Assembly (NCBI GenBank): GCA_030141605.1
Contig: JAQGDQ010000379.1
Coordinates: 1 to 64,000 of the forward strand
Length of the DNA: 64,000 bases
Reading direction: 5' to 3'
DNA from: Tubiluchus corallicola
Lineage: Eukaryota; Priapulida; Priapulimorpha; Priapulimorphida; Tubiluchidae
The notes under the pieces are model-generated. The model ran no database searches. It was given only the letters and a program-made list of their open reading frames with translations, and had not been told where the DNA came from. How positions within the stretch are numbered: the first letter of the stretch is position 1; every line of letters begins with the position of its first letter. Positions 1 through 64,000 of this stretch are shown here, piece by piece. The position numbers were made by a program, and so were the translations under genes.

Positions 1-996
1 TTAAAGGTAAGCCGACTGATTAAGCAAACTGAAGAAGCCAGATGCTTTCTGTATGGGAGCATCATAAAAATTTGTTTACCATTTGGGACTTTGGGCAGTA
101 ATTTTAAAGAGTGATAAAACAGAGTGTAATTGTTTGGCACCGATTTTAAACATTTGTAAACATTTTCACATCTTTAAGCGTGCACTTAATTGCACAGCTG
201 AGTGCTCTTTTCTTGACCTTATGTTGTAATGCTATGTGAAGTGCCTGCTTGGGATGTATTAAATTGTTGCTTTGTATTCTGTTGCTGATGCTATTAAGCA
301 AGCTTAAATGAAAAACCAATCCTTGAACAAAACAAAATTTTGAACAAACCTCTCTGCAGGCATATTTGAAAAAAATGATCTGCAGCTCACTTAGATGCCA
401 CGTGAGTTACTTAGTTTATAGTTCAGTTTTAGCTTGTTAACATAATTATTCTGTTACTTTGCCGATGTTAACTGCCCGAGTTGGAGACGAGATTATTGTG
501 CTATCGTCAGTAATTGGTATTCATTATATAGGGATAACAAGATTCATCAAAAATAAAAAATAGCATTAATAATCTCTTGTTTAACATTTCGGATTGTTTG
601 TAGTTGAAAATAGTAACTGCAGCTGCAAAAGAAGTTTATTCAATGGCAGGATAAGTGTATGGTAGCTGGATAACACCATTTTTTTTATTCAAAATGAACA
701 TGTCCAAGCTTGAAGTGATCACAACTTTAAATTGATTTTACTAATTACAAGAGGCATTTATTACAATTTTAAGCTGAAACTTTCTAGACTTGGTTTTCGC
801 TTTAAGCCACTGTACATAGTTGTAGCTTTCATAAAGTGTTAGTATATATTTAATTGCTGAAAATATGCTTTATATGCAGGACCCAAACGTAACTTGTGAA
901 GATGATGAAGTTATAAGTTCCACAGAGCAGCACAGGTGCATCTTAGACATGGAAACCTCAAACGATACCACTGCAACAGTCAAAATATATGGCTGA
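1..996 (+). CDS. 3' end of an unidentified gene (terminal exon 880-996)
   Basis: A pyrimidine-containing acceptor ending TATATGCAG at 879 is followed by a single open frame from 880 to a TGA at 994-996, giving 38 residues rich in Asp, Glu, Ser and Thr (starting DPNVTCEDDEVISS). The other two frames stop within 20 bases. A matching donor (AAAG then GTAAGC) ends an exon at base 6, and the last codons TTA AAG keep phase 0 with the 880 exon. An AATAAA lies about 215 bases downstream at 1212-1217. No domain is recognisable in so short a piece, and the gene body lies left of the window. It would converge tail-to-tail with TM2D1. The exon could be spurious; the support is splice signals plus phase only. 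Confidence 0.4.
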
Positions 997-1211
997 TATC
1001 AATACCCAATTCTTATTACTGCAGCTATTTTAGCACAAATCATAACTACTGTGATACTAGAAAAAATAGTCTATAAAACTTATTTATTTACACAAATTAT
1101 TTACAATTGTTATTAATTTTTGTCAACTAATGTCACTTGTAAATGCAATTTTATATCTGAGTCACACTTATTCAGTTGTTAATTTTGATATCGCAGTATT
1201 TCTTATTAACT

Positions 1212-1217
1212 AATAAA
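1212..1217 (+). terminator. candidate polyadenylation signal AATAAA
   Basis: AATAAA lies 215 bases past the stop codon of the putative terminal exon at 880-996. It is common by chance in such AT-rich DNA, so it is only weak support. Confidence 0.25.
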
Positions 1218-1547
1218 TCTGTTTAGCAAAAAAAATGTATTTCGATCTCATACATAACTGATCAATCATTAAAGCTTATTATTCGCTTGGATATTTTAAA
1301 ATCGATTTTTTAATTATTTGCGTAATCGATGGTACCTTACAATTAGAGAGCTAAAACATATCATACAGGTGACTGAGTCAGAACAGATTTTTTCCAATGA
1401 GTCCGGAGTGTGAAGCATTGTTATTTAGTTTTTTTACGGCCATTCAAAATAAACTAGCAAAATCCGTGCTGCTCACCTGGACTGCTTTGATTGCTGCTTG
1501 GTACACTTGCAGCCTTATTTTGGTCAAGGTGCAACTTCTCATCCTCT

Positions 1548-1640
1548 TCTGTCTGTCTGTCTCTCTCATTGCTCCCTGCTTTCCTACTGCCTCTCTCTCT
1601 CCCCGACCTAACTAGTACTCTCTCTCTCTCTCTCCCACCC

Positions 1641-1671
<31 letters not shown>

Positions 1672-1690
1672 CCCCTCTTCTTTCATCCCC
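1548..1690 (+). repeat. CT-rich simple repeat
   Basis: A pyrimidine tract built of CTCTCT runs interrupted by CCC blocks. It produces serine/leucine-rich false open frames on the + strand. It lies in the convergent spacer between the unidentified + strand gene and TM2D1. The rest of 997-2339 shows nothing recognisable. Confidence 0.85.
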
Positions 1691-1719
1691 TTTCTCAATG
1701 TTATCTATGGACCATAAAC

Positions 1720-1725
1720 TTTATT
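1720..1725 (-). terminator. candidate polyadenylation signal of TM2D1
   Basis: TTTATT on the + strand (AATAAA on the - strand) lies about 615 bases past the TM2D1 stop codon. It is one of several possible sites in AT-rich DNA. Confidence 0.2.
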
Positions 1726-2339
1726 CTTAAACTATTAAAAGCATCTGCGTGTAATTATACGCAGTATTGTGTCATAGTCGACGACACCTGCTCAAACAAT
1801 GGTTAACAATCTGTCGTACTTCAAAAAGTAAATGCCCAGTGACCACACTCCAGGGCATGGCAATTAAGGCAGTATAAAAACTCAGATGAAATGGTTGTAA
1901 TAAGCTGTTGTTAACAGATTATAGATGCGCATTTTGACGTCAGGCAATCCAAATTTTGAGGAAAATTCAGTGCACATTGTTTACCTAACAATGAGTAAAT
2001 GAGAATAATTGGGCAAACTGAATGATTCAAAAATTAATAAAAATGTTATAACACAGGCAGCAAAACAGAATCACTTGCTTCTTGTCAAACGGATAAGAAA
2101 ATTTCTTTAAAGGGTAACCGTCTCTTGAATTGCTGTAATCAAATCGCACAAAAAGTTTGATGAAAAATGTAACTGTCATTTGAAATGCTGTAATCGAATT
2201 GCACTAGCTTGCATTTAACGATGGGTATGCCGACACAAATTGCACATTGTTTATATATCAGTTGAACACAGAGCTTCTTGATATCAAGTCACATGAGCAA
2301 CATTGAGCGGAAAATCTCACTAGTCATCGAAAGCTTGTG

Positions 2340-5300
2340 TCATCCATGCTGCTTAAAATGTGTCATATTATCTGCCACTAGTCTGGCTAATACTGCTCCA
2401 TAATAGTCTATGACATAACTGGAACCGTCTGCTGGTCCAACAATCTAAAATGTAGCAAAATTATTTTTGTAACTGATAACAATTAGCAACTTTATTTTAC
2501 CCAATCATAGACATGTAGTGTTTACAAGTAGCACAAAAATAATCCAAATTCAAAGAGACCAAGGCAAAGGACATGTGAAAGATTGTAATAAAACAGGAAA
2601 TTGTAATTGATAATGCCTGTGAGACACCTACAAAATTTAGTAAATTCGACTTTTATAACAATTAACCTTAATCAATCTTGTTACAGAAACCAATTTAAAA
2701 ACTGTTATTCACCTAAATAGTTCATTCTCTTTGTACATTTTCCTAAATACAAACACTTTAAGGTACACACACTTACAATTAACTAAGCCAAGCTTCTTAC
2801 CTGTGTTGCTATGAGAATTATATCTACTAACTGACCCAGAAACATAAATCCAAGAGTGCAGAATTTGAGCAGACCTAGCCAAATAAACACAAAAAGCAGT
2901 TTCAATTTAGGCAAAATTACTGTTTGACTAACAGAATTTTCTGTGTCATTATACAATGATGCAGCACAAAATGACCGTACCATAGGTTTTAATGTATCTT
3001 AACAAAAATGAAAGAAAATTCTTGGTAAAATTTATATTGAGTCGATCACTGCCTTCCATTGCTATGTAATGCTCATTAACGTCTGCCATAAGATGAATTC
3101 TTCATGTTGACTGTAATGTGGATCTGATGTCCAACAAGTACAGTGCACTGGAACACTTACTTCATTCAGTTATAATAAAACTAACTAAGTTTCTTCAAAG
3201 AAAATTATGCAACTTTCATTTTGAATGCTTTAGATAACAAGTATGAGTTACTACAGTAAAAGTTCTGCTAGTCTCACATTCAGAATGCAAACAGACGTTT
3301 AACTGACATTTAAGCAGAAATTTAACTGTGTTGTGAAATTTGAGTAAACCATGGTAATGCGAACATTTTTTTATGAAAAAAAGAAAAAATTCATGCTACT
3401 AGCTAATATAATTTCAGCCTGAATGTAGCTGCAGCTTACCTATTGCAGGATATCCAAGATAGAATCTATCAACACCAAACATGCCCAGAAATATTGAAAG
3501 TAGCAGTGCTGTTTCAAAGGATTTTCCATTTCTGAAAATAAAAGCAATGAACTATAACATCAGCTGTATAAATTTCATGTGGTTTGCTCAATAGCTCCGT
3601 AACCATTTTTCAAATGTATACTAGCCAGTAGCAAACAACAATGTCACACATCTTCACACAGGTTGCAACATTATTACACATCTTTTACTACATCCCGGTA
3701 TCTTCACAACTTCGGAACCTTAATTCTGAAATTCAAAATCAAAGCTTTTGTACAAGGTTTCCACAGCAGGGCGATTTGTGAAACATTTCAAAGATTAGAT
3801 TAGATTAATTTATTTGTCTCATTTCATATACATATACACTAAGAAGATTGAAAATCATTGCCAGATATGTGAAAATATTAAGCGATATCAGAAAAAATGT
3901 GAAAATGTTAATAGTTATCAGAAAACTCTGAAAATATTAAAACTCATCAAAAATGTGGGAAAACGTTGAAAGACATTAGAAGACTTGTGAAAATTCTATT
4001 TCAAATATATATAAAAAATATTGGTAATTGACTCAAATAACTTCGCTTAATTGACTCAATGTTTTTCCTTCACGTACTTAAAATAAGACATTTGTATGTG
4101 CCCAAACAGCCTTTCCTACCTTCATGTCATCTTTACTAGCCTTTCGTACATTTTATATGTAGAAACAATCATGTTAAGTACCGTTTTGTTTGTAAACAGG
4201 TACGTTTATCATGCGCTAATACGCTAGCGTAGCGGTTTTGCTTTGAATCTGTTACCCGATGGCCCACGGCAATTAACCTCATTACCCAAAGAATTTCTGG
4301 AAGCTAAACATTTAATCACTTGCAGTAATACTACACCCATCGGCTAATTGGGTCAAAACACGTCGGTCCCAAAGTGAGTCTATTAAGCGGCGACTACTGT
4401 AACATGAAATCGGGTGTGAAAGTGTCATTTCCAAAGAAAGCCTGGAACCTGAGCTCGTTTGTTTTACTCGTTAGATGATGCCAGCAAAATTCAGTCTTTT
4501 GTTAGAGCAGCATTTGCGTTTGGTTATCACATGTCACCTTTCGTAATGTGGCATTGTTGACAAATTCAGCATCACAGAAATGACGCGGTATCCAAGGAAG
4601 ATGTTGGCAGGACATTTGTTTAGGCAGCGATTTTCCGAAATTTCACGAGCAAAAGCGACAAAATGTTTTGTGGAAAAATGCAACTTCGAAGCCTGATTTC
4701 ATTAGAAAGAAAGCCATGAAATTTAGTATAACTACTGTGAAATTTTAAATTAAAGTTAGCTCTTCTTACTAAAGAAAATTTGTTTTTATATTAAATTTAC
4801 CTTGAAAAGCAACTTAATAATTTCCCAGTTTAGAAAACAATTTCTTTGCCTCGTTCAACAACTACTATAGAATGTAGTTAGTTCATACAAAAGTTTTTAA
4901 AAGACAAGCAGAAAAAAACCAACAAGCTCTTACGAGCTGTTTAGACAATCAGTTTTTTGTCAAACTATCAGCTTGAGTTCGACAAATTAGTTTGATCGTG
5001 TAAACAGCGAAACTGACAAACTTTTTGCTTAACAAACAAGGTTTGATGGTAGCAAACCGTCTTGAATTCACCAATAAAAACTGACAAACTCAGACTCAAT
5101 AGCCAATAGCATCGCGTTCGTTACATCATATCAATTCACAGTCGTCAGAAATTTTGTCATTATTAATCCAGCAAGTGGTATAACTATACAACGATCAGCA
5201 CTGTTGCATGTTGGCTGATATTGGAACCTGTCGGGTAGAAACAATAATAATACAAAAGAGATTTTTATTTTGCTGACAGTAAAAAAGAAAATTCTGATTT

Positions 5301-7596
5301 TGTTGTATTGCTTTCTACCAGTCAACTAAACAATTTGCAACAGTACTATAGGGGTGTTATACAGGCATTGGTTAGTTAAATTGAACTTCTTACTATAAAT
5401 ATTCAAACACCTTAACATTTAAATCTTTGAAATCAGGCCGTAACTGCCTTTTCCAATTCTTCGTTGTAGTTATTTTTTTCATCTGAACTTTTCTATTCGA
5501 ACAAGCTAACCCAATATAGAACAACAAAACACGTCTGCATATTGACGCCATAATTTGATGGCCACTCTTTGCTGAACAGTTATTACCAAAGTTTGATGTC
5601 GTCTAAACATGTGTCAGTTTTTGTTTTGGTTTGACAGTTTAAAAACTGATCATGTAAATGGTACCTTACGAACAGAACAGTGATAATTCATATTAATGGT
5701 AGCACTACTAAGCAGGAGAATAGGAGCCACTTCTAAATGTCATTAGTAAATCAAACTTAATCAAAATTCACCAACAAAAATTAACAAAATATGGAACAAA
5801 TTAAGAATCAGCAGAAAAGCAATAATAACATAAAGAAATTACATGCCCAAGCATAAGAAAGTGATTCAAGTATACGCAGTTTACCGGACCTTGCTTTTAC
5901 GGATATCGGAAGAATTGGACAAAATCTGGACAGCTAAAAAGTCCCACATACTACTTACACAGTCCATTTTTTCACGAGTTGACCACTAGTTGTTTACTTT
6001 GTTTACATCACTAAATCGGTGTAACCAGTGCAGTGGACGAGCAGGTAACACAGGTTCAAAGCAAACCCGCTAGGCCAGCACAATTATTAGCACATGATAA
6101 ACCTTGCTTACAAACAAGCTGTACCTAACATGATTGTTTCTACATATATTATAGTGCACAAGAGCAAAGTAAAACGACATAAAAATAGTAAAAGCTCACT
6201 GGTCACACAAAAGCATCTCATTTAAGCATGTGTAAAAAAATATGCGGAATGATAGTAAATATTAGAATGACTCATCATAGATTAGTCAGACTTTATGACG
6301 TGTGTTGCACTGTGACAGCCAAAAATTACTTACGTCCATTTGCATTTCACTGGCATCTTGAATGTTCTTTCTGCTGACAATTCTGAGCACTCAATGCCTG
6401 GTGCTGGCATACAATCCACTAAAACAGTAAAATAACACATTGAAAGAAAGCAAGATAAATATTGAATTTATCTTTTCTTAAATTCTTTTTGCAACAAAAT
6501 ATGCGAAATTATGAAAAAACAAAATGTTGTTGATGTCGATGAAAAATATGATGATAGTGATGATTATGATAATGATGGTCATCATTATCATGATCGTCAT
6601 AATCATTATCATAATCACCAATATCATCATATCTTTCATTAACATGATCATCATTTTCTTTATTTCAGTCAAAATAAAGTATGAACCATAGAGAACTAAT
6701 CTAAAACATAGAGAAAGCTTAATATGTAAAATAATTGCATGTATAAAATCGATATAGTTAAAAGGCCTACAAAAGCATAAAATGGGATATAATAATACAA
6801 ATTAGCAGACTACTAGATATGCTTGTTTTCAACAAATGTTAAAACTATCTCACCACATATCTGTATAATTATTTAGATATTAACAGTACATTAGACTGCC
6901 TTACCTAGTACTTCAGCATAACTGCTGTTGATTCTTTTGCAATCAATAGGTTGCTGTGTAATTGGATCTATTTCCGGATCCGAGCACATATATGTGATGC
7001 AAAAAGTAAAGGAAATATTTTACTCTAATATCATGCAAACAAGAATAATTGAACTACCTAATTAACTTTCTTTTGCTATTAGGCTCATTTAACTTTATTT
7101 GTTTTGCATGCAGCTTTCTGATAATGACAAGAAAGATTAGTCTGTTATAACACGTTTCAGATAGTGCAGTCAGATTGCTGTATGATGTATGTACTAAATA
7201 GCATAAAATTTCGTTTAATTTATGATAACCAAGTAATTTTGCATTGTGCAGGTGTTAATCATGCCTTGTCAGTGACAAAGCAATCTTACTTTGACAAAAA
7301 CAAAAACAAAAAGTATGTACATAGCCCAGGATGTAAAGGGATGTAAATGAACCATTTTACATATTTTAAAAATGGTTAAAAAACCAAATGAGCTAAACAT
7401 GTTCAGTGAGGCATGATCATAAACAATTACAAAATGTTGCAAACTCTATTAATTATGTGTAGGATAGGATTTTATAACTTTACACACAAAAAGGATATTG
7501 TCCCACGAGTAATTTACTGCACTCCTCTGAAACAATGAAGATTGACTGCAGGAGAAAGTTCAGCAAAATCAAGTAGATAATCGTATAATAGTCCAT
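2340..7596 (-). CDS. TM2D1: TM2 domain-containing protein 1 (TM2D1), six coding exons
   Basis: Coding exons, 5' to 3' on the minus strand: 7596-7499, 6993-6905, 6418-6334, 3531-3440, 2874-2801, 2444-2340. They total 543 nt, 180 residues plus TGA, with every phase matching. The ATG at 7596 opens a hydrophobic signal peptide (about residues 5-23). A Cys-containing lumenal region follows, with the family motif VGQYMC (31-36). Then comes the TM2 domain: first membrane helix about 98-111, DRF motif at 112-114 followed by YLGYP, second helix about 122-143. The C-terminus carries the TM2D1 signature GPADGSSYVIDYYG. Human TM2D1 is about 207 residues, so this is a full-length orthologue. The family (Drosophila biscotti, human beta-amyloid-binding protein BBP) is linked to Notch signalling and phagocytosis; its biochemical role is unsettled. 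Intron 1 is AT-AC (separate entry). Intron 3 (3532-6333) is swollen by transposon copies. Confidence 0.94.
4020..4405 (+). mobile_element. dispersed repeat family R1, copy 1 (plus orientation)
   Basis: This stretch aligns with 8091-9084, sharing blocks such as AATTGACTCAATNTTTTTCC, a TTTATCATGCRCTAATAYGC block, and an end block AGTAATACTACACCCAT followed by GTCTATTAAG. It also aligns in reverse complement with 5880-6245. It lies in TM2D1 intron 3. No open reading frame is present, so it is probably a non-autonomous DNA element. The superfamily is not identified. Confidence 0.7.
4926..5675 (+). mobile_element. MITE-like element with diverged terminal inverted repeats
   Basis: The left end contains TTTAGACAATCAGTTTTT and the right end, read in reverse complement, contains TTTACATGATCAGTTTTT. 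Each is followed by a GTCAAAC-type subterminal block. The element lies between the two inverted R1 copies in TM2D1 intron 3 and has no coding capacity. Boundaries are approximate, and I could not fix a target-site duplication. Confidence 0.5.
5880..6245 (-). mobile_element. dispersed repeat family R1, copy 2 (minus orientation)
   Basis: The reverse complement matches 4020-4405 and 8091-8400, including TAGAAACAATCATGTTAGGTA (compare TAGAAACAATCATGTTAAGTA in copy 1) and a TTTATCATGTGCTAATAAT block. With copy 1 it makes a long inverted pair around 4400-5880. Confidence 0.65.
6534..6660 (+). repeat. degenerate ATG/ATC simple repeat
   Basis: A stretch of GATGAT, GATTAT and CATCAT words in both orientations, partly palindromic. 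It yields a Met/Ile-rich false frame on the minus strand. It lies in TM2D1 intron 2 (6419-6904). Confidence 0.75.
6994..7498 (-). other. TM2D1: U12-type AT-AC intron (TM2D1 intron 1)
   Basis: On the minus strand the intron begins ATATCCTTTT directly after GTGGGACA, an exact U12 donor. It ends GCATCAC before ATATGTGC. No AG occurs where the exon must begin, so a GT-AG solution cannot keep the conserved VGQYMC motif. A branch-site match TTCCTTTAC (7014-7006 on the minus strand; consensus TTCCTTRAY, one mismatch) places the branch A 13 nt before the 3' splice site, the distance typical of U12 introns. Joining the exons gives phase 2 and restores the Q-Y-M-C residues of the family. Length is 505 bp. 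Confidence 0.9.
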
Positions 7597-8090
7597 AGTC
7601 TGTTTGTCCAAATTACAACATCAGATAAAATGCACTCGCATAATCCACCGCAACAGATTTCTTGGTAGCTGTAAAAAAATAGCGATCACTGCTCATGCTC
7701 ACACTTCCACGTCTTCAAATTGTAGGTGAGCCCATAGCCTGAAAACGACAGAACTGGCTGAATCCACTTCAAACAAAAATGACTGAAAATTTTACCCGAA
7801 ATGTGAACAAACTCACCAAAAACCAAATTTACACCCTATGTAACCACAGCAAAACTTGACCGAATAATAAAAGCCCAAACATTTGATGCAAAAATTTGTA
7901 AGATTTTTTCATCCATAAAAACAGGCAAGTTTTAAAACTGCTTTTCATTTAATAATGGATGTTGTTGCAATATAATTATAATAAGAACATCTGGAGCCTA
8001 AAAACTGAGATTAAATGTCAGGAATTCATACTGTATTTAGGTTTGTAATGACACATACTGACAATAGATCTTAGGCTTCCATAAATGCAG
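7597..8090. other. 5' flank of TM2D1
   Basis: This stretch must contain the TM2D1 5' UTR and promoter. I see no TATA box or CpG-rich patch that stands out, and no open frame with coding character. Confidence 0.4.
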
Positions 8091-9084
8091 CCTCCCGGCA
8101 ATTGATTCAAATAACTCTGCATAATTGACTCAATATTTTTCCTTCACATACTTAAAATGAGGTATTTGTGTGTGACCAAAGGGGTTTTATAGCTTTTGTG
8201 TAACCTTTACAGCGCTTTTATGCACGACAATGTATGTAGAAACAGTCATATTAAGTTTAGCTTCGTTTTTAATCATGTTTGTTTATCATGCACTAATATG
8301 CTAGGGTAGTGGTTGTGCTTTGAATATGTCGCCAGCTCGTCCACTGCAGTTAACATCGTTTCCTGGAATCACTTCCCCAGGAATTTGTTTTTTAAGTTCC
8401 CGCTGCTTTTTGCAAGGGAAACAAGGTCATTATCAACTGCAGCCCAAGCATAAGGCGACTAGGTGTATTTATTGTAATTGCTACTTGTAAATTTTGCAAA
8501 ATGTAGATGTTGTGTTTTATTCTTATAATGTTTACAGCTGTAGTTCTTCATTACGTAGACTTGGGATTAAATGTTTACCTGTTGTGTGCTTTTTTGGTTT
8601 TCATGTGTTAGGTAAAAATTTTGTACATTTCTCTGCAATTTCTTCCACTACAACCTAGTTTATTTTGATAAGTTAAATTCTAAGTTTGATAATGGCTATA
8701 GTAGTCGAAACGATCGTCGTTCAATAAACATGTTAATATTAAATTATTATTATTCGTTTTTATTAATGCACTTATATAAGTTAGTATTCTTAATTTACTA
8801 ATTTACAGAAATTTAGGAAATTCATTTCTAACATTCATTTAAAGCCTTTGCAATGCATATTACTGATACTAACCTGATAAGCGATGACTCAAACTTCTAC
8901 GTTAGTAATACTACACCCATAGCCAAAACCGTGAAGCCAGCTGAGTTACTAAGTTTGAAAGGTAATTTTAAAGGTAATAGATTCAGCTAATAAGTCAACC
9001 AATAGATTCAGCCGGTGAATTAAAAAATTGGTTCAAAGCACTTTCATTCCGAAGTGCGTCTATTAAGGGCCACTTACCGTATAT
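8091..9084 (+). mobile_element. dispersed repeat family R1, copy 3, interrupted
   Basis: The left part (8091-8395) and right part (8905-9084) match consecutive blocks of the short copy at 4020-4405. The roughly 500 bp between them have no counterpart there, so they are a later insertion. The right end GTGCGTCTATTAAGGGCC matches the GTCTATTAAGCGGC end of copy 1. Confidence 0.65.
8396..8904 (+). mobile_element. retroelement 3'-end-like insertion with ATT tail
   Basis: The insert inside the R1 copy carries GTAGTCGAAACGATCGTC, then TCAATAAAC and an ATTATTATT run (8743-8755). This layout resembles the 3' region of Penelope-like or related retroelements. A degenerate hammerhead-like fold spans 8686-8718 (see findings). 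No reverse transcriptase frame survives. The assignment is tentative. Confidence 0.35.
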
Positions 9085-9203
9085 AATTAAATTAATATAC
9101 TGAGTAATCACTGTAACTCCAGGTCTCCACCGAGGGATCTTCCCCAGTGCACGGAGCTTTTGCACATATTATCCTCACATTCACTTTTCAGTTAAGGAAC
9201 CAA

Positions 9204-11570
9204 TAGGGCTGAGCATCGAACGTTCGAATTCAATTCGAATGAGTTTTTTAAGTTCGACTTCGATTCGAACCTAAAATTATAGATTCGAATAATTCAGCAG
9301 TTCAGCCACACACGTTCTTTATCATTAAAATGTTTGAAGCAGTACGCAATTAACACAATTTAACTGCAGTTTCTGTGCAAAACTTTTAACAAACTAATAG
9401 TGGTGTAGGGAGCCGAGTGGACCACTGAGCCAAGTAGACCACTTCCGGTAAAACCGATGTGCTAAAAGTAGTGTCCTACATGGGCAGCCCAAGTAGGACA
9501 CTAGCGATTTTTGTCGAGAATCGGTAATTTTGTCAAATTTTTGAAAATTCTGTGAAAGTTTCTTCATTTTATTAAAAATTGTGCTTGTTGGTTGAGTTGT
9601 CGTCATTTCAGCTATGTAGGCAAACAGAGAGGCTCTGGCAAAACTTGTTTCCAGTTTACATTACCAATGTTTATAAGTATTGTTATGACATAATAAAACA
9701 TAAAACAAAATTTCTTTTAGAAATGGATATTCCTTGGCAATTTACAAATGCATTTCTTACAATAATTTCATCATTATGATTAACTCCATTAATATATCAT
9801 AACATTAAACCTAGTATCTAATGCTTTAAAGAGAGAAATTCTGCACACAGTTATTACAAAAATAATTGCAAATTTAAAAATGAGACAGATAGGTAGCCCA
9901 AGTAGGACACTAGAGACAGGTCGCGAATTGAGTCGTTAAGTGTACTGACACCGTCCGTTGTGCTTGTTTATGTAATAATAATAATTAAAAACGTTAGTAC
10001 ACGTTGAATAATTTATTATACATCTAATAAAATAAAAGAATTTTATTCTGAGCTGGTAGAAGCACCGCGAGGCGGTCGAGAGGTTGGACTTAATTAGCTC
10101 ACCAAAAATTTTTTTGATGGCTACCTTGCCTTTGAAGCGATCAATTTATGCCCACTCCTACATACACACTGTGATTGCTATTGTTGGGAGCCGAGTGGAC
10201 CACTGCGCCAAGTAGACCACTTGATGCGCTAAAAGTAGTGTCCTACATGGGCAGCCCAAGTAGGACACTAGCGATTTTTGTCAAGAATCGGTAATTTTGT
10301 CAAATTTTTGAAAATTCTGTGAAAGTTTCTTCACTTTATTATTTACAGAAATAATTGCAAATTTAAAAATGAGACAGATGCTGCTAAGCCTTCAGAACAC
10401 CAAAAAGTAATTTTTAACATTTAAGAAAAGCAAGGATAATTAGTTTTAATATTATCAGTAGTATTGTAACATGTAGGGCACTGTCCTACATGGCTCGCTA
10501 GTCCATGTAGGACACATAGATTGCTAGAACGTTTACTTATAAGAAAACAATTATTTGCCCAAGAGGTAGTGAAACGGATCACCTGTTTGTGAAGTGAGAC
10601 AAAATCAAAAATTATATACCTTAAACAAATTTTGTATTCTCAAAAAAGTGGTTTTTTTCACTTCAACAACATTAATATCGAAACCAAATTTAATATTGTC
10701 CGTTCTACCAGCTCAGAATAAAATTCTTTTATTTTATTAGATGTATAATAAATTATTCAACGTGTACTAAGGTTTTTAATTATTATTATTACATAAACAA
10801 GCACAACGGACGGTGTCAGTACACTTAACGACTCAATTCTCGACCTGTCTCTAATGTCCTACTTGGGCAGCCCAAGTAGACCGCGGTCTACTTGGCGCAG
10901 TGGTCCACTCGGCTCCCAACACTATTTCAGTTCAAAATCAATTTTCGTTTTGTTTTGAAAATATCAGTTTGTTCATAGGGCAACATCGCTATAACAAACC
11001 AATATTTTTCATACACACTGAGGATTTGGAATTAATGTTAGAAAAATTTATCAGCTGCATTTTTATAAACATGTTTATGCAATTCAAGTAGCAAAATATT
11101 TGACTGAATTACCAATGCACTTTCACAGAATGCAATACAAAATAAAAATAAATATGACTATGGAAACAATAATAAATACGAGCAAAGTAAATAACAGGCT
11201 AAGCTACAACAATATTACAAAATAACATTTTGGTTGGGACTCAAAAAACTCAAAAAAGTTATTACTAGTAACACAATAAACCAAAACTTGACAAAAGGCA
11301 AAACTTGACAAAAGTTCATAAACACTGGAATGTTCTCACTTAATATTTAAGTCTACAGCTAAACAATCCTACATCTAACACCTACATTTATCGCTAGTGT
11401 CCTACTTGGGCTGCCCATGTAGGACACTACTTTTAGCGCATCAAGTGGTCTAATTGGCGCAGTGGTCCACTCGGCTCCCAGCACATGATCTTTTTAGGAC
11501 CATTTCTACTAGTGGTTCGAAAATCTTTCAAACTCAATTCGAATTCGATTTGGATTCGCTCACCCCTAGT
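9204..11570 (+). mobile_element. hAT-like MITE (TTCGAA-rich family), split by a later insertion
   Basis: The left part (9204-9404) starts TAGGGCTGAGCATCGAACG and the right part (11482-11570) ends GCTCACCCCTA. Together they match the intact copy at 12133-12522. The flanks GGAACCAA and GTGACCAA are an 8-bp target-site duplication with two changes, as expected of an old hAT insertion. The 2.1 kb in the middle belong to a different element (9405-11481). Confidence 0.75.
9405..11481 (+). mobile_element. palindrome-rich nested DNA element
   Basis: The ends are GGGAGCCGAGTGGACCACT (from 9408) and its inverse at 11462-11479. A second, inner copy has the same ends at about 10183 and 10920. The region 9893-10105 is the near-perfect inverse of 10708-10880, so the whole can fold into a long stem. 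Short hairpin modules built on AGTGTCCTAC/GTAGGACACT recur at 9470-9502, 10237-10269 and 11396-11428, and a related one at 10482-10514. I see no transposase. It looks like a foldback-type non-autonomous element inserted into a hAT-like MITE. Confidence 0.7.
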
Positions 11571-12132
11571 GACCAACTCGTCTTTCACTTCTCAGTTACA
11601 ATAAAATTGTTACACAACTATATTTTTTATTACTTTAACCAATTGTTCCTAGCATGCGCACTCACCGCGGGCTTCACTCTTCGAGTTGGTGGTCTCTATT
11701 GGAACGAGAAACAATTCTATTGCACAGAAATGGAAGAATGAGATAAAATATAAGACGTCCTAAATAGTGTCATTTTGTTCTATCTTTATCTCAATATACC
11801 CCTAACTGAATCTTTGCCACTTTAAGTTTGACTATGCACTAAAGAAGCTGACTATTGCTTTCTAAATTAGTTCGGTGCGTGAATTTTAGCAGCATTACTG
11901 GCGCACCGAGTCTCGTTCACAACGACTCGATGTCTCTGGTGGCTGACTCAATAACTTATGTTCATTCCTTTCTTTATTTATTATTTAGTAGCGAAAATTA
12001 ATATTACAACGCTGGATTTTGTTTCAGCTTTTGTAACATTGCTCTAATATTTTTACTACAGGTGAAGAATAAAAGAATTATAATTATAACAATCAGATGT
12101 ACTCCTATGATATTCATCAAGGGTATATAGTC

Positions 12133-12522
12133 TAGGGGTGAGCATCGAACGTTCGAGTTCGAACGTTCGAATTCGATTCGAACGAGTTTTTTTAGTTCGA
12201 ACTCGATTCGAATCCAAAACTATAGATTCGAATAATTCAGCACTCCAATCACATATGTTCCTGATCACTAAAACGATTGAAACATCGTGCAATTAGCATA
12301 ATTTAGCTGTGATTTCTGCACACAATTTTAAACAAATTACTAGTCGTTTTGTTGCAGAACAAAATCTAGTGATACACATGATCTTTGTAAGACTAATTTT
12401 TACTGGTGGTTCGAAAACTTGTTCGAAAATCGTTCAATCTCAATTCGAATTCGGTTCGAATTCGAAACACTGAAGTTCGGTTCGATTCGAATTCGCTTTC
12501 TGGTAGAGAATGCTCACCCCTA
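12133..12522 (+). mobile_element. intact hAT-like MITE with perfect 8-bp TSD
   Basis: The element begins TAGGGGTGAGCA and ends TGCTCACCCCTA, a perfect 12-bp terminal inverted repeat. ATATAGTC flanks both ends (12125-12132 and 12523-12530) as an exact 8-bp duplication. The subterminal regions are made of overlapping TTCGAA/GTTCGAATTCGA words, so it is self-complementary. It is 390 bp with no coding capacity. The TIR and TSD length fit the hAT superfamily. Confidence 0.88.
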
Positions 12523-12595
12523 ATATAGTCAAGGTGAGAAAATGAGCATTGCTCAATGTTCACCCTACTGGACACTCTCTGAATATTGTTGACTT

Positions 12596-13098
12596 TATAG
12601 GTGAGAATCGAATGTGTGGGTTCTAATCTAATTCGAACGTAAAATTAATTTTTCAAATAATTGAACACTTCAACTGCATACTTTCATTATTGTTAAAACA
12701 TTTGAAACATCATGTAGTCAACACAGTTTAGTGGCGATGGTTTTTGTGCACAATTTTTTAGTAAATTGTAAGTGTCTCGACTGTAGAATAAAATCAAGTA
12801 ACATGATCTTTGTGAAACTGATTTATATTGATGTTCCTGGATTTCTGTCTAGCAGAAATAATCGCAAAACATTGGGCATTATTTATTGGCAAATGCATTT
12901 TGGTGCATTAATACATAACAGAGACCATTTTTTATTTATGATTTGAAAATCTGTTTGAAAATCTTTCAAACTGTGTTGAAATTCGATTCGGATTTCAAAA
13001 TTTGAAATTCGGCTTGATTCATGTTCGAAAGTTAGAAATTCGATTGGATTTGTAATCACTTTCTAGTAGATTTCAAAGTAGAGTGCTCACCCCTACCA
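12596..13098 (+). mobile_element. diverged copy of the TTCGAA hAT-like MITE
   Basis: It has the same order of blocks as 12133-12522: a degraded TAGGTGAGAATCGAA start, the CATGATCTTTGTGAAACTGATTT block, and GAGTGCTCACCCCTA at the end. It is longer and much more mutated. No clear target-site duplication remains. Confidence 0.7.
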
Positions 13099-13281
13099 CA
13101 GAGCTCTAAATGATTGTGTACCACTAGGATGGGAGATAAGACCTGGTCTGCTAAGCTGTATCATTTAGGTGCTAAGGTGTATCATTTAGGCCTATTTGTA
13201 AATATTCTACCAAGTTTGTAGCAGTCAAATTTAGCTAGCTTTTAATGGACTAACGTAACATCTTTTTATGTTTAACTGATT

Positions 13282-13416
<135 letters not shown>

Positions 13417-13903
13417 TCAAAAGAGGAGGTGACATACCTCTTTGATTATGTGTCTATGGTTTTTGAAAAAAACTGATGTATAATATATACCACAATGTAG
13501 CTCTCAAAATGTGCTTTACATTGAAAACCAAGGAATTTGAAGAAAAATGCATCTTCATCGTTATTTCAACTGTTTTTACAAGAAATTTCAAACTGTGTTA
13601 TCTTTCAAATTATTCACAGGGATTCCAGAAAAACTAGTTGCTGTGAAAGTAAGTTGGTATGAAAGTTCACTGGCTCCTCTTTACCTTTTCCAAGATGTGC
13701 ACGACTTATTATGTGTGGAAGATCAGGCTATTTTCTTCTGGCATCATTATAATGTCATTTCTAGGGTTTAGTTTGAGTTTACTCCCATCCAATAGTACAT
13801 AAAACAACGTTCATTAAAAAAATAAAAACACAGTATAGCTACTAACACACTACATAATTAGCACTTATTAAGATGTGGAGGAGGACACACTGAGCAAAGC
13901 TAC

Positions 13904-14690
13904 TTACATGTGTCTATCTAATTTATGAAACCTTGTTAAGGCAATATGTTCAAGTCTTTTACGAAATAACTTAACATTTACAGCAGTAACTAATGACGAA
14001 CCATTTACAGAAACAGGCAATGAGTTCCATATTGGAACAACACGATTTGAGAAAAACTCGTGAAAATGTGTCTTACATTTATGCCTTACAAAGGGTTTTA
14101 ATGAGCGATTACTCTTGGTTTTATTATTTAAAGTTTTGGTAAAAAATGTTTCCCTGTTTAAATCAACACCCTTTTATGCATAATTTTGTAGCACATACAC
14201 AAATCAAAAATTACGCATCTTTCTTCTAATGTCTTATGATTTTGTCTAATGATTTAAGACTCAGAATTTGTAATCTATGTGGATACGATTCATAATTAAT
14301 TCCATGTCTATTACAAAGGCGTCTTGTAGTGTACTGCTGAACATTTTTTACGGCATCTAAATCACCAAGCAGATAAGTACACCACACAGGAGAACAATAT
14401 TCAACCAATGTCCTGACATATTTTATAAGCTTTCAATAAAGACCGTTTGTTCCTAAAACAAGAAATTCTAAAGATCATATTGCTTATCCTGTTTGCTCTC
14501 GTACAAATTTCAGCACAGTGGGCACTAAAATTTAGGTTTTGTGATACACGTATTCTAAGATCTCGGAACATTACTAATAGTCTCAATTTCCAGATTTTGT
14601 TAATAATAGTTATTACCGGGATATTTCTATCAATGTGCAATGGTGCGCCCATATGTCACGTAGTTGAAAAGCACATAATAACATGAAAAT
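13904..14690 (-). mobile_element. CR1-like LINE, 3' part of ORF2, decayed
   Basis: Translating the minus strand gives pieces of the C-terminal reverse-transcriptase region of CR1-type non-LTR elements: DLRIRVSQNLNFSAHCAEIC, then SNMIFR, then a frameshift near 14405, LVEYCSPVW as VEYCSPVWCTYLLGDLDAV, and near the end NSLPVSVNGSSLVTAVNVK with RHM and a TAA stop at 13906-13904. The frames are broken by stops and at least one shift, so it is a dead copy. The region between it and the GT repeat (13415-13903) shows no other feature. Confidence 0.85.
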
Positions 14691-14894
14691 TTAGTACAGT
14701 ATGTCAGCTTTATATAGTAAATTTATGAAGAAACCTCGTGAGATAGAAATTGCAAGCCTTGTCTAAGTTTGTGTTTTTTCCAACCGAGTAGCAGTTTTGA
14801 CTGCTCACATTGGTACAAAAAGGTCTAGGCATTGAACTGAACTCAGCACCGTTTTTTATTTAAGCAATTAAGACATTTTCTTGTTATTGAAAAT

Positions 14895-17800
14895 ATGGGA
14901 AGATCATCAAAAGACAAGAGAGACGTCTATTACCGGCTTGCCAAAAAAGATGGCTGGAGAGCAAGAAGTGCCTTCAAGCTTTTACAGATCAACGAGCAGT
15001 TTGACTTGTTTACAGGTAAACAATAAACATAATAAGTGATTAGATCCATCAATTGTGCTGATCTGTTATACAAAGTAATCTTATTTGTAGTCATGTTTCT
15101 AGCGTTATTTGTTGTTTCAAAGTATCACTTTGACAATTAAATAAGTTTGTTGCTGATTTTTTACTCATATAATTATAGGTAATTGCATAGCATTGCAGTG
15201 GTCGTTGTTTTATCTCATTAAAGTGAGGGGGTAGCTTTTCTTCTTGAAGGACAGGTAATGTGTTTTAAAAAATGCGCATTTTCTATGCAAACGATCTTAA
15301 CAGCCCTATGTTGCTACAAAGTTTGTTATTTATGGAAAATAATATAGAAGGTAATCTCATTTAAATCAATTTATAAGTATATCGATTGGCTCTGACTGCA
15401 TACAAAAATTGTCTTAAATATTACATTTTGTTGGAAGCGATTTACACTGCAGACCTGCAAGCTATAGTTAATTTTTTTTTCTATTGAAACACTTGAGTTT
15501 GCTTATTTTTATAGGTGTGAAAAGAGTAGTAGATTTGTGTGCTGCTCCAGGAAGTTGGAGTCAGGTTTTGTCAAAAAAACTCAGGTTGGTGTATAGTGTA
15601 GTGTTTGTTTGGTCAAATGTTTTTCTCAGGACACTCACGATGCTTTTCAGTTTTCATGTTTTTGTTACCTTTATCATAAAGTGAATTTGGTGTAGGTGGA
15701 GGGGTAATGGTTACCTGATTATAGTGTATATTTGGGTACTAAATTAAACTATGGTTAGTAAACGGATGAGTTACTGGTGGGCGGTTCGCATATAAACTTT
15801 AGATGTTTTTTTTATTATGTGTGTTTGTCTTGCAGTTTATTGAACTAGTGCTGTAGTTCTTTGTGACTTACATTAATTGCCTTTTTACAAGCACACTGAA
15901 TTAAAACTTCTAGTATTTACTTATAAAATTTTGCATGAATAGTGTGCAACATATTTGTCTGATCTTTTATTTCTGCCATAGTGTCATACTCAGAGATGGT
16001 GTCGCAATTCGTACCCGCCAACCAGCTGATCCTTTACTAGTTATAACCTTGATAAATGTATGACCATCGTGCTTTTGCTCCAGGATTGTGGAGCACTAAC
16101 TGCAAAAGTTTATCATAATCTATGCGTCAGATCGTTTATCGTAATCTATGCATCAATTGCCATCATACGAAATTTTAAAAAGCACTTGAAAGCTAACCTG
16201 TTTAGGCAGCATTATGGATCATAGCAACATTTGTACATTAGAGTAGAGTATGCTGGTGCAATTTTACGATTGCTTTTAAAATTCATCTTATAGCATTATT
16301 TACAATTAGTATGATTTTAGAATGATTAATTTTATAATGATTATTTATGTGTGTAGTTGTAAGTTATTGCAGATTTTTTAATTGTAAAGCGTATTGAGAT
16401 CACTTGATGTGATACGCTATACAAATAGTAAATTATTATTATTATTATCATTATTTTTATTATTATTATTAACAATTCTGCTCAAGAATGATGTCCCAAT
16501 TTAAGCACTGCCAGGTTTGGTTAGAAATAGAATGATAACTGCGGGTGGTTGTTTATTTATGAGATTTTTTTTATTTAAGTTCCTGTAAAGTACATGTAAC
16601 CTTGCATAATGGAAACTTAAATGTTTGTAGTGTTATGTAATATTAATGCAAAATTGCAGTACAGTACAGTGTTGTGTGTAATCTCCACGCTTGGATGAGT
16701 AACCATTACTTTGTGCATATATTGGTATCTATAGAAAAACTCAGCTATTGATTCAATTGTTGACTGTTTCATATGTTGTAGGAATGATGATGGTAACTAT
16801 GATGATGTTAAAATTGTTGCCGTTGATTTACAACAGATGGCACCACTACCAGGTGTCATACAAATACAAGGTGATATAACAAAGGTAACCATCTTTAGAT
16901 TTTTCTATAATTTTAGCACAAAAACTTTTTTGTTCATTAGGGAATGAAGCTCCTTTTTGTGCCATTTGATTAATGCAAAATGTTCTATCAGTAGTCAGTT
17001 GCAAATTATAGCATATTTGCACATCGCCACCAAGGTTAAGCAACACTCGACTGGTCAGTGGATGGATACTGCCTAGATTGATACTCATTCTGGGTGGTTT
17101 CATTTGCCTTATATATACTAGCTTATTACCTCATAGAGGCAGGACATCAGTTTAGTGTCTCATCTTGGAGGAATATCTCGTTGATACGCCAGGTTCCGAT
17201 CTCGCCACAAACATGATTGTTGATTAGGTTTCTCATGAAATGATGAATTGTAGTTTGCAATGCTGAAGCTGTATAAAAAATAACATCTATGCTACTATGC
17301 AGTAGTCTCTTATAGACAAGTTGATTTAAAAGTGTTAAACTTGCAGAGAGCCTCATTTTTGGAGGGTTGTTCTGTGTGAGTCAGATAATGCTTAATAAGC
17401 AACCTAGTTTTGCTTTTGTAGGAATCCACAGCTAATGAAATAATTAGTCACTTTGAAGGTGAAAAGGCAGATCTAGTCATTTGTGATGGTGCACCTGATG
17501 GTAAGATACAGTCGCAGAATTTTATGAACTTTCAGTAAATTTTGTGAAACACTTTTGGAAATGTAGTTAAGCAATTATTCAAGTCAAATAAACAGGTATT
17601 TCCTATAAACATTCATATGCATTTCTTTATTTGAATATTTTTGTAAAATGCTATTATGTAAGTTAATTCTGAAATTAACAATTATTCATGCTCTAATTTT
17701 TGAAAAGATTCCACGGTAAGACATAGCAATTCATACTGCTACTTTGTTTTCAAGAGAAAGAAGGAAAAGCGAAAACACATGGCTTCATTAAGATAAACCA

Positions 17801-20800
17801 CAGTGTTTTGAAATCGGCATCATATTTTATCTTGTCTTTGATTGTGAAATTTTTTCATTAATTGCCACTATTTTTGTCATTAAGAATTAACTTTACTCAC
17901 AGGTTACTCAAATTTTGGAACAAGGCAAGGAATTGTCTGAATTTTTTTGTTGTTTTTTGTGGTTAGATCAGCTGTTGTCGTTCCATACAAAATGATCAAT
18001 TTTGACCATTTTAAGGGCACGTAATATATATACTTATAATATATACTTATATATTCATAACTAATGTGCTTGTTTTTTAATTGCTGTACTAATTCACATT
18101 TTTGTTCATCATTTCAGTTACTGGACTTCATGATCTTGATGAATACATTCAAGCTCAGCTTTTATTGGCGGTGAGTTTGTTTCTGTCATACTTTCTGTTC
18201 CCCATTGGAAATTTTGTATTTTTTGTCTGATGGACATTGTTTAACTTTTTTAATGTTCTTTGAGTCTTTGATTGTCACACCTGTGGCTGAAAGCAGGATT
18301 CTGGTTTCTGGAGTGCTAAATTGTATAAGCAAATTACATTCAAATGACTAGTCTTAGAAAAATCTCTTTAACATCTATCTTGCACTGAAATTTGTCATAA
18401 TTGAGAGTGGTCTTTACATTTTCTTGTTATCTTTAAGATATTATTTTTTATTATTTTTTCTAGGCTTTAAATGTAACAACTCATGTGTTGAAGAACGGAG
18501 GAACATTTGTTGCAAAGGTAAGTGAGAAGTGTCAAATAAAATTATGTAAAAATTAACTTTTTGTAATAATATTTATGCATAATTTTTTTAAGCATTATCA
18601 AGATTAAGTACAGTCTATATGCTGAAGCAAATAAATATACTCACTTTGATATATTTGTTTTCTTGATATGTATCCAACTTCTGTCATTTGTACTGCATGT
18701 GAGAGGTTCTGTCTGTTTCATAACTAAAGGGCAAAATAGCTCACCTTAAGTGATTATACTCCATGTCCAAACTGTCAAAGGAGATGCGGATGCTGAGGAT
18801 ATGGTACAGTGCAAGAAAATTGTGTGTGAAGTGTTTGAATTATCTCATGTAAATATTTTTATCGTAAGACTCATGGGTAAAAATCAGAAAGACAGATCAA
18901 AGTCCAGATTCATCATACTAGGCCATTGAACTACAAATTGTTTGTCGGCCCCATCAAAGCCCCACATTATTAGTGAAAGGAAAGAGCTAATGAATGTGCT
19001 ATAACCACATAAGAAATTTGCAAATGAAGATTGTAGATTTAAGTTCAGGACTGACTTATAAGCCGTTTCACAGTTCCTGTGATTGATGATAATCGTGAAA
19101 GGTCAAAGGTTAAATGAATCAGACAATGCATTTGTGTACACTTCACAATGCCTCGCAGCTCAAGCTATTGTAATAGTAACAGTTTTAACAGCTAGCCGAA
19201 CTTTACCTAGTTCATTTTTCTTTTTTCCAAGGAAGATCCTGCTAGTAAGTCTCTCTGCACACAGACTAATGCATAATTAAGTGAAGCCCACGTAAAACAC
19301 CTGAAGTTACTGAATTGATGTGGCAAATGGCTTTACTTCACTCATATACCAAGTAACGATTGTAGTTAAGATGCATTGCTTTGGTTCAGTTAATGTTTGA
19401 CCCTACAGCAGCTGTGCGTGTGCACAACGAAACTGTGAAAGGGCTCATTGTCACCTGATTATAAATTACATGTAGTTACTAAATAAGCACTGAGATGCAC
19501 CTGCTTTAAATAAATAGTCTTAGTGTAACGTTCACCCACTCATGATAGCAAATGAACTGTTGATGATTAACCATTCATTGGCCTTTATTGCCTAATTTTG
19601 TTCTTAATTAGTTGTGTATGTAAAAATCCGTAGGATTATGAAACTTACATAGACATCATTGCTGCATTTGCCTCTCATTTAGTAAAAATTTACCATGGCA
19701 ACAGTGAGTGGTTCAATTTCTTTAGCTTTTTGATAAACATTTTGTAGCAATAAACTACCTTCTTTACCTTTTAACTTACCATAATTTATTAATCTTAAGT
19801 TGTAGCTGTTTAAGTTTTTAATTTTGTTTTATCCAGAGAAACTCCAGTGCTGTAGAAACTTATTATTGTGCAGTATGCTGACATGTTTAAATCACATAGC
19901 ACAATATATTAATAAATTTACGTACATAGACACATATGCTGCCTTTATTCATATCTATTCTGCATTAACAGATATTCCGGGGTAAAGATGTCAGTTTGTT
20001 ATATTCACAACTGAAGCTGTTCTTCCCCATTGTAACATGTGCAAAGCCAAGAAGTAGTAGAAATTCCAGCATAGGTACGTTTTCCCTTCACACGTTCAAA
20101 AAACACCTTCACTTCACAGCAGTAATAACTGCACTGCATTTTTTCTTATAATAATTGTTATTTTTGTTTTATTACAGAAGCTTTCGTAGTTTGTCAGCAA
20201 TATATGCCACCAGATGGTTACATTCCTAATATGTCTAACCCATTATTAAATGGTAACTACGGTGAGTTTGGTATAGTTTTTGTTGTCGTTTACATTAGAC
20301 ACGATATCATTTTGTAGAAAATGGGTTTGCAACTTTTTGTAATTTTTATTTACTTTCACAAGGACTTTTTATATGTTTAGTTTATAGCATCACATAGTAG
20401 TGGCAATTGTCTTGTGCACTGCAGACTCAAGCTCTGTAATGCTCCACATGATAGAGTATGAACAATAAGAAAAAAGCAAATGGCCAGGAAACGTTCTTGA
20501 TATAATAAAATATTTTGCTTACCGAAAAACTTATACATACAGAATTCGGCTATGTAATTTCCACGTGAGCAAAGTTTAACAGTATCCATCATTCTTACAA
20601 CTTCTTTGAAATTTCGTTGTTTGAATAATTTTGGCATATTATTGTTATAGTGGCAAGTAACAATTTAAAGGCAGTTGTATTTTTCAGATGATTTCAATAG
20701 TTTAGACGGGGTAAATCGAGTCATGGTTCCATTCCTTGCCTGTGGTGATCTTAGTGCATACGATGCTGATACATGTTACCCATTGCAAGTATGTTCATGA

Positions 20801-21396
20801 AACATTATTGAATTTGTACAACTAGTTTCAAATCTCATGATCACTGTGTCTTAGCGACACGCAGTACTTTAAAAAATCTTTTGTACTTTTAGATATTAAC
20901 TCCAATAAGCAAAAATTGTATACCTAACAATTTACATCAAACAGTAATTAACCTAACGTATGATTTGATGACGAAAAGAGATACCGGAAGGTTGTGAACC
21001 AGTCTGGTCTTGAAGTAAAGACCTTGCAATTAGAACTTGCTCTGACACTGTAGTGCAAGCTCACAAGAAGAAGCAGACCAACTACACAGTATTGCTGGCT
21101 AATCACAGTCAAGTTTCACCGAGTTGTGCCAAGTAATTTGATTAGCTGATTAACATCTGTACTTGCATGAGTATCGTTTTCATTTTCATTGTTTCTTCTT
21201 TTAGCTAAAAGACGGAGACGAGTACGAATGGATTCCACCAACTCAACCACCTATTCATCCTCCCTATGAAGAAGCCTGTCGTTTGAAAAAGAGCAACTGC
21301 CTTAAAAAGCAAACAAGTGAAACCACCGTAAATATTAACAATGTGCAAACTAATGCAAACTGTAGCAGCAAGGAACTTGCTGAGTCAAGCAGTTGA
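14895..21396 (+). CDS. FTSJ1: tRNA (ribose-2'-O)-methyltransferase FTSJ1/TRM7, ten coding exons
   Basis: Exons: 14895-15015, 15515-15584, 16782-16884, 17422-17500, 18118-18170, 18464-18517, 19972-20074, 20178-20261, 20688-20788, 21205-21396. They total 960 nt, 319 residues plus TGA, all GT-AG and in phase; human FTSJ1 has 329. The protein starts [18 protein letters not shown], the family's usual N-terminus. It has the SAM-binding motif [13 protein letters not shown] (47-59) and the full FtsJ catalytic tetrad K28, D120 (CDGAPD), K160 (GGTFVAK) and E195 (SSRNSSIEAF). The C-terminal part keeps the FTSJ1-specific [10 protein letters not shown] and [15 protein letters not shown] blocks. The enzyme 2'-O-methylates anticodon-loop positions 32 and 34 of tRNAs with THADA and WDR6 partners (family knowledge). 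Introns 2 and 6 hold a LINE 3' end and a MITE. Confidence 0.97.
16100..16475 (+). mobile_element. L2/CR1-type LINE 3' end in FTSJ1 intron 2
   Basis: A short frame-shifted remnant of an ORF2 C-terminus reads [16 protein letters not shown] and a stop. A 3' UTR ending GTAAAGCGTATTGAGATCAC and an ATT-repeat tail (16433-16475) follow. This organisation is typical of L2-like LINEs. It lies in the same orientation as the gene. Confidence 0.7.
19059..19446 (+). mobile_element. MITE family M1, copy 1, in FTSJ1 intron 6
   Basis: The left end AAGCCGTTTCACAGTT is the inverse of the right end AACTGTGAAAGGGCT. The body matches 59476-59854 along its whole length, for example the TTTTAACAGCTAGC block and the GATCCTG block followed by AGTAA. 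It is 388 bp and non-coding. Confidence 0.8.
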
Positions 21397-22358
21397 TGAA
21401 AATGTTCATCACGTCAACTGTATTTCCAAACTGATGTTTTTTTTAATTCAAGCATTGTCGTCTGAAAGTTGGCTATTAAGTTTTTGTAGTTATTCACATA
21501 TCCTGAATGTTCATTTCATGAGGATCATTTTGATACCAAGTTCTTCACTCTAAGTTCATCAATCTACATTGAAGTTGAGATGCAGACTGCACACTGAAAA
21601 ACATAACTTTGAGAAAATCGCTGTTAAAGTTAGCCATTGTTTTCGTCACATTTCTACATAACACTTAGCAACCATACAAATGTTGTTTGCTATAGCTATA
21701 GTCTTTGCAAGAACTCACTGAAGTTAAGTTTAAATCCAATAGATGGCTCTTCCAGATGAAGATCTGAGCTTGGCAGCAGAAAAAACTGCAAGCAAAACGA
21801 CTGCTTCCAGTACTACTATCGGAATTTGAAAATACGAGTTTTTACAGTTGCATTACTGGCTTCTAGCCAGAGAAGTGGGTATGGGTTTGTAAAATGAAAT
21901 TTTTAGTATTTTTTTAACATTTTCTTCATAATTTGATGCTAGAATATAAAAGTCAGATATATTTAGCATTTGCTCTTATAGAAAGCAAAAAAATGACATT
22001 TGACCACATTTTTGGTACACGTGGTTTTAACTATGCCAACGTATGGACAGTTTTGGTTTGCAAGTACACATATCATCCTACAGAAATTTTCTATTAAGGT
22101 CAACATCTATTGTGGAAACCGAAGGAGTGAAGTAAACTGATTTACGACTTGCTTTGAGTTTTCTAATCATGATTGTATCAAGTATTATTTATATGCAACT
22201 ATTAACAATTATACACAGTAAAAACACACTGGTTAATACAAAGATAACCAGATTATTTATTAGTTTTAATAGAAGACCATTACTGCTCGAGTAAAATTTG
22301 ATTCTTGAGAAAGTATGATGCACAAAGAAAGCAAAAATTAATCATCTAACAAATCTAG

Positions 22359-22364
22359 AATAAA
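22359..22364 (+). terminator. FTSJ1: candidate polyadenylation signal of FTSJ1
   Basis: AATAAA lies about 960 bases past the stop codon. An AATATAAA variant occurs earlier, near 21942, and could be used instead. Confidence 0.25.
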
Positions 22365-23460
22365 AAATGGATATTATATAATAACTTGTGTACACAGAAA
22401 TGAGTATGTCATTTGCAAATAAGCTGTACATTAAACCCATAAACCTGCAAAGTTGGAAAGCTGTTGCTATGCTAAACAAAGAACATTTTCACACAAAAAT
22501 TACAGTTTCAGGAAGACACAATCAGTATCAAGTTTTGACAAACAATCGTAAAACATTTACACACAGAAAAAGGAAAGTTACCGTATTCTGTTGAAATTTA
22601 AACCTTGCAGTCATTACATACATACTAAAAATCAAGGTACAGCAGTAATGCCTTGTAATCTTGTGCAGACCACATTCGCAACTGTGTACTACGAGCCAGA
22701 TTACGTTACACATCCTACAGTTCATCCGTGAACAGAAAAAATGAAATGACACAAACAAAACAACAACATTTACAGCAAGTCACCTGTGTTTATTATTGCA
22801 TAGGTCTGATCTTTTTATCCTTCTAGTGAAGTTAATAAAAACAATTATAGTAATTATTACATATGGAATTAAAACTCTAGCAGAGGAGGACGTAAAGATA
22901 CACTTTCAGAAAAGTGGTACTTTGCACATTTTTGCATCCTTAAAGTGAGACGAGGTGCACATTATTATTAATTTGTCATATGTACTTTGCAAAGAAATTT
23001 ATGAATTGTTAGGTTTCTGTAAAGGTGGGTTGTATTAGTTACAATATAAAAATTGTGGTAGTTTACACATACTTAGCTACACAAGTGAAGACAATTATAT
23101 AAACAGCTATGGTGATGTAATTCATTAACAGCTACTTAAACACAGTAAGATGAACAGAGTATTAGTTTATTTGTAATAATGTAATTAACAACAATATAAA
23201 AAAATTAACCTTTTATTAACGTTCTCCCACTGTGTGGCAAGTAGTAAGAATCTAAATACAATAAAAATGTTCTATTTGCTATTAGCTTATACACATAATA
23301 ATTATCAATTTCATTATGCTTGTATACAATAAAAAAATTCCATAATCTTTACACCACAATGTCTACAATTATAAACATCCAAGTAGAATAAAAAAAATCT
23401 ATAAATTGAGAGGGCGATATACCATAAAAAAATCTAACCACCCAAACATTAATTACAACC

Positions 23461-23470
23461 TTTATTTATT
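23461..23470 (-). terminator. MPDZ: candidate polyadenylation signal of the MPDZ-like gene
   Basis: Overlapping AATAAATAAA on the minus strand, about 340 bases past the TGA. Another AATAAA directly follows the stop codon at 23810-23805 but is probably too close. Confidence 0.35.
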
Positions 23471-23810
23471 ACGATGCTAAATTTTAATGACGCCCATTCC
23501 AACAACTAGTCCCTCGAAACAAAAGAATCACTGCACTATAATTATATAGTATTAAAGAATGCCACTTAGTAAAAACCTATAACACAAAAAACAAGCTAAA
23601 ATTCATTGTAAGTAGTTCATTTATCGATATGTATTAGCTTTGTATTCAGACTAAATTAATTACAATGAAGCACAAAAATGGCACCGATGTTTTCAACCCT
23701 CTACTTGCTGCCACGTAACTTTCTAAAACTGCCTTCATAAACTGCATGTCATGATTTCAGTATCAGTTAATTTGTTGTTGTAATAGTTTTATAAGTGTTG
23801 AAAGTTTATT

Positions 23811-24123
23811 TCAGCACAGTATAGTCAATGTAACAGTTCCCTTGGCATTTTTCAATGTATTAACAGCTTTCTCATGAGTCACGCCCTCCAAAGACATGCC
23901 ATTTACAGCTATTATCTGGTCACCACGTTTCAGGCGGCCATCTTCCGCTGCAGCTCCTTTGTTGAAGACAGTCTTTACGTATATAGGTAGATCACCATGT
24001 GGCGAGTCATAGCCTCCGACTATGCTAAATCCTAGTCCATCTGGACCACGCTCTAGCTGTATGGTTTTGCACTGCAGTGGAGCTGTAGCTGTTGATGCAG
24101 ATTGAGGTGGCAGTGGCGATTGT
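23811..24123 (-). other. MPDZ: last exon: PDZ domain (MPDZ PDZ13-like) and C-terminus
   Basis: A single exon encodes the whole domain: [20 protein letters not shown], then [40 protein letters not shown] and [20 protein letters not shown]. It ends TILC plus TGA at 23813-23811. This is the best-conserved domain in the window and fixes the family. Confidence 0.98.
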
Positions 24124-27100
24124 CTGCAAAATAAACAATACATATAGCCAGCAAAATTATTTATATAGCTATGCTATAGTATTTTGCAAATCAGGTCAGC
24201 CAGAAATAATATCATTTAATTTTCCATCGCACATCATTTTAATTAAGACGCTAAAAAACTATTAAACAACTGTACAAATACAGCTATGTAATCTGTAACC
24301 ACTGACAAAAAATCATGTTATTTATAGTAATTTTGAGGCTGTGCGTGTTTTAGGGTATTGCTTTTGAACAATGTAGATTATTTGTTTGCAATGAAAAGTA
24401 GCATGCATAAAATATAGTTTAATAAACAAGGTACAGCTAGCAAACTGTCTAAAAAGTGCTGTTAGTTATACAAACAACAATGCACATAAATTCAGTTACA
24501 TACATAGTACATATAAATTGTATGTAAGTAAACCATTAATGGAAACTAAAATTCTCATACTTGGAAAAAAGTTCTACATACTTAGAAAAAATACGTATGT
24601 AAACTAGATTGATAAAGCATGCGTAAAATGCAAATCTGTGCAAACTACAGCACCCAACCAAGTCAAAAATAATGCAAATTTCTGTATATCTCAAACAGCA
24701 GTATGTTAATTAACTATAGGCCTGTAAATTAAAGCGCCTAAACTAACGATATATAATCTAGAAACAAGTTTAATAATACACATGATACAACACAAAATTG
24801 GTTTTATAAATGCGTATTGAATTATCATAAATTCAAGTCACTAAAACTTGATACGATATCTGGATATCATACAAATATGAAAACGGCATTCCCTTTGAAA
24901 ATTAGTGCATAATACTCTTAAAAAATGTTTTAGCTATAAACTATGAGCAAATGAATCTCATGCATCTGAATAAAGTAAAATAAAAATATTCAGTATAGGC
25001 AACATGCACGAGGTTTTCTTTTTGCTACAATAAAGAACAACTTGAAGCAACTATTGTAATGCTTAGCAATCACTTCACTCAAAATGCACTTTTTGCATGC
25101 GTACTCTGAAAATCTTTAAGCAAATACATATAAAAACTCTTCATAATCATGCATTTTCAGATTGTCAACCTTACCTTAAACTCGTCACTTTCTCCTAGAC
25201 AATACAAACCAACAGATAAATGAACGCTCTAACTTAAGGATGAGAAAAAGTTAAAAAATCACTATAAAATCAAATTTCACAGCAGAAAGAAAATATTGCC
25301 AACAACAATAACAGAAAAACAATCACAGGTACAGTGTAACTTAGTACATGTATTATACTAACAAATAATGGTGCCATCATTTGCACAGAACTGCATTTAA
25401 CACATCTCCCTTCACTGCTTCCATGATAAACTGATAATATATTATCTAAAATTTAAGAGAAAGCTATAAAAAATAAAATATATTGTCGAAATGAACTCAG
25501 TTCACATGAGTAAGAAAAAAATTGTCACAAGGATTCATTCCTGTATTATCAGTTCACCCAACATTACAAAATTTATTAATGCCAAACAGCGAGCCGATAT
25601 GGGCTCTAGCCCATTTCAAAAATAGTTTACATTTTTACAATTTCTGACACTAGGGAATTTCAGTCTCACTAAAAATAACTAAACAACCACAGAAATCATG
25701 CCTATTGCACCTGCTTCAGTGGTTGTTTTTAAATTTTTACATTGCATTGAATGGGAACGCTTACCGTGCATCTTCGTCAGTCGTTCCACCATCCCCACTT
25801 GCATCTAGAGAAAAAAAAGTAATATGAAATAAAAAATTAAGATCTCTATACATTCAATCACTGAGTGAAATATGAGGCAATACTGCAACGGAAGGCAGAA
25901 AAATGTCAAGACCAAACAGAATCTGTGTGTGACATGTAAGACCTGAGTTATTCTACCAGTGTGAAGGACCTCACAAAAAGGCAGCTCACCTCTCTTTTTT
26001 TTCTAGGTTATTCCACATTTTTAGGTAGGATAAGTTCTAGCTTAACTAATGCTAATCAGCAAAACACAATGCTAAGTGACTGTTAAAGCTATCTTTAAAT
26101 GAAATCACACCAACTGTAAGAAAATTCGTAAATTCATAGACATGCATTTCAGTGGCAGCTAGCTGCTTGGTGCTACAAACTAGGTTGCAGCTCAGCCATG
26201 CCTTCATAACTAATGTTTTTTGTGAGACAATGTTTGCTCTAGCAAGAGACTATGCATCTGTCCTTCAGACAACATTATACTGTGTGAAACTGTTCAAAAC
26301 TCAATACCATTTAAAATGCTACTTATTAACCACTTGACAAATTGACCTTACTAATTTTTTAGAAGACAAAAATAACGCTTTAACACTTCAAGAAATGTAA
26401 AACAAAATTGTTGTTAAAATGTGGTATTACTTCAAATAAGATCAAAAATTTGTTACTAAAAAGAAAATGATCTGTAATATTTCTTTTTCTAAAGATGTCA
26501 TTACTAAAATACTGTTTGCTAAACATATTGCATTTATGAATGGTTTGGAATGTCCCCACAAACAGTTTTTCATCATCTACTTAAATTGAATTGTACTTAC
26601 CTTTAGCATGCCTGGTCTTTCTGTCGTATTTCTGACCACTCACGTTAGAATCAGATTTTTTCAGGCCACCAGAACTTGAACCAGAGTTCCTTCTCGAAGA
26701 ACCTCTTGACCCAGTTTTCAGCCTCCCTACGACCAACGTTATTTTACCCATGCACGTCTACAAAGTAATAAATCAAAGCATTATTTATCATTTTGAAGTA
26801 CACCTTATAAAATTCTAAATGTTATCTAGTAAATAGTCCTATTATACCCACAAGAAATCTTATAAATTACGAGGAAAAGTTACCTTAAGAATGGCAGCTG
26901 CATCTTCTTGTGTGGCATTTCTTAAATCTTCACCATTTACATTCAGTATTTGATCACCTTGCATGAGACGTCCATCAGCTTCTGCTGCACCTCCTTTCAC
27001 CTTATTGAATAATAAAACTTATGAGTAACAATATTCAGAAATATGGTTGTTAAATATCATTATTCGATGAGTGTTTATAGGTTACTTATGCAAGTGCATA

Positions 27101-30100
27101 GCAGCTGGTGTTATAGGGTTATTGATTTTTCCTGCCATCTTGTATAGTTCAGTTTTATAAGCAAACTTTTTTGTGTGGGAATATGCCAAAGCATGATATT
27201 TCCTTATTTCTGCTAAACATTGTATCGGCTGGCACAACTGGAAAAATCATTCATCTAGTGTTTTGTGTACTTCCTAGTTTAGTGAGGCGTAACAGCAGAT
27301 TTGTAAAAAAAGGTAAGGTTAAAGTAGAGGGCGGAACACCCAGTCTTAAAGCGGAGGCAAGCAGAAACAACTGAACTACCTCTGTGATTTTGGCATACAG
27401 AGAACATAGTTGCTTATCATTGTAATTCACTGGATTAGAAAACTAAATTGTGTCCTTTAGTTTTAGAATATTGGACATAAATGATTGGAATAAACAAAAA
27501 TCAGTAGTGCTCAAGCCTGTAGTCGAAGCTGTTTCTGTTAACTTCAACTATTAACTCTTATTTCTGTTAACATTAACAATCGTGACTAAATCACAATATA
27601 CTGGATCTCTACAACACTGTAACAAACTACAAAAGCTCTTATTAGTTCATCATCTAAATATATTATTAGAAGCACTGCAGCCTGTAAACTAATATAAACC
27701 TGTTTTTCTTTTTATTTCTTACTGCTGATGTTTTACTAAATGCACTGATTGGGTTTATATTGTGTATAATTTATGTATTTTGTTTTATACATTCTGAACA
27801 AATTGTGATATTTAAATGTTTTTTAAACTGTGTAATTGTGTGATTTCTAAATCAGATTTTGTGTCTCAGTATTTTTAACGCTTCCAGTGTGCAACATTTG
27901 TGTAATGTTTTTGCCTTCATTTTATTTTGTGGACCACTGTGGAATAAAACGTTATCCACGTTAAATAAAGAATTAATAACAATAAGACAGATCATTTTCT
28001 TGTAAACCTAACAAATGATCCAAAGTTATTGATGAGAAGTAGTAAAAAATCAAATTTGTGAATGAAATGCAACAAGGATGCCAATAAAATCAGACAAACA
28101 TTGGCATTTTTAAAGTCTAGGATATTGCTTTAGGAACAGTATAAGTCTATAAGAGATATTTTGTGATAATCAAAGTGACAATATTTTTTATGCTTTTAAT
28201 CAATGTGAAATGATAACAAATAACTTAACTTTTAATTCATTTATAATTTCAATTTTCAAAAGGGTGTTTTCAACAAACGCATTGAATCATTCTGCCTTAT
28301 CACTTTATGTACAGGAATATTTCGAATGACCTGACAGCAGCCAAAACGTAACTACTGAAGAAAATTGATAAAATGACACTCTGTCTGAAGTAAACAAAAC
28401 CACAAAGCGTGCTCCACACACTTCATTCGGTAAATAGGTACATTTTCACTTTTTACTCGTACATTGTCTAATGCAAAGGAACACTAGTGCAGGGAAGGAT
28501 CATTTGCAAGTAACAGGATAAAAACAAAATACATTACTGCCAATGTAGTATTACCCATGATAACACAGAACCATTTCTGAAAAGATCAAAAAATTAAGGT
28601 AAGTAGTCTGACAACTCTGCTTATATATGAAAATCTTACCACGTCACTGATAAAGACGCCAGTGTCATTTCTTCGTCCAACTATGCTCAAACCCAAACCT
28701 TTGCCGTGTTTCTTTATTAACTCTACTGTGAACACATCATACAATTCCTCATCCTTTAACTGCGCATCATCGCGATACACAAGAAGCCGAACTCTGTTGG
28801 GAGTTTGTCTCAACACTTGAATGGCACGATCGTGTGATGCATCTCTTAGATCTTCACTATTTACCTAGATTTTAAAGTACAACTTACTTCAAGTCACTTC
28901 TAACTTATCTAACTTAGAATAATAGATATTAAGTAAACTAAATGCCTACAATACAAAATAAACATCTGGAGAGAATAAATAACTGAGTAGTCACAGTGGA
29001 TGATTACTGCAACAAATAATAAATAAAAAATTAATCTACCTCTAGTATCTGATCGCCGGGCTGTAGTCGACCATCCCTTGCAGCTGCACCATCTTCGTAT
29101 ACTTCGTGTATGATAATCGCTCCCTATAACAGCAGTACTTATGAGTTATGAAGTTATTAACAGAAAAGTAATGGTTTATTAGCTAAATTACAACATCCAC
29201 ATGTTTCGTTCTCAAGTGAGCATTGGAAGCATTTATCTCATTAGGTAAAGACTCCTACGCTTTCTGCATTATCAAGTTATGTATGTAACATGTTAGGACA
29301 TTAATTTAGCTACTTAACTACTAACACATAAACATGTAAACTCTAACTTAAAGGTTACAGTCATTACACTGACAAAAAATGTACGGTTTCTATTTCTAAT
29401 ATCAAATGCGCACTAAGTTTTCAAATGTCAGTCAGTTGCACTAGCCATTGTCAACTGCTGGTTTATTTACAAACCAGGTTTGATATATTATTGAATATTC
29501 TAAAGCACGACTTTACAAAAACTTACAACGTCTGTAAGAAAATTCCTAAGTGGTATTTCAAAGCATTCTACAGAAAACTTCTACGAAGATTTGCAAATTA
29601 GAAAGCTAGTTAAACACCAGGTAACTCTGCAATCATTCACAAGAAAGCGCTCATATGACCGCCGATAAATCTGGCAGTTGGTCTCTCAAATGCAATACAG
29701 CCTATAAGACTGGCAATCACAAATATCTTGATTATTCAATTTCTGAAAGGGGTAGCAAAGTTTCTCTGGTAACACTGACACCACAATCATAAAGAACAAT
29801 CACTGTAGATTTATAATATATGTAAGATTCGAAAAACTGCAGAAATATTGTGCATTACTTACTAAAAGCGTGTCAGAGCCACCAACAATGCTCAAGCCCA
29901 ACCCCGTTTTGCCTTTAGAGATCTCAATCAAAACATCACGTCCCGGTTTGATGACACAAGTCACAGGGTCACCAGGTGGACTGTCTGGTCTTGGCACGGG
30001 ACCGGATGCTTTAACAGCTAGAAAAAACAACCACAGATTCAGAAATTTTAATATAAATATGAAAAAGTTCTACAACACTCAGCATTTAGCAATTCTACCA

Positions 30101-33100
30101 TGCATCTGTAATGACAATCATTATTTCATTTAACACAGAAATATATTGCTGCAATTTTCCTTATAAAGTTAAAAACATTTTGACATACAAAAAAACCATG
30201 TCTGGCTTACTAATAAACTAGTCGAAAATGTGAAACGTTACGTTACTCGCAAAACAACAGCAACAACAAAAACATTTTGCACAATGTTGAAATGATAAAT
30301 GCTGATAAATCCATCCGCTAATAAATGTGATGACAAATGGTGCACAAACATTCTACACAGTCTTTGGTTACTCCTAAAATAACGGTAATAAGCTAAATGT
30401 TTGGTTGTCATAGATGCTAATTTTTGTGAAAATTTGAAATGTGCATTGTTTGCCTCGTAATGGTAAAATGGCAAAATTGTGTATTACATAAAGAACAACA
30501 GCAAGAACAAGGCCTTCGCCACAGCGAAACAAATATGTTTAAAAAACAAAGGTTACATTGCAAGTTAGCAACCCAACAAAAAGTTTTAAGTCAACGTCCT
30601 GGGTTAAAAACTAACTGTCTTACTGCTCTTTCTACATAAAATACAAAACTTTTGCTCAAAATACAGTATAATACATATTACCTAAACACTGCTGGTATAC
30701 GACTCTACTGTGTCATCATTTATACGTAGTCACTGCTTAGTAAAATCACTATGGGACCAGCAATAAGAGGTCTTAAAAGGTGGACGTTTTATTATATGGC
30801 AGCCTGTTGCAAGTGTATGTATTTGGCAAACTACAGTACGCTAACGCTTCACCCTAATTAATAGTGGATACATATGCATAAGTTGTTCATTTGCACCACC
30901 TTTACTTTTAACATCCATTCTGTAAAAACACATTTATGAATTGGTTGTCAATTCTAGCTAATTGTAGTTAGTTTTATTGTTCATTTTCGTAACCAAGGGA
31001 AGCTTTTGCGAGACACTTCTAATTGCATTTATTTTTCACTTCGATATTGCATTTGTCGCCTGTTACTGAAAAATGTGCTCTTATTAAAAAGCACACTGAT
31101 TTTGTTAGCGGAATTTTCTTAACAATAATTTCTACAGGGACAATTCTGGACAATGCACAAACAGTTCTAAAATACGTCTGGTTTTATTAGTAGTGACTAC
31201 TACACTAGGTTTTTGTTCTTTGTTTCTTGCTCCAACTATAATGACTTACACAGTTTTACACCTTGCTGATCATCGTCTAATTGTTGACTGTGTTGGCTAC
31301 TTTGCTGGTGGTTGATATATGATTACAAAATAAATATCTGGCTTCTAACCACAAGAACTACATACACAATTATTATATGTATCATGATTACATATACATA
31401 CATACATATGTACATATATACAACTATAGTATATATACAACTCTAGTATATATACAACTATACTAGAAAACAATGACAATATGAATAAGCCAACTTACCA
31501 CCAGGAGATTTTGGTGATTTAGGTGAACTGGCTACTTGGTTACCCAAATGTTGTTGTGAGGCACTGATTGTCAGTCGAACGGGATTATCGGCTCTTTTTA
31601 GTATCTCTAATGCCTGTAGAATAGTATCTCTATTTTAATTTTCCACAGTTAAATTTAATAACAAAAATTCATTAAATGGAAAATATGTACAGATGATACG
31701 CATTGAACAAAGAACAAATAAAGAATACATATGACTTTACAATCAAAGTTAAATTCAAAGCATCCAAAATACATCAGAATACAAAGGTTCTAACTCACCC
31801 TATCATAATCTATTTCGATAAGTGGGTCATCATTCACAGCAAGTAATCTATCCCCAATGCTGATATTACCAGCTTGATCAGCTGGTCCATTTTTCTCCAC
31901 ACTTCTCACATAGATGCCACTGTTACCCATACCATCACCGTCTTGAACTGTCAAGCCAAGGCCCATACCAGACTAGAACGGCACAACAACAAATTTTATA
32001 ACGCTGGTCTTCAAGTGGTAAAGTCCTGTATTTCACACAATATGTAGAAGAAAATAGAACAGACCAGAATGCAAAAGGAATAAAATAAGTGATTAGATAT
32101 TTATCTTTAGATGAATATTTAGATCAATAAGCTTTGAGATGGTATGCTACTGCACAACAACTCATTACTTTCAAGAGACCATATAATTTTCTTCAAAACA
32201 ACAAGATTTTTCCGGGTTGACAGATCATACTTATTATTACCAGTGAATCAAAACTCTATTACAGTAGATTCAAGGCTACTTATACACATAGTAATAATGT
32301 TAACATTTAACTGAAGTTAAACAGTTTGTTTACCCGTTTCTTTAAGACTAATGTTGAAACATTGGGAAATTCAGCAGGGAAATTGGGAACAACAGCTTCC
32401 TGGCCTCCCGCACTATCAACCTAAAATTAATGAATAAAGTGAATCACAGTTGCAGTATTCGTGAACACTGTTGCCTTCTAACAGTTAAAACTTGAACAGC
32501 TGCAGCAATAAACCACTGAAAAATGTTACCATAAACAAGTAATCAAGAATTAAACATACAAACATTGTGCAAACCTTTGCAGGAATACTCCCATAGAATT
32601 TAATAGGCTTTACGGCAAGTTCTTCCAGCGGTTCGTCTCTCCTGTAAAATAAATAATGAACAGAAGTTAAAGAATGATATTTAATTTATGAAAATAAAAG
32701 TAATTAATTTCATCAAGATCTGTAATATATAGAGCAGAATTCATTTTCATTTTTCTTCTTTATATGATTATTCAAAACATTAATTTGGTTTTAGGGACAT
32801 ACGGTCTTTGCAGTTTAAGTAAAACCATAAATTAGTTCAACCATAAACTAATGCCATGATGTCAAAATATTTTAATTTTAATTAAAGAGCCAAGAGATAG
32901 ACATCTGTAATGGCCTGGTTTTTTGAAGCCTGGTCCAGTCCATGTTCGCCAATTAGACGACAAATTCCGATGCGACCTCAAACTCAATAACTTTAAGGCT
33001 CATACCCGGGCTGCCCCATCGCGAAAAATCAATGGAAGCTCGTCTGAAAATCCAGCACCAGCTCTTACACATCAGCAAATCACTGTTCCTACACCATCTG

Positions 33101-36100
33101 TAGAGTAGTAGGTAACTTGTGCATAAACTGGATCAATTAAGAGAGTGGCTGTGTGCTTAACCTGCACCTCTGTAGAGTAGTAGGTAACTTGTGCATAAAC
33201 TGGATCAATTAAGAGTGTGGCTGTGTGCTTAACCTGCACCATCTGTAGAGTAGCAGGTAACTTGTGCATAAACTGGATCAATTAAGAGTGTGGCTGTGTG
33301 CTCAACCTGCACCTCTGTAGAGTAGTAGGTAACTTGTGCATAAACTGGATCAATTAAGAGTGTGGCTGTGTGCTTAACCTGCACCATCTGTAGAGTAGCA
33401 GGTAACTTGTGCATAAACTGGATCAATTAAGAGTGTGGCTGTGTGCTCAACCTGCACCTCTGTAGAGTAGTAGGTAACTTGTGCATAAACTGGATCAATT
33501 AAGAGTGTGGCTGTGTGCTTAACCTGCACCTCAGTAAAAATTAAGCCTGTATCTGATCATACCCGTCTTATTGCCCTATAATCCAGCTTTTACCCAAATG
33601 CTCATGCAGGCCTCTAATTCAAGTTATAGGGTTAAACGTATTAAAATTTTATTTCAATATTTTAAGCTGAGTAAGAATCAGATTTTGTAAAAAATTAAAG
33701 AAACAGTTCTTGGCAAACGCTTTTGCAGCTACTCATCTTACAGACCAGAAATTTAATCATCAATACAGCGGTATGAATGCCGCTCCTTTATCCCACTTAA
33801 TCATTACTCAAGTGCCAAAAATAATCAGCAACGATAGTGAAACACCGTGCCAAAGAATCAGACTGAAAACAAAATCTGCATGTCTGAGCAAACTGCAATC
33901 TAACGAACGAAATTAATTTTAAACAAAAAAATATCATTCTAGTTAAGGTCAAAGTACCTTAGTAATATAATTTTCACTAAATTGCCTTTTAGTCCTTTTA
34001 TCATAGCTGATGCATTGAGATGGCTTCGTCCATACAAGACCAATCCATTCACCTAAACAAATAATACAATCTAAATAGCATTTTAATGATTTCTGGATTA
34101 TGCAAATACTCAACGGCTTTTTAATCAAGCAGTTTGGGTGAAATGTTTGCTCAAACAGAAAGCAAATTGCTGATTTAAACTAATAGTATTCTGCCTGTAA
34201 GGAGAAAATCTAGACATGACTGGGTTCAGCAAACGACTCTCATTGTTATATAAAAACTGCAAAAGAGCAAATTTAAATAATCTTCTTGTATTTAATACAA
34301 ATAAAGTAAGTGGCGTATCACCAACAATTTATTAACAATAAAAAGTTTGCAATCAGATGAAAAATCCAAAAACAAAATGGACTTTGCAGCATCTGTAATT
34401 ATTGTTCTCTATACAGTTGTAACACTGCAAGCTAGAATCAGCACTCAGTGACAGAGTCTTCTACTATTTGATGCTTGAGGTCCTATTAGAATCTAGCTGA
34501 TTGTCAAGGATAATCCACTAAGCTGTGACAGCAAAGGTGTCTTTGAACATCTTGATAGTTATACATCATCCCTCAGAAATAAAAGGGGACATAATCGGAG
34601 ATAAAACTGCCAAAAAGCAGTTTTTCCTATTTGTTACAATGCTAACTATGGTTACCTAATCACTTAGTAATCAAACCTTGTGTTACTTACTTTTAGAAAC
34701 CACATACACACCATACCACTGCGTGCAACAAAGATGTAAAATTTGATGCAAATTTGCAAAATTCTTACTTCTAAAAGTTCATCACCAATTTTGATTCTTT
34801 CGTCTTTAGCTGCCGCACCATCCGGATGCACCCCAACCACAAAAACGCTCATTTTACTGCGATCTTTATTGCCTGCTAAACTAAGGCCTAAACCCTTGGC
34901 TCCTTTTGTCAGTTCAACAACATGCAAAGCACCAGGTAGATCACCATATTTTGTTTTTATTTTTTCTGAAACAAAACAGTTAATAATCATTAATAGAAAA
35001 CACTGGACTCCCTACAGCTGGTTAAACGAATGGGCAGATTGGGACAAAATTTCGAACGATGAAAGAGCTGACCAAGGCAATGCATGTCGTGTCCTAAAAC
35101 TTTCTGGGGTGAAAGTTTGGTCCATGTTAAGGTTGATCACAGGATATGACTAAACTAAAAAATTCCCATCACTCCCAGTTGTGCAGTGTACTTTGCATTT
35201 AAATGATTTTGCCAAACATCACTGTGCAACAAAACAGGCTGTCAAGTAATACATAAAGCATAGAGCTTAACGATGGAATAAGCATGCAGTTGCTTTCTGT
35301 GTTATTTGTCTAGAGTTTATTAAGCTCTTCATAAAACCATTTTATTTTTGCTGACATTGAAACCAGTCAAGGAGGTTGAAAAATCCAGGACTGAAGCCAG
35401 TGAAGAGATTACAGTCCCTTTCTCAAATCCCACCCTTCCTAATCATTCAAATTACAGGAAGGGGTGAATATGACATCAATCACCTATCATTACACACCAG
35501 CAAATATAGCTAGGTAACAGATATCTCATTCATTTCCTCATTTTGCATTAATTTAAGAAAATACTCGAAACTGTTTGGAGAAAAGAATAAAACACTTTAT
35601 GCATGATTACTGGAAGCATAATGCCACCAGAAATGGAAGATGTTGAAGTACAGTGGTCGTTGCTTGATAAAACTACAGGTAATAAAACCAGCTGCATTTT
35701 AGAACCATTTAAGAATGGTTCAGAATTACCTCCATAGAAACTATTGTTAAGAGAATTCAGTTTATAACACCAGTGTGCCATAATGCTACATTTTTCAGTG
35801 ACAGACGACAAAGGCAATAGCAAATGAAAAAATAAAATGTATTATTGGTAGTTGGCCTGTACTGTGGTTTATCAATTGAGGGTTTACCAGGCTGTAAGAC
35901 AGAAAATAATTTTATCAGGAAAATCTGTAAAATTAAAGGCTTTGAAGCATATGAAGTGTAATAACAGTGATGGCTTCATTGGCCTTATTTTCTGAAAACT
36001 TAGCTAAAGGAAAACAGCACCGAATTTTAACTCACAATTCAAAATTACTAAAGTTATCTTAAGTTTGAGGAACTTGTTAAAATTTGCTGACTTTTTTACT

Positions 36101-39100
36101 GTTATCACGGTAAGACAAAAGTGAATTAAATAATGCTATTTGCAGTAGAGATTACTTGCAATTTTTGATTTCACAATCAACCAACAAACCAATCAGAAAC
36201 ATAATGCAATAGCACCACAAGCAAATCAGTATATTGAGAAGGATAATTAAGGCAATCTGACCCTTCGGTAATGTGCTGCACTAGAATTGAATTAAAGGTT
36301 AGCATTTAATGACTGCCTAAATCATAATGACCGACCGTCACTTATTATTCATGCGGTGAAATTACTGCTAAATCACCGAAGCGTTGCCTTGCTTGATGTA
36401 TTATTAAGCGTGTTTCTCACAGATATAAGAACATAAAGCTTATTCACACTGCATACAGTATAATCAAAATCAAACCAAACAGTACGGATCAAGAAACTAC
36501 GGAAACTTGTTGCCTTCACATACCAAAAAGAAGAGACTGCTCGTACTTGTGGACCACACAGACATGGGTGTACGCGAGGAGGGGGTCAGGTGTAAGATGA
36601 ATTTTACATCTTCAAGATAAAAACTATTTATTTTCGGGGCAAATAACAGTATTGTAGAATTTTCAAATTTATTACTGAATATTAAAAAAATTGCACAGAA
36701 ATAAAATTTATAAGCTCATGGGCTTTAAAATATGTAAAAATAAACTTACAATTTCATTTTTCTAAAAATTTCTGCTAGAAAAATGAAAATATTCATAAAG
36801 TCCAGTTTTGCGAAAAGGTTTTCACAGTCTACATTAAATTTATGCATGTTTGCGTTCACTACAGCATTTAACAATGCTATTGTATCATTTGGAATAAGAA
36901 TTCCAATTAGAAAGAGTTACTATGGAATTGCGTTGCTTCAATTTACTTCATTAAAGGCTCGTGGTTATTATCCTCGGCTTAAATTTGGTTTAAAAAACAC
37001 TTCCATGTTGGCGACGCACGTCGGGGATTGCGAATGGGCCTGAGAAGTTGAGTACCTCTATTCATTTAAATCTGGCCCTGAGTAGGCCTATAAATGTCTT
37101 GTTCTTAGAGGCTTTTGTCAGTCTATATCCTACATAAGTATGTATGTACCTGGCTATTTGCACTTATTTGGAAATGATATAGGCTATGGCAAGTCAGGGT
37201 AAATTCCTTCTGCCCACCCCCCGGCTTTGCGAGACTTCCTCCCATACGCCTATACACATAGGCACAGTTGCCAGACACAGGCTTACAGTCAAATAGAAAT
37301 TATTTTAATTTACATCACAGCTGTCATTTGTGCAATCCAGCTATTTAAATTTTTACGTTCTTATTGGCAAAAAAACCAAGTGAACCGAAGGTCGTCTTTT
37401 CAGGCGGCTGAAGTAAATCATGAAACGCGCATTAAACCTGAGGTCCTAATGAGTTTAATCTCTCTTCCTGAACAGCACTCGCTTTAATCAGGCTGCTTTG
37501 ACACTTGAAGCTGGGATGGTGGCTAAAATGATGCCCTTCAAACTTTTAAAGGTTAGCATTATTTATTGCTCATTTGCAACTACCATCTGCCTTGATTAGT
37601 TACACAATAAAGACAACGAGAAAGACACACTGGGCAGAAAAGACAGCGAGCCGAGACAAAGCAACAATAAACAGACAAAATATGAAGAAGAAAATGAAAA
37701 ACAATGGCCGGTGCTTAGTTACTTACGCACTGATGCTTACATTATCTAATTCTGCAGGATTGGCACCCAGGGATGAATGGGTGACTAGCACGTCCCTCGA
37801 CCACCTTTCTTCCCCAATGCATGATCAGGATTCTGTTAAGCTGAATACACCTATGAAGGTGATCAGAGTTATGTTAAAGCGGAACATAGCTTGAAAATTC
37901 CAATAAAAGCGGGATTCGAATCCAGGCCAAGGCAATTGAGCAAAGAACAAAACAAGAGTCCAGCAGCAAGAAACAGAAAAATTGGAAGTATTTGAACTGC
38001 AGTTACGAAAACAATCAAAAAAAGAGAAACTTAAAAAGACAAGTAAACATTTGCAAGTAAGCATGCAAGTAAACAGCCAAGCAGAAAGGCGACGGATATA
38101 CAACGTGACACACTTTTTTGAGGACATCCGCAAATAGCCGTCGCACTTGCCTGATCGGACACACTAACCAAATACACGAAGAAAATAACTCTGATGATTT
38201 GGTCAAGCACGAGCAAGCAAGCATGCAAACAACAACCAAGCAGATAGACGCTGGATACACAACCTAACGCACTTTTAAGCACATTAACAGCACAGCACGA
38301 AAAATACTTTATCTATAAGAAATTGCGCAAACAGCCGTAGCACTTGCCTGATCGGACACACTAACCAAATCCACTGAAGAGAATAACTAAGTTTGATGAT
38401 TTGGTGAAGCCATAAAGAATTTAGTAGCAGCTAATCAATGAAACAAGTTGCAATTATCGACAGAAGCAAGCAAAGTGATAAGCGGCAGAACACTTTAATT
38501 GAACCCAAAGCAATGTAATTGATGAAGAAAAGTTCAACCATTGAATCAATCACACTAAAAGCACCAAAGACACATTAAACTGACTTAACATTAGGAAATA
38601 TAACACGCCAATTACGCAATTACAAAAAAAGACTTCAACTTACATGCTTTTTCAGCTGCGATGCAAAATGTTAAGCCGAACACGCAAAAACATGTGAAGC
38701 GAACGTTTTTAGCTGCAGAAATCTAACCTATTTCACAAAAATGAAATTTCAAGGATTCGGGTTTAGCAATCTTATCATGTTGTTACATACCCAGACTATC
38801 AGCTAATAAATAAACTGTGGAAAATACCTAATAAAGATTATTAGCTGGACTACACTGCCGCCACGTGGCGTGACTAATGTCATTAAACTAACCACATCTT
38901 GATGGTGGTGGAACCCACTTGGTTCAAACACTCACAACATACTCTACTATAAATACCTCGTACAAACATTAACAAGAAATAAATCTACAGTCACCACAGA
39001 CCTCCAAACATCTAGCGTGAGGCTTAGGTGAAGCCAGGTAATACTTCCAGTTACCATGGAAACGCTGGGAAAAACTTGAATTAAAAAAGCCTGGCAAACA

Positions 39101-42100
39101 TTAGCAATGACTGATAGTAATCGGTATAGATTCTTACAAGATTAGCTTAGAAATGTTAGTGATAAAGTGATTTTCATTATTAAGAAAGTCCAATTTTGGT
39201 TAAAACAACCGAGCAGTTTAGTCATTAGGTAACCACCAGGTGTACAGAAGCGGGCAAGTTTCCATGGTAACACAGCAAAAAATGAAGCAAGCAAACGTAA
39301 TCCTGGTAGATTTATACAAATTTAGAGTCGGCTTACTGTTGCTTTAACTTCATACAAAGTGCGATGTTTCTCGTGGCATAGATTTATTAGCGACGTGATC
39401 AGAATAGTTTCCAATTTAGATCAATGTATCAGGCTGACTAGGATAATATTTTGCTAATGCCAAATCTTATGTAAATAGAAAGCAACTTTCGCTTTTATGC
39501 TTTTTAAAATTTAAAGAGGAACCTGGGTTCTTATTTTACAAATTAATCACCAATTTTTTAACCATCCAACAAATTGTTGTATTTTTTAGAAGTAACTTAG
39601 TTAAATGAAAAATGAAAAATTCTTGCTTCAAAATTACCTTGACTTTGAAAAATGGCTTTACAAATGCACTGAATTAGCTAAAAAAGAAAATTTGCGTTTG
39701 AAAAAAGTTTAATGAAATCCGGCATGATGTGTGCAATCTTTATTAAAAACAAGACTTTTCAACTATCATCTCAAGCTGCACTGAAAACTTTAAAACGATA
39801 ATTGATCTAGCGAAATGTCTTGTATTTAAATTTAAAAACATTTAAAATGTCTAAAAACTATAAACCCCATAAGAAATAGGCTTCTGATGCTCATAAGTTC
39901 GTTGTTGCCTTTTGCCGGAACTGTCTTATTTTATGGTTTTTAAATGTGACGAATTTTAAATTTACACGCTATTAAACTAAGCATTAAAATGCCAGTTATC
40001 ATTTTCAATTAATTTTTAATTACAATAATAACCAGGAATTAAAACAATTAAAATTTCCCAATTTGAAAAACAATAGAAGAAACACGAGGCTTTCACTCTG
40101 TACTGTCTTCAGGACTCTCAATACACGACTTATACTCTTCAATATGATATTACAGCAAATCAGCACATTTCTACTCTTTTGAAACACCCGGTATATGAAA
40201 TGCGCTTGAATTATTACATTATCATGTAGCGGTACGGATCCATGCTAATTAATTTATATCATTAGAGGCAGGAGACTGGGAGTTTAATCTTAACTAATAT
40301 TCAGACAGTGCGACACGTGCAGTGATTAATGAGCAAACACTTCGTCAAGCCAACAACTTATTAAAATTTAATCACAGGAGCTCACAACAGAATAGCTGCT
40401 CAAGCAATAAACATGACTTAAATGAAACTTTAAGCGTTTCTAAACGAGCGGGCAACATTAATGCTGAAAAACAAAGCTTGCTTGAAAGCACTGGCAATGA
40501 AGGAAGTGTTTAAAAACTCTTTGACTTTAAAGACATCACACAACAAAATGCAACTCATCGTGTAAAAGTAGCACAAGGACCAGCGACGCTCAATGATGGC
40601 ACTATAATATTACTAACATATTCAAAATACATTCTTGGCCCAATAAACGTTGATGCAAACATAGAGATTTCTTTGTAAAGCTATGTAAGCAAAAAAGGAC
40701 ATAAAACTTAATTTACAGATACGGCTGACTAGACATTGGAATTTATTTAGCATAATCAACATCACTTAACGTAAAGTGCCAACTAAGGTTCTAAAACTTA
40801 ACTTTTTATCAATGTGCCCTGTTTTTACTTTACCCAATTTCAAAAATTCACTTTTATATCAGCTATATATGCTACACCTTAAATTTAGGATAATACGGTA
40901 TCACATTTAAATAAACGAGCAGAAAGTGTGTTGTTATAATATGTGGCCACCAAAAAATGCTAAAATATAAGAAATTGTGAAAAGCTTGAAACTAAGTACA
41001 CGCAATTTGCTGGGAATCTCCCAGTACTCCCTCAGGCGTCTTGATGTCGTTGAACACTACAAACAAGCACATTGTCTACACACTATCTTTGTATGCATAA
41101 CAGTGCTTTCCTTTTTAAGAAAATGTATTACAAACGTATTTCTAGTTTTTGTTAAACGTATAGTTTGCATGCCTTGTTGTGATGATGACAATCGCTGATT
41201 ACGTGTCACATAATTTGATACATAAATGTGAGCAATAGTTTTAATCTGATTTATCAACATGTTCATGTTCTGGAATTTGGAAATGCTCGTTTCTCAACCA
41301 GTACAGCACATGTGGGTGCGCCATGCTTGTCTTCGCAAAACCTTATTGAACATGCACAGGTTTTACCCTTTGTTGAAGGATTTGGCTTCATTAAAACGAA
41401 AGCAAAGACGCTCAACTGCCCCCAACAATCTGGACAGATCAATAATATATTGAAGTTGGACAGTAAGCTAGAAGATAAATCAAGTGCATTCAAGTGTATT
41501 GGCAAGCAAATACAGCAGAGAAGAGACACGCGTCACAAACGTTTAATTACAACATCGTCATGCAGACAGAGATTGAACAGAAGCTCTTATAACACCAATA
41601 ACGCATGTAGACCAAGCAGTTAATTAATAAATCACGTCAATTAATCAATCTTGCAGTCTGAGAAGGCACTAATGTTGCCATATGATGGGAATATGTGCAC
41701 TTGTGGTTGGTGTGTCACAACTGTAACACTAATGTGTTTGACTAAAATTAAGTCACGTAGATGGTAAATGACTGCAAATTTTGCTTTCTTGTGCAGTAGA
41801 AATAGCCAGCAAGCTGTAGAAATTAATACTGTAATAGTAAAAGGCTTTTCAGCTAGGTGCTACATAAGACATAAGTATGAATAGTAGTGATTGGAAGACT
41901 GATCAGCTAGGTGCTACATAAGACATAAGTATGAATAGTAGTGATTAGAAGGCTGATCAGCTAGGTGCTACATAAGACATAAGTATGAATAGTAGTGATT
42001 AGAAGACTGATCAGCTAGGTGCTACATAAGACATAAGTATGAACAGTAGTGATTAGAAGACTGATCAGCTAGGTGCTACATAAGACATAAGTACGGATAG

Positions 42101-45100
42101 TAGTGATTAGAAGACTGATTAGCTGGGCGCTACATAAGACATAAGTATGAACAGTAGTGATTAGAAGACTGATCAGCTAGGTGCTACATAAGACATAAGT
42201 ATGAATAGTAGTGATTAGAAGACTGATCAGCTAGGTGCTACATAAGACATACGTATGAATAGTAGTCATTAGAAGACTGATCAGCTTGGCCCTACATAAG
42301 ACATAAATATGAACAGTAGTGATTAGAAGACTGATCAGCTAGGTGCTACATAAGACATAAGTATGGATAGTAGTGATTAGAAGACTGATCAGCTTGGCCC
42401 TACATAAGACATAAATATGAACAGTAGTGATTAGAAGACTGATCAGCTAGGTGCTACATAAGACATAAGTATGAATAGTAGTGATTAGAAGACTGATCAG
42501 CTAGGTGCTACATAAGACATAAGTATGAACAGTAGTGATTAGAAGACTGATCAGCTAGGTGCTACATAAGACATAAGTATGAATAGTAGTGATTAGAAGA
42601 CTGATCAGCTAGGTGCTACATAAGACATAAGTATGAATAGTAGTGATTAGAAGACTGATCAGCTAGGTGCTACATAAGACATAAGTATGAACAGTAGTGA
42701 TTAGAAGACTGATCAGCTAGGTGCTACATAAGACATAAGTATGAATAGTAGTGATTAGAAGACTGATCAGCTGGGTGCTACATAAGACATAAGTATGAAC
42801 ATTAGTGCTTAGAAGACTGATCAGCTAGGTGCTACATAAGACATAAGTATGAATAGTAGTGATTAGAAGACTGATCAGCTAGGTGCTACATAAGACATAA
42901 GTATGAATAGTAGTCATTAGAAGACTGATCAGCTGGGCGCTACATAAGACAGAAGTATGAATAGTAGTGGTTAGAAGACTGATCAGCTAGGTGCTACATA
43001 AGACATAAGTATGAATAGTAGTGATTAGAAGACTGATTAGCTGGGCGCTACATAAGACATAAGTATGAACATTAGTGGTTAGAAGACTGATCATCTAGGT
43101 GCTACATAAGACATAAGTATGAATAGTAGTGATTAGAAGACTGATCAGCTAGGTGCTACATAAGACATAAGTATGAACAGTAGTGATTAGAAGACTGATC
43201 AGCTAGGTGCTACATAAGACATAAGTATGAATAGTAGTGATTAGAAGACTGATTAGCTGGGCGCTACATAAGACATAAGTATGAACATTAGTGATTAGAA
43301 GACTGATCATCTAGGTGCTACATAAGACAGAAGTATGAATAGTAGTGATTAGAAGACCAGTTAGGTGCTACATAAGACAGAAGTATGAATAGTAGCGATT
43401 AGAAGACTGATCAGCTAGGTGCTACATAAGACAGAAGTATGAATAGTAGTGATTAGAAGACTGATCAGCTAGGCGCTACATAAGACATAAGTATGAATAG
43501 TAGTGATTAGAAGACTGATTAGCTAGGTGCTACATAAGACATAAGTATGAACAGTAGTGGTTAGAAGACTGATCAGCTAGGTGCTACATAAAACAGAAGT
43601 ATGAATAGTAATGATTAGAAGACTGATCAGCTAGGTGCTAAATAAGACATAAGTATGAATAGTAGTGATTAGAAGACTGATTAGCTGGGCTCAGCCAACT
43701 GAAACTGTCCTAAAAACACTAGCATGAAAAGCCAAACCCTTAAATACAACAACAGTTAACATAAGTGCCCTTATAAAGACAATTTCATTAACATTCTGTA
43801 AGATAAGTACTTAGAAGCTTCCAAACCACAAGAACTGGTAGAAACTTGGATAGAGCTTAATGTGTTATGACACATGTTCAACAGCAATAAGTCTACTTCT
43901 GTCATCAGCTGGTAACAGCGCAAAAATCAGTGATGCATTAGACACGATAAACATGAAGCTGTTGTTGAAAAGTTGTGCGAAGATTGAAAGATCGAACAAA
44001 AGGTTAAATGATCATTGAAGATTATAAACATTCAACTAGAGAATTTTCAGAAGTTTTAGTGCACATGGTGCGGTTTCAATCAGGTTATTACTCACATAAA
44101 ACTCAGCAGTAAAAACTTTAAGATAAATCAATGATGATGGAAACAAACTGTTTTCAAAACATGTTGGCAATTTGGCTGTATGGCAAATTTGTTTAATATG
44201 AGAAGCGAACACCTTGAAGACAGGAATTGCCTGAATGATGATGGATTATTTCCCTGGTGATTGATCAACTGTATTGTAAATTTTTAGTATCTAATTATTT
44301 ATAGCATTTTCTATATTTTGGATTACTTACTTATAATTCTAAAAATTAATACTGTTTCCTAAATAAACTGACAACATTAATTTTCATGCCAACCAGTATG
44401 TAATGATATATTTTCTATATTCGGTAAAGGATAGCAGACTAGGTGACTTTATAGTCTTTTCGCTATTCTTTCTCCTAGTTTTGTAACTATCTATTATAAC
44501 CAGTCTTCACAAATTACTGTTCATCCTGTTATTATCAACTTTCTATTGTACTGCTCAAAAAATATAAACAAATTGAAAATGAATTAAATTGAGTGAATTG
44601 AGTAAAACGGAATTATTTCTAAAATAATCATTTCCAGGAAAACTGCAAAATGTTTACATTTGCACTTCTTAAATACTGAAAGAACGTGTTTTAGTTAAAA
44701 TATATTAGCCAAGATACCAAAAATACGAGGAAGCGCATTTTCCTGTTTGACTAGTGGTATAAACCGACATAAACTGAAAATTTGAATTCAAAGACACTGC
44801 AAACGAGAATCCATAAATGTGTTCATAGTTTGCTTGCAACAAATAATTTTTTCAGTTTGTCCTTTATAGGCTTATTTTAATAATTTAACTTTTCATATTA
44901 TAATTGTGCAAATGAATTGATCTACAAATCTGCGCCACAAAGCAAAATGCAAGAAAATGTTTCAGTTCTTTTACTGTGTCTCCTCGGTCTAATAATTAGA
45001 TTTGTGACATTTTTCCTGATTTGCTTGACTGAGTTTAGCAATCAGCTCAATGCTTTCTTTTGCAGTGAACCTAATTAGATCTTCGATTTTCCCCTGACAG

Positions 45101-48100
45101 CCCAACAACAGCCTGTAAACCTGATGCCTCGCATCGCAACTAAGCTGAAAAACATTAGACTTTTTACAGCATTTAACAAAGCGCAACGCGCATTTCAATG
45201 CAGACAGCGTAAATGATGAGACACGATGGAGACAGGCCCTGGCGAAAGATATCAAAACGAAAAGCTTTTACCATAACCTAATTACATGAGAAATACTTGC
45301 ATAAATAGGACTGGTTGTTACGTGCGTGAACAACAATTGCATTAAATAGCGATACACAAACACGTGAATCCTGAAATAAAAAGAAGCCACTTCACTCAAT
45401 ACGCAGACATACTTGATTTGCAAATAATTTACATTGAATCCACTGGATCCTCATCTCTATTCATAGCTATGATTATATACACACCCGGTATGTGAAAAAG
45501 ACCATTATCGTCCATTTCTTCAGCTCCCATACTGCTGCTCTAACTTGTGAAGATGTTATAAGCACAACACAGACATTATTGCATACCAGCACACTCACAG
45601 CGTGCGAAGCCAACTGTGGCTTGATCAATAGCGTCAGCATAGCTTTCTATAGGCGATTAATTGAAAAAGCACAGTGCCAAAGCATCTACTGCGCAGGACC
45701 TTATCTAACCATACGCTCAGAGGTGCCGGTTCAGATTCCTCAACCGAGCTGTCTAAGTCGGCTGAAACTCACAGTTGTCTGCCAAACTTCAAAGTGGAGC
45801 TTAGATTTCCTAGCAAACGCAGTGACTCAAACTTACACAAATAGTACCTAATTAAAACAGATTTTCAATTTAAATTGAGTTGAAAAATTCAATTTTTTTT
45901 CTAGCGGCACAATACAAATTTCTCAGTGAAGGTGAAGCTATACAGTAAACATAACGATTCTCATTGAGATTGTATAATGAACGTAGACTACACAGTATCC
46001 ACAAAAATTACCATAGGCTACATAATCAATGAGTGGAGATATTTCAGTTAAACCACACACACAGTGAACACTCACCTCTAAGCCAAACCGCCTAGTGAAT
46101 CAATAAAATGTTTTTATAATACATAAAATAGCATAAACAATACATAAATATGGGGTGATGAGGGACAATTCTTACATTTAAACTGCCATAACTTTTTTGT
46201 TAGTTTTTATTCTAAATTGCGTTTAGTATCTAACCCAAGTTTTAAAATCAGTTACTTTAACATCTAGGATAAATTTACAAACTTGGTTAGTAAACATGCG
46301 TTCACATAGCACAATCTGTTACATATCATCAAAAGTCAAAACTCTCTATTCGCGCTATTCTCTTCAATTGACCTCGTGTCTAGAACTAAACCCAGTATTA
46401 AACAGTACTGAAAACAGTCTATGAACCAGTCTTAATACCTTGCTCCCCAACCTGGTAAGCCACCGACACAGGTGTAACATATACTAATTAAGACTTAATC
46501 CCATATTTATTTATTAGGGCCACATGGTAAACTGAGAGTGATGATAAGGAGAAAATTCTCAACCACTTATTGGATTAATTCAGATAATGTAGAAGGAACT
46601 AGTATTTCCAATAAAAACGTCTCTACATGCACCTGACAAGTACTCAACTGACTTCATTCATTGGTCAATAAAATTATTTTCTCAGAATCAAATATTATCT
46701 GAAAAAATGGAGACTCAATGTTAGAATAACCAAGTGACATGTTGACTGATTAACCAACCAAGTGAATATTAATTGCAGAAACAATATCTGAAAAACTGAA
46801 ATGACTGAATGTTAAAGTGACAGAGTGACATATTGACTGACTTTCCAACCAGCTACTAATTGCTAAAACAATAGCTGATAAACTGGATTGACTAACATAC
46901 TATGTGACTGACCAATTGACCAACTACCTAATTACTGATCGGACTAACCAACTGACAGTTTGATTAAATAATAAATGGACTACAGGAGAACAAAAAAATA
47001 TGTTAACTGAATGAATGATGGCCTAACTGACTGCTTGATCAATAGACTAATTATTAATACAATTAATTGACAATTAATTAAGTGAGACATACACTATTTC
47101 AAAAGACATAGGTTATAAATTGTGCTTTGCATTCAGGAAACATACGAAGCTACATACTCTCAACACTGAATAACATATTTGCTAATGATTAGCAAAGATA
47201 ACTGTCTACAGCTCAAAGCTTAAGTGATCTACTAAGACGTCTACAGCAGTTAAGATACATTTGGCTGGGGTCTCATTACACAAACTATGGCTTCGAGTCT
47301 CTCAAACAGCTGGTTTGGGCTTCAGTTAGCAAAATAACTCTATTAGTTACATTTCCAGTATATTCTACATTATAACAGTTTCACAATTGCTGATCTTTCA
47401 AGGATAAACCAATCTTTCAAAAGCCCATAAAAGGTAAAGTATTTGTCTATACACACCTTTAATACCTTGCATTTAGTAATTTGGAGTACCCGAGTGCGTT
47501 CAAAACACATCCCAGATGATTTTCAGCAAAAAATGTTTAAAGCATTACAAGAAAAGAGTTTTCATTAGCTTAGTAAAGTGAGTAATAAAATGCCCACTAA
47601 TAATAAAGGTTATCAGTTCATCCTGATAAAGTAAACAAAACGAACAGGTTTCTGTTGTTATTTCTTGTTCTTCATGTACAATGTTGCTAAACGAATCCAG
47701 ACTATTCAATAATGTTTGGTTATATGAATTCAAAAACTCAGACTGTCATAATGTTTTACTGCATGCTTTACTGTATCATAAAGACAACTTATTCCAACAA
47801 TGCTTATCTGGTGGGTTTTAACCATGCCACCAAAGTCACATTGCTCTCTAGCAACAAATGAGACCCATCATTCCTTAGACTGCAGAAACAACTTAAATAC
47901 ATTTGTTCGTTTGTTTGATGGTTTAGTGACTTTAGTCGACATGTTTAAATTTGCTTTGTTTGAAATTTTTGATAATTTACAAGTTTATTATATCACTTTT
48001 TCCTTTAAAGTGCATGGGGAAGCAAGAGCCATACAAAATACTGCTCTGCACACGGTGACATAAATTCTATTAACTTTAATGAAATAATATTTTATTTCAC

Positions 48101-51100
48101 TGTCTTTTTTATTAATTAATATGCTTGTCTAATTGTTATGTAGATACAAATTGTACACTTTGTCTTTTGTTTATTGTTTTTGTATTATCCTTGTAGCCAG
48201 AGAACTTTTGTATCAGTTTTAATGTTTTGTCCAAAAGTTGTAAGATACATATGTTTAAACTAAATAATATCTTCTACTCAAATTACATTTTTCTAATACT
48301 TAATCAGTTTTATAAATTTTCTATTTACAGTCAGCAGCTCAGCAAATCGCTCTAACATGAGCAGTAAATACCTATAAAACTTAAATCTGTACTGTGATAA
48401 TCAACAAGCAAGCTGTAAACACTGATTAGTTTTAAGCAGTAAAACACAAGCTGTCTCCATACTGAGAAAATCAATTAAATGCCAAAGCTTAACTTACTTT
48501 TACTGCAACATTAACTAGGGTTTTATGAGACTTGCACCCCATCCAGATGTCGCGACAGGAGTGCCATGTTTAATGCGAGTAAAGTTACTACAGCAAAATT
48601 ATTATTAGCCAGAAAACTAATTACTAATTATTAATGAATTTAATGTTTTACAATCTTTCATCTCCCACATTGAAAGGAAACTCTGAGTATAACAACATCA
48701 ACCGTTGTTTTAACCAATAAATTCTACGCTACTTATCGCTTTGAAGTCAATGTTTAAGAGTTTTACAAGCCACTAATTAATAATTTATGCATTATGTGAC
48801 TTCATGTGTGTTCCAGTGTCTAGGGTTCCAATATCTTCATTATTACAGATAAGATTAACTAAAAGTTCTCAATCTAATGTAATTACTAGATTGTAAAACT
48901 CAAAATTACAAATTAAATGCTATCTGGACCTTTCAATCAATAATTCTGAATTAAAAAGACATTACTAGCAACAAAATGTCATAGAAAGATCATTTCTATG
49001 CAGTAAATTTGAGTGTTGCATAAAAAATTGAAACTTTAAAATTAATTCATCAACATATGTATATTGCACTTCAGAACTAATTTAATGTTAACCGGATCTT
49101 ACAACGAAATTGGAAATTTCATGGCAATTTTCCAGCAACTCAGCACAGAAATACTAAGAAGTGTCAGCCCATGAAAAATATTCACCACCTTAAACAGAAT
49201 TTGAGATGGAATAGAGTTTCGGAAGATAATTTAGCATGTCTCATTAATGCACATTATGTCAAATGTAGCGAACTTGCGATAAACCAAAGTAAAAAATGAT
49301 GACAAAACACGCACATCTTACAACAGTTTATCACTTTTAAATGCATGAAACAGCTATCCGTTACTACAACACAGTGAAATCTGCAGGAATCTTCTAGGAA
49401 CTCTGTTCAGGATCTCAGTAATTATTTGAAGAATTGGTTGGATTTTCACAGCTGCCTATTATTCATTAACTTATGAGCAAATGGTAATCAGTTAGAAAAC
49501 ATTGGTGCCGTAACTTTTGAAAAATTACAATGACAACAACCATTGCAACGATGATGATGAATGTACCAGCGACAATGCTTTGTTTATCAAATAATGCATT
49601 TAAGCTTAGCAACAGTGCATATATGAGCATTAAGCCATTATAGGATTTTAGATTTCCTTAAGAGATTTTAGGAAAAGTAATTTCGCCATCATTTTATTTA
49701 AAAAAAAACCATGTAATATTAAACTTATCCTTTAAGTTTTTAAGCACTTTGAAAATCCTATTTTTACAGTTCATTATATCGGCTATGGCAACACTTAAGA
49801 GGCATAAATACTCAATGTTGGTACTCAGTATATATACACACAGTACATTAGGAAAGGATAAGGGTAGTAGAATAATGTTATAAATCACACAGACCTTAAT
49901 CATGGGTCAGGTGGCCCACAGACTGTGTATAGCATATATCCTTAGTGACCTTAAGTGAAAAAGCACAAGTCAAACTGTTAAAAATGTTTAATGTTAAAAC
50001 GTTGAAAATGAAACCGTCTTCAAACATTACTGATACTCATATAGGAGTAAATATTTTCAGGGTAGTTGTTATTACTTAAAATATTTCTCCAATAATAATG
50101 ATAAGTTATTGGATATTTAAAATGAATTAACATTAAAATGAACAAATGCCTTTTACATACACAAATTCTAACACATAAACAGTACATACACAATTCACTA
50201 TTATAGATAAACCTAAAATCGTAATAATGTACAGTGTATAGAAAAATCACTAGAAAACCACTACTTTAAGTCAATATTAAATTTTTAATTAATTAAAAAG
50301 GCTTTTTTGTAAAAATAAGTTTTACAAAAGGATTTGTACTGTTTAACATTAGACACTTCTTTACGGGCATAAATTAGTATATCGTTTCATAATTTTGGTG
50401 CTGCTTTGCAAAAACTAGGAGATCCATATGTGACTTGATTATAACGTGGCACAACCAAGTGTCGATGAACTAACTAATCTAAGATTAGGTTTGGGCATAT
50501 ATTTCAACATGTCGAATAGACGAGATGGAGATTCAGTATAATGTACTACTTCATAATTTTACAACAGATTCAGAAATTTGAAAATTTGTTCAACTGGGAA
50601 AAACTTCCCAAAAAGCTTAAGTTCCTGTAACATTACCAACTCCGTTACTGTAGTCAAAAAGGACTACATCTAATACTAATACTAATGGTGTGGATTAATC
50701 GTTCAATACTTGCGGCAAAGAAATAGCTGTTATGAAATTATTATGAGGTAGTGCAAAACCATTCGATTTATGTATTAAGTGTCTCATACACCTACATAAT
50801 TATTACATAAAATGCAAATTATAAACATGAATGCTATCATCACAAACAAGGGATGCCATTTTCTACTTGCATCCAATGATGTACTAAATTTTAACTGTTT
50901 GTCATCCAAGGGAACCAGTTTACAAAATCTTAACAACAATTCTAACAATCCGCCAGTACAAACTATTTGCTAGAAGAAAACCAGTGTTGACAGAATCTCA
51001 CTAGGTCACTTCAATCTTGAAATGACTGAAGAAATAAAAACATTGGTAATCAACTGTCACTAAAAATGTAACTTTTATTACGCAGCATTCATGTCTACCT

Positions 51101-54100
51101 TAAAATATTGAATAGCCAATGAAATGCCAGCATTTGTGTGACTAGTGCTTAACCAAACGTAAAGCTGAATTAGCTACCCGCCACCAAACAGAATAAAGCA
51201 AACAAGAGAGGATATACTAGACGGCATGAACAAATACAATGCACATGTATACTGAATCTGTGACTGTGTCAGCGAACAGTACTTGATGGAATAGATTTAT
51301 GAGGAAAGTGCTGTTCAGTATCGACCCAGAAATCTCAGTCAATAAATACAGCTATTGAATTTGAACATGTCACTGCAACATTAAGACCCAGCCTGTCTAA
51401 TCAGTTAAACACTAACCACGGTATTATGGTTGTTCATATTTGCAAAAGCCATGAAACAGCAACGGATTAACCTGCTGAATTAGGCATAGAAATGCTGTGA
51501 CATTCTCCTGCACATTTTAAACTTTTTGAAGAGATATTAGCACCATTAGCACTTTAATGCATGGATGACTAATCTAATCAACAGTTAAATTTTAGAAAGA
51601 AGGAAAGCTCTGAAAAATTGTGAGTCAATCAGGATTTGAACACAGAACCTTGTGGTTTCAAACCACATCTCTGCACATTTTAACTATCAACGTACTTGGC
51701 CAAATCAGGCCTGAAGTCACATACTAGTCAGCATGCAATCAGTCAGAGCCACCTATTTATAGTACAGAGAAACTAATTGATTAATAAGCCATAGACATAG
51801 GTTATCAATTAATTTCTTTTTATTGCAATAGCCCTTACATAAAGTATTGCTGCCTCTGATTGTAATGACTTTGCATTCGTGAAAAAATAAATAAAATAAG
51901 TGCAATTCTCTAATGGTTTTAATTCATCTTTGAAGATTCTGGCCTTGTGTGTATGTGTGTACACATGATTAGTGTGCGCCAAAATGTTGTTATGCAAAAA
52001 ATAAAAATAACAAAAGTTACATCACTTACTCCATGTATAGCCAAACTGGTCCTCTTCTTCGTCATCATCAACTTGAAGTTTGCTGGCACTTTCCATGTCC
52101 AAATCCTAACAACAATTAAGAAAGAACAGTTAACTGTATGCTGAATAAAACTTAGTTAAACTCCATCATGCCTAGCTGGTTGTAAACCTGCTAAAAACTG
52201 ATCATAAATGATTCACTTACTCTTATATTCTCAACTAAAATCAGTAAAATAGTTTATCTAACAAGATTAATAGGAGTAGTACTGGAGTAGGGCTAGTAAA
52301 AAAAGATATGGCAAAAATGATTTGTAATGTGATTGCGGGGAGGCTGTTGTTGAGTATATTTTACCAGGTTTGGCACTCACTAATTACTCTGAACTAGAGT
52401 TAAGCATCTAACACAACATTCAAATTCGAATTCAATTCAAACTAGTGAAATTCAAAGTGAATTTGAATAATTGAATATTATAATTACACTAGCAAAGGCC
52501 CCGCAAAAGATTTTGCGTAAAAAACCCCGTATAATCAATAACACGCGAACATTCTACCTAGTCCTCATTTTTAACACAAAGCCCGTAGCAGCTTTTACTG
52601 AATTACAGCAGCGTAGCAGCTTTTTGCTGAATTAAAGCTATAAGATTATAGACAGAATACAATGGATGACGTCACAACAATGCCTTTGCGTCAGCAGTTT
52701 TCTAAGCGAAAATTGCCGAAAAATAGAACATCTAATTAACTCGCTAGTACTCCTCTCGGTGGACCTGCCCTAACATATAGCCGACATCATTGTGTAGCCC
52801 CGTTCTTCCTCTTTCTAAAGAGCCCCATATCTCCTTCCGAGAGTCCCACCAGGCGCCGCTAGAACGTTTTTTCCGCAGGCTGTTTGGCCAAAATTTCGAG
52901 TTTGGTCCGGGAAAACGCCCGTTGCGGGACCCCGTGGCCCTCTCGGGAATTCTAAATATGCCTACTACACCCACCGCTGAACGGGCTATCTATCCATACC
53001 CAGCACCCCCCTCGACCCATTCCCGTTCTCTACATCTCAGCAAAAAACGCCCGAAAAAGGGCCATTTTTGGAGGTTTTTCGCCCCCCGTTCCTCCCGGTG
53101 GGCCCGATTCGAAAAATAAACCATCAATGAGACGACACTAGATCGAGACCTTTCGTTTGATATATAGATCGCCGCAAATGGTGCCCTCGTCTGGGCTGTA
53201 GCCTCGAATCTTATATATATATTAAGATACCAAGAATATTAATATAATTACATGCATTCTTTATCATCAATCATTCTCAGCTAGCACAATTTACCTGCTA
53301 CCATTGTGCACAATTCTTTAACAAATCATATGTTATAGTTCTTATTGTTTTTTCCACACACTAATAGTTTTATCACTGATTTGATGTCTTTAATAACAAA
53401 TCTGATTCAATTCGGATTTGATTTTTGGTAGTGTTCACTCCTACAAGTCTCTTAATTAGAATCAGTTTAAAAATGTTTAATGAAACCCTCCTGTAAGAGA
53501 AACAGAGTTTTTTTTACTTTTCTGCTGATTTTCAGTTTCTATCTATTCACAATTTATCGCCAGCAGTATATACCACAGACATAATGACATATAGTGATTG
53601 TAACCGTCTTAAATGCCTTTTATCAAATTACAGAAATAAACACATCAGCGAGCTGAATGTCCATGTCATTACAAATTTTTAAATTTGGGTACTCATAGAG
53701 AGAAGCTCGGAACACTGAGCCCTTACTTCTACTGTTTTGCACTCAGCAACATAACCACCTTGATGATTGTGGCAGGACCAGAACATATCTGAAAACAAAG
53801 ACACACTTAGAAATATCAAATACCTCGCGTGCATCTTTTTCTTTTTCCTTTTCTTCCAAATCTTTGGCCGTCAATCTGGAGTGTTTCTTTGGCGACGGCG
53901 ATCTGCCTTGAGGCTTCGCAGGCAGTGCAGGTTTAGGCAGCACTGTTGGTTTAGGCCCAACAGGTGGTGGCTGTTTGGAAGCTGGTGATGTCAAGGCAAC
54001 TGGAGATGATGTAATTGCAGTAGGTGAGGTGGATACAGGTGATATGCTGCTGCTGACCGAGATCTCACTGTCCATAGACGCTTTACTGTCAATTGATGGC

Positions 54101-57100
54101 ATTACATCTAGTACCTGAATCAAGACATCATGATACGATAGCTTGGCAAAAATAATGGGTAAAGAGAGAGACTAACATGGTAAAACAACAGTTGGTGTTT
54201 TCCTTCAGTATTTTTCTTATATGTTTAATAGTTACAGTTGTAATATAATTGCATTGTTTTACAAAATAGGCAAATTATTATTGCTGTACTACTTTGTACT
54301 AGCTGAAAACATTGATTACAGGTAGGTAAATTTTAATTATGCACATGAAATATCAAGAATTAATGTGCACATTGTTTGCTGTAAAACGGCTAAACAATTT
54401 TTCAAGCAGCTGTCAAATCATAGAAATACTAAAGCTGAAAAAGTTTCAAAACCGCAAACGTAGTTGCTTTATTATCATTTTTAGGCTTCATACAGAAACT
54501 GTTTTTTTTTGCATATTCAATATTGCAAGCTACATGTGGCTAAGCTATATGTAAAAGCACAAAAGCCCTGATGCAACATGCACTATACAAGTAGTGTGTG
54601 TGTTCTTTTCCTGAAGTCATCAATTAGTCAACTTAAAGGTCCATCCACTGACACCCTGGTAGACACTTGCTGTCAAAACTCACTATTGACTAGCATGATA
54701 CAAAAAAGCGGCTTTATTTTTTTATTTGAAGTGTTCCAATGCATTTCGGTTTGATTACCATTGAAACACTTCAAATTTAGTGCTGCACAGACATCTTGCG
54801 AAAAACGAAAAATCCGGGAAGAAAGTGGAAGTGACATCACGTTAGGAACGACACTGCGCATGTGTAACTCTCGCTGTATTTACATGTTGGCAAAATCAAG
54901 TAATGAAAAAACTGGGGTACTCGCATTTTGGTAGTTTAGTGTTAGGCTGAAATAATAGGTTTGTCCAGACTTACTTGAATGCACTATATTTTATAGATGA
55001 AAAAATATTAACAACGAAGTGCAACGTGTAAAAGTTTTAGGGTGACATCCCTGATATTTCGCGGTGGGCTACTTTCTTGTTCATTTTCTGATCACTTCTG
55101 TTTTATAAATGTCTCACTGCCAAGGTATCTTTTGCCCGACGTCCCATTCAGACAATGCTTTTGACAAACAATAATCGCTTTTATGTTTTTCAGCATATAA
55201 AATTGTAAAAATAACAGCGGATTCTTAGGTGCGATCGAAGAGAAAAGAGCTAGACAATAAGGCAGTAATGACAGATGATTTCGTTTCCTAGGCTTTACCG
55301 ACATTTTGAGCCTGTGCAGACTGGGTATACTGTCTGACTTAATGCGAGGTTCAAAAGTAAAAGAAAATGGAAAACGAAGAAGAAATACCTTTCAGACAAT
55401 TTTTAACTCATTAAAATAGCGCTCCCCACATTTTTAGACACTTGGGAAAACCTTTGTGGCACTTTTTCGAATGTGCAAATGAGGTTTCAGAGAAAAAAGC
55501 TTTAAATATTTAAGTAAAAAATATTCTCATAGTCTACAGTTTGAATGCTGATCGACGTGTATATAAGTTTGATGCAGTAGAGCACCTTTATTCTATGTGT
55601 AACTGCCCAAGCTTCATTTTTCACCATCAGCAGGATAGATGGGAATTTCTTTTTGTGGCAAAAGGAAAATATGTTCTATCCTCACTGCTGTCGCGTTTTG
55701 TGCCATTTTTATGTTGAAGTAGCGTGTAAAAAATCAGGAGAAATATTTCAAAATGTGAAGAAAGGGAGGTTGTTATTAAAATCAGGAGTTTCTGTTAAAC
55801 TGGGAGTACTCCACACATCTATTGTTCATACAGCCTACACACAGTTTGAATAATGGTACAGTAACATCATAGTGCTCTGCATACTGTGTTTGTTATTACA
55901 AATTTGCTGTTCCTTACAGGTTTGCAAAATGAAAACTGATTCTTAAGTTTAGTTGCTGTAAATAGATAAATACTATAGTAAGAAACATTTTTATTAATAG
56001 ATAAATCATTATTCAGCAATAACCATTCTGTTCAGTGTTCTGGACAGTGGTCTGCTTGCTGAGGCCACTGGCTGTCTACTGTACTACGGCTGTTAATTGC
56101 CACTTCCTAACATGACGTTGCAGCACTGAGTGTCATGGCGGGCGATATTATTTGTGACAGTACCAACGGCGCTTAATTTAAGTTACCATATCATTTAAAA
56201 AAGCATGCATCAAAACTGTTTTAAAAATTAGGAAATATGTAATTCTGGCTAAGCTTCAAAAGAAAACAACATAAAAAATAGTGTCATAGGACCTTTAAAA
56301 CCTCTTAGTGTTTCAGTGATCAAGGACTTGCTACATTTTCTTGGTGTTAATCTGGTATTTTACAAAGATGTGTACCACCTAAGGGTAAAGATGCTTATGC
56401 AGATGATCTTGTTCTAAGATAATCCAAGACACTGGATTATAAAAAGTCAATGGCCATAACCAATGTATGGAGCATGTCTTTTTCAAGTTCTAATACACTG
56501 TGACACTTAAATATCACCATTATACATTGTTTTCCATTATGGCCTTTTGGCAGTGGCATGCAGTCCTTGCATGCCTTCTAATTTCCAAAAAAATACAATG
56601 TAAAAAGCACTTGTAAGTATTTCTAATAATTAACTATTATTGCTAACATTTATTAACATTTTTCTCATATTGCCAATGTGTGGCTTTGGTACAAGCAATA
56701 CACTGCATCATTAAAGCTGAATTACACTATCCAATCGTAGCCTAGATCTGCGTTAACTACAATAAATACTAGATATTACAATTCTCCCCATTTGGAATTT
56801 TTAATTAAGATTTTAGTAATAACCTTCTCCTGATTTGCCTCCCAACTGCTACCTCAACTTAAGCATAGCATAAAATGCGATTGCAGTGAGATACAACTTC
56901 CCTTTGCAGGAAGTAAAATCGCCCACCAACCCTGCTAGACAATGTAAAAAAATTATCAGGGAATACAGCAAGTAGCACAGGGGTTGTGGTGCACCACTGC
57001 ACTTAATTAGCTGCCCTAATGCAACAGGGCAGATTAAACCAATATTCTGTGATTCACACAACACTTTTGACTTATGAAGCAACTAAATTTAGGAACTTTC

Positions 57101-60100
57101 ACCCAGTTTATGATGAGAAGTTAATTAGCAATATGGCAAGCCCGACAATTTGGCAGAAAACAATTGAGTTTTAATGCATTTATACCAAACCACATTTTAG
57201 ATATGTTACGAATCATGAGTTAAATTTTGATTGAAAGGTTTACGGCAGTCTTTTTTCTCGGGTAACGTATTTGGACAATAGAACAAAAAAACCAAAAAGG
57301 TTTTCCTAAATTTTCTTTGCCAAGTTTCGAGCTTATAGTTTGGCTGTTTTACTCTGCAATTCAATTTTACCAATCAGTCAATTTTATGTGACTTTCAGGC
57401 TTTCTGTGACTAAGTCTGTGAATTTATAAGAGCAAATTGCTAGGTACAGAATTCAAATTCATCAGCGAGACACTTTATTAATAAGTGAATAGTTTTACAT
57501 TTATAAACATTTTTCTAAGCGGAGAGTGAATAAAAACTGTATTTATTTTAATGCTGACGCAAAATAAAATGAGCTTATTTAAATGTGTTAATTATTGTTA
57601 TTGGCTCTGTTATGAGACTCCGTGTACCAGGACATTTTCTTTCTCTGTGTGTAGACCACTTTTAGTAGATAAGTGAACTTAGTTTAAAGATTGCTTATCT
57701 GTCTCAAATGATGTAAAGAAACTATTATTATTATTATTATTATTTTGCAGTAATTGCCAAGTGCTGCAGAAATGTCATTCATTTGAATGAATGAGCTACA
57801 CCAAATTTTACACAAGGTTGGCCAACAGTCATTTATCTTTGCTAGGTTATTTCTAGTTTTCTATAACAAAATAATACTGCATCAATAATGTTTTATCTGT
57901 ATCCGCAATTGTTGTTTTGATAAATTAAAGGTTTTCAAGTGGTTAAAACTTGGCTGTACAATACCTTCTCAAGTATTTTAGGTAAGCCCTGGACAACAGA
58001 AATGGAATGAGGCCTACAATTTGTTGGTTCATCCATAGGGCCACTGAATTTCAAATAGCTACAATCTTTCTCTATGTTAGCTACAAAACTAATGGATAAA
58101 TTTGGCTAAAATGGACTTAAGTACATTTTCATGTTTGAGGAAGTCTGTGTACCAGAAGTCTGTGTATCTCATATGAGGCCTGCAAAATACCCATAAATAC
58201 AGGTTAATGCGTTGGTAAATGCTTAGAGCTCTCACCCAGACCACCTAGCTGACTGCATGCGTTGTTCCACGACCCACTGCCTTTTGGTAACTTTTGTTCA
58301 CCATCGTAACAACATAAAATTTTTGAGGTTAACACCGTCTTTTAGTGTTGTGTTTATTCTTAAATTTAAATAAACTTTACTGCAGTAATGTTAAATGTTA
58401 CATAGAACTGAAACTTAGACAATTAAAGTTTTTCTTTGAGATGAGACAATCAATTGACAAATATATCTTAACACATCAATCGGATGTTTTCACTCAACAA
58501 TCACCCCTCTATTTACCAACAATGCTTGGCACTGCTATACTTTCATAACCAACCCTTTTCAAAATACAATGAGCTTTTACATTTATCTCTTTGGAAGGTT
58601 TCTTGTATAGGTGAGCTTGACCGTATCCACCTAATGTATGATGCACGACCTTGACTTATTACCCTGTAGTGATATACTTTTTATGAGGGATCTCTCATAA
58701 CCATGGGAGATTTCGTTCAAATTGAAATAACAGTTCCTAAACCATTTCAACTGTTGTCAACAGTAAAGCTAGAACAAAAACAAATGCTAGTGTGCATACA
58801 ATGTAGCCATATAATTGCAAACTCATAAGAATTATGTGTGACAAAGTGAGCTAATATAATCACCATACCCTATCAGATGGCTGAGTTGTCGTTAGGATAG
58901 GCTCTACTTGTGATGTTACTGTTGCTGGGACAGCATTCTCTTTGTTAGCCTCCTCTTTTTCTTTTTCTCCATCACACTATGTGTTAGTAAAACACTTGAT
59001 ATTAGTCAGCATTGTGGTGTAAGGTGTTATAGCTAATCGCATGTGTGCAAAACAAGTGTTAAATTTACCAAATAATGTTTTCAAAAATTTGTAAATATTA
59101 ACAAAATTGATACAGCAATTGAAAATCTAACTTTCTTTCATTAATAGCAATACACGTTGCTTGTTAGTGAAAGCAACTACAAAGCCAAACTCAACTACAT
59201 ATAATATTATAAAACTATTAAGTTAGGAAAAGAAAAAGAAAATCGTACCACAGTGTGCAAGCTCTGCACAACAAATCGTACGGGCGTCTTGGCATTCCTT
59301 ATGACATCTACAGCTCTGTCATGAGTTGCATCACGAAGATCCACACCATCTACCTAAAATAACATCAAAGAGTGTAGTACTGAATTGAAGTCAAACAACA
59401 AACATTCGAGATATCTTCGAAGCCTACTCAAACACATTTTAACGTTTATATATACTTCCATTAACAAGCACACAAATCTTTTCACAGTTCCAACAAATGA
59501 TGATGACCAAAAGGTCAACGGTTAAGTAAACCAGACATTTTTGTGTACACTTGACAACAGCTCGCAGCCCCTACCTATTGTAATACTAACACTTTTAACA
59601 GCTAGCTAGAACCTTCCCATCTTCATTTTTTCTTGTTCCCAAGCAAGATCCTGTTAGTAAATCACTCTAGACATATATTAATGCTTAATTAAGTAAAGTC
59701 CATGTAAAGCAACTGAAGTTATTGAACTGATGTGACAGACTGCTTTGCTTTACTTACATGTTACGTGATGATCGTAGTTAGGATGTGTTACTGGGGTTCA
59801 CTTAACCTTTGACCTACTGTTACTGCATGAGCGCATGAAACTGTCAAAAGGCTTATTATGCGCCACGCCACGACTAAGATATTATTACCAAAAATCGACT
59901 TAACACGAAATTTAATTGCCTAAATTGTTTAACTCTGCATCTAATAATGCAGACTAATTCCACTTTCATTAAAGAAAGTATGAAGCAGATGACTTTGTGT
60001 GATTTTTGTTATATATAAACAGGTGAACTTACTTCTAGTATCCGGTCTCCGGTTTTTAACGTCCCATTTCGTCCTGCAGGACTGTTGGGAAGTACATTTT

Positions 60101-60951
60101 TTATAAATATCCCTGATATGACGTTATCAGCAGCACCCTCAACTTTTCCACCTACGATACTGATACCCAAGCTTTTATTTGGCTCCCTCTCTAGATCAAC
60201 TATACGAACTGGTCCCCATTGTCTGAACGACATCTCAGCTGCTACACGATGTAAATAAAATAAATAAGAATCATGCAGAATACACGTAAAAAGTCACTGA
60301 AAGAATTGTTATTAAATTTTTGCTTAAATTATAAAAGCAACAAAAACAATATCTCAAAGATTTAATATATGGCTGCAGTGTCACAAGACCAATACAAGGA
60401 ATACGTGAAAGGATGCTAAGAAGGGCAAAATGCCATGGCAGCAGTTGTGGAAAACAGAATCATCTCGGCTACAGCACCTGCTTGGGTTAGTATATCAACT
60501 GCTGGCTAAACTCTTTGGGTAAAGGAAAGAAAAGTAGAACTTTCTTTTTCCAGTTGACAGTAATCTTGACAAATGAATATTTGTTTAGGTATAACTACAT
60601 TAGAACGATCAGATATATGCAACACATTCTGACTTATAAACATCCTTACGAAAAATATGTTTGCCTTTTATCTGACAAATCAAAAAGTTCAAATATAGTT
60701 CAACTAAAGCAATATCAAATTAATATTTAAAAAGATACGTAATGTTGCCCTCTAGGATTGTTGAACTATTGACAAGTATGGCTTAAATTTTGTCTTTACA
60801 TACTATTAATGTTATTTTAATCCACAACTTTGTATCTTTAATCTTGTTTATTCAAAATACAACTTTAAGCTCACATTACAATTACAAATATAAAGTGAGC
60901 TTCTTTTTATGGTTGTTGTTTTTGTTCTTTTCTTCTTATTATCATTATTAC

Positions 60952-61019
<68 letters not shown>

Positions 61020-64000
61020 TGATACTTAATTTACCTGCTGATTGGGAAGGCTTTTCTGATGGTGCAATGACCATTAAGTTATCTCCACGAGTCTTTATAA
61101 CAGGAACATTGATATCAGAGTCAGCAGACTGATCAGAGCGAAGCGAGTCAGACTTGCCAACTAAGTTCTTTGGATTCTTCGGTTTAATGTATGGAGAACT
61201 GAAAGACAAATTCAAAATCAGCTTAAGAGACAGGACGAATACATTTAAAGTACGGTGTCATTAAAATAAAATTATTATTATTACAGTTGTACTGAGAGAA
61301 ACAATAATTGTAGGGTATTGTGCTGCAGCGCCATCTATCAACACATTTAAAATTCAAAATTTACGTATTTCTGCAATGTAGTGGAAAGAAACAGTTACAA
61401 AGAAAAATAAGTATCACTGACTAGCCAAACCAAGTTATCACCCATAAAATAGTTGATCTAAAAAAGAATGTCAAATTTACACTGTTGACAAATCATTTTA
61501 ATTTCACCCAGAAAAGCAACAAATTGAAGCAAAGTAATCAAAGAGTTTTAAGTCACAAAAAACCTCAGAGCAACCACCAAATATTTTTTAAACAGAGATG
61601 CAGTCTCTTGCATTCATCACAACTCCAGATATTAAAAACAAAATTTAAAAAAAACAAAGAAATAAACGAAAATTCGTTGCTCTATTATATAACAGCATGA
61701 TAAGCAGAGATGCAAATTAATACAAAAATATATCAATGTACATACAGAATGAACATATTAATGGCTTCTATTTGCAGAGTGGCTATTACAGGAAAGAGGT
61801 ATTAGTTAAACAATAAAACATGCACTGCACAAATTTATCAAGCAATCTTCAATAAAACCTTAAAAAATGGGAAACAAAAACCATGCGTTTTAAATTTATG
61901 CAATTGTTCACTTATTAATAAGTCGCACAAATAACAAAATGGATGTGAAATGTTCAACATGCACCTACTCTGCTAACACGTAAGTGCCACTTTCAAATAA
62001 TAATGATAAAAATCATGCATAAACAAATTTGAACAAATAAGTGTAATAGCCAACTAGCACCTACCGGTAATACTTTGGAAAGATCCTGGCCGCAAGAAAA
62101 GAAAAAAAGAAATGCACAATCATCATTACAGCAAATAATTGCTTACCATTCAGAAAGGAAGAGAAGAAAGTCAAAACAGTAAAGCAAAGGAATTCATTAA
62201 TAAAGGCAAAGAAATATTACGTTAAAGAAGTTTAATAAGAATAAGATGTAAAATTCACATTAAGTTCATAACAATTTAAAGCCAATCTACAGCATTTAGA
62301 TCTAAAATGGCAGCCAACACACAAAAAGTTTATCTTACTGCACATACAATAAAGTTTACATTACTGATGTGTAATAAGGTCCACCTTACCACATATGCAA
62401 CAAAAATATGGCATTTATCTACAAGCACACCAAACAACTATCGTTTGACAATAATTGGTCTGGTCATTGCACACAAGATTAGTATCTAAAGTGAATGCCA
62501 AGAGGCATTTGTGACTGGCAGCAGTCACCAAGTTCTTGGACAGATTGACAAGTTTTACTTCAATAAAATCATGCTTATTGTACACACTTATATATTTATT
62601 TCATACTAAGATGTGCATATCAGCTATTTACAGTGATAAATTATATTTTTTCAGATTCACAAAATGTTGCTAAACTCACTTTCATAAAATTCTGTAAGAA
62701 ACACCACATGAAACCTTTGAAGACTTCGAACCAGTTTTATTGCACTCAAATTTTCATTTTCGATTGTTCCAACCCAGAAAGTGTGCATCAAATTAATTTG
62801 GAAACTGAACAGAGTCAATTAAATTGATTGAGATCAAAATCGCAGCTCATTGCTGCTTGCCACTGGAAGTTTGGGATATCAAACACTTTCTCCAACAGGC
62901 ACCATTTAAGTGCTAGTAACAATGCCACTGTACACTGCTATATTTTACGCAAAACTGTCAAACAACCACAAATGTGTAGCCATAATCTTAATAACATGAC
63001 AACGATGACAAAATCAATTTTGTACCAATTCATTAAAATGAATTTGATTAATAATTTTACTGGATTAGTGGACTGAATGACAGTTTTGAATTTGATTTTT
63101 ACTATACAGCAAAAAGGTTACTCAAGGAGTCAGTGCACACAGTCCCTCTGCAAGTTCACAAGCATGCAGGAATTTTCCTAATGAAATAGAACAATCTAGC
63201 ATTCTGATTTATGTCTGTTAATTTAGACAGAATAACTGACTGACTATTTGTATTTTTCGACTGCACATTCAGCGCTAGCAACACTGATGCTGCACAGCAC
63301 CATATACATCATAAAGAATGATTTCCAAAAAAAATTCTCATTTCTTGTATTAAGTCCAAGCACAATTTACACAAAAAACTCTTGGTAAATACGTTCAGCA
63401 ACATACTCGCTGGTGATAACAGAGCATATACTTACTTTGGTGAGGTTTGTATAGGTGGAGTTGGGGGTGGTCCCGATTTCATGGCGAGCAAGGCAGACTC
63501 ACGATGCACTTGAGCGTCCATGGCAGGAATGTAATGAATACTGTGCAATAAAGAAATTCTTTCAAAAACTTTTCAGCAAAAGAATGGATGCTATTTGTTT
63601 GAAACTGACAACCACAAGTGTAAGCAACACTTTAAATAAGCTAGCAAAGCATCTTAGTAAAATGTGTTTATATGTAAAACTCGAGTAATAATCGTAGTAA
63701 TAATTTGGGCAATATGTTTCTAAAAATTTATGTATGGTTAATTACAAAACGTACTCACTCCATATATAATTAGCAAGAAAACAAATGAATGACTTAAGAT
63801 TTCTTTATTATTTTATCACAATAAACATTTTAGATTAGAAAATTTAAACTGACATACTTTATATCTGTGCCTAGTAGCGATGCTCGGCGTAGAATAGCCC
63901 GGGCTTGCGAGTTAGTGATCTTACGCATAGATTCATTGTTTATCGTGACAATGAAATCACCAACTTCAATGTGACCATCTTTAGCAATCGCACCAGATTT
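23811..64000 (-). CDS. MPDZ: multi-PDZ scaffold, MPDZ/PATJ (INADL) family, 5' end beyond window
   Basis: Exons 5' to 3': 64000-63858, 63540-63436, 62085-62065 (microexon candidate), 61198-61035, 60241-60033, 59353-59249, 58976-58869, 54114-53824, 52105-52030, 34965-34769, 34052-33958, 32641-32575, 32420-32334, 31972-31799, 31613-31499, 30017-29863, 29123-29040, 28864-28640, 27000-26884, 26757-26601, 25804-25765, 24123-23811. All phases agree: 3048 nt, 1015 residues plus TGA. The product carries one partial and six full PDZ domains matching MPDZ PDZ6-11 and 13; each full domain has its own carboxylate-binding loop (LGISI, LGLSL, LGLTV, LGLSI, LGLSI, LGFSI). The family builds Crumbs/Pals1 polarity and tight-junction complexes under the apical membrane by binding C-terminal peptides. 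The PDZ12 equivalent is absent. The N-terminal L27 domain, if present, lies outside. Vertebrate MPDZ and PATJ are paralogues, so this may be their single ancestor. Confidence 0.94.
24124..25764. other. intron before the last exon; no PDZ12 exon seen
   Basis: I looked on the minus strand for a PDZ exon (GLGI/GISI loop, DGR, GD.I..VNG) and found none. The same holds for 25805-26600. The neighbouring exons 26757-26601, 25804-25765 and 24123-23811 splice in phase (1 then 2) without needing one. Confidence 0.6.
26601..28756 (-). other. MPDZ: PDZ domain (MPDZ PDZ11-like), exons 28864-28640, 27000-26884 and 26757-26601
   Basis: It reads [31 protein letters not shown], then [39 protein letters not shown] and [14 protein letters not shown]. 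It matches the MPDZ PDZ11 [15 protein letters not shown] stretch almost exactly. A Ser/Arg/Gly linker follows ([15 protein letters not shown]). Confidence 0.95.
27880..27990 (+). mobile_element. possible LINE 3' end in the PDZ11 intron
   Basis: TTTTGTGGACCACTGTGGAA, then TAAAACGTTATCCACG, TTAAATAAAG and AATTAATAACAATAA resemble the 3' UTR and A+T-rich tail of CR1/L2-type elements. No coding remnant was identified upstream. Confidence 0.3.
28640..30017 (-). other. MPDZ: PDZ domain (MPDZ PDZ10-like), exons 30017-29863, 29123-29040 and start of 28864-28640
   Basis: It reads [24 protein letters not shown], then [28 protein letters not shown], and [20 protein letters not shown]. The [17 protein letters not shown] segment is the PDZ10 signature. 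The donor after QILE is GTAGAT, a weak but phase-correct site. The last exon runs directly into the next PDZ. Confidence 0.95.
31385..31470 (+). repeat. TATA-rich short tandem repeat
   Basis: A TACATACA run, then three imperfect copies of about 20 bp of the form TATATATACAACTATAG, in the intron 30018-31498. Confidence 0.6.
31499..32420 (-). other. MPDZ: PDZ domain (MPDZ PDZ9-like), exons 32420-32334, 31972-31799 and 31613-31499
   Basis: It reads STLVLKKR, then [45 protein letters not shown], and [16 protein letters not shown] after the junction. The binding loop is LGLTV. It is the least conserved of the window's PDZ domains, as PDZ9 is in vertebrates. The tail [10 protein letters not shown] is a Ser-Pro repeat. 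Confidence 0.9.
33092..33526 (+). repeat. minisatellite with alternating 73/72-bp units (three 145-bp dimers)
   Basis: Units start at 33092, 33165, 33237, 33310, 33382 and 33455 and end at 33526. Odd units begin CACCATCTGTAG (73 bp) and even units CACCTCTGTAG (72 bp). Units 3 and 5 also share TAGCAGG and CTCAACC, while the even units have TAGTAGG and CTTAACC. Repeated minus-strand frames here are repeat artefacts. It lies in the intron 32642-33957 of the MPDZ-like gene. Confidence 0.97.
33958..34965 (-). other. MPDZ: PDZ domain (MPDZ PDZ8-like), exons 34965-34769 and 34052-33958
   Basis: It reads [20 protein letters not shown], then [28 protein letters not shown] and, across the phase 0 junction, [19 protein letters not shown]. 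The GNKDRS..SVF stretch is specific to MPDZ PDZ8. The PDZ8/9 junction exon 32641-32575 ([13 protein letters not shown]) continues it. Confidence 0.95.
34990..38040. other. intron sequence without recognised features
   Basis: This is the 3' portion of the 17-kb intron, next to the PDZ8-like exon. Short open frames at 36783-37043, 37227-37487 and 37574-37894 have no domain and no splice context that I trust. Confidence 0.4.
38043..38410 (+). repeat. two-copy tandem duplication, about 180 bp per unit
   Basis: Unit 1 (about 38050-38215) and unit 2 (about 38220-38410) share GCATGCAA, AACANCCAAGCAG and CCGTNGCACTTGCCTGATCG. They also share ACACTAACCAAAT and TGATGATTTGGT. They are diverged by substitutions and small indels. 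Confidence 0.75.
39050..39063 (+). promoter_or_regulatory. candidate RFX X-box 1
   Basis: GTTACCATGGAAAC agrees with GTNRCCNNRGYAAC at all but one position. A second near-match is 208 bp away. It lies in the 17-kb intron of the MPDZ-like gene. Confidence 0.35.
39258..39271 (+). promoter_or_regulatory. candidate RFX X-box 2
   Basis: GTTTCCATGGTAAC agrees with the X-box consensus at all but one position. A CTATAAATA box lies upstream at about 38947, so an internal promoter is conceivable. Confidence 0.35.
41848..43690 (+). repeat. 54-bp minisatellite, about 34 copies
   Basis: Direct tandem units of 54 bp of the form GATCAGCTAGGTGCTACATA, AGACATAAGTATGAATAGTA, GTGATTAGAAGACT. Neighbouring units differ at a few sites: GAATAGTAG versus GAACAGTAG versus GAACATTAG; CTAGGTGC versus CTGGGCGC versus CTTGGCCC; ACATAAG versus ACAGAAG. 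One unit near 43358 lost four bases. Stop codons occur in all six frames, so it is not protein-coding. There are no spacers, so it is not a CRISPR array. Confidence 0.98.
43700..51600. other. intron sequence, mostly featureless
   Basis: This is part of the 17-kb intron 34966-52029. A degenerate two-copy duplication lies at about 46730-46910 and is entered separately. I found no exon with both splice sites and coding character. Confidence 0.4.
46730..46910 (+). repeat. degenerate two-copy duplication rich in GACTGA words
   Basis: AGTGACATGTTGACTGATT and, about 93 bases later, AGTGACATATTGACTGACT begin two diverged copies. They share AACAATATCTGA/AACAATAGCTGA and AAACTG blocks. More ACTGAC and ACTAAC words continue to about 47060. 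Confidence 0.5.
51621..51711 (-). mobile_element. tRNA-Ser-like SINE relic or tRNA pseudogene
   Basis: The minus strand has a pol III A-box-like TGGCCAAGTACG and a B-box-like GGTTCTGTGTTCAAATCC. Between them TGTGG/CCACA forms a perfect 5-bp anticodon-type stem with the loop TTTGAAA (anticodon TGA, serine). The T stem and the acceptor stem are broken, so it is not a working tRNA. Confidence 0.5.
52030..52105 (-). other. MPDZ: exon with the conserved [DE]FGY[ST]W motif upstream of PDZ8-like domain
   Basis: It encodes [20 protein letters not shown] followed by FGYTW, ending in phase 1 before a 17-kb intron. Vertebrate MPDZ has EFGYSWKNI at the same place. After splicing to 34965 the sequence continues [12 protein letters not shown], matching the KNIRERYG region. 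Confidence 0.93.
52390..53445 (+). mobile_element. diverged TTCGAA-type hAT-like MITE, split by a GC-rich insert
   Basis: The left part (52390-52480: AGTTAAGCATCTAACAC, then CAAATTCGAATTCAATTC) and right part (about 53230-53445: CTGATTCAATTCGGATTTG and GTGTTCACTCCTAC) together follow the order of the intact copy at 12133-12522. The 0.74 kb between them are unrelated and GC-rich. Confidence 0.6.
52484..53222 (+). mobile_element. GC-rich insertion inside the MITE copy
   Basis: Base composition changes sharply here. Runs such as GGTCCGGGAAAACGCCCG and CGCCCCCCGTTCCTCCCGG stand out in a window otherwise near two-thirds A+T. Opposing open frames (52790-53119 plus, 52974-52744 minus) have no recognisable domain. 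It ends near a TATATATATAT run. It is probably a mobile element of unidentified type, in the intron 52106-53823. Confidence 0.5.
53824..54114 (-). other. MPDZ: Ser/Thr/Pro-rich linker exon with SH3-ligand motifs
   Basis: 97 codons, phase 0 at both ends. A Ser/Thr-rich first half ([20 protein letters not shown]) leads to [20 protein letters not shown], which contains PxxPxK class II SH3-ligand spacing. A charged tail ([14 protein letters not shown]) follows. The donor GTATTT is weak. Confidence 0.85.
54637..56294 (+). mobile_element. TTAA-flanked DNA element (Kolobok/piggyBac-type ends)
   Basis: TTAA precedes AGGTCC at 54633 and TTAA follows GGACCT at 56295-56298. The inner TIR sequences continue with a shared TGACAC a few bases in. 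A TTAA duplication with AGG ends fits Kolobok-like or piggyBac-like elements. At 1.66 kb it holds only broken short frames and no identifiable transposase. Confidence 0.5.
56303..58860. other. intron sequence without recognised features
   Basis: This is the upstream half of the 4.75-kb intron between the linker exons (54115-58868). An ATT run at 57724-57744 follows a TAAAGAAAC-type motif and may be a LINE tail. Otherwise nothing coding or repeated is visible. Confidence 0.4.
58869..58976 (-). other. MPDZ: acidic linker exon after PDZ7-like domain
   Basis: 36 codons, phase 0 at both ends: [16 protein letters not shown] then a Thr/Pro-rich part (LTTTQPSDR). No domain is present. The donor is AGG followed by GTATGG. 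Confidence 0.8.
59249..60241 (-). other. MPDZ: PDZ domain (MPDZ PDZ7-like), exons 60241-60033 and 59353-59249
   Basis: It reads [20 protein letters not shown], then [26 protein letters not shown], and after the phase 0 junction [19 protein letters not shown]. The [ED][14 protein letters not shown] start is diagnostic of MPDZ/PATJ PDZ7. The intron splits the domain between RILE and VDG, where a MITE has inserted (59476-59854). The acceptor of the first exon is a tandem TAGCAG. Confidence 0.95.
59476..59854 (+). mobile_element. MITE family M1, copy 2, inside the intron that splits the PDZ7-like domain
   Basis: It aligns end to end with 19059-19446. Left end CTTTTCACAGTTCC; right end GAAACTGTCAAAAGGCTT. 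It is 379 bp and non-coding. Confidence 0.8.
60950..61018 (+). repeat. (ATT)n microsatellite
   Basis: About 23 uninterrupted ATT units after a short imperfect run. On the minus strand this is (AAT)n starting 17 nt downstream of the splice donor of the exon at 61198-61035. Confidence 0.97.
61035..61198 (-). other. MPDZ: inter-PDZ linker exon
   Basis: It encodes a basic then Ser/Asp-rich linker ([18 protein letters not shown], later [17 protein letters not shown]) between the PDZ6-like and PDZ7-like domains. Its donor is followed almost at once by a long trinucleotide repeat in the intron. Confidence 0.85.
62065..62085 (-). other. MPDZ: candidate 21-nt microexon in the MPDZ-like gene
   Basis: A strong pyrimidine tract ending GCGGCCAG precedes 21 bases that finish at ACCG before GTAGGT. 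The insertion is exactly seven codons (IFPKYYR after the split Lys) and keeps the phase 2 junction between its neighbours, so it can be included or skipped without changing frame. No homology supports it; only the splice signals and phase do. Confidence 0.45.
63436..64000 (-). other. MPDZ: partial PDZ domain (MPDZ PDZ6-like), exons 64000-63858 and 63540-63436
   Basis: The window's edge cuts this domain. What remains is the second half: AAKDG-like [20 protein letters not shown], then [17 protein letters not shown], joined in phase 2 to NIHYIPAM. The 'ARA[IM]LRR.SL.G.DI' helix is characteristic of MPDZ PDZ6. A proline-rich linker ([11 protein letters not shown]) follows in the second exon. Confidence 0.9.

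Follow-up and report, generated by a model that had tools for sequence, protein, structure and literature searches.

The first intron of a TM2D1 gene on the minus strand of the 64-kb window (the whole stretch of DNA that was analyzed) belongs, with high probability, to the U12-type AT-AC class that the minor spliceosome removes, as predicted from its splice signals, the reading frame across it, and the resemblance of the product to TM2D1. The intron is located at 6994..7498 (minus strand), is 505 nt long, lies in phase 2, and is assigned to the U12 type by its sequence. These coordinates are exactly those given in the original prediction.

Structure and identity of the gene

The exons were located by eye on the sequence and then checked with a script. 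The gene is complete, with six exons on the minus strand (7596-2340), and the joined frame gives 180 aa and a stop codon. Exon 1 (7499..7596) was translated from an ATG, encodes a hydrophobic, signal-peptide-like N-terminus followed by C-x-x-L-x-VGQ, and ends in phase 2. Exon 2 (6905..6993), opening with YMCSDPEIDPITQQPIDC, was placed by translation and by alignment to a human TM2D1 sequence. Exon 3 (6334..6418) has GT-AG introns on either side, exon 4 (3440..3531) holds the start of the TM2 domain with the DRF motif, exon 5 (2801..2874) the second hydrophobic stretch of that domain, and exon 6 (2340..2444) includes the stop codon; all are on the minus strand. Introns 2-5 are all four GT-AG, and every donor reads GTAAG.

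The TM2 domain (PF05154) was matched in Pfam at residues 92-141 of the product (65.2 bits, E 6.1e-18, over the cut-off), and the alignment to human TM2D1 gave 50% identity, which upholds the original naming of the gene as TM2D1. The human sequence behind both the alignment and the motif used below is one that we take to be that of TM2D1; it was the sole animal TM2D1 compared. Common to the two proteins are VGQYxC, PAPxIxC, DRFYLGYPA, and QIVGPxDGSSYxIDYYG, and the VGQ of exon 1 is identical in the aligned human sequence. VGQYxC and the cysteine-rich ectodomain fit TM2D1, in an alignment made to the human TM2D1 alone. The likeness to TM2D1 (BBP; bisc/CG10795 in Drosophila) extends over the hydrophobic N-terminus, the ectodomain, the TM2 domain with its DRF, and the tail carrying the last of the shared motifs. 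Judged from these features, the minus-strand gene is TM2D1. The TM2D proteins are described as conserved in metazoans, and the family has been tied to Notch signalling in flies (PMC8714088). On account of this conservation, the TM2D1 gene points to an animal as the source of the window.

A PDB search with the TM2D1 product returned 0 matches up to E = 1, and a search of viral contigs returned 43 stretches fitting a pattern and 0 relatives. The search of genome contigs returned 217 stretches, including 180 relatives, and the best 80 of the 180 were all titled as prokaryotes. In this set of 80, 53 match from residue 90 or later (TM2 domain) and few reach residue 24-25; the prokaryotic relatives (best 80 of 180) are of no use for the position of the intron.

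The beginning of exon 1 looks like the start of a TM2D1 protein, given an upstream stop, a hydrophobic N-terminus, and C..L.VGQ. The in-frame stop begins 27 nt upstream of the ATG (7596), which stands in the context CAGACTATGG, and residues 7-21 have a mean Kyte-Doolittle hydropathy of 2.23. Such a hydrophobic stretch is expected, because a signal sequence is annotated in human TM2D1-3 (PMC8714088). An in-frame ATG is also present in exon 2, and translation could be imagined to begin at this codon, which encodes the M of YMC, under a promoter of its own, with exon 1 outside the gene. The product would then have no signal peptide, against the annotation of the human proteins (PMC8714088), and the hydrophobic N-terminus and the TM2D1-matching VGQ both come from exon 1; a start within exon 2 is thus considered extremely improbable. 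A promoter and terminator scan of 7400-8200 was uninformative, the consensus used being bacterial.

Splice signals of the first intron

The intron starts with ATATCCTTTT and finishes with TTTCCTTTACTTTTTGCATCAC, the last base of exon 1 being 7499 and the first base of exon 2 being 6993. The junction splits a codon in phase 2 (CA|A) and translates into VGQYMC, in agreement with the original prediction of a phase 2 junction restoring this motif. The phase also agrees with the bias of minor introns against phase 0, which averages 22% (PMC10639083).

The putative U12-type 5' splice site, ATATCCTTT (7490..7498, minus strand), matches the consensus RTATCCTTT (PMC2846911) at 9/9 positions, so that the donor had rightly been called exact. 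The putative branch site, TTCCTTTAC (7006..7014, minus strand), has 1/9 mismatch to TTCCTTRAC, a T at the usual R position, and its A is 13 nt from the end of the intron, within the optimal distance of 11-13 nt (PMC3584512); the earlier description as a near-consensus site 13 nt upstream was accurate. The 3' splice site is CAC (6994..6996, minus strand). The frame of exon 2 is shut on the upstream side by a TAA (7020..7022, minus strand), and no AG occurs between this TAA and exon 2; the final AG of the intron begins 31 nt before the intron end.

The pyrimidine fraction is 0.85 over the 20 nt that precede the final dinucleotide of intron 1, branch site included, and 0.60-0.75 in introns 2-5. 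U12 introns have been described as having no distinct polypyrimidine tract (PMC3584512), and on its face the pyrimidine-rich 3' stretch counts against the U12 reading, although it is partly the branch site itself. Folding of the intron RNA gave nothing notable (z -1.54, with 8/100 shuffles equally good).

AT-AC introns are also spliced by the major (U2) spliceosome, with known examples in sodium channel genes (PMC2831892). Those examples have G at +5 (PMC2831892), but intron 1 has C at this position and a donor that is 9/9 U12, and removal by the major spliceosome is therefore given hardly any weight.

The signals were compared with chance expectation over the 64-kb window. The donor ATATCCTTT was found once, with 1.02 expected from dinucleotide shuffles, and RTATCCTTT was found once, with 1.50 expected from shuffles. 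The U12 donor by itself is no better than chance and is not decisive, because about one is expected per window. The branch motif TTCCTTNAC occurred 5 times against 2.32 expected, and followed by YAC at 7-18 nt it occurred once against 0.75 expected. Donors were also paired with branch sites (at most one mismatch in the branch, a matching YAC/YAG end, and a span of 60-3000 nt). With a strict donor, 1 pair of donor, branch site, and matching end was obtained, where 20 order-1 random resamplings averaged 0.1; when the donor was allowed one mismatch, there were 10 pairs and the resamplings averaged 9.65. It is the coding constraint, not the donor count, that decides the significance of intron 1.

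Reading-frame test of alternative junctions

All cut pairs between exon 1 and exon 2 were enumerated that left an intron of at least 30 nt, with coding bases 1-60 and no fewer than 21 bases at the 3' side of exon 2 retained in every pair. Joins were searched for the motif G[QN][YF]xC(1-3 residues)DP. The motif was retained in 9 of the 1757 open in-frame pairs, and these nine are one alignment slid by 0 to 8 nt. Their termini are AT-AC, TA-CA, AT-AT, TC-TA, CC-AT, CT-TA, TT-AT, TT-TG, and TT-GT, the first five giving an identical protein, and standard spliceosomal ends (GT-AG, GC-AG, or AT-AC) are found only in the AT-AC pair. Counted by termini among the open pairs, the motif was retained in 0/7 GT-AG, 0/1 GC-AG, and 1/8 AT-AC pairs. 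The GT-AG, GC-AG, and slid junctions were rejected, as no standard-ended pair outside AT-AC retains the motif. AT-AT is a known non-canonical minor intron type (PMC10639083), and the AT-AT slide of this junction would need the donor ATCCTTTTT.

A U2-type GT-AG splice would run from one of the GTs in TTTTTGTGTGTAAAG, just within the proposed intron, or from a GT in exon 1, to an AG inside exon 2. Seven open in-frame GT-AG pairs exist, and TGT|GTAAAG is like a U2 donor, its open pair reading VGQYPFC. All seven pairs, however, delete at least 26 nt of the start of exon 2 (YMCSDPEI) and lose the motif, and the exact U12 donor with its well-spaced branch site would have to be a coincidence; such a splice is judged very unlikely. 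The original prediction had stated that there was no usable AG, which holds for joining YMC; AGs at least 26 nt into exon 2 do join openly, but the motif is lost.

A U2-like donor, GTAAAG, is located at 7478-7483 (minus strand), 15 nt within the U12 intron. A twintron was not supported: the single open GT-AG partner of GTAAAG reads VGQYPFC, and the SDPEID part is lost.

The junction is best read as a U12-type AT-AC intron, because this is the only motif-keeping pair with standard ends, the GT-AG pairs lose the motif, and a TAA shuts the frame upstream of exon 2 with no AG separating the two. The original classification as AT-AC and, by sequence, U12-type was sustained.

From established knowledge of minor splicing, U11 would pair with the donor ATATCCTTT, U12 would pair with TTCCTTTAC, putting the branch A at 13 nt from where the intron ends, and U4atac/U6atac.U5 would complete splicing at CAC, making the CA|A join that yields VGQYMC. 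If the intron were retained, translation would give a 38-aa peptide stopping at a TAA (7480..7482, minus strand, read 7482-7480; computed from the sequence), and full-length TM2D1 should therefore depend on minor splicing. Slow or failed minor splicing would be expected to lower TM2D1 output. Rfam, at its gathering scores, returned 0 matches in the 64-kb window, the minor snRNAs included, and ARAGORN returned 0 genes there.

Known minor introns and the surroundings of the gene

Intron 1 is like the U12-type AT-AC introns of animals in its 9/9 donor, its branch motif TTCCTTNAC with the A 13 nt from the end, its CAC end, its non-zero phase, and its being the single minor intron in a gene whose several other introns are major. 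It differs in having T as the branch R and in the pyrimidine-rich 3' end. The AT-AC introns of Trichinella spiralis have a like layout, ATATCCTTTC...TTCCTTAAC...TTTAC (PMC2846911 Table 1), but are in other genes and have a consensus branch site (PMC2846911). Intron 1 looks like a real, ordinary example of a well-known intron class, one more well-supported instance.

Two general statements of the original prediction were right only in part. Nematodes had been excluded as having lost such introns, which is true of C. elegans, though not of nematodes as a whole: T. spiralis has U12 introns and the corresponding snRNAs (PMC2846911), and U12 splicing is described in "some but not all nematodes" (PMC3584512). 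AT-AC introns had been called rare, as they are among all introns, but in humans about 26% of minor introns are of this kind (PMC10639083).

Among the papers listed by a literature search, none suggests that a minor intron in TM2D1 has been reported; this is weak evidence, since databases and supplements are where such introns are catalogued. CG10795, the fly TM2D1, is absent from the 19 U12 introns of D. melanogaster in Table 2 of PMC2831892, and the word "intron" is absent from the fly TM2D paper (PMC8714088).

PDZ fragments adjoin TM2D1 (23811-60293, minus strand) and are probably parts of a single multi-PDZ gene. Ten ORFs of the window were run against Pfam, with a PDZ domain in 4/10 and no match in 6/10, and a motif scan gave three further PDZ-like pieces. 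Three of the PDZ fragments were compared with PDB sequences. For the fragment near 60 kb, the best match was InaD-like protein (PATJ) and the second MPDZ; for the fragment near 24 kb, the top single-domain match was MPDZ, ranked below a DLG4 chain that matched in three stretches; and for the fragment near 31.9 kb, DLG4 and afadin outranked InaD-like. The putative multi-PDZ gene thus resembles PATJ/MPDZ in part, and its identity is not uniform, because near 31.9 kb DLG4 and afadin match better than InaD-like. TM2D1 and INADL are adjacent in a list of human 1p32p31 genes (PMC5618647); this adjacency and the PDZ gene found here therefore suggest, but do not prove, an old linkage between TM2D1 and a multi-PDZ gene. 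If true, the linkage would back the orthology of the TM2D1 described here.

Repeats were also observed in the window. Nested inverted and direct repeats occupy 9403-11484, with inverted arms of 166, 94, 53, 42, and 40 nt that are 90-98% complementary, and carry the motif GGGAGCCGAGTGGACCACTG; the region resembles non-autonomous mobile elements joined into a composite. Tandem arrays are present at 41849-43686, inside the span of the PDZ fragments, where 34 copies of a 54-bp unit show 93% matches, and at 33088-33536, where the unit is 72 bp with 95% matches, or 145 bp with 98% when doubled.

With this finding, a gene of the Notch-linked TM2D family gains one well-supported minor intron. The general importance of the finding is small, because single animal genomes have already been shown to contain hundreds of minor introns (330 in Priapulus, PMC10639083). 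For annotation, a signal peptide could be concealed where a short first coding exon is followed by an AT-AC intron. A wider proposal is that the minor intron of TM2D1 at VGQ|Y, so far unreported, is ancestral to animals, making the signal-peptide exon of a Notch-linked membrane protein dependent on the minor spliceosome, with the 38-aa product upon retention; this is put forward tentatively, as plausible but rather doubtful. If animals had this position in common, TM2D1 would join the candidate targets of defects in the minor spliceosome.
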